Assembly: GCF_009812055.1 (NCBI RefSeq)
Contig: NZ_WQNH01000002.1
Span: 62,001 to 126,000, forward strand
Direction of reading: 5' to 3'
DNA length: 64,000 nt
Source: Chelativorans xinjiangensis
GTDB taxonomy: Bacteria > Pseudomonadota > Alphaproteobacteria > Rhizobiales > Rhizobiaceae
Shown one piece after another: positions 1 through 64,000 of this stretch. The first letter of the stretch is position 1. The number at the start of each line of letters is the position of its first letter. The notes under the pieces are model-generated. The model ran no database searches. It saw only the letters and a list, made by a program, of their open reading frames with translations, and was not told the DNA's origin. A program made the position numbers and the translations under genes.

Positions 1-782
1 ACCTTCGTGACCTTGGCCTCGACATGGAACTTTATGCCCTGCTTCTCGAGCTGCCGCTTGGCGAACTTGGAGATTTCCGCGTCCTCCACGGGCAGGATCT
101 GCGGCAGGAGCTCGACCACCGTCACTTCCGAGCCCATGGTGCGGTAGAAGCTTGCGAACTCGATGCCGATGGCGCCCGAGCCCATGACGATGAGCGATTT
201 GGGGATTTCCTTCGGCACCATCGCCTCGAAATAGGTCCAGATCAGCTTGCCGTCGGGCTCGACACCCGGCAGGACGCGCGGGCGTGCGCCGGTGGCCAGA
301 ATGATGTGTTTTGCCTTGTAGGTCCCCTCGCCCAGCGTGGCCTTCGGGGCTGCCGGTTGCGGCTCCATCGGCTTCTTCGCCGGCTTGGAGACGACGACTT
401 CGCCCGGCTGTGACCCTGTGGAGGCCTTGGCGATCTTCGCCTCGCCCCAGATGACGTCGACCTTGTTCTTCTTCATGAGGAAGCCCACGCCGCCGTTGAG
501 CCGGGTGGAGACCTTGCGCGAGCGGTCGACGACGGCAGCGGCATCCACGGAGACCTTGCCGTCTACCTTCAGCCCGTAATCCTTGGCATTTTCGACATAG
601 TGCAGGATTTCGGCCGAGCGCAGGAGCGCCTTTGTGGGGATGCAGCCCCAGTTGAGGCAGATACCACCCAGATGCTCGCGCTCTACGATGGCCGTCTTGA
701 ATCCAAGTTGCGCCGAGCGCACGGCCGTGACGTAGCCGCCCGGACCGGAGCCTATGATGATGACGTCGTAGGTTTCAGCCAC
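1..782 (-). CDS. lpdA: Dihydrolipoamide dehydrogenase (E3), 3' end outside the window
   Basis: This is the FAD-dependent E3 subunit that reoxidises the lipoyl groups of the pyruvate dehydrogenase complex using NAD+. About 260 N-terminal residues are visible. The start is a GTG read as VAETYDVIIIGSGPGG, with a GGAG about 10 nt upstream; no in-frame ATG fits. The FAD-binding GxGxxG is at residues 11-16 and the redox-active disulfide lies in the motif LNWGCIPTKALL. A proline- and lysine-rich stretch (SKPAKKPMEPQPAAP) interrupts the first FAD domain, as in other Rhizobiales LpdA proteins. It follows the pdhABC cluster on the same strand, separated by an SGNH hydrolase and an HdeD-like gene. The C-terminal dimerisation domain is cut by the window edge. 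Confidence 0.95.
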   Translation of the reverse strand, partial: MAETYDVIIIGSGPGGYVTAVRSAQLGFKTAIVEREHLGGICLNWGCIPTKALLRSAEILHYVENAKDYGLKVDGKVSVDAAAVVDRSRKVSTRLNGGVGFLMKKNKVDVIWGEAKIAKASTGSQPGEVVVSKPAKKPMEPQPAAPKATLGEGTYKAKHIILATGARPRVLPGVEPDGKLIWTYFEAMVPKEIPKSLIVMGSGAIGIEFASFYRTMGSEVTVVELLPQILPVEDAEISKFAKRQLEKQGIKFHVEAKVTK

Positions 783-833
783 GGCTCAATTTCTCCTTCA
801 TTCAAATCACGCGCCCGGCCCTATCGCCGGTTC

Positions 834-1391
834 TCAGGTGTTGCCTGCTGCACGCAGGCCGAAGGCCACCAGCAGCAGGAAAACGCCGTTCGACAAAAGT
901 TCGACGGCCAAGAGGATGCCGAGCACGGCGGAGGCCGACCACGGCATGTCGGCCAGGATCATGCCGCCCAGCACCAGGGACAGGAGACCCGAGACGAACA
1001 CCCAGACCCAGCCGGGGATCGGCCTCAACGCATAGGCGTACATCAGCTTCACGACGCCCAGGACGATGAAGATGATGGCGACCAGGACCGTGAGCGAGAT
1101 GATGCCTTCCATCGGCCGGAAGAGCAGCGAGATGCCTATGGCGAGCGCCAGCGCTCCGAGCAGCAGCGACCACAGGAAGATCGGCCAGCTCCCGCGACGC
1201 AGCCTGAAGGCCTGGATGACCTGCAGCACCCCGAACAGCGTGAACGCCCATGCGGCCAAAAGAGCCGCCGTCATGGTCGCGGCGAACGGATTGGCGAGCG
1301 CAACGATACCGCCGATGAGCGAGATGGCGCCGAGAACGGCAAGCCACACCCAGGAAGACCGCAACTGTCTATGCTCTACGGAATTGGCCAT
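834..1391 (-). CDS. HdeD family (DUF308) membrane protein
   Basis: The protein has 185 residues and is almost entirely made of hydrophobic helices, about six segments in three paired repeats, which is the layout of the HdeD/DUF308 family. Escherichia coli HdeD is linked to acid resistance; the role here is unknown. The start chosen is the second ATG (MANSVEHRQL), because AAGGAGG lies 7 nt upstream of it while the first ATG (MTMAN) is only 1 nt from that ribosome binding site. The gene sits between the SGNH hydrolase and lpdA on the same strand, so it is probably co-transcribed with pdh genes but is not expected to take part in the complex. Confidence 0.85.
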   Translation of the reverse strand: MANSVEHRQLRSSWVWLAVLGAISLIGGIVALANPFAATMTAALLAAWAFTLFGVLQVIQAFRLRRGSWPIFLWSLLLGALALAIGISLLFRPMEGIISLTVLVAIIFIVLGVVKLMYAYALRPIPGWVWVFVSGLLSLVLGGMILADMPWSASAVLGILLAVELLSNGVFLLLVAFGLRAAGNT

Positions 1392-1407
1392 TGTCATCCC
1401 TCCTTGA

Positions 1408-2046
1408 TCAAAGGCCGAATAATCGGCGGACCGCCGGTTCCAGCCCGTCGCCGATGGCGCGGGTGTTCCCGGCGTCCAGATGCACGCCGTCCAGAGACGT
1501 CGTGCGGGCGACCGAGCCGGCATCGAAGAAGGCGCAGCCGCTATCCTCGGCAAGCTGCGCGTAGAGCGGGGCCAGCTTCTTCGATTCGGCGATGCCGCCC
1601 TCGAACATGGCGGCGAAGTCGGCATTGTCGGTGTCGCAGAGCGGCGGCGGCGCGACGAGCAGGACGGCCGGCGCCTTCCAGTCGAAGGGGTAGTCATGGC
1701 GGCGGATGATGTCGATCAGCCGCCTCATGCCCTGCTTGGCGCCGACGGCGCGGCCGCAGATCACCGGTTTCATGTCGTTCGTGCCGAGCATGATGATGAC
1801 GAGGTCGAGCGGCGCGTGGGTGGACAGAAGCGTGGGCAGGATGCGCGCACCGTTCCGGTCGGCGCCGGAAAGCCAGTCGTCATAGGCCGTGGTACGGCCG
1901 CCAAGCCCCTCGGGGATCACCCGCGCCGCCTCACCCAGGCGGGCCTGAAGCGCCGACGGCCAGCGGTCCTCGTATATATGCCGGTCCTCGGCCTCCGCGT
2001 TGTGGCCGTAGGTGAGCGAGTCTCCGTAGCAAAGAATGGTCTTCAT
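1408..2046 (-). CDS. SGNH/GDSL-family hydrolase (arylesterase-like)
   Basis: This 212-residue enzyme carries all four SGNH blocks: block I GDSLTYG with the catalytic Ser at about residue 10, block II Gly in GLGG near residue 49, block III GTND near residue 88, and block V DGVHLD with the catalytic Asp and His near residue 191. Family members hydrolyse small esters; the substrate is unknown. There is no obvious signal peptide, so it is probably cytoplasmic. Its ATG overlaps the TGA of the upstream DUF559 gene (ATGA), which suggests translational coupling. SGNH genes between pdhC and lpdA are, from memory, common in Rhizobiales. Confidence 0.9.
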   Translation of the reverse strand: MKTILCYGDSLTYGHNAEAEDRHIYEDRWPSALQARLGEAARVIPEGLGGRTTAYDDWLSGADRNGARILPTLLSTHAPLDLVIIMLGTNDMKPVICGRAVGAKQGMRRLIDIIRRHDYPFDWKAPAVLLVAPPPLCDTDNADFAAMFEGGIAESKKLAPLYAQLAEDSGCAFFDAGSVARTTSLDGVHLDAGNTRAIGDGLEPAVRRLFGL

Positions 2047-2510
2047 GGGCGCGGCCTCCGCGAGTCCAGCGACTCCCCTCCCCCTTGGGGGAGGGTGGCC
2101 CTGACGGCTTGCCGGCGGGGTCGGGTGGGGGTCGGCGCGACGAGCGCGGCATGGATAGTATCGAGCACTGGGTCGAGCTCCCGCATGATCTCATAGTTCG
2201 AGAACCTCAGTACGCGAAAGCCCTGCCGCCTCAAGTAAGCATCCCTGCGCGCATCATATGCGATTGCCGCGTCGGTGCCGTGCTGATTACCGTCCACCTC
2301 GATGATCAGCCAATGCCTGAGGCAGCAGAAGTCCACCACGTAGGTCCCAATAGGCACCTGCCGCCGGAAGTGTGTACCTTCCAGCGGCAGCTTCTCGCGC
2401 ATGTGCCACCAAAGGCGTCTTTCCGCGTCGGTCATTTCCTTACGAAGTTTCGGCGCGTTCGCTCTCGCCTTGACCGTCGGCGCTCTCCTTGGCGGTCTAT
2501 TCCACGGCAT
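2043..2510 (-). CDS. DUF559 domain protein (endonuclease-like fold)
   Basis: The 155-residue protein starts at MPWNRPPRRAPT, where AGGAGGGGG lies directly upstream; the longer reading frame runs into a palindromic repeat and is not credible. The core (RRLWWHMREKLPLEGTHFRRQ, then VVDFCCLRHWLIIEVDG, then RRDAYLRRQGFRVLRFSN) matches DUF559, a PD-(D/E)xK nuclease-like family of the very-short-patch-repair type. Candidate catalytic residues are the Asp in VVDF and the Glu in IIEVDG. The C-terminal tail (about residues 125-155) is encoded by one arm of a flanking inverted repeat and is low in family conservation. The gene is inserted between pdhC and the SGNH gene. Function is not known. Confidence 0.85.
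   Translation of the reverse strand: MPWNRPPRRAPTVKARANAPKLRKEMTDAERRLWWHMREKLPLEGTHFRRQVPIGTYVVDFCCLRHWLIIEVDGNQHGTDAAIAYDARRDAYLRRQGFRVLRFSNYEIMRELDPVLDTIHAALVAPTPTRPRRQAVRATLPQGGGESLDSRRPRP
2074..2140. repeat. Inverted repeat, left copy flanking DUF559
   Basis: The core is the palindrome CCCTCCCCCTTGGGGGAGGG (2076-2095), followed by a GC-rich spacer and then GGGTGGGGGTCGGCG. The same order of elements recurs in inverted orientation at 2537-2602, on the other side of the DUF559 gene. This copy is read through as the C-terminal tail of DUF559. Confidence 0.8.
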
Positions 2511-2536
2511 TTCCCCCTCCTGAACCTTGGCACAAG

Positions 2537-2602
2537 TTCGCCGACCCCCACCCGTCCAGCCGCCTGGCGGCGGCTGTCCACCCTCCCCCAAGGGGGAGGG
2601 AA
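2537..2602. repeat. Inverted repeat, right copy flanking DUF559
   Basis: This begins CGCCGACCCCCACCCG and ends with the palindrome CCCTCCCCCAAGGGGGAGGG (2581-2600). It is the inverted partner of 2074-2140 and lies in the gap between the pdhC stop and the DUF559 start. Confidence 0.8.
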
Positions 2603-2607
2603 AGGAG

Positions 2608-3978
2608 CTACACCAGCATGCCAAACGGCTTCTCCACCAGCCGCTTGAATGCGGAGAGCAGTTCGGCGCCGAGCGCCCCGTCGACGGCGCGGTGGTCCGT
2701 CGACAGCGTCGCCGACATGATGGTGGCGGCTTTGATCTCGCCGTTCTTCACCACCGCCCGCTCTTCGCCCGCGCCGACCGCCAGGATGGTCGCGTGCGGC
2801 GGGTTGATGACGGCGGCAAAATCCTTGATGCCGTACATGCCCAGATTGGACACCGCCGTCGTGCCGCCCTGGTATTCCTCCGGCTTCAGCCTGCGGCTCC
2901 TGGCGCGGGCGGCCAGGTCCTTCATCTCGTTGGAGATCGCCGACAGGGTCTTTTCTTCGGCGCGGCGCACGATCGGCGTGATCAGCCCGCCGGGAATGGC
3001 CACAGCCACGCCGACATCGGCATGGCTGTGCTTCACCATCGCACTCTCCGTCCACGAGGCGTTGGCGCCGGGCACTGCTACAAGCGCCATCGCCATCGCC
3101 TTGATGATGAAGTCGTTGACCGACAGCTTGTAGGCCGGCTTCTCGCCATCCTCGGTCTTCACCAGCGGCGCGGCCTCGTTGAGCTGCTTGCGCAGGGCCA
3201 AAAGCGCGTCGATCTCGCAGTCGAGCGTCAGGTAGAAATGCGGGATGGTGGACTTCGCCTCGACCAGGCGGCGGGCGATGGTCTTGCGCATGCCGTCATG
3301 CGGCACGAGCTCGTAGGAGCCTTCCTCGAAGAGCTTCAGCACCTGGTCGTCCGACATGGGCGCGGGGGGCTTGGGCGTGGTGGCCGGCGCTTCGGGCGCT
3401 TTGGCCGCGCCACCCGAAAGCGCCGCCTCGACGTCCGCCTTCACCACGCGGCCGCGCGGGCCGGAGCCGGCGACGGCGGCAAGGTCGATGCCGGCCTCCC
3501 GGGCGATGCGGCGGGCGAGCGGGGAGGAGAAGACGCGGCCGTCCTTCCCCCCTTCGACAACTTCGAGACGGGGAGGCCGAGCGGCCGGAGACGGCGCCGG
3601 CCGGGCGTCTTCTTGGCCGGCCAGCGTGCGCTCGCCGCCACTCTCCTGCGCCGCTTCGACAGGTTGGGGACTTGGGGAGGAAGGGGCAGCCGCACCGCCG
3701 TTCCCGGCGGCCTTGGCGGCTTCGGCCACGTCCTCGCCCTCTTCCGCGAGCACGGCGATCAGTGCATTCACCTTCACGCCTTCCGTGCCCTCGGGCACGA
3801 CGATCTTGGCGACGGTCCCTTCATCCACCGCCTCCACTTCCATGGTCGCCTTGTCGGTCTCGATCTCGGCGATGACGTCGCCGGACGAAACGCTGTCCCC
3901 CTCCTTGACCAGCCACTTGGCGAGGTTCCCTTCCTCCATGGTGGGCGAAAGGGCCGGCATGGTGATCTGAATCGGCAT
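2608..3978 (-). CDS. pdhC: Pyruvate dehydrogenase E2, dihydrolipoamide acetyltransferase
   Basis: E2 transfers the acetyl group from lipoamide to CoA and forms the core of the pyruvate dehydrogenase complex in the cytoplasm. The 456 residues show an N-terminal lipoyl domain ([13 protein letters not shown], lipoylated Lys near residue 43), an Ala/Pro linker, a peripheral-subunit-binding domain ([33 protein letters not shown], about residues 132-165) and a C-terminal catalytic domain (about 220-456) ending with [16 protein letters not shown], which holds the catalytic His and Asp. It is the third gene of pdhABC, 15 bp after pdhB. Confidence 0.97.
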
Positions 3979-3993
3979 ATAGGATCCCTCTCC

Positions 3994-5394
3994 TTAGCCC
4001 CGATAGGTGACGGCCTTCACCGCCTCGACGACTTCGGCCACGCTGGGCAGCGCCAGCTTTTCCAGATTGGCGGCATACGGCATCGGCACATCCTTGCCCG
4101 CAACGGTGATGACCGGCGCGTCGAGATAGTCGAAGGCGCGCTGCATCACCTGGGCAGCGATGTGGTCGCCGACGGAGGATTGCGGAAAGCCTTCCTCGAC
4201 GGTGACCAGCCGGTTGGTCTTCTTCACCGATTCGATGACGGTATCGAGATCCATGGGCCGGATCGTGCGCAGGTCGATGATCTCCACGTCGAGGCCCATG
4301 CCGCGCAGCTCCTCCTCGGCCTTGACCGCGTAGGTCATGCCGATGCCGAAGGAGACGATGGTCGCATCCTTGCCCGCCTTGTGGATGCGCGCCTTGCCGA
4401 TGGGGAGCACGAAATCGTCGAGCTGCGGCACATCGAAGGTCTGGCCGTAGAGGATTTCGTTTTCGAGGAAGATCACCGGGTTGGGATCGCGGATGGCCGC
4501 CTTCAGCAAGCCCTTGGCGTCGGCTGCCGTATAGGGCATCACCACCTTGAGGCCAGGGATGTGGCCGTACCAGGCGGCGTAGTCCTGGCTGTGCTGGGCG
4601 GCGACGCGGGCGGCCGCACCGTTGGGGCCGCGGAAGACGATGGGAGCGCCCATCTGACCACCGGCCATGTAGAGCGTCTTGGCCGCCGAATTGACGAGCT
4701 GGTCCATCGCCTGCATGGCGAAGTTGAAGGTCATGAACTCGACGATGGGCTTGAGCCCCGCGAAGGCCGCGCCGATGCCGACGCCGGCGAAGCCGTGCTC
4801 GGTGATCGGCGTGTCGACCACGCGCTTGTCGCCGAATTCCTGCAGCAGGCCCTGGGTCACCTTATAGGCGCCCTGATACTCCGCCACCTCCTCGCCCATG
4901 ACGAAGACGTCCTCGTCGCGGCGCATTTCCTCGGCCATGGCGTCGCGCAGCGCTTCGCGCACGGTGGTGGGCACCATTTCGGTGCCTTCGGGAATGTCGG
5001 GATCGGCGGGAAGCGCCGGCGCCTCGGCCTTTGGCACGGCGGCGGGCTTAGGCGTCTCCTCGACCTTCTGCGCCGCCGGCTCTTCCGCCGGTGCCTGGGC
5101 GGCGGCCGGAGGCGCGCTCACGGGAGCCTTGGAAAGGTCTTCCTCGCTCTCGCCGTCGGCGAGCAACAGGGCGATGGGTGTGTTGACCTTCACGCCTTCG
5201 GTACCCTCACCGATGAGGATCCTGCCGATCTTTCCTTCGTCGATCGCTTCGACCTCCATGGTCGCCTTGTCGGTCTCGATCTCGGCAATCACATCGCCGG
5301 GGGCGACGGCATCGCCTTCCTTCTTCAGCCATTTGGCCAGATTGCCCTCCTCCATGGTCGGGGAGAGCGCGGGCATGAGAATTTCCGTGGGCAT
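3994..5394 (-). CDS. pdhB: Pyruvate dehydrogenase E1 beta subunit with N-terminal lipoyl domain
   Basis: This is the beta subunit of the thiamine-diphosphate-dependent pyruvate decarboxylase. Its 466 residues start with a complete lipoyl domain ([17 protein letters not shown], about residues 1-80), then a long Ala/Pro/Glu linker (about 85-140), then the E1 beta transketolase-like region ([27 protein letters not shown] onward). The extra lipoyl domain on E1 beta is a known alphaproteobacterial arrangement. The gene is 15 bp downstream of pdhA and 15 bp upstream of pdhC, clearly one operon. Confidence 0.97.
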
Positions 5395-5409
5395 CGGCAG
5401 CGCCTCCCC

Positions 5410-6486
5410 TTAGAGCAGGATATCGGTATAGAGCTCGGATACGTCCGGCTCGGGATCCGCCTGGGCGAAATCGGCCGCGTCAGCAACGATCTCGCGCACG
5501 CGCTTGTCCTCCGCCTTCAAGTCGTCCTCGCTCGCCCACTTCTTGTCCAGGAGCCGTTTCTTCACCTGCTCGATCGGGTCGTGCTCGGAGCGCATCTTCT
5601 GCACTTCGTCCTTGGAACGGTACTTTGCCGGGTCGGACATGGAGTGGCCGCGGTAGCGGTAGGTCTGCATCTCCAGGATGATCGGCCCCTTGCCGGAGCG
5701 GCACCAGTCGACCGCAAGGTCGCCTGCGGCCTTCACGGCGCGCACGTCCATGCCGTCGACCTGGATGCCCGGAATCTTGAAGGAGAGGCCGCGGTGCGAG
5801 AAATCGGTCTCGGCCGAGGAGCGCGAGACCGAGGTGCCCATTGCATAGCGGTTGTTCTCGATGACGTAGACCACGGGGAGCTTCCACAGGGAGGCCATGT
5901 TGAAGCTCTCGTAGACCTGGCCCTGGTTGGCCGCGCCGTCACCGAAATAGGTGAGCGAGACGCTGTCGTTGCCGCGATAGCGGTTGGCGAGCGCCAGGCC
6001 GGTTCCGAGCGGCACCTGGGCGCCGACGATGCCGTGGCCGCCATAAAAGTTCTTCTCCTTGGAGAACATGTGCATGGAGCCGCCCTTGCCCTTGGAGTAT
6101 CCCCCGCGCCGGCCGGTCAGCTCCGCCATGACGCCGCGCGGGTCCATGCCGGTGGCCAGCATGTGACCGTGGTCGCGGTAGCCGGTGATGACCTGATCAC
6201 CCTCCTTCAACGCCATCTGCATGCCGACGACGACAGCCTCCTGGCCGATATAGAGGTGGCAGAAGCCGCCGATCAGGCCCATGCCGTAAAGCTGGCCCGC
6301 CTTCTCCTCGAAACGGCGGATCAAGAGCATGTCGCGGTAGGCCGAAAGCTCCTGCTCTTGTTTGAACTCTTCCGGCTTCGGCGTCCTGACGGCGGGCGTG
6401 CCGCCGGCTGTGGATGACGGTTTGGCTGGGCTACGGGATTTTGCCGACGAAGGTTTCGGCGCGGTTTTCCTGGCGGCTGTCGCCAT
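5410..6486 (-). CDS. pdhA: Pyruvate dehydrogenase E1 alpha subunit
   Basis: This alpha subunit binds thiamine diphosphate and decarboxylates pyruvate. The 358 residues include an Ala/Lys/Pro-rich N-terminal tail of about 40 residues, then the E1 alpha domain with the diphosphate-binding motif GDGAANQGQVYESFNMASLW...ENN and the phosphorylation-loop-like region YRYRGHSMSDPAKYRSKDEV. It is the first gene of the pdhA-pdhB-pdhC operon. The 227-bp gap upstream (6487-6713) should hold the promoter; I could not pick one with confidence. Confidence 0.97.
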   Translation of the reverse strand: MATAARKTAPKPSSAKSRSPAKPSSTAGGTPAVRTPKPEEFKQEQELSAYRDMLLIRRFEEKAGQLYGMGLIGGFCHLYIGQEAVVVGMQMALKEGDQVITGYRDHGHMLATGMDPRGVMAELTGRRGGYSKGKGGSMHMFSKEKNFYGGHGIVGAQVPLGTGLALANRYRGNDSVSLTYFGDGAANQGQVYESFNMASLWKLPVVYVIENNRYAMGTSVSRSSAETDFSHRGLSFKIPGIQVDGMDVRAVKAAGDLAVDWCRSGKGPIILEMQTYRYRGHSMSDPAKYRSKDEVQKMRSEHDPIEQVKKRLLDKKWASEDDLKAEDKRVREIVADAADFAQADPEPDVSELYTDILL

Positions 6487-6713
6487 CTGTCACTCCCTAG
6501 AAAGCGTCTCTTGACGGACATAGGACCTGCCTGCGACACCATACTGCCGCAGGACACGCATCTAGTCCACGCAAAGCAGCCATCCATGGCAAACAGTTCG
6601 GTGCCGGACGCTATCATGACGGAAAGGCTTCCGCCATGCGAAATTATGCATGGCAGCCATGCCGGCTAACCCGTTGGGAAAATTGAAATTCTTTTGGATT
6701 AACTGGAAATCGG

Positions 6714-7040
6714 TTAATTCACATTGCCAGCCGGGCGGAATATGACGATCTCGTTCTCCCGGACGAGATTCAGCGCCCGCCGTGCCTGCTCGTCCAGCAT
6801 ATCCTTTTCCAGCGAACCGTCGTTGAGCAGGCTCACCCGCTCCTCCAGGTCCCCGCGCTCCCGGTGCAGCGCGTCGAGCTTGGCTTCAAGTCCGGCAATG
6901 CGGCCTTCCAGGCGCTCCTTGCCGTTGAGGCCATAGTCGCCTTGATAGGCATGAAAGCCGAAATAGGTCAGCACGAGCGCGGTGATCGCCGGTACGATCA
7001 AGCGGCCTGTATTGCGACGTTTGTGATGGCGGGTCCACAT
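6714..7040 (-). CDS. FtsB-like septum formation initiator protein
   Basis: The 108-residue protein has the FtsB/DivIC layout: a short basic cytoplasmic N-terminus (MWTRHHKRRNTGR), one membrane helix (LIVPAITALVLTYFGFHAY), then a periplasmic coiled coil (KERLEGRIAGLEAKLDALHRERGDLEERVSLL) and a short conserved tail (LDEQARRALNLVRENEIVIF). The family links early and late cell-division proteins at the septum. I chose the second ATG because GAAGGA lies about 10 nt upstream of it. The position between pdhA and eno is the usual one in Rhizobiales. Confidence 0.9.
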   Translation of the reverse strand: MWTRHHKRRNTGRLIVPAITALVLTYFGFHAYQGDYGLNGKERLEGRIAGLEAKLDALHRERGDLEERVSLLNDGSLEKDMLDEQARRALNLVRENEIVIFRPAGNVN

Positions 7041-7104
7041 GCGGCGAAATTCCTTCCGCCGCATGTGGCCATATCTTGCTTAATGGAGGGTTATCCGCGG
7101 GCCG

Positions 7105-8427
<1,323 letters not shown>

Positions 8428-8468
8428 TTATCGCAGGCGGCGAAAAAGGCAATGCGTATACATCCACA

Positions 8469-8593
8469 CGTCATGCCGGGACGGGAGCGCAGCGGAGGCT
8501 GTCCGGGACCTATTCCGTGACTCGTCCACGTGCCGGAATGGGTCCCGGATAGCCGTCTTTCGCTTCGCTCAAGCTGGATTCCGGGATGACGCG
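8469..8593. repeat. Dispersed palindromic repeat, copy 1
   Basis: This 125-bp element begins CGTCATGCCGGGACGGGAGC and ends TTCCGGGATGACGCG, with an internal inverted pair GGGACCTATTCC / GGAATGGGTCCC. It fills most of the 230-bp gap between kdsA and eno. A closely related copy is at 62479-62600. It resembles the Rhizobiales intergenic palindromic elements. Confidence 0.8.
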
Positions 8594-8609
8594 CGGAGAT
8601 AACGGCACT

Positions 8610-9443
8610 TCAATCCCCCTTCGCCACCCGGTCGAACGCCATCAGGCGCTCCAGCAATGCGGGAATCTGGTCGAGCGGTACCATGTTGGGCCCGTCGGAG
8701 GGCGCATTGTCGGGGTCGTGGTGGGTCTCGATGAAGACGCCGGCGACGCCGACGGCCACGGCGGCGCGCGCCAGCGTCTCGACGAAACGCCGCTCGCCGC
8801 TGGTGGAGCCGCCCTGCCCGCCCGGCTGCTGCACGGAATGGGTGGCATCGAAGATCACCGGCGCGCCCATCTCCGCCATCTGCGGCAGGCCGCGCATGTC
8901 CGAGACGAGCGTGTTGTAGCCGAAGGAGGTGCCGCGCTCGGTCACCAGCACATTGGCATTACCGGAGCCGGTGATCTTGGCGACGACGTTCTTCATGTCC
9001 CAGGGGGCGAGGAACTGGCCCTTCTTCACGTTGACGACGCGGCCGGTCCGGGCGGCGGCGATCAGAAGGTCCGTCTGGCGGCACAGGAAGGCCGGGATCT
9101 GCAAGACGTCCACGGCCTCGGCCACCAGGCCGCATTGCTCTTCCGTGTGAACGTCGGTCAGCACCGGTACGTCGAGTTCGCGCCTGAGATCGGCAAAGAC
9201 CGGCAGGGCCGCATCGAGGCCGGCGCCGCGCTTTCCCGAAAGCGAAGTGCGGTTGGCCTTGTCGAAGCTCGTCTTGTAGACGAAGCCGATGCCCAGCTTC
9301 CGTGTCAGCTCCTTCAGCGCGCCGGCCATCTCGAAGGCGTGATCACGCGATTCGAGCTGACAGGGACCGGCGATCAGCGCCAACGGGGCATTATTGGCGA
9401 AAACGGCTTGCCCCACTTCCACACGCGGGTTAGGCCCCATCAT
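8610..9443 (-). CDS. kdsA: 3-deoxy-8-phosphooctulonate synthase
   Basis: KdsA condenses phosphoenolpyruvate with arabinose 5-phosphate to make KDO 8-phosphate for lipopolysaccharide. The 277 residues contain the family motifs AGPCQLESRDHAFEMA near residue 25, YKTSFDKANRTS near 58, LTDVHTEEQC near 98 and ATHSVQQPGGQGGSTSGERRFV near 200. Its ATG overlaps the TGA of the upstream glyoxalase-like gene (ATGA), so the two are probably translated together, downstream of pyrG. Confidence 0.97.
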   Translation of the reverse strand: MMGPNPRVEVGQAVFANNAPLALIAGPCQLESRDHAFEMAGALKELTRKLGIGFVYKTSFDKANRTSLSGKRGAGLDAALPVFADLRRELDVPVLTDVHTEEQCGLVAEAVDVLQIPAFLCRQTDLLIAAARTGRVVNVKKGQFLAPWDMKNVVAKITGSGNANVLVTERGTSFGYNTLVSDMRGLPQMAEMGAPVIFDATHSVQQPGGQGGSTSGERRFVETLARAAVAVGVAGVFIETHHDPDNAPSDGPNMVPLDQIPALLERLMAFDRVAKGD

Positions 9444-10363
9444 GCACTCCCCGAAAAACCGACCGCCTCAGCGGCGAACGTTGCAAACAGCCCCCAATAG
9501 GACGACTTTTCGGGCTCCGCAAAGACAAAATACGCCCCCTGCCCCGCCGCAGGCGGCACGATCAGCCTATTTCCATGTATCCTGTGGAGAATGTCAGCGG
9601 CGGCCAGCCGCTTGACGAGCGCACTTATGGACGTTGTGCGGAACATGATGCCGCGCAGGCCAAGAACATTATCGTCGCCGGCCTCAATGCCGTAGATGCG
9701 CTTGGCTTCCTCTGGCGCAAGCAGCCACACAGCTCCGTTGGAAAGCGACCAGATTCCCGCACCATCGTCAGCCTGCTTCCGGAGCAGGCGGGAGAGGAAC
9801 TCCCCTCCGGTGCTCCGTTCCTCTGCCGTCGCCAGAATGCGCGATATCCCGAAAACGCCGTTGTCGTGGCGCTGCAGGGACGAACGGTCGGCGGCCGGCA
9901 TCTTTACCCGCTCGCAGGTGAAGAAGAAGGAAGGAGAAGATTGGGGAGCGGCGAAGGCCAACTTGAACGAGGCATCGGCCTTGCTACCGTCGGCCTCGAC
10001 GAAGGGGCGGGAGAAAGAAAGCTGCGCGCCGGCGGAGAGTCCCTCCTCAACGAAACGGGTGTGATCCGAGGCGGCATCGTCCGTGCCGAAAGCAAGCGCG
10101 GAGAAACCGTCCTCGCCACAGGAATCCCGAAACGCGCGATCCTGCAAGACGAAGGTGTTGCCGCTGGCTCCCGCCTTCGCCGCCGCTCCTTCATCACCTA
10201 TGGCCAGCGGCTCCAGATACGTGCCATCCTGAAAGAACACGCAGCAATTGGCCGTGCCGAAGGGATGGGCAGCATTCGGCGCCACGGTGAAGCCGAGCGC
10301 GGCAAGGCGTTCACGCGCGACGGAAAGGCTCGCGGTCGGTAGCACGCAGTGGTCGAGTTTCAT
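9440..10363 (-). CDS. VOC-superfamily, glyoxalase-like domain protein
   Basis: The 307-residue protein opens with MKLDHCVLPTASLSVARERLAALGFTV, typical of the glyoxalase-like (PF13468-type) branch of the vicinal-oxygen-chelate superfamily, and contains the beta-strand elements GTANCCVFFQDGTYLEPLAI. The His at residue 4 is a possible metal ligand. The substrate is unknown. A good ribosome binding site (AGGA, 9 nt) precedes the ATG. It lies 97 bp after pyrG in an unusually AT-rich gap and overlaps kdsA by 4 bp. Confidence 0.85.
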   Translation of the reverse strand: MKLDHCVLPTASLSVARERLAALGFTVAPNAAHPFGTANCCVFFQDGTYLEPLAIGDEGAAAKAGASGNTFVLQDRAFRDSCGEDGFSALAFGTDDAASDHTRFVEEGLSAGAQLSFSRPFVEADGSKADASFKLAFAAPQSSPSFFFTCERVKMPAADRSSLQRHDNGVFGISRILATAEERSTGGEFLSRLLRKQADDGAGIWSLSNGAVWLLAPEEAKRIYGIEAGDDNVLGLRGIMFRTTSISALVKRLAAADILHRIHGNRLIVPPAAGQGAYFVFAEPEKSSYWGLFATFAAEAVGFSGSA

Positions 10364-10460
10364 CCCAAATTCCTAAAGTATGGCTCATCAGAATAGCTTT
10401 CAGGTAGTAATTGGAATGAAGAATACAACCAAAATGGATATGGCTGTCGCGACGGTGTCA

Positions 10461-12101
<1,641 letters not shown>

Positions 12102-12238
12102 TTAACCGGACGAAGGCGATTCCGCCAGAGCAAAATCCCCAAACCCGCAACTTTTTGGCTGCGCGCCGACAAGCTGCCGCGCGCGATTTCGAAATCGGCG
12201 ACGGGATCCGTTGCCGAATCCCGTTCGAGATTAAGTGT

Positions 12239-12622
12239 TTACTGACCCGTCGGCACCTGCGGCTCGGAATCGGCCGGCTCTTCCGCCGGCGCCGGCTCCG
12301 ACGAGGCGCCGCTGCCGCCGAGTTGGTCGAGAACGCCGCTGCCGCCGCCCTCACCCTGCTCCTGCGTCTGCGGCAGCCGGTCGAAGATATCCGTCGGCTG
12401 GGCCTGATAGCGCGCGATCAGCGACAAACCGAGCGAGGTGGCGAAGAAGGCCGCGGCAAGGATCGCCGTTGCGCGCGTCAGCGCGTTGGCCGCTCCGCGC
12501 GCCGTCATGAAGCCGGAGCCGCCGCCAATGCCAAGCCCTCCACCCTCCGAACGCTGCATAAGCACCACGCCGACAAGCGCAAGCACGGTGAGCAAGTGGA
12601 TGACGATGACGATGGTCTGCAT
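12239..12622 (-). CDS. secG: Preprotein translocase subunit SecG
   Basis: SecG is the small stimulating subunit of the SecYEG channel. The first membrane helix (TIVIVIHLLTVLALVGVVLMQ), the loop SEGGGLGIGGGSGF and the second helix (AILAAAFFATSLGLSLI) match the family. After about residue 75 there is an acidic, Gly/Ser/Pro-rich tail ending in PTGQ, an extension common in alphaproteobacteria. It lies between tpiA and pyrG on the same strand, the usual arrangement. Confidence 0.95.
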   Translation of the reverse strand: MQTIVIVIHLLTVLALVGVVLMQRSEGGGLGIGGGSGFMTARGAANALTRATAILAAAFFATSLGLSLIARYQAQPTDIFDRLPQTQEQGEGGGSGVLDQLGGSGASSEPAPAEEPADSEPQVPTGQ

Positions 12623-12764
12623 GATTCCTTCCGGCGCCTGAGGCGGAGCGGGCGATGCGCCCGCGGACGCGGCTCATTACACGCCTTTGCCCGTTTTTCC
12701 AAGTCCCCGTCACCACAGATAGGCGTGGCATGCGGCTTTGCAAGAAAAGACGGTGGGCAGAGGC

Positions 12765-13529
12765 TCAAACAGTGCGCGCCGCCTCGCTTATGGCAAGGAA
12801 ATCGGCTGCCTTGAGGCTGGCGCCGCCGATCAGTGCACCGTCGACATTGAGGATCGACAAGAGTTCGCGCGCGTTGCCGGGCTTTACCGAACCGCCGTAG
12901 AGGAGCCGCGTGCGTTTTGCCTCATCACCGATCTTTTTCTCCAGTTCGGCGCGCAGGTGGGCATGCGCTTCGGCCACGTCCCCAGTTGTCGGCGTCAGCC
13001 CGGTGCCGATCGCCCATACGGGCTCGTAGGCGATCACCGTGTTTTCGGCCGTCGCCTCGGCGGGCACGGAACCCGCGACCTGGCGCGAAAGCACGGCAAG
13101 CGTCTCGCCCGCCTCGCGCTGCTGCCGCGTTTCCCCCAGGCAGATGATGGCGACAAGGCCGGCGCGCCAGGCTGCTTGCGCCTTGGCGGCCACCTCGGCA
13201 TCGCTCTCGCGGTGATCCGTGCGCCGCTCGGAGTGGCCGACGATCACAAAGCCGGCACCGCAGTCGGCAAGCATTTCGGCGGCGATGTCGCCCGTATGGG
13301 CACCGCTCTCGGCGGCGTGGCAGTCCTGCCCGCCCAAGAAGACCGGTGTCGATCCGAGCACCCCGCTCGCCCGAAAGACGAGCGTCGCCGGCACGCAGAT
13401 CAGCCCGTCGGCCTCCTCGCCGGCAGCGGCGGCAAAGCCTTCGCCGATGGCCTCCAGTTCGCCGAGCGAGGCGCTGGTGCCGTGCATCTTCCAGTTGCCT
13501 GCGATGAGCGGACGGATCGCGGGTGTCAT
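12765..13529 (-). CDS. tpiA: Triosephosphate isomerase
   Basis: TpiA interconverts dihydroxyacetone phosphate and glyceraldehyde 3-phosphate. I chose the start [17 protein letters not shown], which has GGAGG 4 nt upstream and gives 254 residues, the normal family length. Catalytic residues are visible: Lys in NWKMHG, His in VGHSERR, Glu in [10 protein letters not shown]; the phosphate-gripping YGGSVKPGN is present. It is divergent from ppiD, with a 137-bp shared promoter gap. Confidence 0.97.
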
Positions 13530-13666
13530 GGGGCCTCCATTCGTTGTCATGTCCTGGTCGAAGGATGTTCACTACCAAAAAGGCGCTACAAAGCAATCGA
13601 CAGTGGCTTTCAAGGGCGCTATTGCCAACATTCGCCAAGAAGAAAAGAGAACTATAGCGGATCACC

Positions 13667-15553
13667 ATGCTCGACAGCCTGAGACAAGCGGCCACAACCT
13701 GGATTGCAAAGCTTCTGCTCGGCCTCCTGGTCCTGAGTTTTGCCGTGTGGGGCATTTCCGGCCAAATCCTGAACGGTGCCGGGGGCGCCGTCTTGACGGC
13801 GGGTGGTACGTCCGTTTCGCCGCTCGATTTCCGGCTGGCCTACGATCGCCAGATCGCCGAGCTTTCGCAGCGTTTCGGCACCAGGCTGACGCGCGAGCAG
13901 GCGGTGGCGATGGGTATCGACGAGCAGGTGCTCGCGCAACTCGCCGCGGGCGCCGTGCTGGACGAGACGGCACGCGAGATGGACCTTGGGTTGTCGCAGG
14001 ACAAGCTTGCCGAGCTGGCGACCTCCGACCCGGCATTCCGCGGCGCCGACGGCCGCTTCAATCGTCAGCAGTTCGAGTTCGTCCTGAGACAGGCGGGCAT
14101 GCGTCCGGAAGACTATCTGAAGAACCGGCAGAATGCCGCCATGCGCCAGCAGATCGTCGATGCGGTCGCAGGCGGCGTCTCGGCGCCCGATACGCTGCTG
14201 CGCAATGTCGCGCTCTACCGGGGCGAGGACAGGACGATAGAGTACGTGCCCCTCCCCCGCTCCCTCGTCGAGCCCATCGAGCCGCCGAGCGACGACGAGC
14301 TGCAAAGCTGGTTCGAGGAGCGCAAGGATGACTACGCCGCTCCCGAATACCGCAAGATCAACTACGTGAAGCTGGAAGCGGAGGATATCGCCGATCCATC
14401 GACGATCTCCGACGAGCAGGTGGGCAGCTACTACGAGAAAAACCGCGAGCGCTACACGACGCCGGAGCGCCGCACCATCGAGCAGATCAACTTCTCCGAG
14501 GAGGAGGATGCCGTTGCCGCCCGCGAGAGCATGCGCACCGGCGCGACTTTCGAGGGCGTGGTGGAGATGCAGGGCAAGACCCCCGAGGACATCAGGCTGG
14601 GCACCTTCACGCGCGCCGACGTCGCCGACGAGGCGGTGGCCGAAGCCGCCTTCGCGCTTGAGGAAGGCAAGGTGAGCGAGGTGGTCCAAGGCGCCTTCGG
14701 ACCGGTGCTCCTGCGCGTGACGGAGATCGTTCCCGAAAAGGCGACGCCGCTCGACCAGGTGGCCGGCGAAATCCGCCAGGAACTGGCGCTCGACGAGGCG
14801 AGCAACCTGGTGCTCGACACCTACGACGCCTATGAGGATGCGCGCGCCGCCGGCCAGACGATGCAGGAGGCGGCGAACGCGCAGAGGCTGACCATGCGCA
14901 CCGTCGAGGCTGTCGACCGTTCCGGCCGCCGCCCCGACGGCGCCGTCATCGAGGACCTCCCCCAATCGCGACAATTGCTCAGCGAAGCCTTCGAGACGGA
15001 CAAGGGCGTGGAGAACCCGCCGATCGACCTGCCCAGCAACGGCTTTCTCTTCTACGAGGTGGAAGACATCGTGCAGGCGCGCGAGCGCTCGTTCGCCGAA
15101 GTGCGCGAAAAGGTGGTCGAGGACTGGACCGAAGCCGAGGTCGAGGCGCGGCTTGCAGAGCGCGTCAAGGAACTCCAGGACGCACTGAAGGGCGGCAAGA
15201 CGCTCGACGAGATCGCCGCCGAGATCGGCCAGGAGAAGGTCGTCAAGCGCGGGCTGAAACGCGAGGCGGACGACCCGGATCTGGGTCGAGCGGGCGTTGC
15301 CGCTGCCTTCGGCGTGCCAGAGGGCGGATCCGGGGCTTTTGCCAATCCGGCCGGCGAGGGGCAATTTCTCTTCCAGGTGACGGAGGTGTTCGAGCCGGCG
15401 GCGGTCTCCGCCGACGCGGTGCCCGAAGACGTCGCCAACAGCATCACCCAGGGCATCTCCAACGACCTTCTGGACCAGCTCGTCGCACGGCTGCAGGCCG
15501 AGCATGAGGTGACCGTCAACCAGGCCGCCCTGCAGCAGGCGCTGAGCTTCTGA
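13667..15553 (+). CDS. ppiD: Membrane-anchored peptidyl-prolyl isomerase, PpiD/SurA-like
   Basis: The 628-residue protein has one N-terminal membrane helix ([17 protein letters not shown], about residues 18-34), a large SurA-like N-terminal chaperone region, and a parvulin-type domain (about residues 240-360). This is the layout of PpiD, an inner-membrane periplasmic chaperone that helps proteins leaving the Sec channel. The family name is secure; prolyl isomerase activity is not certain because PpiD parvulin domains are often inactive. It is the first gene of a plus-strand run leading to trpD. Confidence 0.9.
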
Positions 15554-15561
15554 GGCCGGCC

Positions 15562-16578
15562 ATGGCAGACCTCAAGCAACATATCGCCAAGGTGGCGAGC
15601 GGCACGGCCCTCAGCTTCGCCGAGGCGCGCGAGGCCTTCGAGGTCATGATGTCCGGCGAGGCCACGCCGAGCCAGATCGGCGGCTTCCTGATGGCGCTCA
15701 GGGTGCGCGGGGAAACGGTCGACGAGATCAGCGGCGCGGTCGACACCATGCGGGCGAAGATGCTTCCGGTCGAAGCCCCCGGGGATGCGATCGACATCGT
15801 CGGCACCGGCGGCGATGCCTCGGGCACCTACAATGTTTCGACCTGTGCGGCCTTGATCGTCGCCGGCTGCGGCGTGCCGGTGGCCAAGCACGGCAATCGG
15901 GCGCTTTCCTCGCGCGCGGGCGCGGCCGACAGCCTCGCAGCCCTCGGCGTCGACATCGAGATCGGGCCGGAGAAGATCGCCGCCTGCATCGCCGAGGCCG
16001 GTGTCGGTTTCATGTTCGCGCCGGCCCACCATGCGGCCATGCGCCATGTCGGGCCGACGCGGGTAGAGCTCGGCACGCGCACCATCTTCAACCTGCTCGG
16101 GCCGCTGTCGAACCCGGCGCGCGTGAAGCGCCAGCTCGTCGGCGTCTTCTCGCCCGAGTGGGTGGAACCGATCGCCCATGTGCTCAAACAGCTCGGCGCG
16201 GAAAGGGCCTGGGTGGTGCACGGAGATGGGCTCGACGAGATGACGACCGCCGGCACGACCCGCGTGGCCGCGCTGGAGGACGGCGCCGTGCGCACATTCG
16301 AGGTGACCCCCGAGGAGGCAGGCCTGGCGCGCGCCGAGATGGCCGCCCTGAAAGGCGGCGACGGCGAACACAATGCCAAGGCGTTGCGCGCCGTGCTGGA
16401 AGGCGCCAGGAACCCTTACCGTGACATCGCCCTTCTCAACGCCGGCGGCGCCCTTGTCGTGGCCGGAAAGGCCGAGACGCTGGGAGACGGCGTGAGGCTT
16501 GCGGCAGCAGCGCTGGACGACGGTCGCGCGCTCGCCGCGCTCGAAAAGCTTGTCGAAGTCTCGAACCGGGAAGCATAA
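15562..16578 (+). CDS. trpD: Anthranilate phosphoribosyltransferase
   Basis: TrpD joins anthranilate to phosphoribosyl pyrophosphate in tryptophan synthesis. The 338 residues carry the PRPP-binding motif [17 protein letters not shown] near residue 78, [21 protein letters not shown] near 110, and [22 protein letters not shown] near 150. It starts 8 bp after ppiD and is followed 20 bp later by trpC. Confidence 0.98.
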
Positions 16579-16598
16579 TTCCAGGAGCGTACCTGTAA

Positions 16599-17414
16599 AT
16601 GACAGACATTCTGCGCAAGATCGAGGCTTACAAGCGCGAGGAGATCGCTGCTGCGAAATCCGCCATGCCCCAGGCCGACCTTGAGGCAAGGGCGCGCGAG
16701 GCCGCCCCCGTGCGCGGCTTTGGCGAGGCGTTGCGCGCAAAGCATTCTGCCGGCCTCCTGGCGCTTATCGCCGAGGTCAAGAAGGCGAGCCCCTCGAAAG
16801 GGCTCATCCGCGCCGATTTCGACCCGCCTCGGCTGGCGGCGGCCTATCAGCACGGCGGCGCGGCCTGCCTTTCTGTGCTGACGGACAAGCCATCCTTCCA
16901 GGGTGCGCCCGAGTTCCTCGCCGAGGCACGGCGGGCGACGAAGCTCCCTGCCCTGCGCAAGGATTTCATGTTCGAGCCTTACCAGGTCTACGAGGCGCGG
17001 GCCTGGGAAGCCGACGCGATTCTCATCATCATGGCGAGTGTGACAGACGACGAGGCGAAGGCGCTGGAGGAGACGGCCGGCAAACTCGGCATGGACACGC
17101 TGCTGGAGGTGCATGACGAGGCCGAGCTGGAACGCGCGCTCGGGCTTTCCTCGCCGCTGATCGGCATCAACAACCGCAATCTGAGGACCTTCGAGACGAC
17201 GCTCGCCACCTGCGAGGCGCTGGCGCCGCAGGTGCCGGAGGATCGCATCGTCATCGGCGAGAGCGGCATCTTCACCCACGACGACTGCCGCCGCCTCGCG
17301 AAGGTGGGCATCTCGAGCTTCCTCGTCGGCGAGAGCCTGATGCGCCAGGACAACGTCGAGGCGGCGACGCGCAAATTGCTCGGGCTGGAAACGGATGTAG
17401 AGGCGGCAGGCTGA
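16599..17414 (+). CDS. trpC: Indole-3-glycerol phosphate synthase
   Basis: TrpC closes the indole ring in tryptophan synthesis. The 271 residues include the catalytic [11 protein letters not shown] near residue 53, [14 protein letters not shown] near 110, [11 protein letters not shown] near 185 and [11 protein letters not shown] near 218, covering the catalytic Lys, Glu and Asn residues. It is a monofunctional protein, not fused to TrpF. The stop is one base before the moaC start. Confidence 0.98.
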
Positions 17415-17415
17415 G

Positions 17416-17934
17416 ATGGCCGGAGACGAAAAGAGCGGACTGACCCATCTTGCCGCCGACGGACGGGCGGAGATGGTGGATGTCGGGGCGAAGGACGACA
17501 CGGCCCGCACGGCTGTCGCAGCCGGTGCCGTGACCATGGCGCCGCAGACCCTGCGGGCGATCCTGGCCGGGGACGCCAAGAAAGGCGATGTCATCGCCGT
17601 CGCCCGGCTCGCCGGCATCATGGCGGCGAAGAAAACGCACGACCTCATTCCGCTCTGCCACCCGCTGGCGCTGACCAAGATCGCCGTCGATATCGCGCCG
17701 GACGAGGCGCTGCCCGGCTTGCGCGTCGAGGCGACGGCACGCGTGACCGGCAAGACGGGCGTGGAGATGGAGGCGCTGACGGCCGTCTCCATCGCCTGTC
17801 TGACGATCTACGATATGGCCAAGGCGCTGGACAAAGGCATGGTCATCGGCGAGGTGCATCTCAAGGAGAAGACGGGCGGCAGGTCCGGCGCCTGGCGCGC
17901 ACAAGGGGCGGACGATGGCTCTGCTTCCGGTTGA
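17416..17934 (+). CDS. moaC: Cyclic pyranopterin monophosphate synthase
   Basis: MoaC acts in the first stage of molybdenum cofactor synthesis. The 172 residues contain [11 protein letters not shown] near residue 35, the active-site block [13 protein letters not shown] near 72, and [22 protein letters not shown] near 115. It begins one base after the trpC stop and overlaps moeA by 20 bp, so it sits in a tight trpD-trpC-moaC-moeA transcription unit. Confidence 0.98.
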
Positions 17935-19120
17935 CGAGGCGCTGGAGCGCATACTCGACGGCCTCAGCCCCCTCGCCGCCGAGGAGGTGGCGCTCACTGA
18001 GGCCGCCGATCGCGTACTCGCCGCGCCGCTGAAGGCGCAGCGTACGCAGCCGCCTTTCAACGCCTCGGCCATGGACGGCTACGCCGTTCGTGCGGCGGAT
18101 ATCGGGACGGTTCCAAGAACCCTTTCCGTCATCGGCGAATCGGCAGCGGGACACCGCTTTGCCGGGGCGCTCCAGCCGGGCGAGGCCGTGCGCATCTTCA
18201 CCGGCGCACCGGTGCCGGAGGGTGCGGACGCCATTCTTATCCAGGAAAACGCGCGTAGGCTTGCCGACGGCCGCATCGAGGCCACCGAGCCCGTTGCTGC
18301 CGGGCGGCACATCCGCCGCGCCGGCCTCGACTTCGGCGAGAAAGACCCGGTTCTGGAGCAAGGCAGGGTACTGGACCCGGCGGCCCTGTCGCTGGCCGCG
18401 GCCGCGGGACATGCCACACTCCCCGTGGTGCGCCGGCCGCTCGTCGCCGTCATCGCCATCGGCGATGAACTCGTGCCGCCGGGCATCGCGCCCGGTCCCG
18501 ACCAGATCGTCGCCTCCAACAGCTTCGGCACCGCCGCCCTCGCCGGGCGCGACGGCGCCAGGATTGTCGATCTCGGCATCGTCCCCGACAGCGAGGAGAA
18601 GATCTCCGCCGCCCTTCGCAAGGCGCTCGCCGCAAACGCCGATATTATCGCAACGCTCGGCGGCGCCTCGGTCGGCGACCACGATCTGGTGCGCCGGGTG
18701 CTCGAGGCGGAAGGCGCCGCCCTTTCCTTCTGGAAGGTCGCCATACGGCCCGGCAAGCCGATGATGTTCGGCCGCCTCGAAACAACGCGTGTGCTCGGCC
18801 TGCCCGGCAACCCGGTCTCCAGTCTGGTGTGCGCGCATCTCTTCCTGCGACCGATGATCGCCCGGCTTTCCGGCCGGGTCTTTTCGCCGGACCTGCGCCA
18901 GGCGGAGCTCGCAGTTCCCATGAAAGCCAATGACGAGCGGCAGGACTATGTGCGCGCCTCTGTATCCCACGGCCCGCGCGGGCTGATCGCGAGGCCGTTC
19001 GACCTGCAGGACTCCTCCATGCTCAGCACCCTCGCCGCCGCCAACGCGTTGATCGTCCGCGAGCCCAACGCGGGGCCGAGCGAGGCGGGCGCGCGCTGTC
19101 AGGTGCTGATGCTGCGCTGA
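17915..19120 (+). CDS. moeA: Molybdopterin molybdenumtransferase
   Basis: MoeA inserts molybdenum into adenylylated molybdopterin. The 401 residues show [12 protein letters not shown] near residue 50, [12 protein letters not shown] near 95, [11 protein letters not shown] near 185, GGASVGDHD near 250 and [11 protein letters not shown] near 295. The 20-bp overlap with moaC indicates translational coupling. A small hairpin (GACGGT at 19119-19124 with ACCGTC at 19133-19138) follows the stop but has no T tract. Confidence 0.97.
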
Positions 19121-19410
19121 CGGTTTCGATATACCGTCCATAATTATCTGACATCGGCCGGAATTAACCGGACCTATCCGGGAATAAGCGGGAATAGCCG
19201 GGTATAGGCGGTGTGGAGCGATCCCAATTGCCTTGGAACGCAATTGACCCCACCTTCAGGGGGCGACTGAATGCAGGCCCAGGAGCCATCCGGATTCTGC
19301 TGCCAGAAGATTGCCGTTCAAAATCCCATCGACCAGGGTAGCAATACCGGTCACCATTGACCTTTCCCAATTCGCCGGCGAAGATAACTGCCGGGTTTGG
19401 GGAGGCGTGC
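19121..19410. other. Intergenic gap before cas3
   Basis: This 290-bp gap marks the left edge of the CRISPR-Cas island. It contains a short degenerate tandem run, CCGGGAATAAG, CGGGAATAG and CCGGGTATAGG (about 19180-19210), and two CAATTG sites near 19230-19250. A TTGACC at 19356-19361 is a possible -35 box, but I see no well-spaced -10. No ORF is credible here. Confidence 0.4.
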
Positions 19411-21672
19411 ATGTTTTTCGCGCACTCGACGGAGGACACATCGTGCTCCGATTGGCAGCTATTACATCGACATCTGATTGATGTTGCTGAGCTGGCTGCA
19501 CAGTTCGCTGTCGTGTTCGGAGCGGAAAGGGCAACTCGGCTTGCAGGACTCCTGCATGACCTTGGAAAATATACTCCGGCGTTCCAGGCGAGGCTGACGG
19601 GAGCGCTCGAAAAGGTCGATCACTCGACCGCCGGCGCCGCCGAAACATTCACTCTTGTAAGCGCGATTGCAGATCGCGCAATGGCGGAACTGATCGCCTA
19701 TGCGATCGCCGGACATCATGCGGGTCTGCCGGACAGGATCGGCGATGGATCGCTGGCAGAACGGCTGAAGAAGCAACTGGAGCCTCTCGATCCGTCGTGG
19801 CGCGACGAAATCGCCCCGGATGCAGTCGGCCTGATGCCGGATTTCGAATGGAGCAAGGACAAGGACAAAGCGGCGTTCCAGCTCGGCTTTCTTGGGCGGA
19901 TGATCTTTTCCTGCCTGGTCGATGCCGACTTTCGGGATACGGAAGCTTTCTACGACGGGGTCAAGGGAGAGAAGAAAGATCGCGAATGGCCGGCCCTCGG
20001 CACGATCATCGATCCCCTCATTGCCTGCTTCGAGGTTCACATAGCCGACAAGCAGTCGGGTGGCACGGCCTCCAAGGTCAACCAACTGCGCGGCGAAATC
20101 CTTGCCCATGTGCGCGCCAAGGCGAGCGAAGCTACCGGCCTCTTCACGCTCACCGTCCCGACCGGCGGCGGCAAGACGCTGGCTTCGCTCGGTTTCGCGC
20201 TCGACCACGCGAAGAAGAATGGGCTGGAGCGGATCATTTTTGCCATTCCTTTCACATCGGTGATCGATCAGACCGCGTCCGTTTTCCGGGAGGTATTGGG
20301 CGACGAATTTATCCTGGAGCATCATTCGGCGATCGATTTCAATTCGGCGGCGAAGGAGAATGAATTCCGCGAGAAATTCGAAGGAAACTCGCTCGAAGCC
20401 AAGCTCCGTCTCGCCATGGAGGACTGGGCGGCGCCGATCGTCGTCACCACCAATGTGCAGCTTTTCGAGAGCTTGTTCGCCAATCGGCCATCGCGCTGCC
20501 GCAAACTGCACAATCTGGCGCGCAGCATCATCATTCTGGACGAGGCGCAGACCATACCCTTGCCGTTGCTCCGTCCCTGTGTGGCGGCGTTGGACGAACT
20601 CGCCCGCAACTACGGCATATCGATCGTCTTGTGCACGGCCACCCAGCCGGCTCTGGCCGCACCGGAGTTCGAGGGCGGGCTCGTCCTCGGGTCAAAACAG
20701 GAACTGGCCCCTGATCCGCCAGGACTGGCCCGCGCCCTGAAGCGCGTAGAAATCGCGTCAGGCGGCGAAATGAGCGACGACGATCTGGTGGCCGCGCTCC
20801 GGGACAACGGGCAAGGGCTCGTCATCGTCAACAGCCGCAAGCATGCGCTTGCCCTGTACAAGGCCGCGAAAGCCGCGGGGCTCGATGGCGTCGTCCACCT
20901 GACGACCCGGCAATATGCGACTCATCGGCGGGAGATCCTGGCCGACGTGCGGCACAGGCTGAAGAAAAAGCTTCCCTGCCGCCTGATCGCGACATCGCTG
21001 GTCGAGGCCGGCGTCGATGTCGATTTCCCGCGTGTCTGGCGCGCGGAAGCCGGGCTCGACCAGATCGCCCAGGCGGCTGGGCGCTGCAACCGCGAAGGGG
21101 AACGGCCAGTCGGGGAAAGCATCGTCACCATTTTCAAGGCGCCGGAGAACCCGCCGCCAAGGGAGATCGGCCAGCTTGCCGCGGACTTCGTCCGCATGGC
21201 GGACAAGCATCAGGACCTGCTGTCGCCCGACGCCATGCGCGACTATTTCGGCGAGGTGTACTGGCGCAAGGGTGACAGGCTCGACGCCAAGAAGATTCTC
21301 GAGGACTTCCGGCTCAACCGCGACGAGACGAATTTTGCCTATCGCTGCGTCGCGGAGAAATTCCGCATGATCGAAAGCGGCATGGTGCCGGTGATCGTTG
21401 CGCGAGACGAGGCCGCTCGCGACGCGCTGGGCGAACTCGCGTGGGAAAAGGCCTATCCAGGCGCGGTGGCCCGCAAGCTTCAGTCCTTCATCGTGCAGGT
21501 GCCGCCGAAGGCGCGCAACCTGTTGATCGCGAACAGGCATGTGCGCTTCGAGCAGGAAAAGCGCTTCGGCGACCAGTTCGCGGTGCTGGTGACGGGAAGT
21601 TTCTACAAACCCGAAATCGGACTGATCTGGGAGGATGCGGACTATCTGGGATTGGAACAGCCGGCGATTTGA
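19411..21672 (+). CDS. cas3: Type I-C CRISPR nuclease-helicase Cas3
   Basis: Cas3 is recruited by Cascade to unwind and degrade targeted DNA. I chose the start MFFAHSTEDTSCSDWQ, which has GGGGAGG 5 nt upstream, giving 753 residues. The N-terminal HD nuclease domain has His-Asp at residues 49-50 (LLHDLGKY), His71 and His102-His103. The SF2 helicase domain has Walker A TVPTGGGKTLAS near 250, DEAQ near 377, motif III TATQPAL, motif V VEAGVDVDFP and motif VI QAAGRCNREG. All key residues are present, so the effector should be active. It is separated from cas5 by a 410-bp regulatory gap, so cas3 may be transcribed independently of the rest. Confidence 0.97.
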   Translation: MFFAHSTEDTSCSDWQLLHRHLIDVAELAAQFAVVFGAERATRLAGLLHDLGKYTPAFQARLTGALEKVDHSTAGAAETFTLVSAIADRAMAELIAYAIAGHHAGLPDRIGDGSLAERLKKQLEPLDPSWRDEIAPDAVGLMPDFEWSKDKDKAAFQLGFLGRMIFSCLVDADFRDTEAFYDGVKGEKKDREWPALGTIIDPLIACFEVHIADKQSGGTASKVNQLRGEILAHVRAKASEATGLFTLTVPTGGGKTLASLGFALDHAKKNGLERIIFAIPFTSVIDQTASVFREVLGDEFILEHHSAIDFNSAAKENEFREKFEGNSLEAKLRLAMEDWAAPIVVTTNVQLFESLFANRPSRCRKLHNLARSIIILDEAQTIPLPLLRPCVAALDELARNYGISIVLCTATQPALAAPEFEGGLVLGSKQELAPDPPGLARALKRVEIASGGEMSDDDLVAALRDNGQGLVIVNSRKHALALYKAAKAAGLDGVVHLTTRQYATHRREILADVRHRLKKKLPCRLIATSLVEAGVDVDFPRVWRAEAGLDQIAQAAGRCNREGERPVGESIVTIFKAPENPPPREIGQLAADFVRMADKHQDLLSPDAMRDYFGEVYWRKGDRLDAKKILEDFRLNRDETNFAYRCVAEKFRMIESGMVPVIVARDEAARDALGELAWEKAYPGAVARKLQSFIVQVPPKARNLLIANRHVRFEQEKRFGDQFAVLVTGSFYKPEIGLIWEDADYLGLEQPAI

Positions 21673-21680
21673 GGGCAATG

Positions 21681-21710
21681 GAGGCGGATCCAGTTAACTG
21701 AATCCGCCTC
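21681..21710. terminator. 30-bp near-perfect palindrome after cas3
   Basis: The arms GAGGCGGAT (21681-21689) and ATCCGCCTC (21702-21710) pair, and the centre CAGTTAACTG is itself self-complementary, leaving one mismatch in 30 bp. It starts 8 bp after the cas3 stop. There is no T tract on either strand, so it may be a cas3 transcript end or a protein-binding dyad. On the minus strand it directly follows the candidate crRNA-like spacer and could end that RNA. Confidence 0.5.
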
Positions 21711-21775
21711 AAGCTGCGTTTGCAGCCTCACTCGCTCGAGAAAGTTTCGATCCACGCCCCTGCGCGAGAGGCGAC
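21710..21775 (-). ncRNA. Candidate Cas-regulating crRNA-like RNA (CreR class): orphan repeat plus spacer
   Basis: Seen directly: on the minus strand 21775-21744 is a CRISPR repeat identical to the array repeat at 30 of 32 positions. The two changes are C to T at repeat position 7, which keeps the stem by a G-U pair, and T to G at position 11, in the loop. The 3' handle TGGATCGAAAC is unchanged, so Cas5 should still recognise and cut it. The 34 nt that follow (21743-21710) begin TTTCTCGAGCGAGTGA. They match TTTCTAGTGCGTGTGA upstream of cas5 at 13 of 16 positions next to a TTC PAM. Known class: CreR-type RNAs guide Cascade to cas promoters for repression. Inference: this is such a regulator. 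Alternatives are a relic of an old array or a solo repeat without function. Confidence 0.6.
21744..21775 (-). CRISPR. Orphan degenerate type I-C repeat, opposite to the array
   Basis: A single 32-nt repeat lies between cas3 and cas5, 5.9 kb from the array and in the opposite orientation. It differs from the array consensus only at positions 7 and 11. No second repeat follows the spacer. Confidence 0.9.
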
Positions 21776-21831
21776 AAGTTGAATGTCGGTGACAGTCGAA
21801 CCAGCCTATGGAGGGTCCCATTCAATTTCTA

Positions 21832-21859
21832 ATTCCATATTCAGGCGCCCAAGCGTCAA
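21832..21859 (-). promoter_or_regulatory. Possible minus-strand promoter for the orphan repeat
   Basis: On the minus strand TTGACG (complement of 21854-21859) is followed after 16 nt by TGGAAT (complement of 21832-21837), which matches the sigma-70 -10 consensus at four of six positions. A start a few bases on would give roughly 50 nt of leader before the orphan repeat. This is a weak prediction by eye. Confidence 0.3.
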
Positions 21860-21942
21860 GCGAAGAAAGTACCGGCGGCGGCGAATCATTTTGGCGTCCT
21901 TTTGGCTGCAGGCTGTGCAGGATGCAGAAAATGGAGTGAGTG

Positions 21943-21983
21943 TCTAGTGCGTGTGAACTGCGTTGCAGTTCACACGCACTAGA
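21943..21983. promoter_or_regulatory. Perfect 19-bp inverted repeat upstream of cas5, containing the candidate CreR target
   Basis: The arms 21943-21961 (TCTAGTGCGTGTGAACTGC) and 21965-21983 are perfectly complementary with the 3-nt loop GTT. The minus strand of its right half is the sequence matched by the orphan spacer: protospacer 21985 down to 21952, with PAM TTC at 21988-21986. It lies about 100 bp upstream of the cas5 start, where a bound Cascade or another repressor could block transcription. Confidence 0.6.
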
Positions 21984-21993
21984 AAGAAGTTCA

Positions 21994-22022
21994 TTGTGGT
22001 GTTGTAGGGACTGACCTGCTAA
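21994..22022 (+). promoter_or_regulatory. Candidate promoter of the cas5-cas2 operon
   Basis: TTGTGG (21994-21999) and TGCTAA (22017-22022) are separated by 17 nt, just downstream of the inverted repeat and 60 bp before the cas5 start. The match to consensus is only moderate. Confidence 0.3.
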
Positions 22023-22082
22023 GTTGGAACGATCGCCACCGGTAAGAAGGAACGCAGGCATCCCAAGCAGTGGAGGGCAAAA

Positions 22083-22751
22083 TTGGCATATGGAATTCGT
22101 TTAAAGGTCTCGGGCGAATACGCCTGCTTTACGCGCCCGGAAATGAAGGTCGAGCGCGTCTCCTATGATTTGATGACGCCTTCGGCGGCGCGGGGAATAT
22201 TGGAAGCGATCCACTGGAAGCCGGCGATCCGCTGGGTGATCGACGCCATCCATGTGCTGAAGCCGATCCGCTTCCAGTCGATCCGCCGCAACGAAGTGGG
22301 ACATAAGGCGCCCGTCGGCAAGATCAAATCCGCCATGAAGGCGGGCAATGTCGAGGGCCTGCACATCCTCGTCGACGAGGATCGCCAGCAGCGCGCCGCG
22401 ACCGTCCTCGTAAATGTCGGCTATGTCATCGAGGCACATTTCGAACTGACCGACGCGGCCGGACCGGACGACAACGAGGGCAAGCATCTCGACATCTTCA
22501 ATCGCCGCGCGGCGCGCGGGCAATGTTTCCACCAGCCATGTCTCGGCACGCGCGAGTTCCCTGCCCGGTTCGAGTTGCTGCCGCCGGACGCGACGTTGCC
22601 GCCGGCAATCGACGAAAACCGCGACCTGGGCTTCATGCTCTGGGATATCGATCATCAGGTGGAGGGGCGGCCCTCGCTCTTTTTCCGCGCCGCGCTGGAA
22701 AATGGCGTCGTGAAGGTGCCCGCGCCTGATTCCGAGGAGATTAGGCGATGA
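22083..22751 (+). CDS. cas5c: Type I-C Cas5 (Cas5d), crRNA-processing endoribonuclease
   Basis: In type I-C systems, which lack Cas6, this subunit cuts the pre-crRNA at each repeat and stays in Cascade bound to the 5' handle. The 222 residues begin MAYGIRLKVSGEYACFTRPEMKVERVSYDLMTPSAARGILEAIHWKP, the diagnostic Cas5d N-terminus. The start is a TTG with GGAGGG about 5 nt upstream; no in-frame ATG fits. Its TGA overlaps the ATG of cas8c. It is the first gene of the cas5-cas8c-cas7-cas4-cas1-cas2 operon. Confidence 0.95.
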   Translation: MAYGIRLKVSGEYACFTRPEMKVERVSYDLMTPSAARGILEAIHWKPAIRWVIDAIHVLKPIRFQSIRRNEVGHKAPVGKIKSAMKAGNVEGLHILVDEDRQQRAATVLVNVGYVIEAHFELTDAAGPDDNEGKHLDIFNRRAARGQCFHQPCLGTREFPARFELLPPDATLPPAIDENRDLGFMLWDIDHQVEGRPSLFFRAALENGVVKVPAPDSEEIRR

Positions 22752-24532
22752 GCATGCTCGCTTCCCTCACCAGTGCCTACGACCGTATGGCCCAACGCGG
22801 CGAAGTGCCGCCGTTCAGATATTCGAGCGAAAGGATTGGCTTTCTAATCTCACTGAATGAAGACGGCAATCCAGCAGGAAAGCCGGTTGATCTTCGTGAA
22901 GCCAAGGGCAAAAAACTGGTTGCGCCTTTGATGGCTGTACCCACGTCTTTCAAGCGTCCAGGTATCACACCTCGATCTTTTTTCTTGTGGGACAATACAG
23001 CTTTTTCTCTCGGTATTTCCGCTTCGCAAGACAAAGACCCAGGTCCACGACTGGAGGCCTTCCGTAGTCTTCATCGCAACGCATTGTCCGATACAGACGA
23101 CCCGGGATTGCGAGCGCTGCTACGATTCATAGACCTTTGGCTTCCTGAGCGGTTCGAGACGCTTGGCTGGCCCGAGGAAATGAAAGACCAGAACGTGGTC
23201 TTCGCTCTGGAGAGCGACCGGCGTCACCACATCCGCATTCATGACCGCCCGGCCGCAAAAGCATTATGGACACGTCTTTCCGCGGAAGTCGAAGGAGCCG
23301 AGGCCGTCTGTCTGGTGACGGGCGAGAAGGCGCCGGTCGCTCGCCTCCATCCCGCCATCAAGGGGGTCTGGGGCGCACAAACTTCCGGCGCCTCGATCGT
23401 CTCTTTCAATCTCGATTCCTTCGAATCTTACGGGCATGAGCAGGGCGACAATGCTCCTATCTCCGAGCGCTCGGCCTCCGCCTACACCACCGCGCTCAAC
23501 AGGTTTCTCGAATCCGGCAGCAAAAACCGCATTCAGATCGGCGATGCATCAACCGTGTTCTGGGCGGACGGTTCGGATATCAAAGAGGCCGAAGTAGCTG
23601 AAAGCATCTTCTCCGCGATGCTCGGCGGCGAAGCCGGTACCGATGACGAAAAGATCGACGAGCAAACGGAAGCGGCAAAGGTAGGCGCTGTCCTGGATGG
23701 GCTGCGCAAGGGCAAGCCGCTTGCCGAACTCGCACCCGAACTGACCAAGGGCGTGCGCTTCTATGTGCTCGGGCTTGCCCCCAATGCCGCGCGGCTCTCG
23801 ATTCGGTTCTGGTTCGAGGACGATTTCGGCGTTGTTGCGGAGCGCTATCGGCGCTTCGTGGACGAGATGAGGATAGAGCCGCCGCCGCGCGACCCCAGCC
23901 CGCCGCTGTGGCGCTATCTGGTTGAAACCGCGGCGATGAGCAAACGCGAAAACGTGCCGCCCAATCTGGCCGGCGAGTGGCTTCGCGCGATCCTCACCGG
24001 CAACAACTATCCGCTGACGCTGCTTTCGACGGTGCTGATGCGCCTCAGGGCGGACAAGAACGTAAACGCCTTGCGTGTCGCCATGCTCAAGGCCGTGCTT
24101 ATGCGCAATTTCAACATGGAGGTACCCATGGCGTTCGATCCCGACTTTACAGGCAAGGGCTATCTGCTCGGGAGGCTTTTTGCCGTCTACGAGCAGGTCC
24201 AGTCCGCCGCGCTTGGCCGTAACGTCAATGCAACCATCAAGGATAAGTTCTACGGCTCGGCATCCGCCCAGCCGCGCAAGGTGTTTCACCTGCTGGACAG
24301 CGGCTCGGCAAACCATCTCTCCAAGATAGGCAAGCAAAGCCCGGGACACAGGGTCTCCTTGGAAAAGCGCATCGGCGCCATCATGGACATGATGACGCCC
24401 GGAGAAGATCCCTTCCCTGCTTCTCTTCCCAGTGAACAGCAGGCGTTATTCGGCCTTGGCTATCACCATCAACGCAACGAATTCTTCAAATCCAGGGAAA
24501 CGGCGCAAGCCGCCAACGAGGGGGAACATTAA
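22748..24532 (+). CDS. cas8c: Type I-C Cascade large subunit Cas8c (Csd1)
   Basis: Cas8c recognises the PAM and recruits Cas3. The 594 residues have Csd1-family features, including MLASLTSAYDRMAQRGEVPPFRYSSERIGFLI at the N-terminus and the conserved central block GVWGAQTSGASIVSFNLDSFESYGHEQGDNAPISE. Family length is usual. In type I-C, Cas11 is often translated from an internal start in the 3' part of cas8c; I did not identify that start with certainty. It overlaps cas5 by ATGA and cas7 by one base. Confidence 0.95.
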   Translation: MSMLASLTSAYDRMAQRGEVPPFRYSSERIGFLISLNEDGNPAGKPVDLREAKGKKLVAPLMAVPTSFKRPGITPRSFFLWDNTAFSLGISASQDKDPGPRLEAFRSLHRNALSDTDDPGLRALLRFIDLWLPERFETLGWPEEMKDQNVVFALESDRRHHIRIHDRPAAKALWTRLSAEVEGAEAVCLVTGEKAPVARLHPAIKGVWGAQTSGASIVSFNLDSFESYGHEQGDNAPISERSASAYTTALNRFLESGSKNRIQIGDASTVFWADGSDIKEAEVAESIFSAMLGGEAGTDDEKIDEQTEAAKVGAVLDGLRKGKPLAELAPELTKGVRFYVLGLAPNAARLSIRFWFEDDFGVVAERYRRFVDEMRIEPPPRDPSPPLWRYLVETAAMSKRENVPPNLAGEWLRAILTGNNYPLTLLSTVLMRLRADKNVNALRVAMLKAVLMRNFNMEVPMAFDPDFTGKGYLLGRLFAVYEQVQSAALGRNVNATIKDKFYGSASAQPRKVFHLLDSGSANHLSKIGKQSPGHRVSLEKRIGAIMDMMTPGEDPFPASLPSEQQALFGLGYHHQRNEFFKSRETAQAANEGEH

Positions 24533-25485
24533 TGACCATGCTCGCCAACCGCTATGATTTCGTACTTCTGTTCGACGTCTCCAACGGCAATCCCAACGGT
24601 GATCCCGATGCGGGCAACCTGCCGAGACTCGATCCCGAAACCAACCACGGCCTCGTCACCGATGTCAGCCTCAAGCGTAAAATCCGCAACTATGTGGAAA
24701 TGGCGCGGGGAGATGTTCCCGGCTCGCGCATTTACGTTCAGGAAGGTTCCATCCTCAATGAAAGGCACCGCGAAGCTTATATAGCAGTGCGCGCGGATGA
24801 CCCGAAGGCAACGACCGACAAAAAACTCAGCCCAAAATCCGACTCTGAAATGGAGCAATTGCGCGGCTGGATGTGCGCAAATTTCTTCGATGTGCGAACC
24901 TTCGGCGCGGTGATGAGCACCGGAATCAACTGTGGTCAGGTACGCGGCCCAGTGCAATTTTCCTTCGCGCATTCCGTTGAACCGATCATGCCGCTGGAAA
25001 TCTCGATAACCCGCATGGCGGCTACCAACGAGAAGGAAAAGGCGGCGCGTGAAGAAGGCAACGATGCGGACGAACGCACCGACAATCGCACTATGGGCCG
25101 CAAGCATATCGTGCCCTACGGGCTCTATCGGGCGCATGGCTTCATTTCAGCCAAACTCGCTGAGCGCACAAACTTCGCCGAGGCCGATCTCGACCTGCTG
25201 TTCGAGGCGGTGCAGAATATGTTCGAGCATGATCGCTCCGCTGCCCGGGGTGAGATGGCGACGCGGAAGCTGATCGCCTTCAAGCACGCCTCCGCGCTCG
25301 GCAACGCTCACGCCCAGGACCTGTTCGAACGGGTGAAGGTAGGTCGACGTATCAACGGGGACGTCCGCGACATCGGCGACCAAGGCATCGACAATTATCC
25401 ACCTGCTCGCAAATTCGCAGACTACGACATAACGATAGACCGCGACGACCTGCCCGACGGCGTCGAGATCATCGAGATTTGCTGA
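24532..25485 (+). CDS. cas7c: Type I-C Cascade backbone Cas7 (Csd2)
   Basis: Several copies of Cas7 coat the crRNA spacer. The 317 residues start with NRYDFVLLFDVSNGNPNGDPDAGNLPR, the RRM-type core of Csd2, and include RTFGAVMSTG and the C-terminal domain. The start overlaps the cas8c stop by one base (TAATG); a second Met at residue 3 is a possible start. Confidence 0.96.
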   Translation: MTMLANRYDFVLLFDVSNGNPNGDPDAGNLPRLDPETNHGLVTDVSLKRKIRNYVEMARGDVPGSRIYVQEGSILNERHREAYIAVRADDPKATTDKKLSPKSDSEMEQLRGWMCANFFDVRTFGAVMSTGINCGQVRGPVQFSFAHSVEPIMPLEISITRMAATNEKEKAAREEGNDADERTDNRTMGRKHIVPYGLYRAHGFISAKLAERTNFAEADLDLLFEAVQNMFEHDRSAARGEMATRKLIAFKHASALGNAHAQDLFERVKVGRRINGDVRDIGDQGIDNYPPARKFADYDITIDRDDLPDGVEIIEIC

Positions 25486-25486
25486 G

Positions 25487-26170
25487 ATGAAAACGGGCGA
25501 GGTTTCGGCCATGCCGCCCCTGCCCGACGAGCGGGATCCCGATCCCATCCCGCTCTCGGCGCTTCAACATGCCGTTTATTGCCTGCGGCAGGCCGCCCTC
25601 ATCCATCTGGAGCGCATGTGGGCGGAAAACCGCTTCACCGCCGAAGGCCATGTGATGCACATCGCGTCCGACAGGCCCGGCTCACGCAAGGCGCGCGGCG
25701 TGCGCCGGGAAACTTCGCTTTCGATCGCCTCGAAGCGCCTCGGCATCGCCGGCATCGCCGATCTCGTCGAGTTCCATCCCGGCAAGGAAGGCGAGACCCC
25801 CTACCCCATCGAATACAAACGCGGCAAACCAAAACTCCACCGCGCCGACGAGGTGCAGCTTTGCGCGCAGGGGCTCTGTCTCGAAGAGATGACCGGCCGA
25901 CCCGTGCCCGAAGGCGCGCTCTTTTACGGTGAGACGAAACGGCGCGTCGTCGTTCCCTTCGATACCGCCTTGCGGCGCCTAACGGAAGAGACGGCGGGGC
26001 AACTCCGCGAGGTCTTCACCAGCCTGCGAACCCCGCCGGCGATCTACAAAGCCAATCGCTGCCGAGCCTGTTCGCTCGCCGAACTGTGCCGGCCGAAGGC
26101 GACGGCAAGACCGGCAAGGCAGTGGCGCGACAGAATGCTGGAAGCGCTCCTCGCCGAGAACGGGTCATGA
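25487..26170 (+). CDS. cas4: CRISPR-associated Cas4 exonuclease
   Basis: Cas4 trims prespacers and selects those with the correct PAM during adaptation. The 227 residues contain the iron-sulfur ligands (one Cys in HAVYCLRQA near residue 33 and three in CRACSLAELC near 200) and the RecB-like nuclease core (GIADLVEFHPGKEG, PIEYKRGKPK, DEVQLCAQGLCLEE). It starts one base after the cas7 stop and overlaps cas1 by ATGA. Confidence 0.96.
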   Translation: MKTGEVSAMPPLPDERDPDPIPLSALQHAVYCLRQAALIHLERMWAENRFTAEGHVMHIASDRPGSRKARGVRRETSLSIASKRLGIAGIADLVEFHPGKEGETPYPIEYKRGKPKLHRADEVQLCAQGLCLEEMTGRPVPEGALFYGETKRRVVVPFDTALRRLTEETAGQLREVFTSLRTPPAIYKANRCRACSLAELCRPKATARPARQWRDRMLEALLAENGS

Positions 26171-27201
26171 AAAAGCTTCTCAACACGCTCTATGTCACCA
26201 CGGCCGGGGCGGGGTTGCGCAAGGATGGCGAAAATCTGGTCGCCGAGATCGATGGCGATGAGCGCGCCCGCGTGCCGCTCCACATGCTGGCTTCGGTCGT
26301 CGTATTCGGCGCCATATTCCTGTCCCCGGCACTGATCCAGGCCTGTGCGGCGGCGGGCATCACCGTTGTCCTGCTTGATCGCGTCGGGCGGTTTCAGGCG
26401 CGCATCGAAGGGCCGGTCACGGGCAACGTGCTTCTGCGCCGCGCGCAATATCGCGCTTCCGAGGCGCCTGAGGAGATTGTGCGCGGCTTCGTGATCGGCA
26501 AGATATCGAACCAGCGTGCCGTCCTGATGCGGTCGCTGCGCGATCACGGTGATGATCTGCAACCCGAACACCGCGACAGGGTTTCACAGGTGACGGATCG
26601 TATGGCGCGGATTTTGCGGCGCGTGAGCCTCGCCAGCGAAAATCTGGAAGAACTGCGCGGGGCGGAGGGTGAAGCCGCCAATCTCTATTTCGGCGTCTTC
26701 GACCTCTTGATCCGCTCGCCCGACGAGGAGTTCCGGTTTCGCGGGCGCTCCCGCCGCCCCTCGCTGGATCCCATCAACGCGCTTCTGTCCTTTCTCTACA
26801 CGCTTTTGACCCACGACTGCCGCAGCGCCGCCGAAAGCATCGGCCTCGACCCCGCCGTCGGCTTTCTTCATCGTGACAGGCCGGGCCGTCCCAGCCTCGC
26901 GCTCGACTTGATGGAGGAGTTGAGGCCCGTGCTGGCCGACCGGCTGGCGCTCTCCCTCGTCAATCGCAGACAGCTTCGGGCAAAGGACTTTGAAACACGC
27001 GACGGCGGGGCCGTCTTCATGACGGACGACGGTCGCAAAACCGTGCTCGCCGCCTGGCAGGAACGCAAGAAGGAAGAGCGCCGCCATCCCTTCCTCGAGG
27101 AAACCACACCGCTCGGCCTCGTTCCCTACTGCCAGGCGCAATTGCTCGCCCGCCATCTGCGCGGCGATCTCGACGCTTATCCGCCCTGGTTCTGGAAGTA
27201 G
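26167..27201 (+). CDS. cas1: CRISPR-associated integrase Cas1
   Basis: Cas1 forms the integrase with Cas2 that inserts new spacers at the leader end. The start MKKLLNTLYVTTAGAGLRKDG overlaps the cas4 stop (ATGA) and gives 344 residues; the longer in-frame extension runs inside cas4 and is not credible. Conserved metal-binding positions are in GAEGEAANLYF (Glu), LDPAVGFLHRD (His) and SLALDLMEELRP (Asp/Glu). Confidence 0.97.
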   Translation: MKKLLNTLYVTTAGAGLRKDGENLVAEIDGDERARVPLHMLASVVVFGAIFLSPALIQACAAAGITVVLLDRVGRFQARIEGPVTGNVLLRRAQYRASEAPEEIVRGFVIGKISNQRAVLMRSLRDHGDDLQPEHRDRVSQVTDRMARILRRVSLASENLEELRGAEGEAANLYFGVFDLLIRSPDEEFRFRGRSRRPSLDPINALLSFLYTLLTHDCRSAAESIGLDPAVGFLHRDRPGRPSLALDLMEELRPVLADRLALSLVNRRQLRAKDFETRDGGAVFMTDDGRKTVLAAWQERKKEERRHPFLEETTPLGLVPYCQAQLLARHLRGDLDAYPPWFWK

Positions 27202-27211
27202 GCGCTTCGCG

Positions 27212-27502
27212 ATGATGGTGCTTGTGACCTATGACGTGAACACGATCGAAGCGGGCGGCACAAGACGGCTGCGCCGTGTTGCCAAGGCTTGTCTCGATTT
27301 CGGCCAGCGCGTGCAATACTCGGTGTTCGAGATCGAGGTGGACCCGGCGCAATGGACCATGCTCAAGGCCCGGCTCGAAGCAACCATCGACCCGGAACAT
27401 GATAGCCTGCGATACTACCATCTGGGCGCCAACTGGCGTCGCCGTGTCGAGCATGTGGGGGCAAAGCCGGCTACCGATCTGGGCGGTACGCTGATCGTTT
27501 GA
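27212..27502 (+). CDS. cas2: CRISPR-associated Cas2
   Basis: The 96-residue protein has the ferredoxin-like fold signature MMVLVTYDVNT with the conserved Asp and the pattern LDFGQRVQYSVFEIEVDP. It pairs with Cas1 for spacer acquisition. It is the last cas gene; the CRISPR leader begins after its stop. Confidence 0.96.
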   Translation: MMVLVTYDVNTIEAGGTRRLRRVAKACLDFGQRVQYSVFEIEVDPAQWTMLKARLEATIDPEHDSLRYYHLGANWRRRVEHVGAKPATDLGGTLIV

Positions 27503-27709
27503 CTGCTCCCTGAGCAGCCGTTCGGCCGGCAAGCGCGAACCTGAAGCGTGCTACGTTTTCCCGGCATGTTCGCACCAGGTTCAGCTCTTTGAAATCGTGA
27601 AGAAATTTTGGTGTGTCTTGACATTTCAGGGCGAGCGACATCGACAGCGCCATATGTTCGCTCTTCGGCTGTTCTTTCCGCAGCATTTGCAATCTGTTAG
27701 AGCATGACA
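27503..27709 (+). promoter_or_regulatory. CRISPR leader
   Basis: These 207 bp between cas2 and the first repeat are AT-richer than their surroundings (for example TTTGAAATCGTGAAGAAATT). A TTGACA at 27618-27623 is a plausible -35 box for the pre-crRNA promoter; a convincing -10 was not found. Leader position on the cas2 side fits the array, whose only variant repeat lies near the far end. Confidence 0.75.
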
Positions 27710-34529
<6,820 letters not shown>

Positions 34530-34704
34530 CAGATCGGAGGATGCCGGAGCAAGGCAAAGGGATAGGCGAGTTACTGGAGCGGCGCCCTCAATCCGCCTGT
34601 CGCGATAAAGATCTGTAGAGCGCGATTGCGCACCCCGAAGGTCGTAGATCCCTGGGGAAGGTCTCGCGCCGCTCCACGGCTTTGAAAGCACTTCGAATCC
34701 GATT
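34530..34704. other. Junction between the array and the Mu-like region
   Basis: These 175 bp follow the last repeat. No further repeat, no terminator and no recognisable Mu-type end site were seen. The right-hand end of the phage remnant, if it still exists, would be here. Confidence 0.3.
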
Positions 34705-35130
34705 TTATTTTCGGCCTACCATCGCTTTGAGCGCAGGAATGACGCTCGCGGCCTTCTCGGCGCTGACGAACCGCAGCACCGAGACGTGGTGATACTTGTG
34801 CAGCCAGGCGTTCAAATGGGCCTCGCCCTGATCGTCGGGATCGTATTGCGCCCAAAGCCGCCTGATAAGTGCCACCTGCGGAGGCGTTGCCATGCCGGGA
34901 CGATCACCGAAATTCCGTTTTGCCCCGGTCGACTGGAACCCCAGCTCCTTGAGGCAGATCATCACCTTCTCGAAGCCGAGGGGTTCCAGCTCCCTGCTAG
35001 TTTCGACGCCGCCCCAGCGCTTCAGGATGTCGCGATAGGCGTCGTCATCAAGGCCAAGCTGCCTTTTGGCTACGTGAAGCAGCGCGATCTTTTTAGGCTG
35101 GATGGACCCATTGCGCAGACGCGATATCAT
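34705..35130 (-). CDS. Mu gp16/GemA-like regulatory protein
   Basis: The 141-residue protein (QPKKIALLHVAKRQLGLDDDAYRDILKRWGGVETSRELEPLGFEKVMICLKELGF, then PPQVALIRRLWAQ and LNAWLHKYHHVSVLRFVSAEKAASVIPALKAM) matches the gp16/DUF1018 family, called GemA in phage Mu, an early protein that alters host gene expression. Its ATG overlaps the stop of the next upstream ORF. It is the last recognisable gene of the Mu-like early block before the CRISPR array. Confidence 0.85.
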   Translation of the reverse strand: MISRLRNGSIQPKKIALLHVAKRQLGLDDDAYRDILKRWGGVETSRELEPLGFEKVMICLKELGFQSTGAKRNFGDRPGMATPPQVALIRRLWAQYDPDDQGEAHLNAWLHKYHHVSVLRFVSAEKAASVIPALKAMVGRK

Positions 35131-35417
35131 CGAACGTCACTTTCAAAGCTACGCGAACGTCGCTGGCTTTCCTTGGCAATCATGTCGCCGACCTCCTCAG
35201 CGACGGCGCCGGCCAAGCCGGCCTTCGACGTCATGTCCCCTCGCCCGAGGCCGGCCTCCGTGTGATCACGGATAACGTACAGGGGCATTGCGAGGTTTTC
35301 GGCATGCACTTCGTTGAGTTGCTGCACACCGGCTGCGCAAAGCAATTCCTCGACAGCAAGCAGCGCGATCGTTCCATCGTCAAACAGGTCAATGTCGACT
35401 TCTTCATTGGCTGGCAT
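35127..35417 (-). CDS. Small early phage protein, function unknown
   Basis: The 96-residue protein begins MPANEEVDIDLFDDGTIALLAVEELL and ends with a charged tail. I do not recognise the family. It is supported by its place in the block: 12 bp after the MuB-like gene and overlapping the gp16 gene by ATGA. Confidence 0.6.
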   Translation of the reverse strand: MPANEEVDIDLFDDGTIALLAVEELLCAAGVQQLNEVHAENLAMPLYVIRDHTEAGLGRGDMTSKAGLAGAVAEEVGDMIAKESQRRSRSFESDVR

Positions 35418-35429
35418 AGGGCCTCCTTG

Positions 35430-36176
35430 TCAGGTGTTCGGGGAAAGAAGTTTGAGCGCGTCACGCCGGCCGTGCAGGCCGATGACGGCGGTCTCGATGT
35501 GGCGAATCTGGATGCTGCCGACGCCGTCCGAATTGGCGACACACATATCCAGAAGGAAACAGAGCTGGCGGATTGAGGTCCGCGCGCCATAGCTTGCGAT
35601 GGCGGCATAGGTGTCCTTGCCCTCGACATTATATTCGACGCCGATGCTCTTGCAGTCGGCCGAGGTCGGGCGCTCGATGTGAACTCGCATGCCGATGCGG
35701 CTGTTGATCTGGCTGAGAGCGCCGGCTTCCTTCTTCGAAGCTGCAAGCCTCTCCCTGTTGCCCGCGAGAACGAGGGCGAATCTGCAATGCTCGTGAACGC
35801 GCAAAAGCTCGCGCAACGTCTTCGGTTCGAAATTCTGATATTCATCGACCAGCACAGGCGGGATGGAGCCATTGGCGTTGTCCAGCCACCTCAGGCACTG
35901 GTCGGCCAACTCATAGGTGAAGTGGCTAACTGGTGGGATTCGATAGGCATCCAGTAGCATGCGATACATGCCCTTCACCGACTTGGTTTGCTGGGAAACC
36001 TCGCAATAGGCTTCGCCGGTTTCCTGCGCCACGCGCTTCAGCGCCGTCGTCTTGCCAAATCCGGCGTCGCCCACCACAAGCACCGGAAAGCGCAAATCAC
36101 TGGCCATCTTCACCGCCGCGCGAACCTGCTGAACAGGACGGATTTCCGCAAATTTTGTTGCGCGCACCGGCATCAT
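35430..36176 (-). CDS. MuB-like AAA+ ATPase, transposition target-DNA activator
   Basis: The 248-residue ATPase has Walker A VVGDAGFGKTTALKR near residue 37, Walker B PVLVDEYQNF near 108 and a sensor-1-like FALVLAGNRE near 137. Such proteins (MuB, TniB, TnsC relatives) bind target DNA and activate the DDE transposase. It overlaps the transposase stop by 4 bp, so the pair is translationally coupled. The closest fit is the transposable-phage MuB family rather than TnsC. Confidence 0.85.
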   Translation of the reverse strand: MMPVRATKFAEIRPVQQVRAAVKMASDLRFPVLVVGDAGFGKTTALKRVAQETGEAYCEVSQQTKSVKGMYRMLLDAYRIPPVSHFTYELADQCLRWLDNANGSIPPVLVDEYQNFEPKTLRELLRVHEHCRFALVLAGNRERLAASKKEAGALSQINSRIGMRVHIERPTSADCKSIGVEYNVEGKDTYAAIASYGARTSIRQLCFLLDMCVANSDGVGSIQIRHIETAVIGLHGRRDALKLLSPNT

Positions 36177-38182
36177 CCGGCCGATCTCCTATTTGCGAGT
36201 GCCTGCTGAATGTCAAAGACCTCATCCGCCTCGCGCTGTTCTTCCTCGCACGCCGTCGCCGATTTGGGACCGGGAACAAGCACTCGTGCCGGCCGGGTGG
36301 CCCGATCGAATGTCACCGTCCCGTCCGGCGCGTTGGGTGTGACGGCTTCTCTTTCCTGCCCAAACGTGGTGAGGCGCTCGGCTATATCGATGGTCGGCGC
36401 GGACTTATCGAGCTTCCGCACCATGCTCCTGCGCGCCTTGCTGCGTCCGTCCGCCTCGCGCGCTCCGCGTTGGTCGAGGGGGTGGAACGCCCGGTCCGGC
36501 GTGGCGATCCCGAGGCGCTCGCCGTTCAGATCGAGCAGAAGCAGTTCCGCCGGTTCATGGTAAGCTGGCACCCGCACCTGAACTCTGTCGTGCGGATAGT
36601 CCCAAAGCGCCGGGCAACTCCACATGACGTTGCCGACGCTGATGCGCCCCTGGCTTACGGTTCGGGTTTCTGTATGGGCGCAAGCCGCCCTCATCTCATC
36701 GCGGCTCATCACGGTTGCTGCCCAACCGGCATCCACGTGCGCCTTGAACAACATGGCGGGGGACTGTCCCTTGAGTTTGCTGTCCTTCCCTTGGGCCGTA
36801 TGTTCGTAGGCGCGGAGAAGGCCATAGAAGGCTGGAACAAAGTCCTCGAATGTTCCCAGCGGGGCGGCGGTCCGGCCCACCGTCTCCTGCTTCTTGTTCA
36901 TGCGGTCACCGCCGATCCAGCCCGGCAAGGTGCTGAGAAAGCGGGCCTCGAAATTCTTGAAGAAGGACTCGATTACCTTCGCCGCAGCATTGTACGGCTT
37001 CGCTTTGATGATCGTGGACCGGGATCGCTCCGGCGACGAGAAGCACGGCACATTGAGCCGCATCGCATCGTCCAGAAACGACGCGAACAGATACTCCTTG
37101 CCGTTGTCGATGTAGAGGTTTTCCGGCAGGCCGAAGGCCGGATCCTCGACCATGGCTCCGAAAGCTTCGATCAGATCGACATTGCGGACGCCGCCCCGCC
37201 CCTCGATGAAGACGAGTTCGCACCAGACACGCCACGTCGCCCAATCCAGAAAGCCGAGAAGCCTTGCCGTCGCGGTGGTGCCGTCCCGGCGCGTCAGAAG
37301 GATGTCGACCGGGTGCACATCGGCCACCACGATCTCCATCGGGCGCAGGCCGTCGATGGTGCGCGAGATACGCGGCCGGCTGTCCTCATAGGCTTTGCGG
37401 TCCCTCTTGAACTGGTGGACCTTGCGATAGTGAAGCTCGGCCGACAGCATAAGCTTGGGGATCGCGCAGATGCGCTCCAGTTCGGCCGGGTCAGCGGGAC
37501 GGTAGCCGTAGGAACTGGTGGCGGTCACGAGGAACCGCCGAGCGAGCATGCTGGCTATGCCCCACTTCGCGCCGCCCTTGAACAGGCCACGGATTTCCTG
37601 CTTCAGGTCTTCCGCGATCTTGGCCTTGGTGGCTCCGTCAACGGGCACAGCCTTGTCCCAGCTGCGCGAGACATACACGCGCCTGCGCCCCTTGTCCGAC
37701 CGGCCGTGCCGCCCTAGCTTCACACCGTCCTCGTGTTTCGCGGCACGCCGCTGCAAGGCGCGGACGCTCAGTGTGATGGACTTACCTCTCCAATCGAAGT
37801 GCTGCCGGGCGGCGATCTCTTCCAACGCCGTCCGGCGCTCTTTCGAGCCTTTCGGATGCTGCAAGGCCGGCTCAAGGAGGGTCTTCCACCAAACATGCTC
37901 CCGCGCGGATCGGCTATCCGGGAGAACCATCTTCGAAGGGGCTTCGACGGGTGTTTGAAGAGCCTTCAAACGCTCCTGGAGATAGGGCGGAAGGCTGGAG
38001 ACCTTGACGAGGTAGTTCTTGCCGGATGCGCCACGCCTTCCCTTTACTTCCCGCACTTCGAGCGCGTGGCCGCGCCAGTGAGTCTTGTCACCGCGTTCGA
38101 TCTTAGCGAACAGGCGACTTGCGACCTCGCGCCTCATCTCCACCAATCCTGCGAAGTCGCTGACTCCCAGCCATTCGCTCAT
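36173..38182 (-). CDS. MuA-like DDE transposase
   Basis: The start MSEWLGVSDFAGLVEMRREVASRLFAKIERG overlaps the stop of the upstream small gene (ATGA) and gives 669 residues, the length of phage Mu A. Domains in order: N-terminal Mu-type DNA-binding domain (about 1-70), end-binding helices, and an RNase-H-like core with candidate catalytic Asp in EIVVADVHPVD, Asp in LYIDNGKEY and Glu in KVIESFFKNFEARF, followed by a beta-barrel (Mu-transp_C) and a C-terminal region that would contact MuB. All three acidic residues appear intact. It could still be an active recombinase even though the phage structural genes are not here. Confidence 0.9.
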   Translation of the reverse strand: MSEWLGVSDFAGLVEMRREVASRLFAKIERGDKTHWRGHALEVREVKGRRGASGKNYLVKVSSLPPYLQERLKALQTPVEAPSKMVLPDSRSAREHVWWKTLLEPALQHPKGSKERRTALEEIAARQHFDWRGKSITLSVRALQRRAAKHEDGVKLGRHGRSDKGRRRVYVSRSWDKAVPVDGATKAKIAEDLKQEIRGLFKGGAKWGIASMLARRFLVTATSSYGYRPADPAELERICAIPKLMLSAELHYRKVHQFKRDRKAYEDSRPRISRTIDGLRPMEIVVADVHPVDILLTRRDGTTATARLLGFLDWATWRVWCELVFIEGRGGVRNVDLIEAFGAMVEDPAFGLPENLYIDNGKEYLFASFLDDAMRLNVPCFSSPERSRSTIIKAKPYNAAAKVIESFFKNFEARFLSTLPGWIGGDRMNKKQETVGRTAAPLGTFEDFVPAFYGLLRAYEHTAQGKDSKLKGQSPAMLFKAHVDAGWAATVMSRDEMRAACAHTETRTVSQGRISVGNVMWSCPALWDYPHDRVQVRVPAYHEPAELLLLDLNGERLGIATPDRAFHPLDQRGAREADGRSKARRSMVRKLDKSAPTIDIAERLTTFGQEREAVTPNAPDGTVTFDRATRPARVLVPGPKSATACEEEQREADEVFDIQQALANRRSAG

Positions 38183-38397
38183 CGAATGGCATCGCTTTCG
38201 CGAATCAACCGCTGGCGCAGCTCTACGGCGGCAGGCCCGTTCCGCTTGCCCAAAAGAACATCTCGAGCCCAAAAGCGATCGATGCCAGTTTTTTGACACC
38301 ACTTGCTTAGCGAAGTTCCTTGGGCAACAAAGCCTCCGCGAACCCTCGCCAGGAGCGTGGGGCCAAACGAATTAAGGTATGCAGTCTCAGTCCTCAT
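38179..38397 (-). CDS. Small phage DNA-binding protein, Ner-position
   Basis: The 72-residue protein (MRTETAYLNSFGPTLLARVR, then a helix-turn-helix-like stretch SLSKWCQKTGIDRFWARDVLLG) occupies the position of Ner in Mu: first gene of the early operon, divergent from the repressor. Family assignment is by position and a probable helix-turn-helix only. It overlaps the transposase start by ATGA. Confidence 0.65.
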   Translation of the reverse strand: MRTETAYLNSFGPTLLARVRGGFVAQGTSLSKWCQKTGIDRFWARDVLLGKRNGPAAVELRQRLIRESDAIR

Positions 38398-38400
38398 ATT

Positions 38401-38416
38401 TGTGGACTAGACCACA
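38401..38416. promoter_or_regulatory. Candidate repressor operator
   Basis: TGTGGACTAGACCACA is a dyad (TGTGG-N6-CCACA) in the 30-bp gap between the divergent repressor and Ner-position genes. This is where a phage repressor would control both promoters. Confidence 0.5.
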
Positions 38417-38427
38417 TAGTGTGAAAA

Positions 38428-38919
38428 ATGGCAACAGACCACACGCCCGCCGCAGTGGCTCTTTATATCCAGCGGCTCAAAATGGCATTCGACGTCAAAA
38501 GGGATGACGAGCTTGCAGAGAAGCTCGGCCTTTCAAAGCAGGCGGTTTCGAACTGGAGGAGCCGAGGCAGAGTACCGCTCCGAGTTCAACAACACATGCT
38601 CGATCAACACGGCATCCGCTACACTGACTGGAATTTGGAATTTGACGCGACCAAGGGCGACATCGTTTATGCTGTCGCTCTTTATGCGTACGAACGGTAC
38701 CTGAGCCAAAGAGACCGGCCGCTTGATGCTCGCACCCGCCGCGCCATTGGTCAGGTTTTCCCCGTTTTGCGAGATGCAATCGCCAAGAGGCTAGAAGGGA
38801 TAGCTGCCACCGCAGGGAGCGCAGAGACCATGATCTCCCTCCTCACCTCGTACCTAGATAACGGGCGCTTCACCGAAGTGGACGAGTTGCTTTCAAGGGT
38901 GGATGACGTTTCTGAATAG
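38428..38919 (+). CDS. Phage repressor (CI-like helix-turn-helix)
   Basis: The 163-residue protein has an N-terminal helix-turn-helix (DELAEKLGLSKQAVSNWRSRGRVPLRVQQHML), typical of phage CI-type repressors, and a helical C-terminal half (ARTRRAIGQVFPVLRDAIAKRLE) probably for oligomerisation. It is divergent from the early genes and points to the attL-like end, as the Mu repressor does. No LexA-type protease domain is present. Confidence 0.75.
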   Translation: MATDHTPAAVALYIQRLKMAFDVKRDDELAEKLGLSKQAVSNWRSRGRVPLRVQQHMLDQHGIRYTDWNLEFDATKGDIVYAVALYAYERYLSQRDRPLDARTRRAIGQVFPVLRDAIAKRLEGIAATAGSAETMISLLTSYLDNGRFTEVDELLSRVDDVSE

Positions 38920-39006
38920 GATCACAAAATGGGTCACAATTCGGTTGTCGATTCGGCCCCTTTGCGGTCAGAAGTCCGAAAATCCTTAATAAAATCAAGT
39001 GTCTAT

Positions 39007-39157
39007 AATTATTTGTCGTTGACGGCGATTTGTGACCTTTTCGGCGCTGGTTAGAAACCCTCAGCGCACAGGGATAGCGCAATGAAAACAACAACTTGCG
39101 TCGTCTCCAACGACAGTTAATTGTGGACGGGTCGCCCCTCGCCAACGACACTTAATT
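39007..39157. repeat. Mu-type end sites (putative transposase-binding repeats)
   Basis: Three related 16-mers are present: CCAACGACAGTTAATT (39107-39122), CCAACGACACTTAATT (39142-39157) and an inverted copy reading TCAACGACAAATAATT on the minus strand (39007-39022). Phage Mu carries several MuA sites of this kind at its left end, beside the repressor gene. The exact phage boundary and its 5-bp target duplication were not identified. Confidence 0.55.
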
Positions 39158-39197
39158 TCGGCCTCTGTATCGATACCTCAATAATTTTCCTGTTGCG

Positions 39198-39212
39198 GAA
39201 CACAACTGGAAC
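39198..39212. promoter_or_regulatory. LexA box (SOS operator) upstream of lexA
   Basis: GAAC, 7 nt, GAAC is the reverse complement of the alphaproteobacterial LexA box GTTC-N7-GTTC. It lies about 48 bp before the lexA ATG and indicates autoregulation. Confidence 0.85.
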
Positions 39213-39223
39213 GTCTACGTTAT

Positions 39224-39238
39224 GTTCTGGTTTTGTTT
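39224..39238. promoter_or_regulatory. Second, imperfect LexA box
   Basis: GTTC, 7 nt, GTTT differs at one base from the GTTC-N7-GTTC box and lies 21 bp before the lexA start. Confidence 0.5.
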
Positions 39239-39259
39239 ACTGATTCCGGGGTGGAACCG

Positions 39260-39970
39260 ATGCTGACACGCAAACAGCACGAGCTGCTGCTTTTCATCCA
39301 CGATCGTCTGAAGGAGACGGGCATACCGCCCTCCTTCGACGAGATGAAGGAGGCATTGGATCTGGCCTCGAAGTCCGGCATCCACCGGCTGATCACCGCC
39401 CTCGAGGAGCGCGGCTTCATCCGCCGCCTGCCCAACCGGGCGCGCGCGCTGGAAGTGCTGCGATTGCCCGATTCGATCGCCCCGGGGCTCGGGGGGCCAC
39501 GCAAATTCTCGCCCAGTGTCATCGAGGGAGGCCAGGGCCGCGCGGCACCGATGCCCAAGCCGCTGGCCGGCAACGACGATGCGTCGGGCGTCGTTTCCAT
39601 TCCCGTCATGGGGCGGATCGCCGCCGGCGTGCCCATCGAGGCTATCCAGCACCAGACCCACTCCATCGGTGTTCCGCCCGACATGCTGTCGAGCGGCGAG
39701 CACTTCGCGCTTGAGGTGAAGGGCGATTCGATGATCGAGGCCGGCATCTTCGATGGCGATACGGTCATCGTCCGCCAGACCCAGACCGCCAATCCCGGCG
39801 AGATTGTCGTGGCATTGGTCGACGAGGAGGAAGCCACGCTCAAGCGCTTCCGCCGCAAAGGGGCCTCCATCGCGTTGGAGGCGGCGAATCCGGCCTACGA
39901 GACGCGCATCTTCGGCCCCGACCGGGTGAAAGTGCAAGGCCGGCTGGTGGGCCTCATCCGTCGTTATTGA
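39260..39970 (+). CDS. lexA: LexA repressor
   Basis: LexA represses SOS genes and self-cleaves with RecA. I chose the start [21 protein letters not shown], giving 236 residues, the usual alphaproteobacterial length. The N-terminal winged helix (about 1-65) includes [29 protein letters not shown]. The C-terminal S24 peptidase domain has the cleavage Ala-Gly in [11 protein letters not shown], the catalytic Ser in [14 protein letters not shown] and Lys in EEATLKRF. Two operators lie upstream. In many Rhizobiales lexA directly follows moeA; here a 20-kb island separates them. Confidence 0.97.
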
Positions 39971-40033
39971 AGCTCTCCCTTTCCTGCGTGCAGCAGGGGC
40001 CTCTCCCAGTGCCCGGCAGGAGAAGGGAAACGA

Positions 40034-43000
40034 TCAGCGGAATTCGAAGATGCGGCGGAAGATCCCCGGCGCGATGGCGGAGATGGGGTTGATCTCCAGC
40101 GTCGGAGCATCGAGCTTGCCGGTGAGCCGGTATGTGATGCCGATGAGGCCGCCATTGCGCCCATTGCCGAGGATTTGGCCGATGATGGGAATTTCACCGA
40201 AAACCCGGTTGATTCCATAGAGCGGCAGAAAGGTGCCGGTGATGGCGGTGGTGTCGTTGGGGTCGTACAGCGTTCCCTGGAAGGTCGAGCCGATCAGCGG
40301 GCCGCGCAACACGCCGTCTCTGATCTCCAGCTGCTCGCGCCCCTTGGAGAGCGTGGCCGAACCGTACTCGAACTGAACGCGCGAGACATCCATCTCGCCG
40401 TTGGAACTCTCCGCGCTGGCAGCGACGAGCGAACCCAGCCGCTCTTCATTGATCACCCAGAAGTTGCGAATGTCGAACTGGCCGGAAAGATCGTCATCGC
40501 TCGCGCCGGAGAGCGCGAGGCTGAGCCGCCCACCGTCCACATGCTGGTAGATATTGAGGAAACGCAAAAGGGCGCCGGCGTTGCTTGAGGAGGCGCGGAC
40601 GGTGCGTCGCCCCTGCTCCACGCCTTTCATGAATTGCACGGCGCCGTTCGCGGCCACAGCGGCGCGGACCGACAACCGCTCCGGCTGCGCCGCTTCGGCC
40701 GAATAGGCCATTTCCACCTGGCTCAGACTTTCGCCGTTGAACCCTTGCACGTTGGCAAGCGAGGCTTCCACCGTGATCCCGGCCCCGCTGTCCGCGCCAT
40801 GGCTCTCCGTCGCCTTATTGTCCAGGACACGTTCGATCACCCCGCGCGCATCGAACGAACGACCGTTCACGGACATGGAATAGCCGCTGCCCGTGTGCCG
40901 AATGGTGGCGGCATAGTCGTCGATACGGTTGAGGCGTACCTTGTTCAACCGGGCCTCCTGCAAGCTGCCGCCGGCAAGGCGAATATGGCCGCTCACCGCG
41001 AAATTCTCGCCGTCCAGGGTAAATTCGGACAGCTCCGACACCTTGTTGTCCCCTTCCGGGCCGTTCTCTTCCAGAAAGAAGCTGGCGGCGGCCGGGATGC
41101 CGGCACCCTTCTGCCAGCCGATCCACGGCACGGTGAGGCGCGCGGTATCGAGCGCAACGGCGACCTTCTTGCGCCCGTCGGGCTGCTCGTCATAGACGAT
41201 TTCGAAAGGCCCGGAGACCAGCACGTCCAAGCCGGGAAAGAGCCTGTCGCGCGCCGCGTCGTCCATCTGCAATTCGACATGGCGCACCCGCTCCACCTGC
41301 GAACCACCCAGGGGCTCGAGGATGCGCAGGCGCGCCGGAACCGCATTCAACTCGGCCTCGGCGGAGAATTCGGCCTTGTCCGGCTGCACCAGAAGCGAGC
41401 CGTTCGCCTTCGTCACCTCCTGACCTTCGAAAGGCTTGGCGATCGACAGGTCCTCGTAGTCGAGGGCGACACGCCAATCGAGATCCTTTGCCGGAATGCC
41501 GGCCTGCAGCGGAATATCGGCGCTGATGTGTCCGGACGCCCCTCCGTCGAGATCGCCAGGGGCGATGTCGTGGAACCGCGAGGCATCGATGGGCTCGTAG
41601 GAGGCGAGTTCGACCATGGCGGCCGCCTCGCCTTCGACGCCGATCTCCAGCCTGCCGATACGCGGCTTCTGGTGGGCCGCATCGATTGTCAGGCTGCCAC
41701 CGCTCGCCTCCACCATGCGTCCGCTCGGCATGTAGATCGTGCCCTTCGACAGGCCTACCGCCACATCCGTGCCGCGAAACTCGACCCAGCCGCTACCGTC
41801 GCGCACGGGCGGGATGTCGCCAGCGATATCGAAACGCGTGTTCTCCAGGGCAAACCGACCGACCACCTCGTCCTGCGACAGCGGCACACCGTTTCCAAGG
41901 CGGCCGGGCGGGACGTTAAGCCGCAGATTGCTGTCGCGCACGCGCCCGCCGAAAACGTGCTCCAGCATCCAGTCGCGCGCGCCGCTCGCGGCGAACCACG
42001 GCCAGAACTGCTTCGCATGCGCCGTCGGCATATCTTCGACATAGATCGCCAGCCTGATACCGGGCGACACACCCGCCGGCATCGTCAATACCGCGTTCCC
42101 CGCCAGCTCCCCGTCGGAGGTGCGCACCTCAATCTTCTCCGCGTTCAGCCGCGATGCCGCCGGCTCGTACCGGCCGGCCAGGCGCATGGCGAAGGGAAGC
42201 GCCCGCTCGGGCGAATCGGCGGGCGCGAGCACCGACCCGCGCGACACCAGATCGTACCTATAGGCCGGATCGCCGCCTGTTGTCGTGACAGGAGTCACGG
42301 CCCCCTGAAAATTAACCTGCGACCGCCCTGCCCCGATCTGGGAGGCAACCACGGAGAAGGCCTCGTCTCCTTCGGCAAAGGCGGCGCGCATCGACGCCAC
42401 GTCGAGCGACAGCGTGTCCTTGTCGATTTTGATGGCGATATCCTCGAGCCGCGTGTCGAGAGCCAGCCAGCCCTCCTCCTCGCCTCCAGCTCCGCGCCCC
42501 GATAATGACAGCCGGGCATTGCCCAGCGCGCCCAAGGCTCCTCCCTGCGCATCCGCGCTCGCGCCGCTGGTATCGGACGTGACGGCGTCAAGCGACAAGG
42601 CCGTGATCGCACCGCTCTGCCCGTCATGTTCAGCCTTTCCACTTAAGATGATGCCGCGGCCGCGGTAGACCGCCGAACCTTCGAGCACGATCTCCGCCTC
42701 GTCGGCCCGCTGTAACTCGAGCGCCTCGATCAGGAAATCGGGAACAGCCTGCCCTTTCGCCGTTCGCAGGCCCACATTGGAGAGGCTGATGCGGTTGAGG
42801 CCGGCGGATTCCGTCATCATGAACGCCCGCTCCACCGCGCCGAAGACCGCCGCATAAACCTCGTCCGGTTTCATGACCGGAGCTGCAAGACCTCCTTTCC
42901 GCAGCGTGGGTATGTCCGCGGGCGAGATCGCGGCATCGGTGAGCCCCACCCGCACGACCTCAATCCTGCCATCCAGCAGCGGCCACGCCTTGAGACCGAA

Positions 43001-43408
43001 GCGCAGAGTACCGGCGCTGGCGAGCACCGCGCCGTTGTCGGCCCTGGCAATACGCGCGTCCCGCACCTCGAGCGCCAGCAGGCTGGTTTCGCCCAACCCC
43101 AGACGCAGCTCGCCGAGCCTTACATCGGCATCAAAGCCCGCCATTCGGGTGATGGCACGCTCGGCCGCCACCCGCAGCCGCTCATTGCCGATTGCATCGA
43201 CGCCAACCAGATAAAGCGTTCCGCTGAAGACCAAGAGCAACAGAGGAAGCGCAAGCACGGCGATCGCGGCCCAGCCAAGGATGCGTGCACGCCACTGCTT
43301 GGGCAGGGGGCGGGAGGATGGACAGGTAGCGGACGGGAAGCGCTTCAGCGAGGCGATCTCGCCACGCCGAAAGTGCACCTTCTCGTGGTCCGGTCCTGCG
43401 TTCTCCAC
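40034..43408 (-). CDS. YhdP/AsmA-like envelope protein (DUF3971)
   Basis: The protein has about 1124 residues from a GTG start (VENAGPDHEKVHFRRGEIASLKRF) that has AGGAAG 5 nt upstream; an ATG at 43483 would add 25 residues but lacks a ribosome binding site. After a cytoplasmic N-terminus there is one membrane helix (ILGWAAIAVLALPLLLLVFSGTLYLVG), then a very long beta-rich periplasmic region and an AsmA-like C-terminal domain. YhdP-type proteins are thought to carry phospholipids between the two membranes. It converges on lexA and is divergent from bcp. Confidence 0.85.
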   Translation of the reverse strand: MENAGPDHEKVHFRRGEIASLKRFPSATCPSSRPLPKQWRARILGWAAIAVLALPLLLLVFSGTLYLVGVDAIGNERLRVAAERAITRMAGFDADVRLGELRLGLGETSLLALEVRDARIARADNGAVLASAGTLRFGLKAWPLLDGRIEVVRVGLTDAAISPADIPTLRKGGLAAPVMKPDEVYAAVFGAVERAFMMTESAGLNRISLSNVGLRTAKGQAVPDFLIEALELQRADEAEIVLEGSAVYRGRGIILSGKAEHDGQSGAITALSLDAVTSDTSGASADAQGGALGALGNARLSLSGRGAGGEEEGWLALDTRLEDIAIKIDKDTLSLDVASMRAAFAEGDEAFSVVASQIGAGRSQVNFQGAVTPVTTTGGDPAYRYDLVSRGSVLAPADSPERALPFAMRLAGRYEPAASRLNAEKIEVRTSDGELAGNAVLTMPAGVSPGIRLAIYVEDMPTAHAKQFWPWFAASGARDWMLEHVFGGRVRDSNLRLNVPPGRLGNGVPLSQDEVVGRFALENTRFDIAGDIPPVRDGSGWVEFRGTDVAVGLSKGTIYMPSGRMVEASGGSLTIDAAHQKPRIGRLEIGVEGEAAAMVELASYEPIDASRFHDIAPGDLDGGASGHISADIPLQAGIPAKDLDWRVALDYEDLSIAKPFEGQEVTKANGSLLVQPDKAEFSAEAELNAVPARLRILEPLGGSQVERVRHVELQMDDAARDRLFPGLDVLVSGPFEIVYDEQPDGRKKVAVALDTARLTVPWIGWQKGAGIPAAASFFLEENGPEGDNKVSELSEFTLDGENFAVSGHIRLAGGSLQEARLNKVRLNRIDDYAATIRHTGSGYSMSVNGRSFDARGVIERVLDNKATESHGADSGAGITVEASLANVQGFNGESLSQVEMAYSAEAAQPERLSVRAAVAANGAVQFMKGVEQGRRTVRASSSNAGALLRFLNIYQHVDGGRLSLALSGASDDDLSGQFDIRNFWVINEERLGSLVAASAESSNGEMDVSRVQFEYGSATLSKGREQLEIRDGVLRGPLIGSTFQGTLYDPNDTTAITGTFLPLYGINRVFGEIPIIGQILGNGRNGGLIGITYRLTGKLDAPTLEINPISAIAPGIFRRIFEFR

Positions 43409-43552
43409 GCGGCTTCCTGTCAAAGCGTTTCCGTTCGGTTGGACGAATCCCCTTAGGCCATTATATCTGTGCACCCGATTCAAGGGGGCCGGCTTGCAGG
43501 AAATCCAGATATTTTGTCGGATGCCGGCCTAACGCTAAAGAGAGGTGATTAA

Positions 43553-44020
43553 ATGGCCGGTCTCGACAAAGAAAGCGAAGCCCCCGACTTCGAGCTACCG
43601 CGAGACGGCGGCGGAAGCCTGCGGTTGTCGGAGCTGCACGGCAAGCCGGTGGTTCTTTACTTCTATCCCAAGGACGACACCAGCGGCTGCACCGCCCAGG
43701 CGATCGATTTTTCCGCCCGCAAAGCAGAATTCGACGCGCTCGGCGTGGCGATCGTCGGCATGTCGCCCGACAGCCAGAAGAGCCACGACAAGTTCAAGGC
43801 GAAGCACGGGCTGACGATCGATCTGGTCTCGGACCCGGAAAAGAAGGTTCTGGAGGCCTACGGCGTGTGGGTCGAGAAAAGCATGTATGGCCGCAAGTAC
43901 ATGGGCGTCGAGCGCACCACCTTCCTTATCGCGCCGGACGGACGCGTTGCGCAGGTCTGGCGCAAGGTGAAGGTGCCGGGTCATGTGGACGCGGTGCTGG
44001 AGGCGGCGAAGGCACTTTGA
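43553..44020 (+). CDS. bcp: Thioredoxin-dependent peroxiredoxin (BCP/PrxQ type)
   Basis: This peroxiredoxin reduces hydroperoxides. The 155 residues contain YFYPKDDTSGCTAQAIDFSA with the peroxidatic Cys near residue 46, and the active-site Arg in VERTTFLI. The resolving Cys found five residues later in E. coli BCP is replaced by Ile here (GCTAQAID instead of GCTxxAC), and no other Cys is obvious, so it probably works as a 1-Cys enzyme. AGAGGTGA lies 5 nt before the ATG. Confidence 0.93.
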   Translation: MAGLDKESEAPDFELPRDGGGSLRLSELHGKPVVLYFYPKDDTSGCTAQAIDFSARKAEFDALGVAIVGMSPDSQKSHDKFKAKHGLTIDLVSDPEKKVLEAYGVWVEKSMYGRKYMGVERTTFLIAPDGRVAQVWRKVKVPGHVDAVLEAAKAL

Positions 44021-44102
44021 AGCCGTCCGGCAAAGCCTTTGTTAACCCTAATGGAGTGTAATCGGCTTCATCGGAATCTTCGATAAATGGACTCTCAGAC
44101 CG

Positions 44103-45374
44103 GTGAAGCGGGTACAAGGGGCGGACATATTCCGCGGGCGCAGAAAGCCGACCACGATTATCGTCGCGCGCGGCGACGACATCCGTTATTTCACGGTGCG
44201 CCCATGGCTGGCGGCGATTGCCGGCACGGCACTGACGGTCGCGGCAGTGGGCTATCTCTCAGCGACAGCCTATCTGGTGATGCGCGACGACCTCATCGGC
44301 TCCACTATGGCGCGCCAGGCACGCCTGCAACAGGCGTATGAGGACCGCATCTCCGCCCTCAGGGCGCAAGTCGACCGCGTCACCAGCCGGCAACTGCTGG
44401 ACCAGCAACTCATGCAGCGCAAGGTGGGCGAGCTCATCGAACGCCAGGAGCGGCTGAGCGAGCGCCACGGTCAACTCGTTCCTGTTCTGGAGCGCACCGG
44501 AGATATCGTCGGCGAGAAAGAGATACCTGTCCCCTCCCCGCGTCCCGACATCCGCGCCGACGCCGATCACGGCGGCTTTCAACTCGACGAGATGGTCACC
44601 GGCACGGCCTATGCCGGCGTGATATCATCGCGCATCCCCTGGCCGATCCGCGGCATCGGCCAGGAAACCGAGGTCACACGGGCCGATCGCACATTCGTGG
44701 CGATCGATCGGTCGCTGCGCGATATCGAAGCGGAGCAGATCGAACGCGTGGAAACGCTTGCCGAGGAGGCATATCAGACCGCCGAGACGATCGCCGATGC
44801 GCTGGGTTCGGCGGGCATCTCCATTGCCGACGGCTATGGAGAGGAAGATGTCGGCGGGCCGCTGATCGCGCCGGCTGCGAATATCGGCTTCGAGGAGAAG
44901 GTGCGCGAGCTCGACGAGGCGCTGCAGCGGCTCGATGAGCTGAAACGGACGGCACGGCGCGTCCCCATCGCCAACCCGCTTCCAGGCGCGGCCGTGACCA
45001 GCCAGTTCGGCCTGCGGCGCGACCCCATCCTGCGGCGGCCGGCGCATCACTCCGGCGTCGATTTTCGCGCTCCTCGCGGTGCGGCGATCAGAGCCACCGG
45101 CGCCGGCACCGTCGTCTCCGCCGGCTGGAACGGTGGCTACGGGCGCATGGTCGAGATCGACCATGGCGGCGGCATCACCACCCGCTACGCCCACCTGAGC
45201 AAGATCCTGGTCGAGCCGGGGGATAAGGTGGATGCTGGCGCGGCCGTCGGCCAAGCCGGTAGCAGCGGTCGCTCCACCGGCCCGCACCTGCACTACGAGG
45301 TCCGGCACAACGGCACCGCCGTCAACCCGCTGAAATACATCTCCGCCGGACGCCGCATCGTCGAATATCTGTAG
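44103..45374 (+). CDS. M23 (LytM) family metallopeptidase, membrane anchored
   Basis: The 423-residue protein starts with a GTG (MKRVQGADIFRGRRKP). One membrane helix (about residues 38-60) is followed by coiled-coil segments (about 65-130 and 195-285) and a C-terminal LytM domain with intact zinc ligands: HHSGVDF (His and Asp) and GPHLHYEV (HxH). It should be an active peptidoglycan endopeptidase in the periplasm. It lies between bcp and tig, pointing toward tig's terminator. Confidence 0.9.
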   Translation: MKRVQGADIFRGRRKPTTIIVARGDDIRYFTVRPWLAAIAGTALTVAAVGYLSATAYLVMRDDLIGSTMARQARLQQAYEDRISALRAQVDRVTSRQLLDQQLMQRKVGELIERQERLSERHGQLVPVLERTGDIVGEKEIPVPSPRPDIRADADHGGFQLDEMVTGTAYAGVISSRIPWPIRGIGQETEVTRADRTFVAIDRSLRDIEAEQIERVETLAEEAYQTAETIADALGSAGISIADGYGEEDVGGPLIAPAANIGFEEKVRELDEALQRLDELKRTARRVPIANPLPGAAVTSQFGLRRDPILRRPAHHSGVDFRAPRGAAIRATGAGTVVSAGWNGGYGRMVEIDHGGGITTRYAHLSKILVEPGDKVDAGAAVGQAGSSGRSTGPHLHYEVRHNGTAVNPLKYISAGRRIVEYL

Positions 45375-45384
45375 GCGAAAAGAA

Positions 45385-45413
45385 AAGGCCCCCGGCAGGT
45401 GACCGAGGGCCTT
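45385..45413 (-). terminator. Rho-independent terminator of tig (bidirectional)
   Basis: AAGGCCC (45385-45391) pairs with GGGCCTT (45407-45413). On the minus strand the stem is followed by TTTTCTTTTC, which suits termination of tig; the plus-strand tail is weaker but could also end the M23 gene. Confidence 0.75.
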
Positions 45414-45450
45414 CCTATCTTCGTTGCGCCGCTGACGACGGACGGCAGGG

Positions 45451-46917
45451 CTATTCGGCGTCCGCTTTTTTGGCCGCCGCTTTCTTCGGCGCAGCTTTCT
45501 TGGGCTCTGCCTTGGTCGCCGCCTTCTTCTTCGGCGCGGCCTTTTTCTCCGCTGCCGGCTTCGGCGTCTCCGCTTCGTCCTCGTCGTCCGCAAGAAGCTC
45601 CTCGCGGCTCACCTTCTTGTCGGTGACGTCGATCTTGGTGAGCAGGTGGTCAACCACCTTCTCCTCGAACAACGGAGCGCGGATGCCGGCCAGCGCCTGC
45701 GGGTTCTGGCGGTAGAAATCGTAGATCTCCTGCTGCTGGTGCTGCGGATAGCGGCGGATCGATTCGATCAGCGCCCGCTGCATCTCGTCCTCGGCAACCT
45801 CGACCTTTGCCTCCTCGCCGATCTGCGCCAGAACGAGGCCGAGCCGCACGCGGCGCTCGGCGAGCGTGCGGTACTCTTCCCGGGCTTCTTCCTCGGTGGT
45901 GTCCTCGTCCTCGAAGGTACGGTTCGCCTGCTCCAGATCGCGGGTCACCTGCCCCCAGATGTTGTCGAACTCGGCATCCACCAGCTTCGAGGGCGCCTCG
46001 AACTTGTAGGTCTCGTCCAGTGCGTCGAGAAGCTGGCGCTTGGCCTTCTGGCGGGTGACCTGGCCGAACTGGTTCTCGATCTGGCCGCGGATGATCTCGC
46101 GCAGCTTGTCGGCCGATTCCAGGCCCAGCTTCTTCGCCAGCTCGTCGTCGATCACCAGCTCTTCGGCCCCTGCCACCTGCTTGACGGTGATGTCGAACTC
46201 GGCTTCTTTGCCGGCCAGGTGCTGGGCGGCATATTCGGCGGGGAACGTCACCTTGATGGTCTTCTCATCGCCCGCCTTCAGCCCGACGAGTTGCTCCTCG
46301 AAACCGGGGATGAACTGGTTGTGGCCGATCACGAGTTCCGAGTCGGTTGCCGAACCGCCTTCGAACAACTCGCCGTCCACCTTGCCGGCGTAGTCGATGG
46401 TGACCTTGTCGTTCTCTTCCGCCTTGCCGTTCTTCGGCTCGTAGGTGCGGACGGAATCGGCCACGCGCTTGACCTGCTCCTCGACCTCCTCCTCCGGCAC
46501 GTCGTAGACCGGCCGGGTGATCTTGATTTCGGCGAGGTCCCTGATCTCGATCGGCGGAATGATCTCGTAGCTCATGGAGAACTCGAAGTCGGCGGCGCCG
46601 GCAAGAACCTTCTCCGCCTCCTTCTCGTCCTCGGTCATGGAGATTTCCGGCTGCATGGCCGGCTTCTCGCCGCGATCCTCGATGATGGACTTGGAAGAAT
46701 CGGACAGAATCTCGTTGACCACCTCGGCCATGAAGGACTTGCCATACATGCGGCGCAGATGCTGCAACGGCACCTTGCCGGGGCGGAAGCCCTTCAGCCG
46801 CACCTTGTTCTTGGCATCCTCCAGCCGCTCCATCAGCCGGGCTTCCATGTCCTTGGCCGGCACGGTGACCTTGATCTCGCGCTTCAGGCCTGAATTGAGT
46901 GTCTCGCTAACCTGCAT
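45451..46917 (-). CDS. tig: Trigger factor
   Basis: Trigger factor binds ribosomes and folds nascent chains. The start [23 protein letters not shown] has AAAGG 7 nt upstream and gives 488 residues. The ribosome-binding domain includes [19 protein letters not shown] near residue 45 (the ribosome signature), the middle FKBP domain includes [30 protein letters not shown], and the C-terminal chaperone domain follows. The last 40 residues are a Lys/Ala-rich tail ([19 protein letters not shown]), typical of Rhizobiales. Confidence 0.97.
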
Positions 46918-47001
46918 CATAAAACCTTTGTGTTCATTCAGCGCCGCTGCCCGACGGCGTATCACCGCTCAGCCTGCCGAAAGATCTTTTCCGGGGTGGC
47001 C

Positions 47002-47086
47002 TGGTGCGGGTGGAGGGACTTGAACCCCCACGGCTTGCGCCACAGGAACCTAAATCCTGCGTGTCTACCAGTTCCACCACACCCGC
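47002..47086 (-). tRNA. tRNA-Leu (anticodon UAG)
   Basis: The minus strand folds into a type II tRNA: acceptor GCGGGTG (5' end at 47086) pairs with CACCCGC, anticodon stem CAGGA/TCCTG with loop TTTAGGT (anticodon TAG), a long variable arm, T loop GTTCAAGTC, and an encoded 3' ACCA. It reads CUA leucine codons. Confidence 0.97.
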
Positions 47087-47379
47087 TTTCCGAAAGCCGA
47101 CGCTCCCGAAAGCGCGGGTTCTATATCACCTGCCCTTGGTCTATCAAAGGGAAATTGCCCGAAAAACAGGCTTTTTTGGCTGCCGGGCGGCAACCAGCGC
47201 CACGCCCGTCGCAGCCGCCCACACACTCTATATCGTGGCGGCTTCGCGGCGCATTTATGATGCAATGCACAATACGCATTGCTGCTATGCAACATTATCT
47301 CTTCCGGTGCGGCGCGAGGCCCCTTATCTGTTGCTCACAAGACGGTTGGACAAACCAGACGAACAAAGTGAGCAAGACG

Positions 47380-47520
47380 ATGAACCTGATCCGCAACTAC
47401 CGCAACTGGCGCCGCTACCGGCAGACGGTTAACGAACTGAGCCGCCTTTCCTCGCGCGAGCTGAACGACCTCGGCATCGCCCGCGGCGACATCCCCTTCG
47501 TGGCGCGCAAGTCGCTCTAA
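47380..47520 (+). CDS. DUF1127 small basic protein
   Basis: The 46-residue protein (MNLIRNYRNWRRYRQTVNEL, then LSSRELNDLGIARGDIPFVARKSL) is a short DUF1127 protein with the RELNDLGI motif. Such proteins in Rhodobacter (CcaF1) and Agrobacterium affect RNA turnover and small-RNA maturation. A GTG at 47368 is an alternative start. It is followed directly by the three-hairpin sRNA. Confidence 0.9.
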   Translation: MNLIRNYRNWRRYRQTVNELSRLSSRELNDLGIARGDIPFVARKSL

Positions 47521-47536
47521 CGAACACGAATTTCGC

Positions 47537-47650
47537 CAGGGTCACCTCCTCCCGACCCTGACGGATGCGACCGGCCTTCACCTCCTCCCGATAGCCGGTC
47601 ACCAAAACGACACCCGCCGGACCTCCTCCCCCGGCGGGTGTTGTTTTTTT
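47537..47650 (+). ncRNA. CcsR/cuckoo/alpha-r14-type sRNA with three CCUCCUCCC loops
   Basis: Three hairpins in a row each present CCTCCTCCC in the loop: 47537-47560 (stem CAGGGTC/GACCCTG), 47569-47600 (stem GACCGGC/GCCGGTC) and 47610-47641 (stem ACACCCGCCGG/CCGGCGGGTGT). The third is followed by TTGTTTTTTT and acts as a Rho-independent terminator. CCUCCUCCC is complementary to Shine-Dalgarno sequences. sRNAs of this design occur downstream of DUF1127 genes in alphaproteobacteria (CcsR in Rhodobacter, alpha-r14/NfeR1 in Sinorhizobium, cuckoo RNAs). It is probably processed from the DUF1127 transcript. Confidence 0.85.
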
Positions 47651-47720
47651 ATGCAGTCCCTCCTTTTCCGCACCGCACTTCTCGTTGCATTCGCACCGTC
47701 TTCGCCCTATCTCGGACGAC

Positions 47721-49127
47721 ATGAAACATGCGCCCATTCACGTGATCGGCGGCGGGCTTGCGGGCTCGGAAGCCGCCTGGCAGGCGGCCGAGACCGGCGT
47801 GCCCGTCATCCTGCATGAAATGCGCCCCGTGCGCGGCACGGATGCGCACAAGACGGACGGCCTGGCCGAACTCGTCTGCTCCAATTCCTTCCGTTCCGAC
47901 GACGCCGAGACCAACGCGGTCGGCCTTTTGCATGCTGAAATGCGGTTAGCCGGCTCGCTGATCATGCGCGCGGGCGACGCCAGCCAAGTGCCGGCCGGCG
48001 GTGCGCTCGCGGTCGACCGCGAGGGATTTTCCCAGGCCGTCACGCGTGCCATCGAGGCGCATCCGCTCATTACGGTCGTGCGCGAGGAGGTGGACGGGCT
48101 GCCGCCCGCCGAATGGGACCAGGCGATCATCGCCACCGGCCCCCTCACCGCGCCTTCCCTTGCCGAAGCCATCCGGGCGGCCACGGGCGCCGAGGCGCTC
48201 GCCTTCTTCGACGCCATCGCGCCGATCGTGCACTTCGAGACGATCGACATGGATGTCTGCTGGTTCCAGTCGCGCTATGACAAGGTCGGCCCCGGCGGCA
48301 CCGGCAAGGACTACATCAACTGCCCGATGAGCAAGGCCGAGTACGAGGCTTTCGTGCAGGCCCTGCTCGACGGCGAGAAGACCACCTTCAAGGAATGGGA
48401 AGGCACGCCCTATTTCGATGGCTGCCTGCCCGTCGAGGTGATGGCCGAGCGAGGGCCAGAGACCCTGCGCCACGGGCCGATGAAGCCGATGGGACTCACC
48501 AACGCGCATAAGCCCGACGAAAAACCCTACGCCGTCGTGCAGCTCCGCCAGGACAATGCGCTCGGCACGCTCTACAACATGGTCGGCTTCCAGACGAAGC
48601 TGAAATATGGCGAGCAGGTGCGCGTCTTCCGCCTGATCCCCGGGCTGGAGAATGCCGAATTCGCCCGTCTCGGCGGTTTGCACCGCAACACCTATATCAA
48701 CTCTCCGGCGCTGCTCGACGGCACATTGCAGCTTAAATCGCGGCCGGGCCTGCGCTTCGCCGGTCAGATCACCGGCTGCGAAGGTTATGTGGAAAGCGCT
48801 GCGATGGGGCTCGTCGTCGGCCGTTTCGCCGCCGCGGAGCGCCTCGGCCATCCCATCTCGCCGCCCCCGCCGACGACGGCCTTCGGCGCGCTGGTGAACC
48901 ATATCAGCGGCGGGCACATTCTCGCCGACGACGAACCGGGAAAACGCTCCTTCCAGCCCATGAACGTCAATTTCGGGCTCTTTCCGCCGGTCGAGGTCCC
49001 GAGGACGGAAGGAAAGCGCTTGCGCGGCAAGGAGAAGACGTTGGCGAAGAAGCGCGCGATGAGCGCGCGTGCGCTTGCCGACTGCCGCGACTGGCTGGGG
49101 ATCGCCGCAAGGGCGGCCGCCGAGTAG
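47721..49127 (+). CDS. trmFO: tRNA (uracil-5-)-methyltransferase, folate/FAD-dependent
   Basis: TrmFO makes ribothymidine at tRNA position 54 using methylene-tetrahydrofolate. I chose the start [24 protein letters not shown], giving 468 residues. The FAD-binding [10 protein letters not shown] is at the N-terminus, followed by [30 protein letters not shown] with the catalytic Cys, and the C-terminal [16 protein letters not shown]. Confidence 0.97.
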
Positions 49128-49132
49128 GCCGC

Positions 49133-50899
49133 CTACCGCCAGTCCTCCGACCGCAGCAGGATTGCCCCCTGAAAACTGGTCAGTCGCGGCGGATCGCCGA
49201 GATCGGCATAAATATAGTTCGGCATCAGCATCATCCTGCGGCCATCCGCATCGACCGGAATCTCCACCGGCCTGCCGGCGCCGTCAAGCCGCGCCATGCC
49301 TTCGATATCCTGCCCGGAGATGGGAAAGCGCACGATCTCCTCGCCCGCCATCACGACGAGCGCATTCTCTTCCAAGGTGAAAGAGACCTCGCGTCCCGAG
49401 GGCAAGCGCGCGGAAACCGGAGACTCGCTTTCGACAGAGACACTAATGTACTGGATCATCGTGTCGAAGCCCTTCACGGTGAAGACCGCGGTCTCGGGCC
49501 CGATATCGAACGAAAAGCCGCGTGGGCCTGAAAAACGGCGCGACGGGTCGAGCCCCCACGCCTTGGCTGTCTCCATATAGGCGTTGTCTGCGTTGGGCGG
49601 GATGTCCGTTCCCTCCGGCGCTACACGCGAGAGCGCCTTTTGGCTTTCGAGGAAGGTCAACGCCCCAAGCGCCTGCTCATGGCGCGCGCCCTCTACCGGG
49701 GGGTTCTCGACGATCTCGAGAAAGCGGGTGGTCTGGCTCCTGAGCGACAGCCCCAGCGCGCCCTGGGGCCCGAAGCTCACCAGGATAAGGGCCACGACCG
49801 GCACGCCAGCGATCACACGGATGTCGCCGCGCATGCGCGGGAAAAGTTGCAGGGCGAGGATAAGGGTGGTGACGGCACCGAAAAGCCCGAGCAGAAAGCG
49901 TTCGGGCGTTATGCCGAACTCTCCTACCCTCAAGGCCACCGCGTAGAAGAGAAGCGCCAGCGGCACCGGCAGGAAGAACGGCCACAGGCGCAGGAAGGCC
50001 CGTGTCGGCGCGCGCGCCCGGTCGAAGAATGGATTGATGATGATGAGCGTGCCGAAGATGCAAAGGCCGTAGACGAGCACCAGCCAGCCGATCTGCCCCT
50101 GCGGCACCTCGCCCGTAACGACGATCTTCAAGGCGTAGAGATGCAGGATCACCGCGTAGAGGATGAGAAGAGGTGCGGCGAGAAAATCGCCGAGCGCGCG
50201 CATGCCGCGGTCCATGAAGCCTGTCACCGCCGTGCCCGGCTCCTCGTCGAAGCGGTCGGGCAGCTGCCCCATGGCGAAGAGCGGCGCGGCGAAGAGACCG
50301 GTGAAGGCCCACACGTGGCTGTAAAGCTCGTCCGGCACGGCAAGCTCGAACAGAAGCGTCAGGCTGGCGAGGATTGCCGAGATGCCGCCGGCGAGCAAAA
50401 GCAGCGCCAGGAGGCCGAGCAAGGCGGCGAAGGCAGCCCGTGCCGAGAACATCCAGAACGCCCCGCTGCCGCCGCGCCCGACGAAGGGAGCGACCGGCAC
50501 CAGGCCGAGAAGCGCCGGGACCAGCGTCCATTGCAGCACCAGGAAGGTCTGAGGCAGCGCCATCAGCGCGAACGCTACAAGGCCGGCAACCAGCGCCATG
50601 GTCGACCTTGCCGGCCTCGAATAGCCCCGCGCCTCACCGAAGAGCGTAGCTGCAAGGGCAGCCAGCGCACCGCTCGCAAAGCCTAAAACCAGATCTGAAT
50701 CGTCGTTGAAGCGGCCCTGCCCTTCCGAGCCGAACAGGTGGATGTCGGCAATCAGCAGGTGCGCCTGGATGGCGGTGGCCAGTAGAAAGATCGTTGCCAG
50801 AGGAAAGCGGAGGACGGCCTCACGCAGGCCGACCAGCATCTCCATGAGCACGGCACGCCAGCCCGTTCCCGCGTTCCTGTCTCCCGCAGACGCAGCCAT
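49133..50899 (-). CDS. DUF4153 domain membrane protein
   Basis: The 588-residue protein has about eleven membrane helices over residues 30-390 and then a soluble C-terminal domain of about 190 residues rich in beta strands (FTVKGFDTMIQYISVSVESE, then REVSFTLEENALVVMAGEEIVRFPI). This matches the DUF4153 family, whose function is unknown. It is convergent with trmFO (5-bp gap). GGGAG lies 7 nt before the ATG. Confidence 0.85.
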   Translation of the reverse strand: MAASAGDRNAGTGWRAVLMEMLVGLREAVLRFPLATIFLLATAIQAHLLIADIHLFGSEGQGRFNDDSDLVLGFASGALAALAATLFGEARGYSRPARSTMALVAGLVAFALMALPQTFLVLQWTLVPALLGLVPVAPFVGRGGSGAFWMFSARAAFAALLGLLALLLLAGGISAILASLTLLFELAVPDELYSHVWAFTGLFAAPLFAMGQLPDRFDEEPGTAVTGFMDRGMRALGDFLAAPLLILYAVILHLYALKIVVTGEVPQGQIGWLVLVYGLCIFGTLIIINPFFDRARAPTRAFLRLWPFFLPVPLALLFYAVALRVGEFGITPERFLLGLFGAVTTLILALQLFPRMRGDIRVIAGVPVVALILVSFGPQGALGLSLRSQTTRFLEIVENPPVEGARHEQALGALTFLESQKALSRVAPEGTDIPPNADNAYMETAKAWGLDPSRRFSGPRGFSFDIGPETAVFTVKGFDTMIQYISVSVESESPVSARLPSGREVSFTLEENALVVMAGEEIVRFPISGQDIEGMARLDGAGRPVEIPVDADGRRMMLMPNYIYADLGDPPRLTSFQGAILLRSEDWR

Positions 50900-50983
50900 C
50901 CCGAATCTCCCTTCTCATAAAAAAACTAAATGAAACAGCTCCTTGGAGCGAAGAATTCAGGCGGAAATACGGCCAGGAAGGTT

Positions 50984-51826
50984 TCACCAGCCACGCATGG
51001 CGTGGCTCAGAAGCAGCCAGTGGCGGTATAGGGGAGAGATGGCGGCAACGTCTTCCAGCGGGTCGACAGCACCGCTTTCGATACGGTCGAGATAGGCGCC
51101 GGCAAGCGCTACGGGCAGATAGGCCGGGCGGAGCGAGCCAGGCAGCGCTCCCGCGCCCTCGCGGAAAGCCGCCAGATGCTCGCGCCCGAGCGCCGCCATG
51201 GCTGCCACCGCCCGCGCCGCGCCCTCCCTGTCTTCGCCGGCAACCAGCGCCTCACGCGTGGTGCCGGCCGCCTGCAGCATGTCGAGCGGGATATAGCACT
51301 GGCCGCGCCGGCGGTGGATCGGCAGCAGCCGCAGAAGGCCGGCAATCGCCTGTGCGCAGCCGGCGTGGCCGGCGAGCGCCGCCGTCCGTTCCGCCGCATC
51401 GGCGTCGAGCACGAGAGCGCAGAGCTGGATCAGCGCCGATGCCGTCTCGCCGCAATAGCCTTCGAGGTCCGTACGGCTCGGCATGGGGTCGTCGTAGAGG
51501 TCGAAGATGCGCGCTTCCAGCATGTTCTGGAAGGCGGCGGCCGGCAGGCGATGGGTGCGCACCGTATTAAGAAGAGCGGCCGCCACGGGGTGGCCGCCCG
51601 CCGCTTCCGGATCGCCGGCCGCCAGCACGTCTCGCCACCACTGCAGGCGCACCTCGCCGGGAAGCGGCTGGCTGATGCGGTCGCGCACCGCCGCGATTTC
51701 GGCATTGAAGGCGTGGAGCGAAAAGAGCGCGCCGCGCCGCGCCGCCGGTGCGTAAAGGGTGGCGAGATACCGGTCGGGATCGGCCTGGCGAACGATCGCA
51801 AGTGCTTCGGTTTCGGCCGGGCCCAT
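50984..51826 (-). CDS. Squalene/phytoene synthase-like protein (NDUFAF6-like)
   Basis: The 280-residue protein has the trans-isoprenyl diphosphate synthase fold (YLATLYAPAARRGALFSLHAFNAEIAAVRDRI, EVRLQWWRDVL, FDLYDDPMPSRTDLEGYCGETASALIQL). The second Asp-rich motif of true squalene synthases is not conserved. This form is the alphaproteobacterial relative of human NDUFAF6, a complex I assembly factor. It starts one base after the stop of the Mth938-like gene, downstream of secDF. A terpenoid role is less likely because no other terpenoid gene is near. Confidence 0.85.
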   Translation of the reverse strand: MGPAETEALAIVRQADPDRYLATLYAPAARRGALFSLHAFNAEIAAVRDRISQPLPGEVRLQWWRDVLAAGDPEAAGGHPVAAALLNTVRTHRLPAAAFQNMLEARIFDLYDDPMPSRTDLEGYCGETASALIQLCALVLDADAAERTAALAGHAGCAQAIAGLLRLLPIHRRRGQCYIPLDMLQAAGTTREALVAGEDREGAARAVAAMAALGREHLAAFREGAGALPGSLRPAYLPVALAGAYLDRIESGAVDPLEDVAAISPLYRHWLLLSHAMRGW

Positions 51827-51827
51827 A

Positions 51828-52217
51828 TCAATCGACGGCGATCAGTGCCGCGGCGACCGCGCGCTCTTCCGCCAGAAGCACGTTGAAGGTGCGCACCGCC
51901 GCCCCGGTCGCCATGGTCTCGACGGCCATTCCCGCTTCCTTCAACCTCAAGCGAAGCGCGGGAGGCAGAGACAGAAGCGTCCTGCCGGTACCCACCAGCA
52001 GGATTTCGATGGCGTCGGCCTCTGCCAGCGGCCGGGCAAAATCCTCTTCGCGCAGCGCCGCGGCGTCTGCCGCCGACCAGCCGTGAATACCGGAGGGAAG
52101 ACACAGGATCGAGCCGCGATGCGACATCTCGGCAAAGCGGAAACCGCCATTGCCATAGGCGTCGATCGCGGCGCGGCCTGGAAAGTGGGCCGCGCGGATC
52201 TGCATTCCACCGCTCAT
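51828..52217 (-). CDS. Mth938-like domain protein (NDUFAF3-like)
   Basis: The 129-residue protein (IDAYGNGGFRFAEMSHRGSILCLPSGIHGW, EILLVGTGRTLLSLPPALRLRLKEAGMAVETMATGAAVRTFNVLLAEERAVAAALI) belongs to the Mth938/DUF498 family, which includes the human complex I assembly factor NDUFAF3. Its ATG overlaps the secDF stop (ATGA) and it ends one base before the NDUFAF6-like gene, so secDF and both assembly-factor-like genes form one operon. Confidence 0.88.
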   Translation of the reverse strand: MSGGMQIRAAHFPGRAAIDAYGNGGFRFAEMSHRGSILCLPSGIHGWSAADAAALREEDFARPLAEADAIEILLVGTGRTLLSLPPALRLRLKEAGMAVETMATGAAVRTFNVLLAEERAVAAALIAVD

Positions 52218-54769
52218 CCCTTTGCCGCCACCTCGTCGACGCCCTTCTCTTCCTTCGGCGCGGTCTCCGCCACCGAGGGCCGCATCCTGAACAGGATGAG
52301 CAGCGGACCGGCGATGAAGATCGACGAGTAGGTGCCGATGACGACGCCGAAGATCATGGCCGCGGTGAAGGAGCGGATGACCTCGCCGCCGAAGGCATAA
52401 AGCGCCACCAGCGCCAGAAGCGTCGTCACGGAGGTCATGAGCGTGCGCGACAGCATCTGGTTCATCGACAGGTCGAGCAACTGCGGCAGCGGCATCTTCT
52501 TGAAGCGCCTCAAATTCTCGCGCACGCGGTCATAGACCACCACCGTATCGTTCAGCGAATAGCCGACGATCGTCAGGATGGCGGCAATACTCGTGAGGTT
52601 GAACTCGATGCCGGTGATGACGAAGAAGCCGATCGTCATGATGACGTCGTGCAGCGTCGCCAAAATCGCACCCACGGCGAACTGCCACTCGAAGCGCAGC
52701 CAGATGTAGATCAGGATCGCCAGCAACGACACCAGAACGGCGATGGTGCCGGCGCGTGCAAGTTCACCGGAGACCGTCGGCCCCACCACCTCGACGCGGC
52801 GGAAGGTATAGTCGTTCTCGAGTTCGCTTCTCACCTTGGTGATGGCGCTCTGCTCGGCATTTTCGCCGCCGTCCTGCGCCTGGACGCGGATCAGCACCTC
52901 GCGCGGGTCGCCGAACTCCTGCACCTGCACCTCGCCGAGATTGAGGCCGGAGAGGCGGCTTCGGATATCGGCAAGGTCAGCATTCCCCTCATGCGCCTGA
53001 ACCTCGATGCTCGAGCCGCCCTTGAAGTCGATTCCGTAGTTCATGTCGACGGTGACGAAGAGCGCGAGCGCGGCGATGGATGCCGCCGCCGAGAGCGTGA
53101 AGGTCATGCGGCGCAGCCACATGAAGCCGATGCTCGTCTCCGTCGGCACGACCTGAAGCGGCATACGCGGCAGCTCTTTCGGCCTGCGCCGCTTCACCCA
53201 TTCCGCCACCATCCAGCGTGTCAGCGTATAGGCGGAGAAGACGGTAGTGATGATACCGATGGCCAGCGTCACGGCGAAGCCGCGCACCGGACCCGTGCCG
53301 AGATAAAAAAGGATGACAGCGGCGATCAGCGTGGTGACGTTGGCATCCACGATGGTACCCAGCGCCTTCGAGAAGCCGGAATCCACCGCCTGGATGATCG
53401 ACCGGCCGGCCGCCCGTTCCTCGCGTATACGCTCGAAGACGAGCACATTGGAATCGACCGCCATGCCCATCGTCAACACGATGCCGGCAATGCCGGGCAG
53501 CGTCAGGGTCGCGCCCAAGCCGGAGAGGATCGCCACGATCATGCAGATATTCGCCACGAGCGCGACAACGGCGAAGATGCCGAGCAGCCCGTAGGTGGCG
53601 ATCATGAAAACGACGACAAGCGCCGCGCCGATGATTGAGGCGATCTTGCCGGCGTCGATGGAGTCCTGCCCGAGCCCGGGGCCCACCGTGCGCTCCTCGA
53701 TCACGGTGAGCGTCGCCGGCAATGCGCCGGCGCGCAGAAGCACGGCAAGGTCGTTGGCGGTCTGGACAGTGAAGTTGCCGGATATCTGGCCGCTACCGCC
53801 AAGGATCGGCTCGCGGATCTGCGGTGCCGAGATCACCTGCCCGTCGAGGATGATGGCGAAGAGGCGACCGACATTCTCCTGGGTCGCCTGCCCGAAACGG
53901 GTGGCACCCCTGGTGTCGAACCGGAAGGAGACGACGGGCTCGTTGGTGCGCTGGTCAAAGGTGGCCTGAGCGTCGACGAGGCTCTCGCCCGAAACGATGA
54001 CGCGGTCCTCGATGAGGTATGGCACGGGCGGATCGTCCATCGAGTACATCACCGTCGTGCCTGCCGGCGGCCTGCCCTGGATCGCCTCCTGGACGGGCAC
54101 CGACTGGTCCACCATCTGGAACGTCATCTTGGCCGTTTGGCCGAGGATGTCCTTGAGGCGCTCGGGGTCGTCGAGGCCCGGCACCTGGACGAGCACCCTG
54201 TCATCGCCCTGGCGCTGTATGATGGGTTCGGTAGTGCCCAGTTCGTTGACGCGGCGGCCGATCACTTCGATCGACTGCTCGAGCGCCGTGGCCAGACGGT
54301 AGCTGATCCCCTCCTCCGTCAGCTCCAGCCGCAGAAGGCCGGGCTCCGGTTCCGTTATCGTCAGTTCGCTGACCGTGCCGGAGCCGAACAGGCCGGAGGC
54401 GACGGGCTGCGCCAACTCGTCCAGCGCCTCTCTGGCCGCTTCCACCTCGCTTGCATCGCGGATGCGCACCTGCACCGCCTGCCCGGAGGCGGACAGGCCG
54501 GTATAGCCGATGCGTTCGCCACGCAGGAGCCGGCGCACGTCGTCGCGGGTGCTCGTCAGACGCTCGGCGATCAACTCACCGCGGTCGATCTGCAGCAGGA
54601 TGTGCGAGCCGCCCTGCAGGTCGAGCCCCAGCGTCATGGGCCGCGAGGGCGCCCAGCCCGGCAGCGGGGAGAAGTAGGATTGCGGAAGGACGTTCGGGGC
54701 AGCGTAGGCAACGCCGAGCGCCACGGCCAGCCAAATGAGGAACGTCTGCCAGCGCGGGAAATGTAACAT
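52214..54769 (-). CDS. secDF: Fused protein translocase subunit SecDF
   Basis: SecDF uses the proton gradient to pull proteins through SecYEG. The start MLHFPRWQTFLIWLAVALGVAYA has GAGG 4 nt upstream and gives 851 residues. The SecD half (about 1-520) includes GLDLQGGSHILL and the six-helix domain with GIVLTMGMAVDSNVLVFERIREE; the SecF half (about 545-830) includes MNYGIDFKGGSSIEV and VGYSLNDTVVVYDRVREN. The fusion is normal in this group. It is 50 bp downstream of yajC. Confidence 0.97.
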   Translation of the reverse strand: MLHFPRWQTFLIWLAVALGVAYAAPNVLPQSYFSPLPGWAPSRPMTLGLDLQGGSHILLQIDRGELIAERLTSTRDDVRRLLRGERIGYTGLSASGQAVQVRIRDASEVEAAREALDELAQPVASGLFGSGTVSELTITEPEPGLLRLELTEEGISYRLATALEQSIEVIGRRVNELGTTEPIIQRQGDDRVLVQVPGLDDPERLKDILGQTAKMTFQMVDQSVPVQEAIQGRPPAGTTVMYSMDDPPVPYLIEDRVIVSGESLVDAQATFDQRTNEPVVSFRFDTRGATRFGQATQENVGRLFAIILDGQVISAPQIREPILGGSGQISGNFTVQTANDLAVLLRAGALPATLTVIEERTVGPGLGQDSIDAGKIASIIGAALVVVFMIATYGLLGIFAVVALVANICMIVAILSGLGATLTLPGIAGIVLTMGMAVDSNVLVFERIREERAAGRSIIQAVDSGFSKALGTIVDANVTTLIAAVILFYLGTGPVRGFAVTLAIGIITTVFSAYTLTRWMVAEWVKRRRPKELPRMPLQVVPTETSIGFMWLRRMTFTLSAAASIAALALFVTVDMNYGIDFKGGSSIEVQAHEGNADLADIRSRLSGLNLGEVQVQEFGDPREVLIRVQAQDGGENAEQSAITKVRSELENDYTFRRVEVVGPTVSGELARAGTIAVLVSLLAILIYIWLRFEWQFAVGAILATLHDVIMTIGFFVITGIEFNLTSIAAILTIVGYSLNDTVVVYDRVRENLRRFKKMPLPQLLDLSMNQMLSRTLMTSVTTLLALVALYAFGGEVIRSFTAAMIFGVVIGTYSSIFIAGPLLILFRMRPSVAETAPKEEKGVDEVAAKG

Positions 54770-54819
54770 GCTGCCTCTTTTCGTTCGGGCCCAGGCCCGG
54801 CCTTCCGCCTGCAATAGGG

Positions 54820-55161
54820 CTATTTCTTGGCGGTCTTCTCAGGCGCCGTCGGCTCGCCCTTGACCCGCACCTCGGCGAGCATGGTGCGCACTGCCGTGAC
54901 CTTCATGCCGCCGCCCAAATCCACCTCGAGCTCGTTGTCGCCGATGACCTTGGTCACCTTTCCGACAAGGCCACCGCCGGTGACCACCGTGTCGCCCCGG
55001 CGCACCGCCGCCAGCATCTCGGTGCGCCTCTTCATCTGCTGGCGCTGCGGCCTGATGATAAGGAAATACATGATCACGAAAATCAGCACGAACGGCAGGA
55101 TGCTGACGAAAATGTCGGGTGCTCCCGCGCCCGCCTGGGCGTAAGCCGGTGTTACAAGCAT
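54820..55161 (-). CDS. yajC: Preprotein translocase subunit YajC
   Basis: YajC associates with SecDF. The 113 residues have a short periplasmic N-terminus, one membrane helix (FVSILPFVLIFVIMYFLII), the signature RPQRQQMKRR and a small cytoplasmic domain (GDTVVTGGGLVGKVTKV). It is the first gene of the yajC-secDF-Mth938-NDUFAF6-like operon. Confidence 0.97.
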   Translation of the reverse strand: MLVTPAYAQAGAGAPDIFVSILPFVLIFVIMYFLIIRPQRQQMKRRTEMLAAVRRGDTVVTGGGLVGKVTKVIGDNELEVDLGGGMKVTAVRTMLAEVRVKGEPTAPEKTAKK

Positions 55162-55325
55162 GAAAAACTCCTAGAAAATGCGGAAAGGGCCGGAAATGCC
55201 CGCCCGTCAAGCTCGCGCGGGAATATAGATGTTCGCACCCCGTTTGCAACTGTCCGCGGCCGGTCTTCCCGCTTTGCTGCCATGCGGCGTCAAGCTTGCA
55301 AATCGCGAATGGCTGTGACAGAACC

Positions 55326-55339
55326 GTACCGTACGGTAC
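55326..55339. promoter_or_regulatory. 14-bp perfect palindrome in the yajC/ATPase divergent gap
   Basis: GTACCGTACGGTAC is fully self-complementary and lies 36 bp before the ATPase start. It could be a protein-binding site; no factor is suggested. Confidence 0.35.
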
Positions 55340-55375
55340 TGACCTGTGAACCGACCGCCGGCTCGAAGGGTGATC

Positions 55376-56254
55376 ATGAGCGAAAAGACCATCGAAGCGC
55401 TGAACCAGAAGCTGGACCGGCTGATCGACGTCATCTCCCGTATCGCCCCTGCCCGCGCGGACGAGCCGCGCTTCGAGGAAGCAGACTGCTTCGTCTGGCA
55501 GGCCGAGAGCGGGTCGCTGATGCCGGTTGGCAAGGTCAACCGCGTCGACCTGTCGCTCATACACGGCGTCGACCGGGTGCGCGACATCCTCACCGACAAC
55601 ACGCGGCGTTTTGCCGCCGGCCTGCCGGCCAACAACGCCCTTCTGTGGGGTGCGCGCGGCATGGGCAAGTCATCGCTGGTCAAGGCGGTGCATGCCGAGG
55701 TCAACCGGACGCGGAAGAAGAGTGCCGCGCCCTTGAAGCTTATCGAGATCCACCGCGAGGACATCGAGGGCCTGCCCAGGCTCATGGCCCTGGTGAAGGC
55801 GGATGGGCACCGCTTCATCCTGTTCTGCGACGACCTGTCCTTCGACCGGGACGACACGTCTTACAAGTCGCTGAAGGCGGCACTTGAAGGCGGTGTGGAA
55901 GGACGCCCGGACAACGTCATCCTCTATGCCACGTCGAACCGTCGCCACCTCCTGCCGCGCGACATGATCGAGAACGAGCGCTCAACGGCCATCAACCCGT
56001 CCGAAGCGGTGGAGGAGAAGGTATCCCTGTCGGATCGGTTCGGCCTGTGGCTTGGTTTCCACAAATGCTCGCAGGACGAATATCTCGCCATGATCGAGAG
56101 CTACGCGCATTACCACGCGCTGCCGATCGAGGCTGAAGCGCTGCGCGCGGAAGCTCTGGAATGGGCGACCACCCGCGGCAGCCGCTCGGGCCGTGTCGCC
56201 TGGCAGTTCATCCAGGACCTGGCTGGCCGGCTGGGAAAGAACCTCAAGGACTGA
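55376..56254 (+). CDS. AAA+ ATPase, DUF815 family
   Basis: The 292-residue protein starts MSEKTIEALNQKLDRLIDVISRIAP, with GAAGG 7 nt upstream. It has Walker A ALLWGARGMGKSSLVKA near residue 92, Walker B RFILFCDDLSFD near 135, sensor-1-like NVILYATSNRRHLLPRDMI near 185 and an Arg-rich C-terminal lid. This matches DUF815, a common alphaproteobacterial ATPase with no established role. It is divergent from yajC. Confidence 0.9.
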   Translation: MSEKTIEALNQKLDRLIDVISRIAPARADEPRFEEADCFVWQAESGSLMPVGKVNRVDLSLIHGVDRVRDILTDNTRRFAAGLPANNALLWGARGMGKSSLVKAVHAEVNRTRKKSAAPLKLIEIHREDIEGLPRLMALVKADGHRFILFCDDLSFDRDDTSYKSLKAALEGGVEGRPDNVILYATSNRRHLLPRDMIENERSTAINPSEAVEEKVSLSDRFGLWLGFHKCSQDEYLAMIESYAHYHALPIEAEALRAEALEWATTRGSRSGRVAWQFIQDLAGRLGKNLKD

Positions 56255-56280
56255 CGGTAGGAGGTGCGCTGCATCCCGCG

Positions 56281-56418
56281 CCCTCGTGGTTCGTCCTTCG
56301 ACAAACTCGGGAGGCTCACCATGAGGGCTAGTGTTTACGCCCTTCCTCCAACGGTGCGGCTTGCACCGGCGTCGCCTTGCTTTCACCCTCATGGTGAGCT
56401 TGTCGAACCACGAGGGTG
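56281..56418. repeat. Intergenic inverted repeat
   Basis: The left arm 56281-56328 (CCCTCGTGGTTCGTCCTTCG then ACAAACTCGG and GCTCACCATGAGGGC) pairs with 56384-56418 (CACCCTCATGGTGAGCTTGT then CGAACCACGAGGGTG). It fills most of the 236-bp gap between the DUF815 ATPase and the nlpD-like gene and resembles a dispersed Rhizobiales element. Confidence 0.75.
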
Positions 56419-56490
56419 AAGGCACGCACTGCGTCCCCACACGATAGTGTTGTCATCGGAGATGGCGCAAAATCCGGGGGGAGACCTTAC

Positions 56491-57771
56491 CTATTCGAGA
56501 TAGCCCATCGGGTCGACCGGGCTGGTGCCCTGGCGCACCTCGAAATGCAGCTTGGGACTGTCGGCCTCGCCGCTCATGCCCGAGAGCGCGATCTCCTGGC
56601 CGCGCTTGACATTGTCGCCGCGCTTTACCTTCAGGTCCGAGGCGTGGCCATAGACCGTCACCAGCCCATCCTCATGGCGCACCAGGACGGTGTTGCCGAA
56701 GCCCTTCAGCCCGTCGCCGGAATAGATGACGACGCCGTTCTCCGCCGCCCGCACGGAGGTGCCCTCGGGCACGGCGATATCGATGCCGTCGGTGCTGCCG
56801 CCACTGAAATTCGAGACGACGCGGCCGCGTACCGGCCAGCGCAGGCGGCCGACGCCGGTGGAATCGGGCGTCAGCGCGGCAACTTCGGTGGATTCGTCCC
56901 CCTTCGCCGCCTTGTCGTCGGAAGGCGGCGTGTAGGTGGAGACCTGGGATTTCTCCTGTTCCTTCTTGGCCGGGGACGCGGCGGCCGTGGTGACCGGATC
57001 GGCGGCCTTCGGCTGCTCCCGCTTCGCCGGCGCCGCATTTGCCACCGTCGCGCCGGCGGATGGGCCGGCGGATGGGATTGTCAGTTTCTGGCCGACCTGA
57101 ATGACGCCGCTGGACAGACCGTTCGCCTGCTTGATGCTTTCGACGCTGGCGCCGGTCTTGCGGGAGATGCCGTAGAGCGTGTCGCCCGAGGCCACCGTGT
57201 AGGAGCCGCCGGCCGATGGCGACGTGTTGCCGGTCTGGCCGTTGCTCTTGTCCTGCGGTTTCGGTGCTTGCGGCAGCACGGCCGCCTGGCTGGCCGGCTG
57301 CGGCGGATTGGGAGCGGGCTGCTGCTCGCCGCGCGCCTGCTGCGGGCTGGCGGCGGGTACGGAACGTCCTCCCTGCGCGCTCGTCGGCGGGGGCAACGGC
57401 TGGGAAGACACGGTTGGCTGGGAAGACACTGGCGGCTGGCTTGCCGCCGGCGCGGAGTAAACCGGCGAGGAGGGGCTGGGAAGTGCTGCCGGCGCGTTGC
57501 TGCTCTGCAGTGCACCGCCCACCGGCACTTGCGGACGGACGATCCTTCCGTAACGGGGCTGCTCCCGCCGGCCGGATTGCGTATCGCCGGGGTAAGGCTG
57601 ATCCGCCTGGGCCACCATGACCGGAGCGTTGCTGCTGGTGGAATTGGTGACGAGGCCGTCGTTCAGGCTGGCGGCGCCCGAGCTGCAGCCGGCGGCGATT
57701 CCACCCACCACGAGGACAGCCGCGCCTCGTGCCAGAGTGCTTCGATGTTGTCCTGTGATGCCGAAACGCAT
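56491..57771 (-). CDS. nlpD: NlpD-like lipoprotein: LysM plus degenerate LytM domain
   Basis: The start MRFGITGQHRSTLARGAAVLVVGGIAAGC gives 426 residues with a lipobox GIAAGC. A long Pro/Ser/Gln-rich linker follows, then one LysM domain (YTVASGDTLYGISRKTGASV, about residues 190-235) and a C-terminal LytM/M23 domain. The zinc ligands are missing: HxGxD reads TDGID, and HxH reads KLH. It is therefore probably an amidase activator in cell separation, like E. coli NlpD, not an enzyme. It follows pcm and surE as in many proteobacteria. Confidence 0.88.
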   Translation of the reverse strand: MRFGITGQHRSTLARGAAVLVVGGIAAGCSSGAASLNDGLVTNSTSSNAPVMVAQADQPYPGDTQSGRREQPRYGRIVRPQVPVGGALQSSNAPAALPSPSSPVYSAPAASQPPVSSQPTVSSQPLPPPTSAQGGRSVPAASPQQARGEQQPAPNPPQPASQAAVLPQAPKPQDKSNGQTGNTSPSAGGSYTVASGDTLYGISRKTGASVESIKQANGLSSGVIQVGQKLTIPSAGPSAGATVANAAPAKREQPKAADPVTTAAASPAKKEQEKSQVSTYTPPSDDKAAKGDESTEVAALTPDSTGVGRLRWPVRGRVVSNFSGGSTDGIDIAVPEGTSVRAAENGVVIYSGDGLKGFGNTVLVRHEDGLVTVYGHASDLKVKRGDNVKRGQEIALSGMSGEADSPKLHFEVRQGTSPVDPMGYLE

Positions 57772-57862
57772 GGATACTACCCGCACTTATCCCGTTACTC
57801 GAAACAGGGATGATTAAAGCGCGTTAATGTTACTGGCCGGTTAATCCGCTTAGCGCATCGGC

Positions 57863-57886
57863 CCGAAAACCGGAATCGGTTTTCGG
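57863..57886. repeat. Short hairpin repeat between pcm and nlpD
   Basis: CCGAAAACCG (57863-57872), loop GAAT, CGGTTTTCGG (57877-57886). This perfect 10-bp hairpin is a frequent Rhizobiales intergenic motif; it lacks a T tract. Confidence 0.6.
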
Positions 57887-57940
57887 AAAGCACGATGCGT
57901 GGATTCAAAGAGATAGCGCGTCCAAAGGACGCGCGGCGCG

Positions 57941-58582
57941 CTAAAGGGCTTCGGCAACGCCCTTGATCAGCGGCTGCAGGCGCACGGGCTCCAGGTCGGA
58001 GCGCTCGAAACGGCTGCCGATCTTCTGGAACCTGGCCATCACCTGCACGTCCTCGGCTGGGCCGACGGGCGCCACCATGATGCCCCCGCTGGTCAGAAGA
58101 TCGACGAAGCGGCGCGGCGGCTCCTCGAAGGCGGCCCATGCGACGATGCGGTCGAAGGGGCTGTCGGCGACGCCATTCAGGCCGTCCTCCTGACGAACGA
58201 TGATATTTTCGAGGCCGAATGCCTCGTGGCGCAGATGCGCCTGCTCGACCAGCGTCTTGTAGCGGTCGACGGTCAGCACACGCTCTGCCAGCTTCGCCAT
58301 CACCGCGGCCGTATAGCCCGACCCCGTTCCGATCTCCAGGACGCGCACGCCCGGTTGGAGGTCCAGCGCGTCGATCACCGCCGCCTGCAGGTCGCAGGCC
58401 TCGAGCGTCTCACCGCACTCGATGGGCACCGTGCGGTTCGACCACGTCCATTTCTGCCATTCGGCCGGCACGAAGCCGGCGCGTGGCGTCGCCTCCATCG
58501 CCGCAAAAAGCGCGTTCGAGGCGATGCCGCGGGCGCGGCAGCGCAGCATGAATGCGGCAAAGCCCTCGCGTTCGTCGCCCAT
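57941..58582 (-). CDS. pcm: Protein-L-isoaspartate O-methyltransferase
   Basis: Pcm methylates damaged isoaspartyl residues for repair. The start MGDEREGFAAFMLRCRARG gives 213 residues; the longer frame runs through surE and is rejected. Motifs are FVPAEW, IECGETLEACDLQAAVIDALDL and the SAM-binding VLEIGTGSGYTAAVMAKLA. It starts 5 bp after the surE stop, forming a surE-pcm unit. Confidence 0.96.
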   Translation of the reverse strand: MGDEREGFAAFMLRCRARGIASNALFAAMEATPRAGFVPAEWQKWTWSNRTVPIECGETLEACDLQAAVIDALDLQPGVRVLEIGTGSGYTAAVMAKLAERVLTVDRYKTLVEQAHLRHEAFGLENIIVRQEDGLNGVADSPFDRIVAWAAFEEPPRRFVDLLTSGGIMVAPVGPAEDVQVMARFQKIGSRFERSDLEPVRLQPLIKGVAEAL

Positions 58583-58587
58583 TGCCG

Positions 58588-59346
58588 TCACGAAAGCGCC
58601 TTCGAAAGCCGTTCGCGCACCTCGTGCGCGGTGAGATCGAGATGCAGCGGCGTGACGGAGATATAGCCGTCGCGCACGGCGGCCTGGTCGCTTCCCTTGC
58701 GCACTTCCTCCTCCTTGCGGCCGAAACGCAGCCAGTAGTAGGGAAAGCCCCTGCCGTCCTTGCGCTCGTCGATCCACAGCCCGTGCACGAGCTTGCCCTG
58801 GGAGGTGACGATGGTGCCCCTCACCTCCTCGGGCGGACGGTTGGGGAAATTGACGTTGAGAAACACGCCCTTGGGCAGATCGGTGGCGACGAGCTTCTTC
58901 AGGAGCGGCGGCGCGACGGCCTCCGTCGTGTCCCACGGGATATAGCGGATATCCTCGGCGAAATCGTAGGCCTGGCTGAGCGCGATCGCGCGGATGCCGA
59001 GCAGCGTGCCCTCCATGGCGCCCGCCACGGTGCCGGAGTAGGTGACGTCGTCGGCAAGATTGGTGCCGTTGTTGACGCCGGACAGGATCAGATCCGGCGG
59101 CGCATCCATCACCTTGCGCACGCCCATGATGACGCAGTCCGTCGGCGTGCCGCGCAGCGCATAGTGCCGGTCGTCGATCTTGCGCATCCGGAGCGGTTCG
59201 GACAGCGACAGCGAATGCGCAAAGCCCGACTGGTCCGTCTCCGGCGCCACCACCCACACATCGTCCGACAGCGTGCGGGCGATGCGCTCCAGGACCTGCA
59301 GGCCCTCGGCGTGGATGCCGTCGTCATTGGTCAGAAGAATGCGCAA
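58588..59346 (-). CDS. surE: 5'-nucleotidase SurE
   Basis: SurE removes phosphate from nucleoside 5'-monophosphates. The 252 residues include the metal-binding [10 protein letters not shown] at the N-terminus, [27 protein letters not shown] and [25 protein letters not shown]. It starts 6 bp after the serS stop, so serS-surE-pcm are probably co-transcribed. Confidence 0.97.
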
Positions 59347-59352
59347 GGCGCC

Positions 59353-60870
59353 CTACCCTTTTGCCGATTCGATCCTCGTTACCCCACCCATATAGGGCTG
59401 CAGGATTTCAGGAATGCTAATGCTGCCGTCCTCGTTCTGGTAATTTTCCATGACGGCGATGAGCGCGCGGCCCGTCGCCACGCCGGAACCGTTCAGCGTG
59501 TGCACGAACTGCGTCTGCTTCTCGCCGGCCGCACGATAGCGCGCGTTCATGCGGCGGCCCTGGAAATCGCCGCAGACCGAACAGGAGGAGATTTCGCGGT
59601 AGGCGTTCTGGCCGGGCAGCCAGACCTCGATGTCGTAGGTCTTCCGCGCGCCGAAGCCCATGTCGCCGGTGCATAAGACGACGGTGCGGAAGGGAAGGCC
59701 GAGCTTCTTCAGCACCGTCTCGGCGCATTCGGTCATGCGCTCGTGCTCGGTGAGCGAGGATTCGGCGTCGGTGATCGAGACAAGCTCGACCTTGTAGAAC
59801 TGATGCTGGCGCAGCATGCCGCGCGTATCCTTGCCCGCCGAGCCGGCCTCGGAACGGAAGCAGGGGGTGAGCGCGGTGTAGCGGAGGGGGAGTTTTTCGG
59901 CGTCTAGGATTTCCCCGCGGACGAGGTTTGTGAGGGGGACTTCGGCGGTGGGGATAGCCCACAGCTTCCTTCCCACAAATGTGGCCTCCACCTGATCTCT
60001 CGCACTATGATTTTCCCCATACACCGACTCTATGAGGTGTCTAATCCGACCTTCATCACCACTACCAAAGACCAATGTAATTAGCTCGTTAAACTCATCC
60101 TTCTTTTCAATATGCGGAGCCACATCAACCACACCCTCCAGAAGAGGAAGGCTTCGCGCCAAGAATAAATCTCCAGCGAACTTCGGTAACTGTCCCGTGC
60201 CAAAGAGTACCTCGTCCCGCACCAAGAGCGGCGGCTGCACCTCCGTATAGCCGTGCTCGGTCGTGTGCAGGTCGAGCATGAACTGACCGAGCGCGCGTTC
60301 CAGCCGGGCAAGTTGCCCCGAAAGGACGGTGAAGCGGCTTCCCGAGAGCTTGGCGGCGCGCTCGAAGTCCATCATCCCCAGCGCTTCGCCAAGCTCGAAA
60401 TGCTCCTTCGGTTTGAAGGTGAAATCACGTCGCTTGGGCCGGTCTCGTTCAGCCTGCTCGCGCGTTTTATTTAGGCCGAAATACTCGACATTGTCGCTCT
60501 CGTCCGCGCCCTCCGGCACGTCGTCGAGCGGCACGTTGGGGATGCTGGCGAGTTGATCGCGCAGGTCCGCGTCAAGCCCGCGCTCCTTTGCCTCGCCCCG
60601 TTGGACAGAGTTCTTCAGCTCTCCCACTTCGGCCTTCAGCTTCTCAGCCAGTTCCTTGTCGCCTTTCCCCATTGCCTGACCGATCTCCTTGGAGATGGTC
60701 CTCTGCCGGGCTTGCTCTTCCTGCAGCTTGGTAAGATGCGTGCGGCGCGCCTCGTCGGCGGTAATCACGGTCTCGACCTGGGATCGCGCCTCGGCCTCCG
60801 CCTGACCGCGCTTCTTCAGCGCGAGCACGAGGGCTTCGGGGTTCTCGCGAATCCATTTTATGTCGAGCAT
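59353..60870 (-). CDS. serS: Seryl-tRNA synthetase with an internal insertion
   Basis: SerRS charges tRNA-Ser. The start [22 protein letters not shown] gives 505 residues, against about 430 in E. coli. The N-terminal coiled-coil arm is at about 30-105, motif 2 is [28 protein letters not shown] and motif 3 is [19 protein letters not shown]. Between LPKFAGDLF and [12 protein letters not shown], where E. coli has about 16 residues, there are about 68 ([20 protein letters not shown] and on). The DNA of that part (about 59960-60165) is visibly lower in GC than the rest. All catalytic motifs remain, so the enzyme should work. Confidence 0.95.
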
Positions 60871-60913
60871 GGCGTGAACGATTCCTGTGACTGGTCGGGC
60901 AGCGCCCCTTCGC

Positions 60914-61073
60914 GCCCCCCTCTGGCCTGCCGGCCATCTCCCCCACAAGGGGGGAGATTGCGCCGGCCGCTTTACCGGCGCCTCCCCTGCAACGTGGACG
61001 ATTGGCGAAGCTATGCGCGACAGCCAATCTCCCCCCTTGTGGGGGAGATGTCCGGCAGGACAGAGGGGGGCGC
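60914..61073. repeat. Long inverted repeat upstream of serS
   Basis: The left arm (60914-60960, core CATCTCCCCCACAAGGGGGG) and right arm (61025-61073, core CCCCCCTTGTGGGGGAGATG) are near-perfect complements around a 64-bp centre. This is a typical Rhizobiales palindromic element in the 608-bp gap between serS and the next gene. Confidence 0.8.
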
Positions 61074-61190
61074 CATAAGGCGCGATTCCTTCCGGCAAAA
61101 CCGCCGGAGAAGACGAGAAAGGGCGTAAACCGCAATCGAGGATGACGCAAGGGCGTTGAGGCGCCCTCCGGGCTGCGAACTCGGATGAGC

Positions 61191-61356
61191 GCAGCGCAAT
61201 CACCCCCACTCCGTCTCGGGGCTTTCGCCCCGATCCACCTCTCCCCCTGCCCGGGGGAGAGGAAGGGCGCCTTGCGTTGCGGCCAGTTTCCTCTCCCCCG
61301 GGCAGGGGGAGAGGTGGATTGCGAAGCAAGACGGAGTGGGGGTGATTGCGCTGCGC
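61191..61356. repeat. Second long inverted repeat upstream of serS
   Basis: The outer arms 61191-61217 and 61330-61356 are perfect complements over 27 bp (starting GCGCAGCGCAATCACCCCCA). The inner arms share CTCTCCCCCTGCCCGGGGGA. Together with the element at 60914-61073 it fills most of the serS upstream gap; no gene is supported there. Confidence 0.8.
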
Positions 61357-61478
61357 CAATCGATCGGTTTCACCGTAGCTGCTCCTTTCCATACCCAATG
61401 CCTCCATGGGCAACCGGCAAGGCCGATTACCCCATCTCCAAGCTTGTTGAAATGCTCCGCCGAAAGCCGGTCCGCGCG

Positions 61479-62342
61479 TCATGACGTGTCGGGGCTCTCC
61501 AGCGCGTAGAGGGCCAGCGAATGGGCGTGAGCAAGGATCTCGTCGACCTCGCGGATGTTGCGGGGTGCTTTTCTTCTTTGCGCGCCTGCGGCGCCGCGGC
61601 AGGCGGCGGAGGGGTCGAAGCGGGACAGCCGGCCGCCGGGCGGCCGGCCGCCGCGCAGCGGCCAGGTACGGCGCACAAGCCCCAGATCGCGGCGCGCCTT
61701 CCAGCGGGCAAAGCGCATGGCTTGTCCCGGCAGATCGTCAAGGGCAGCAAGCAGTGCCGCGAGGCGCTGGCCAAGACGCGCGGCGCTTACGGGATCGTCG
61801 CGGGATGGCGGCTGCGGGAGGGGAGACGGCTCGGTGACGCCGGGAAACAGGATGCGCGGGACGGCGCGCGCGGGCCCATGGCGGCCGCGGCCCCCTTCGG
61901 CAAGCTCAGGGCTCAGAGAAAGCCGCAGCGGGTCGAAGAGCGGCAGGCTCAAGCTTCGCGGACGGGCGGGCGCGGCGGCGCGCCTGGCTTCCGCCCTCGC
62001 TCTGCGCGCTATGGCGGACAGGTCGGCGGGCGAGGCCATCACGGCGATGCCGAGGCTGCGCAGGAGCGGCGCCGGGCTCACGGGTTTCGGCTTGCGCGGG
62101 GGCGGCAGGGAGACGACCAGACCGCGCGCGGCCGCGATGATCAGCCGCCGCGCGGCGGCCTCAGTCGGGCGCAGCAGGCTGAGTATGGCGCGCCAGAGAT
62201 GGCGGGGCAGGGTCTTTCGAGGCTCGCCATCGGCTCGCACCTCAGGATGAGGACCCACGGCCGGCCCGGCCATGGCCACGAGCGATGCGACGATGCGCTT
62301 CAGCGCCACGCGATCCCGCTCGATTGCCGCACGTCCGTCCAT
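61479..62342 (-). CDS. Hypothetical protein, Arg/Pro-rich
   Basis: The 287-residue protein has an excellent ribosome binding site (AAGGAGG, 5 nt from ATG). It is rich in Arg, Ala and Pro; the C-terminal block [25 protein letters not shown]...[21 protein letters not shown] appears conserved in relatives as I recall. No domain is recognised. It may be a cytoplasmic basic protein. A short internal stretch around residue 30-45 ([21 protein letters not shown]) looks like read-through of a dispersed repeat. Confidence 0.7.
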
Positions 62343-62478
62343 GGCTGCCTCCTTTCGTCCAAGTGGCGAGGATTATCGCACGGGTCGGGAGGGGCGTGAA
62401 TGGGAATAGGAAAACATTCCTGACATGTGCTGACAGGGGTGCCGCACACGCCGGGCATTTCCCGCTGCTCCCGCCTCC

Positions 62479-62600
62479 AAACGCGCGTCATCCCGGAAGC
62501 CGGAGCGAAGCGGAGGCTGTCCGGGATCCATTCCGGAATGTGGACGAGTCACGGAATGGGTCCCGGACAAGCCTTCGGCTTTCCGGGATGACGCGCGTTT
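62479..62600. repeat. Dispersed palindromic repeat, copy 2, with perfect 20-bp terminal inverted repeats
   Basis: The ends AAACGCGCGTCATCCCGGAA (62479-62498) and its exact complement (62581-62600) bound a 122-bp element with internal inverted pair GTCCGGGATCCATTCC / GGAATGGGTCCCGGAC. It is highly similar to 8469-8593. It sits between tatC and the hypothetical gene. Confidence 0.85.
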
Positions 62601-62627
62601 GGGGGCGGCAACCGGTTGCCCCCTCGC

Positions 62628-63473
62628 CTATTCGGCGGGGTTGGCTTTGCCCTCGGCCGAGGCTTCGGCCTTCTCTTTCTCCGCCTCTTCCCTCTCGCGT
62701 CTGCGCTCCACCATCCGGGCGCACCAGATGGCGATCTCGTAGAGAAGGATGGTGGGAAGCGCGAGACCGATCTGGCTCACCGGATCCGGCGGTGTCAGCA
62801 CCGCGGCGACCACGAAGGCGGCGACGATGGCGTATTTGCGCTTGTCGACCAGGCCCTGCGCGGTCAAGAGCCCCACCCGCGCCATCAGCGTCGTGACCAC
62901 CGGCAGCTGGAAGACCAGGCCGAAGGACAGGATCAGCGTCATGATGAGGCCGAGATATTCGGAAACGCGCGGCAGGAGCGAAATCTGTACCTCGTTCTCC
63001 GGTCCCACCTGCTGCATGGACAGGAAGAACCACATCACCATCGGCGTAAAGAAGAAATAGACGAGCCCGCCGCCGATCAGGAACAGGAGGGGCGAGGCGA
63101 CGAGGAAGGGCAGGAAGGCCCGCCTTTCGTTGCGGTAGAGGCCCGGCGCCACGAACTTGTAGACCTGCAGGGCGATCACCGGGAAGGCCAGCACCAGCCC
63201 GCCGAACATGGCGAGCTTGATCTGCGTGAAGAAGAACTCCTGCGGCGCGGTGTAGATGAGGTCCACCTTCTCCGAATCGAGGCCCGCCCATTCGCTCGCC
63301 CACTGAAAGGGGATGACCAGGAGGTTGAAAATCTCCTTGGCGAAGAAGAAGCAGATGAGAAACGCGACGAAGAAGGCGGCGATCGCCCACATGAGACGCG
63401 AGCGCAGCTCGATCAGGTGCTCCATCAGCGGTGCTGATGACTTATCGATATCGTCGTCGTCTTTAGCGCTCAC
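62628..63473 (-). CDS. tatC: Twin-arginine translocase subunit TatC
   Basis: TatC recognises twin-arginine signal peptides of folded exported proteins. The 281 residues begin with the conserved MEHLIELRSRLMWAI segment and have six membrane helices. The cytoplasmic tail (RMVERRREREEAEKEKAEASAEGKANPAE) is charged. Its ATG overlaps the tatB stop (ATGA). Confidence 0.97.
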   Translation of the reverse strand: MSAKDDDDIDKSSAPLMEHLIELRSRLMWAIAAFFVAFLICFFFAKEIFNLLVIPFQWASEWAGLDSEKVDLIYTAPQEFFFTQIKLAMFGGLVLAFPVIALQVYKFVAPGLYRNERRAFLPFLVASPLLFLIGGGLVYFFFTPMVMWFFLSMQQVGPENEVQISLLPRVSEYLGLIMTLILSFGLVFQLPVVTTLMARVGLLTAQGLVDKRKYAIVAAFVVAAVLTPPDPVSQIGLALPTILLYEIAIWCARMVERRREREEAEKEKAEASAEGKANPAE

Positions 63474-64000
63474 GACGCGGTTCCCGTTGTCTTCTTTTGA
63501 CGCGCGGCGGGCCTGGCCTCTGCCCGCTTGGCGGTGGGTTTGGCGCTCGGCGCCTTCTTCGTCGTAGCGGCTTTGGTCGCAGGCTTGGCAGCGCGTTTAG
63601 CCGTCTTGGGTTTGGCCGTAGTGGGCTTGGCCACTGTGGGCCCGGCGGGCGCAGGCTTCTCGCTCGCCGGCACGGCGGGTTTCGCCTCGGCGACGGCCGG
63701 AGCCGCCTTCGGTTTCATCGCCTCGTCAAGCCCGCTTCGGACCTCACGGCCCGCCTTTTCGAGCGGGCTGAGATGCTTCTTGATCTCGCCGCGCGGGTCG
63801 AGCTTTCGCGCATCGTCGACAAGGCCCTTCACGTCATCGAGCTCGGCCTCCCGAAGCGCCTCATCGAACTGCTTGCGGAAGTCGCCTGCCATCGAGCGCA
63901 GCTTTGTCGTCGTGCGGCCGAAGCCGCGCAGAACGCCGGGCAGATCCTTCGGCCCGACGACGACGATCAGCACGATCGCGATGACAAGAAGTTCAGGCCA
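63470..64000 (-). CDS. tatB: Sec-independent translocase subunit TatB, 5' end outside the window
   Basis: The frame continues past the window edge: the visible N-terminal part reads WPELLVIAIVLIVVVGPKDLPGVLRGFGR, the TatB membrane helix and hinge. It is followed by an amphipathic helix and coiled-coil region and an Ala/Lys/Pro-rich tail (about the last 75 residues). Only the first few residues are missing. TatB hands substrates from TatC to TatA; tatA is expected just beyond the edge. Confidence 0.95.
   Translation of the reverse strand, partial: WPELLVIAIVLIVVVGPKDLPGVLRGFGRTTTKLRSMAGDFRKQFDEALREAELDDVKGLVDDARKLDPRGEIKKHLSPLEKAGREVRSGLDEAMKPKAAPAVAEAKPAVPASEKPAPAGPTVAKPTTAKPKTAKRAAKPATKAATTKKAPSAKPTAKRAEARPAARQKKTTGTAS

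What the first reader, a model, noticed from the sequence alone, without database searches (positions are those of the whole stretch)
21710..21988. Orphan CRISPR repeat with a spacer aimed at the cas5 operon's own upstream region
Seen: a lone type I-C repeat (21744-21775, minus strand, 30/32 identical to the array) is followed by 34 nt beginning TTTCTCGAGCGAGTGA. About 210 bp away, upstream of cas5, the minus strand reads TTC then TTTCTAGTGCGTGTGA. That is 13 matches in the first 16 after the PAM, with mismatches at 6, 8 and 12; positions 6 and 12 are flipped out and unread in type I complexes. Beyond position 16 the two stay alignable with single-base gaps (CTGCAA and CGCAG in both). The repeat changes keep the hairpin (G-U pair) and the 3' handle. 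Known: CreR-type RNAs use degenerate repeat-spacer units to make Cascade repress cas promoters, with too little pairing to trigger Cas3. Inference: this locus carries such an autoregulator, linking cas expression to free Cascade and to anti-CRISPR inhibition.
Basis: partly seen in the sequence, partly recalled or inferred. Interest (0 to 1): 0.92.

Follow-up and report, generated by a model that had tools for sequence, protein, structure and literature searches.

The report
CRISPR-guarded toxin-antitoxin module, type I-C
Between two CRISPR immunity genes this bacterium carries a single stray CRISPR repeat whose guide matches a site just upstream of a tiny conserved gene, so the immune complex probably keeps a likely poison gene switched off and the cell is punished if its CRISPR system is lost or blocked.

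Summary
In detail: a lone type I-C repeat (21775-21744, minus) is followed by a spacer matching a TTC-flanked site at 21985 at 13 of 14 read positions. I compared 158 I-C loci. Long cas3-cas5 gaps often hold a degenerate ectopic repeat; 26 loci (27 after one boundary correction) have a spacer matching their own gap at 12-14 of 14, against 1 of 990 swapped pairs. Seeds differ between loci, and mismatches sit at positions 6 and 12, which Cascade does not read. So this is a Cascade guide.

Between target and repeat, on the repeat's strand, the window encodes an unnoticed 27-residue protein (21889-21806), conserved as protein in eight confirmed loci; thirteen others have different small, membrane-like proteins there. 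Best reading: a CreTA-type toxin-antitoxin module guarding type I-C, not cas5 autorepression. Toxicity, expression and promoter are not shown.

Two extras. In 9 of 26 loci, window included, pairing past base 17 resumes in five-base words with altered spacing. A prophage-like region of the same genome carries a solitary I-C repeat whose guide matches the window's cas5 (single case).

The parts
21986..21988 (-). PAM TTC of the target
21952..21985 (-). Target of the ectopic guide: bases 1-5, 7, 9-11 and 13-16 match, then five-base words 19-23 and 25-29 match with the bases opposite 18 and 24 missing
21943..21983 (.). Perfect 19-bp inverted repeat, loop of 3, overlapping the target; role unknown
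   Evidence: z -7.5 and -9.3 on the two strands
21897..21903 (-). Shine-Dalgarno-like AAAAGGA, 7 nt before the ATG
21806..21889 (-). Small ORF, 27 aa (MIRRRRYFLRLTLGRLNMELEIEWDPP), proposed toxin; protein-level conservation in eight confirmed loci
21744..21775 (-). Ectopic I-C repeat (creA-like), hairpin kept, 3' handle intact
21710..21743 (-). Spacer-like guide; no second repeat detected after it
21681..21710 (-). Strong hairpin directly after the spacer, not scored as a terminator (no T run); may end the guide RNA or cas3 mRNA
19357..21672 (+). cas3
22083..22751 (+). cas5c
22748..27502 (+). cas8c, cas7, cas4, cas1, cas2
27710..34529 (+). CRISPR array, 104 repeats
22272..22308 (+). PAM TTC plus site inside cas5 (codons of QSIRRNE) matched by the guide of a solitary repeat in a prophage-like region of the same genome (L205:3007-3037)

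Best explanation
The gap between cas3 and cas5 holds a CRISPR-regulated toxin-antitoxin cassette on the minus strand. A short transcript starting near the target is proposed to express a 27-residue protein (21889-21806). A crRNA-like RNA from 21775-21710 is cut at its repeat hairpin, loaded into type I-C Cascade and guides it to the TTC site at 21985, upstream of that ORF, where it blocks transcription without supporting Cas3 cleavage because pairing is limited and out of register past base 17. If Cascade is lost or inhibited the protein is made and harms the cell, so the module protects the cas locus and may act as an alarm against anti-CRISPRs. Shown by comparison: guide, PAM, position-specific pairing, spacer-target covariation, protein-level conservation, cassette layout. 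Inferred: promoter position, transcription, processing, repression, toxicity.
For: Handle G[CT]GG[AGT]T[ACT]GAAAC occurs 20 times in 27 kb of long gaps (both strands counted; 20 of 34 loci), 2 times in 342 kb of cas3, 0 times in 516 kb of cas5-cas8-cas7 and 0 in the shorter gaps of set 1. Pooled sets 1 and 2: 25 of 32 units match their own gap at >=12/14, against 1 of 990 swapped pairs; 10,000 permutations gave at most 2. Position profile over 26 loci: bases 1-5 129/130, base 6 4/26, bases 7-11 120/130, base 12 6/26, bases 13-16 91/104, base 17 16/26, then roughly background. ORF between target and repeat: eight-member family with codon-position differences 217/99/378 and fewer amino-acid changes than random placement in 28 of 28 pairs, 23 below 5%. 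A profile of the family searched in 397 genomes of the order hit only two at E<1e-10, both of them members of the profile (the window's genome and L128's); the next hit was E 0.004, so no copy outside the cassette was seen there. Twelve other loci encode different ORFs with a hydrophobic 17-mer of 1.7-2.8 (frames chosen by eye); L034 looks alike by eye. The I-F CreTA of Acinetobacter also sits in a ~400 bp cas3-csy1 gap that most relatives lack, with a mini-ORF and SD downstream of the target (PMC10097628, passages).
Against: No promoter or terminator was found in the window's gap by consensus scan. Promoter scoring around targets, with recalled sigma-70 weights, favours the ORF strand only weakly (16 of 26; minus layout 7 of 11, mean 7.3 against 6.8 and 6.3 for shuffles). 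25 of 51 long-gap loci have no passing unit by the standard test; of the 107 loci with gaps under 200 bp three have a handle (L145, L182, L203) and none reaches 12. L001 and L149 have a handle but only 10 and 9 of 14, L015 only 8 without a gap. Six of 27 confirmed loci (L013, L036, L058, L068, L122, L151) show no clear intact ORF. The plus-layout ORFs were picked by eye among frames, without a chance control. The window's peptide is charged, not membrane-like, and has no match in Pfam or PADLOC. No expression or toxicity data.
Confidence: 0.72

Rival explanations
1. CreR-type autorepression: the guide sends Cascade to the cas5 promoter and limits cas expression.
For: In the window the target is 97 nt upstream of cas5; in 9 of 11 minus-layout loci it is 3-115 nt upstream. 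A plus-strand promoter there would be blocked as well. CreRs are reported for I-B, I-E and V-A (review PMC13131331, passage).
Against: In 15 plus-layout loci the target lies 245-549 nt upstream of cas5 with the cassette between. A conserved ORF lies between target and repeat. In 107 of 158 loci cas3 and cas5 are under 200 bp apart without a passing unit, so a guided cas5 promoter is not a general feature.
Confidence: 0.17
2. Both at once: one Cascade site represses divergent promoters for the small ORF and for cas5.
For: Geometry of the minus layout; promoter scores do not separate the strands there.
Against: Cannot hold in the same form for the plus layout.
Confidence: 0.08
3. A chance or decayed array fragment with no function.
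For: A single repeat with two changes.
Against: Spacer-target covariation across loci, the base 6 and 12 signature, and protein-level conservation.
Confidence: 0.03

Closest known systems
CreTA, CRISPR-regulated toxin-antitoxin (haloarchaeal I-B; Acinetobacter I-F)
   Same: Ectopic degenerate repeat beside cas genes, guide partly matching a PAM-flanked site next to a neighbouring small gene, bases 6 and 12 free in the I-B case; the I-F one also lies after cas3 in a ~400 bp gap (PMC8501985 and PMC10097628, passages)
   Different: Type I-C; the ORF is longer (26-69 codons) and in the orientation of the guide (divergent in the I-F case); the window's family is conserved as protein, whereas the CreTs in those passages act as RNAs; matching runs to base 16-17; extra five-base words
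CrePA (protein toxin with CreA RNA)
   Same: Protein product under Cascade-CreA control, as described in review PMC12737573, section read
   Different: CreP is said there to typically carry a KilA-N domain; here 26-69 residues, and none of the eight tested matches a Pfam family over its cut-off
CreR (cas-regulating RNA)
   Same: crRNA-like RNA with limited match near a cas gene (PMC13131331 and PMC12737573, passages)
   Different: Here the target sits upstream of a small ORF of the guide's own cassette
Racr / solitary repeat units of phages
   Same: Applies to the prophage unit only: solitary I-C repeat in a phage-like region (PMC10651486, passages)
   Different: The prophage unit's downstream sequence matches host cas5; no such guide was mentioned in the passages seen

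Membership tests
CreTA | Ectopic, degenerate CRISPR repeat outside the array near cas genes | tested here: met
CreTA | Spacer-like part matches a PAM-flanked nearby site, bases 1-5 and 7-11, bases 6 and 12 free | tested here: met
   26 loci by position; the window itself has one extra mismatch at 8
[quoted passage not shown]
CreTA | Small gene next to the guide, downstream of the target | tested here: met
   21 of 27 loci counting L034 by eye
CreTA | Toxin acts as an RNA | tested here: inconclusive
   Codon pattern argues for a protein in the window's family; this does not exclude RNA toxicity
CreTA | Cascade-dependent repression and toxicity on release | not testable with these tools
   needs the bench
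CrePA | Toxin protein with KilA-N domain (typical) | tested here: not met
   no Pfam match for the window's peptide
CreR | Guide target is a cas promoter | tested here: inconclusive
   97 nt upstream of cas5 but no promoter recognised
CreR | Generally no toxin gene coupled to the guide | tested here: inconclusive
   a conserved small ORF lies between target and guide; that it is a toxin is inferred
Racr (prophage unit, not the finding) | Solitary repeat in a phage genome matching the host's CRISPR subtype | tested here: met
   (5 of 10 neighbouring ORFs match PHROGs; IMG/VR holds the stretch as viral); anti-CRISPR activity not testable

The most novel reading that the evidence does not exclude
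The window shows both sides of an arms race written in partial guides. The host guards its I-C system with a peptide toxin held off by a guide whose target past base 17 is read in five-base words with the unread bases deleted, a register that lets Cascade bind but not license Cas3. A resident prophage answers with its own solitary repeat whose guide points at the most conserved stretch of cas5. Because that silencing itself needs Cascade it would lower Cascade without emptying it, and so weaken immunity without tripping the toxin, unlike a protein anti-CRISPR.
Probability: 0.18. Interest if true: 0.95.

Novelty: new variant of a known kind. Interest (0 to 1): 0.82.

Why it matters
If true, type I-C, one of the compact CRISPR systems used for editing and CRISPRi (recalled), often carries a hidden guard module between cas3 and cas5 in proteobacteria. 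That would help explain why this gap is either short or about 300 bp, give several unstudied small-protein families a likely role, and give natural sets of matched guides and targets that show how little and what kind of pairing represses without cleavage. It bears on engineering (deleting Cascade genes may release a toxin) and on how phages disarm a guarded immune system.

Tried and rejected
Rfam on the window at gathering score: only a tRNA and ar14. Sigma-70 and terminator scans: nothing in the gap. Second repeat after the spacer: clear only in L065, borderline in L061. Plain cas5 autorepression: demoted when the target proved to lie upstream of an ORF in the guide's own direction. Other viral solitary I-C handles as cas-targeting guides: of 39 other units three scored 13 of 15 (L207, L231, L242), which 2-7 of 100 shuffles also reached, the rest less; of 179 none passed 13, which 32 of 895 shuffles reached. 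Local targets for 15 viral units: none clear. The 53-nt prophage unit in named phages: nothing relevant. The cas5 guide pattern in viral contigs: only the same prophage.

Rows dropped: of 76 loci (L180 apart) 11 duplicate set 1; of 24 later loci 4 duplicate others; no cas3 hit in L041, L043, L136, L137, L174, L175, L179, L204. Two listed places were not fetched (G334:C28, G614:C144), and 7 of 53 plasmid records were fetched. Set 1 is the best 80 of 588 relatives. L067 failed only through a target-length filter (20 nt) that was relaxed to 16. Searches left out the window by a script slip; one search put it back. L034's target was found only after the gap was extended into cas3; the same extension was tried on L001, L015, L149 and L203 without gain.

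Full report
What is there. The window carries a complete type I-C locus: cas3, cas5c, cas8c, cas7, cas4, cas1, cas2 and an array of 104 repeats. Between cas3 and cas5 is a 410-bp gap. On its minus strand lie, in order, a TTC-flanked target (21988-21952), a 27-residue ORF with a Shine-Dalgarno-like stretch (21889-21806), one ectopic repeat (21775-21744), a 34-nt spacer (21743-21710) and a strong hairpin (21710-21681).

Is it more than chance? Within the window the target is the best of all TTC sites for this spacer (13 of 14 read positions, next 9), and 5000 shuffled seeds reached at most 11 in the gap.

Comparison. Eighty I-C loci, the best of 588 relatives, came from a scan with Cas5c; the cas3-cas5 distance could be measured in 78 of them. 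It falls mostly into two groups, under about 140 bp or about 250-480 bp. In the long gaps a degenerate repeat with an intact 3' handle is common (20 of 34 loci, window included) and elsewhere rare: 20 in 27 kb against 2 in 342 kb and 0 in 516 kb. Of 24 units in set 1, with a slightly wider handle pattern, 18 have a spacer that matches a TTC site of the same gap at 12-14 of 14. Pooled, 25 of 32 units pass, against 1 of 990 swapped pairs. A third set of 19 loci gave 3 units, of which one more passed (L186), one scored 11 (L203) and one 5 (L182). With the window and all sets there are 26 passing loci in 158; L034 makes 27 after the gap boundary was corrected. The seeds differ between loci, so guide and target have changed together.

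Position signature. Over 26 loci the guide and target agree at bases 1-5 (129/130), 7-11 (120/130) and 13-16 (91/104), but at base 6 only 4/26 and at base 12 only 6/26; agreement falls at 17 (16/26) and is roughly background from 18 on. Bases 6 and 12 were left out of the score by which loci were chosen, so their low agreement is not imposed by the choice. The same pattern, bases 1-5 and 7-11 needed with 6 and 12 free, was shown by mutation for a haloarchaeal CreA (PMC8501985, passages). This argues for reading by Cascade rather than simple sequence duplication.

Five-base words. In 9 of 26 loci the match resumes after base 17 in the words 19-23 and 25-29 at 9-10 of 10, but with altered spacing in the target: the bases opposite 18 and 24 are missing in the window, L005, L006, L122, L128 and L186; L029, L058 and L068 have other spacings; no locus passes in the normal register. 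Swapped tails did this in 2 of 600 (without the window). When the two cuts were left free, the best places included or adjoined 18 and 24 in L005, L006, L122 and L128 but were not well resolved in L186. Six of the nine belong to one peptide family, so events are fewer than loci, but words 4 and 5 differ between members while staying matched. I found no account of this in one literature search (listing only).

What is regulated? In all 26 passing loci the target lies upstream of the repeat in the repeat's own direction, 183-302 nt in 22 and 82-370 nt overall, in both cassette orientations. Between them, on the same strand, eight loci including the window encode a related 26-32 residue protein. 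Its codon pattern is that of a protein under selection: differences 217/99/378 at codon positions 1/2/3, and fewer amino-acid changes than random placement in 28 of 28 pairs. A ninth member, in L146, has an altered handle and a weak target match (10 of 15). A profile of the eight, searched in 397 genomes of the order, hit only the window's genome and L128's at E<1e-10, both members of the profile; nothing else came below E 0.004. Twelve other loci encode different small proteins, each with a hydrophobic stretch, in frames that I picked by eye, and L034 one more. Six confirmed loci show no clear intact ORF. This is the layout of a CRISPR-regulated toxin-antitoxin. The closest published parallel that I saw is the I-F CreTA of Acinetobacter, also in a cas3-side gap of about 400 bp that most relatives lack, though with its mini-ORF divergent from creA (PMC10097628, passages).

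Limits. No promoter was recognised in the window, and promoter scores near targets favour the ORF strand only slightly. Toxicity, expression and repression are not shown. Eleven long gaps carry instead a frame with the motif PNGKIYxG, and others are unexplained. In the full text of PMC10097628, PMC8501985, PMC9458426 and PMC12737573 the term I-C was counted 0 times, and no title or abstract start listed by nine searches names an I-C CreTA. Most subscription papers, including the primary CreR and CrePA papers (recalled), are not held, so this is not proof of absence from print. Of PMC9458426 I saw abstract and outline only.

Prophage guide. A second ectopic repeat lies about 98 kb away in the same contig (L205:3007-3037), in a phage-like region: 5 of 10 neighbouring ORFs match PHROGs, two of them HNH endonucleases; the identical stretch is in a viral contig of IMG/VR (L215), perhaps from the same genome. 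Its spacer has no local target above 8 of 14 but matches a TTC site in the window's cas5 at 22275, 13 of 14, or 14 of 15 over bases 1-17. In a scan of one stretch of cas5 in 154 I-C loci, 65 match at 13-15 of 15; L028 differs only at bases 6, 12 and 18 up to base 22. Against all 42,783 TTC sites of the I-C loci its best score of 15 was not reached by 100 shuffles, nor by 895 shuffles of other units, which reached at most 14. It is a single case.

Noticed in passing
L205:3007-3070 (same genome, about 98 kb from the cas locus); target window 22272-22308: A solitary I-C repeat in a prophage-like region is followed by a guide matching the window's own cas5 at the codons of QSIRRNE, mismatches at 2, 6 and 12 within bases 1-17; 65 of 154 I-C loci match at 13-15 of 15. 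Possibly a phage guide that turns Cascade on cas5.
   Followed up: partly
window 21943-21983; L146 gap: Perfect 19-bp inverted repeat overlapping the target; L146, with the same peptide family, also has a palindrome upstream of its ORF, seen by eye.
   Followed up: no
cas3-cas5 gaps of L007, L008, L026, L033, L037, L044, L053, L107, L116, L147, L189: Eleven long gaps carry, instead of a passing guide unit, a frame with the motif PNGKIYxG, in several an ORF of about 100 codons; it resembles a GIY-YIG motif (recalled); the one protein tested has no Pfam match.
   Followed up: partly
L206-L245: Several viral contigs carry solitary I-C repeats with good hairpins by eye (e.g. L213, L219, L234, L237, L242) whose downstream sequence matches neither cas genes above shuffles nor their own fetched stretch.
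   Followed up: partly
L067, L072, L075: The small ORF's stop codon lies inside the 3' handle of the ectopic repeat, so coding and repeat overlap (by eye).
   Followed up: no
L065: A second, 3'-degenerate repeat follows the spacer, a two-repeat form like most published creA genes (PMC8501985 abstract in the listing).
   Followed up: no
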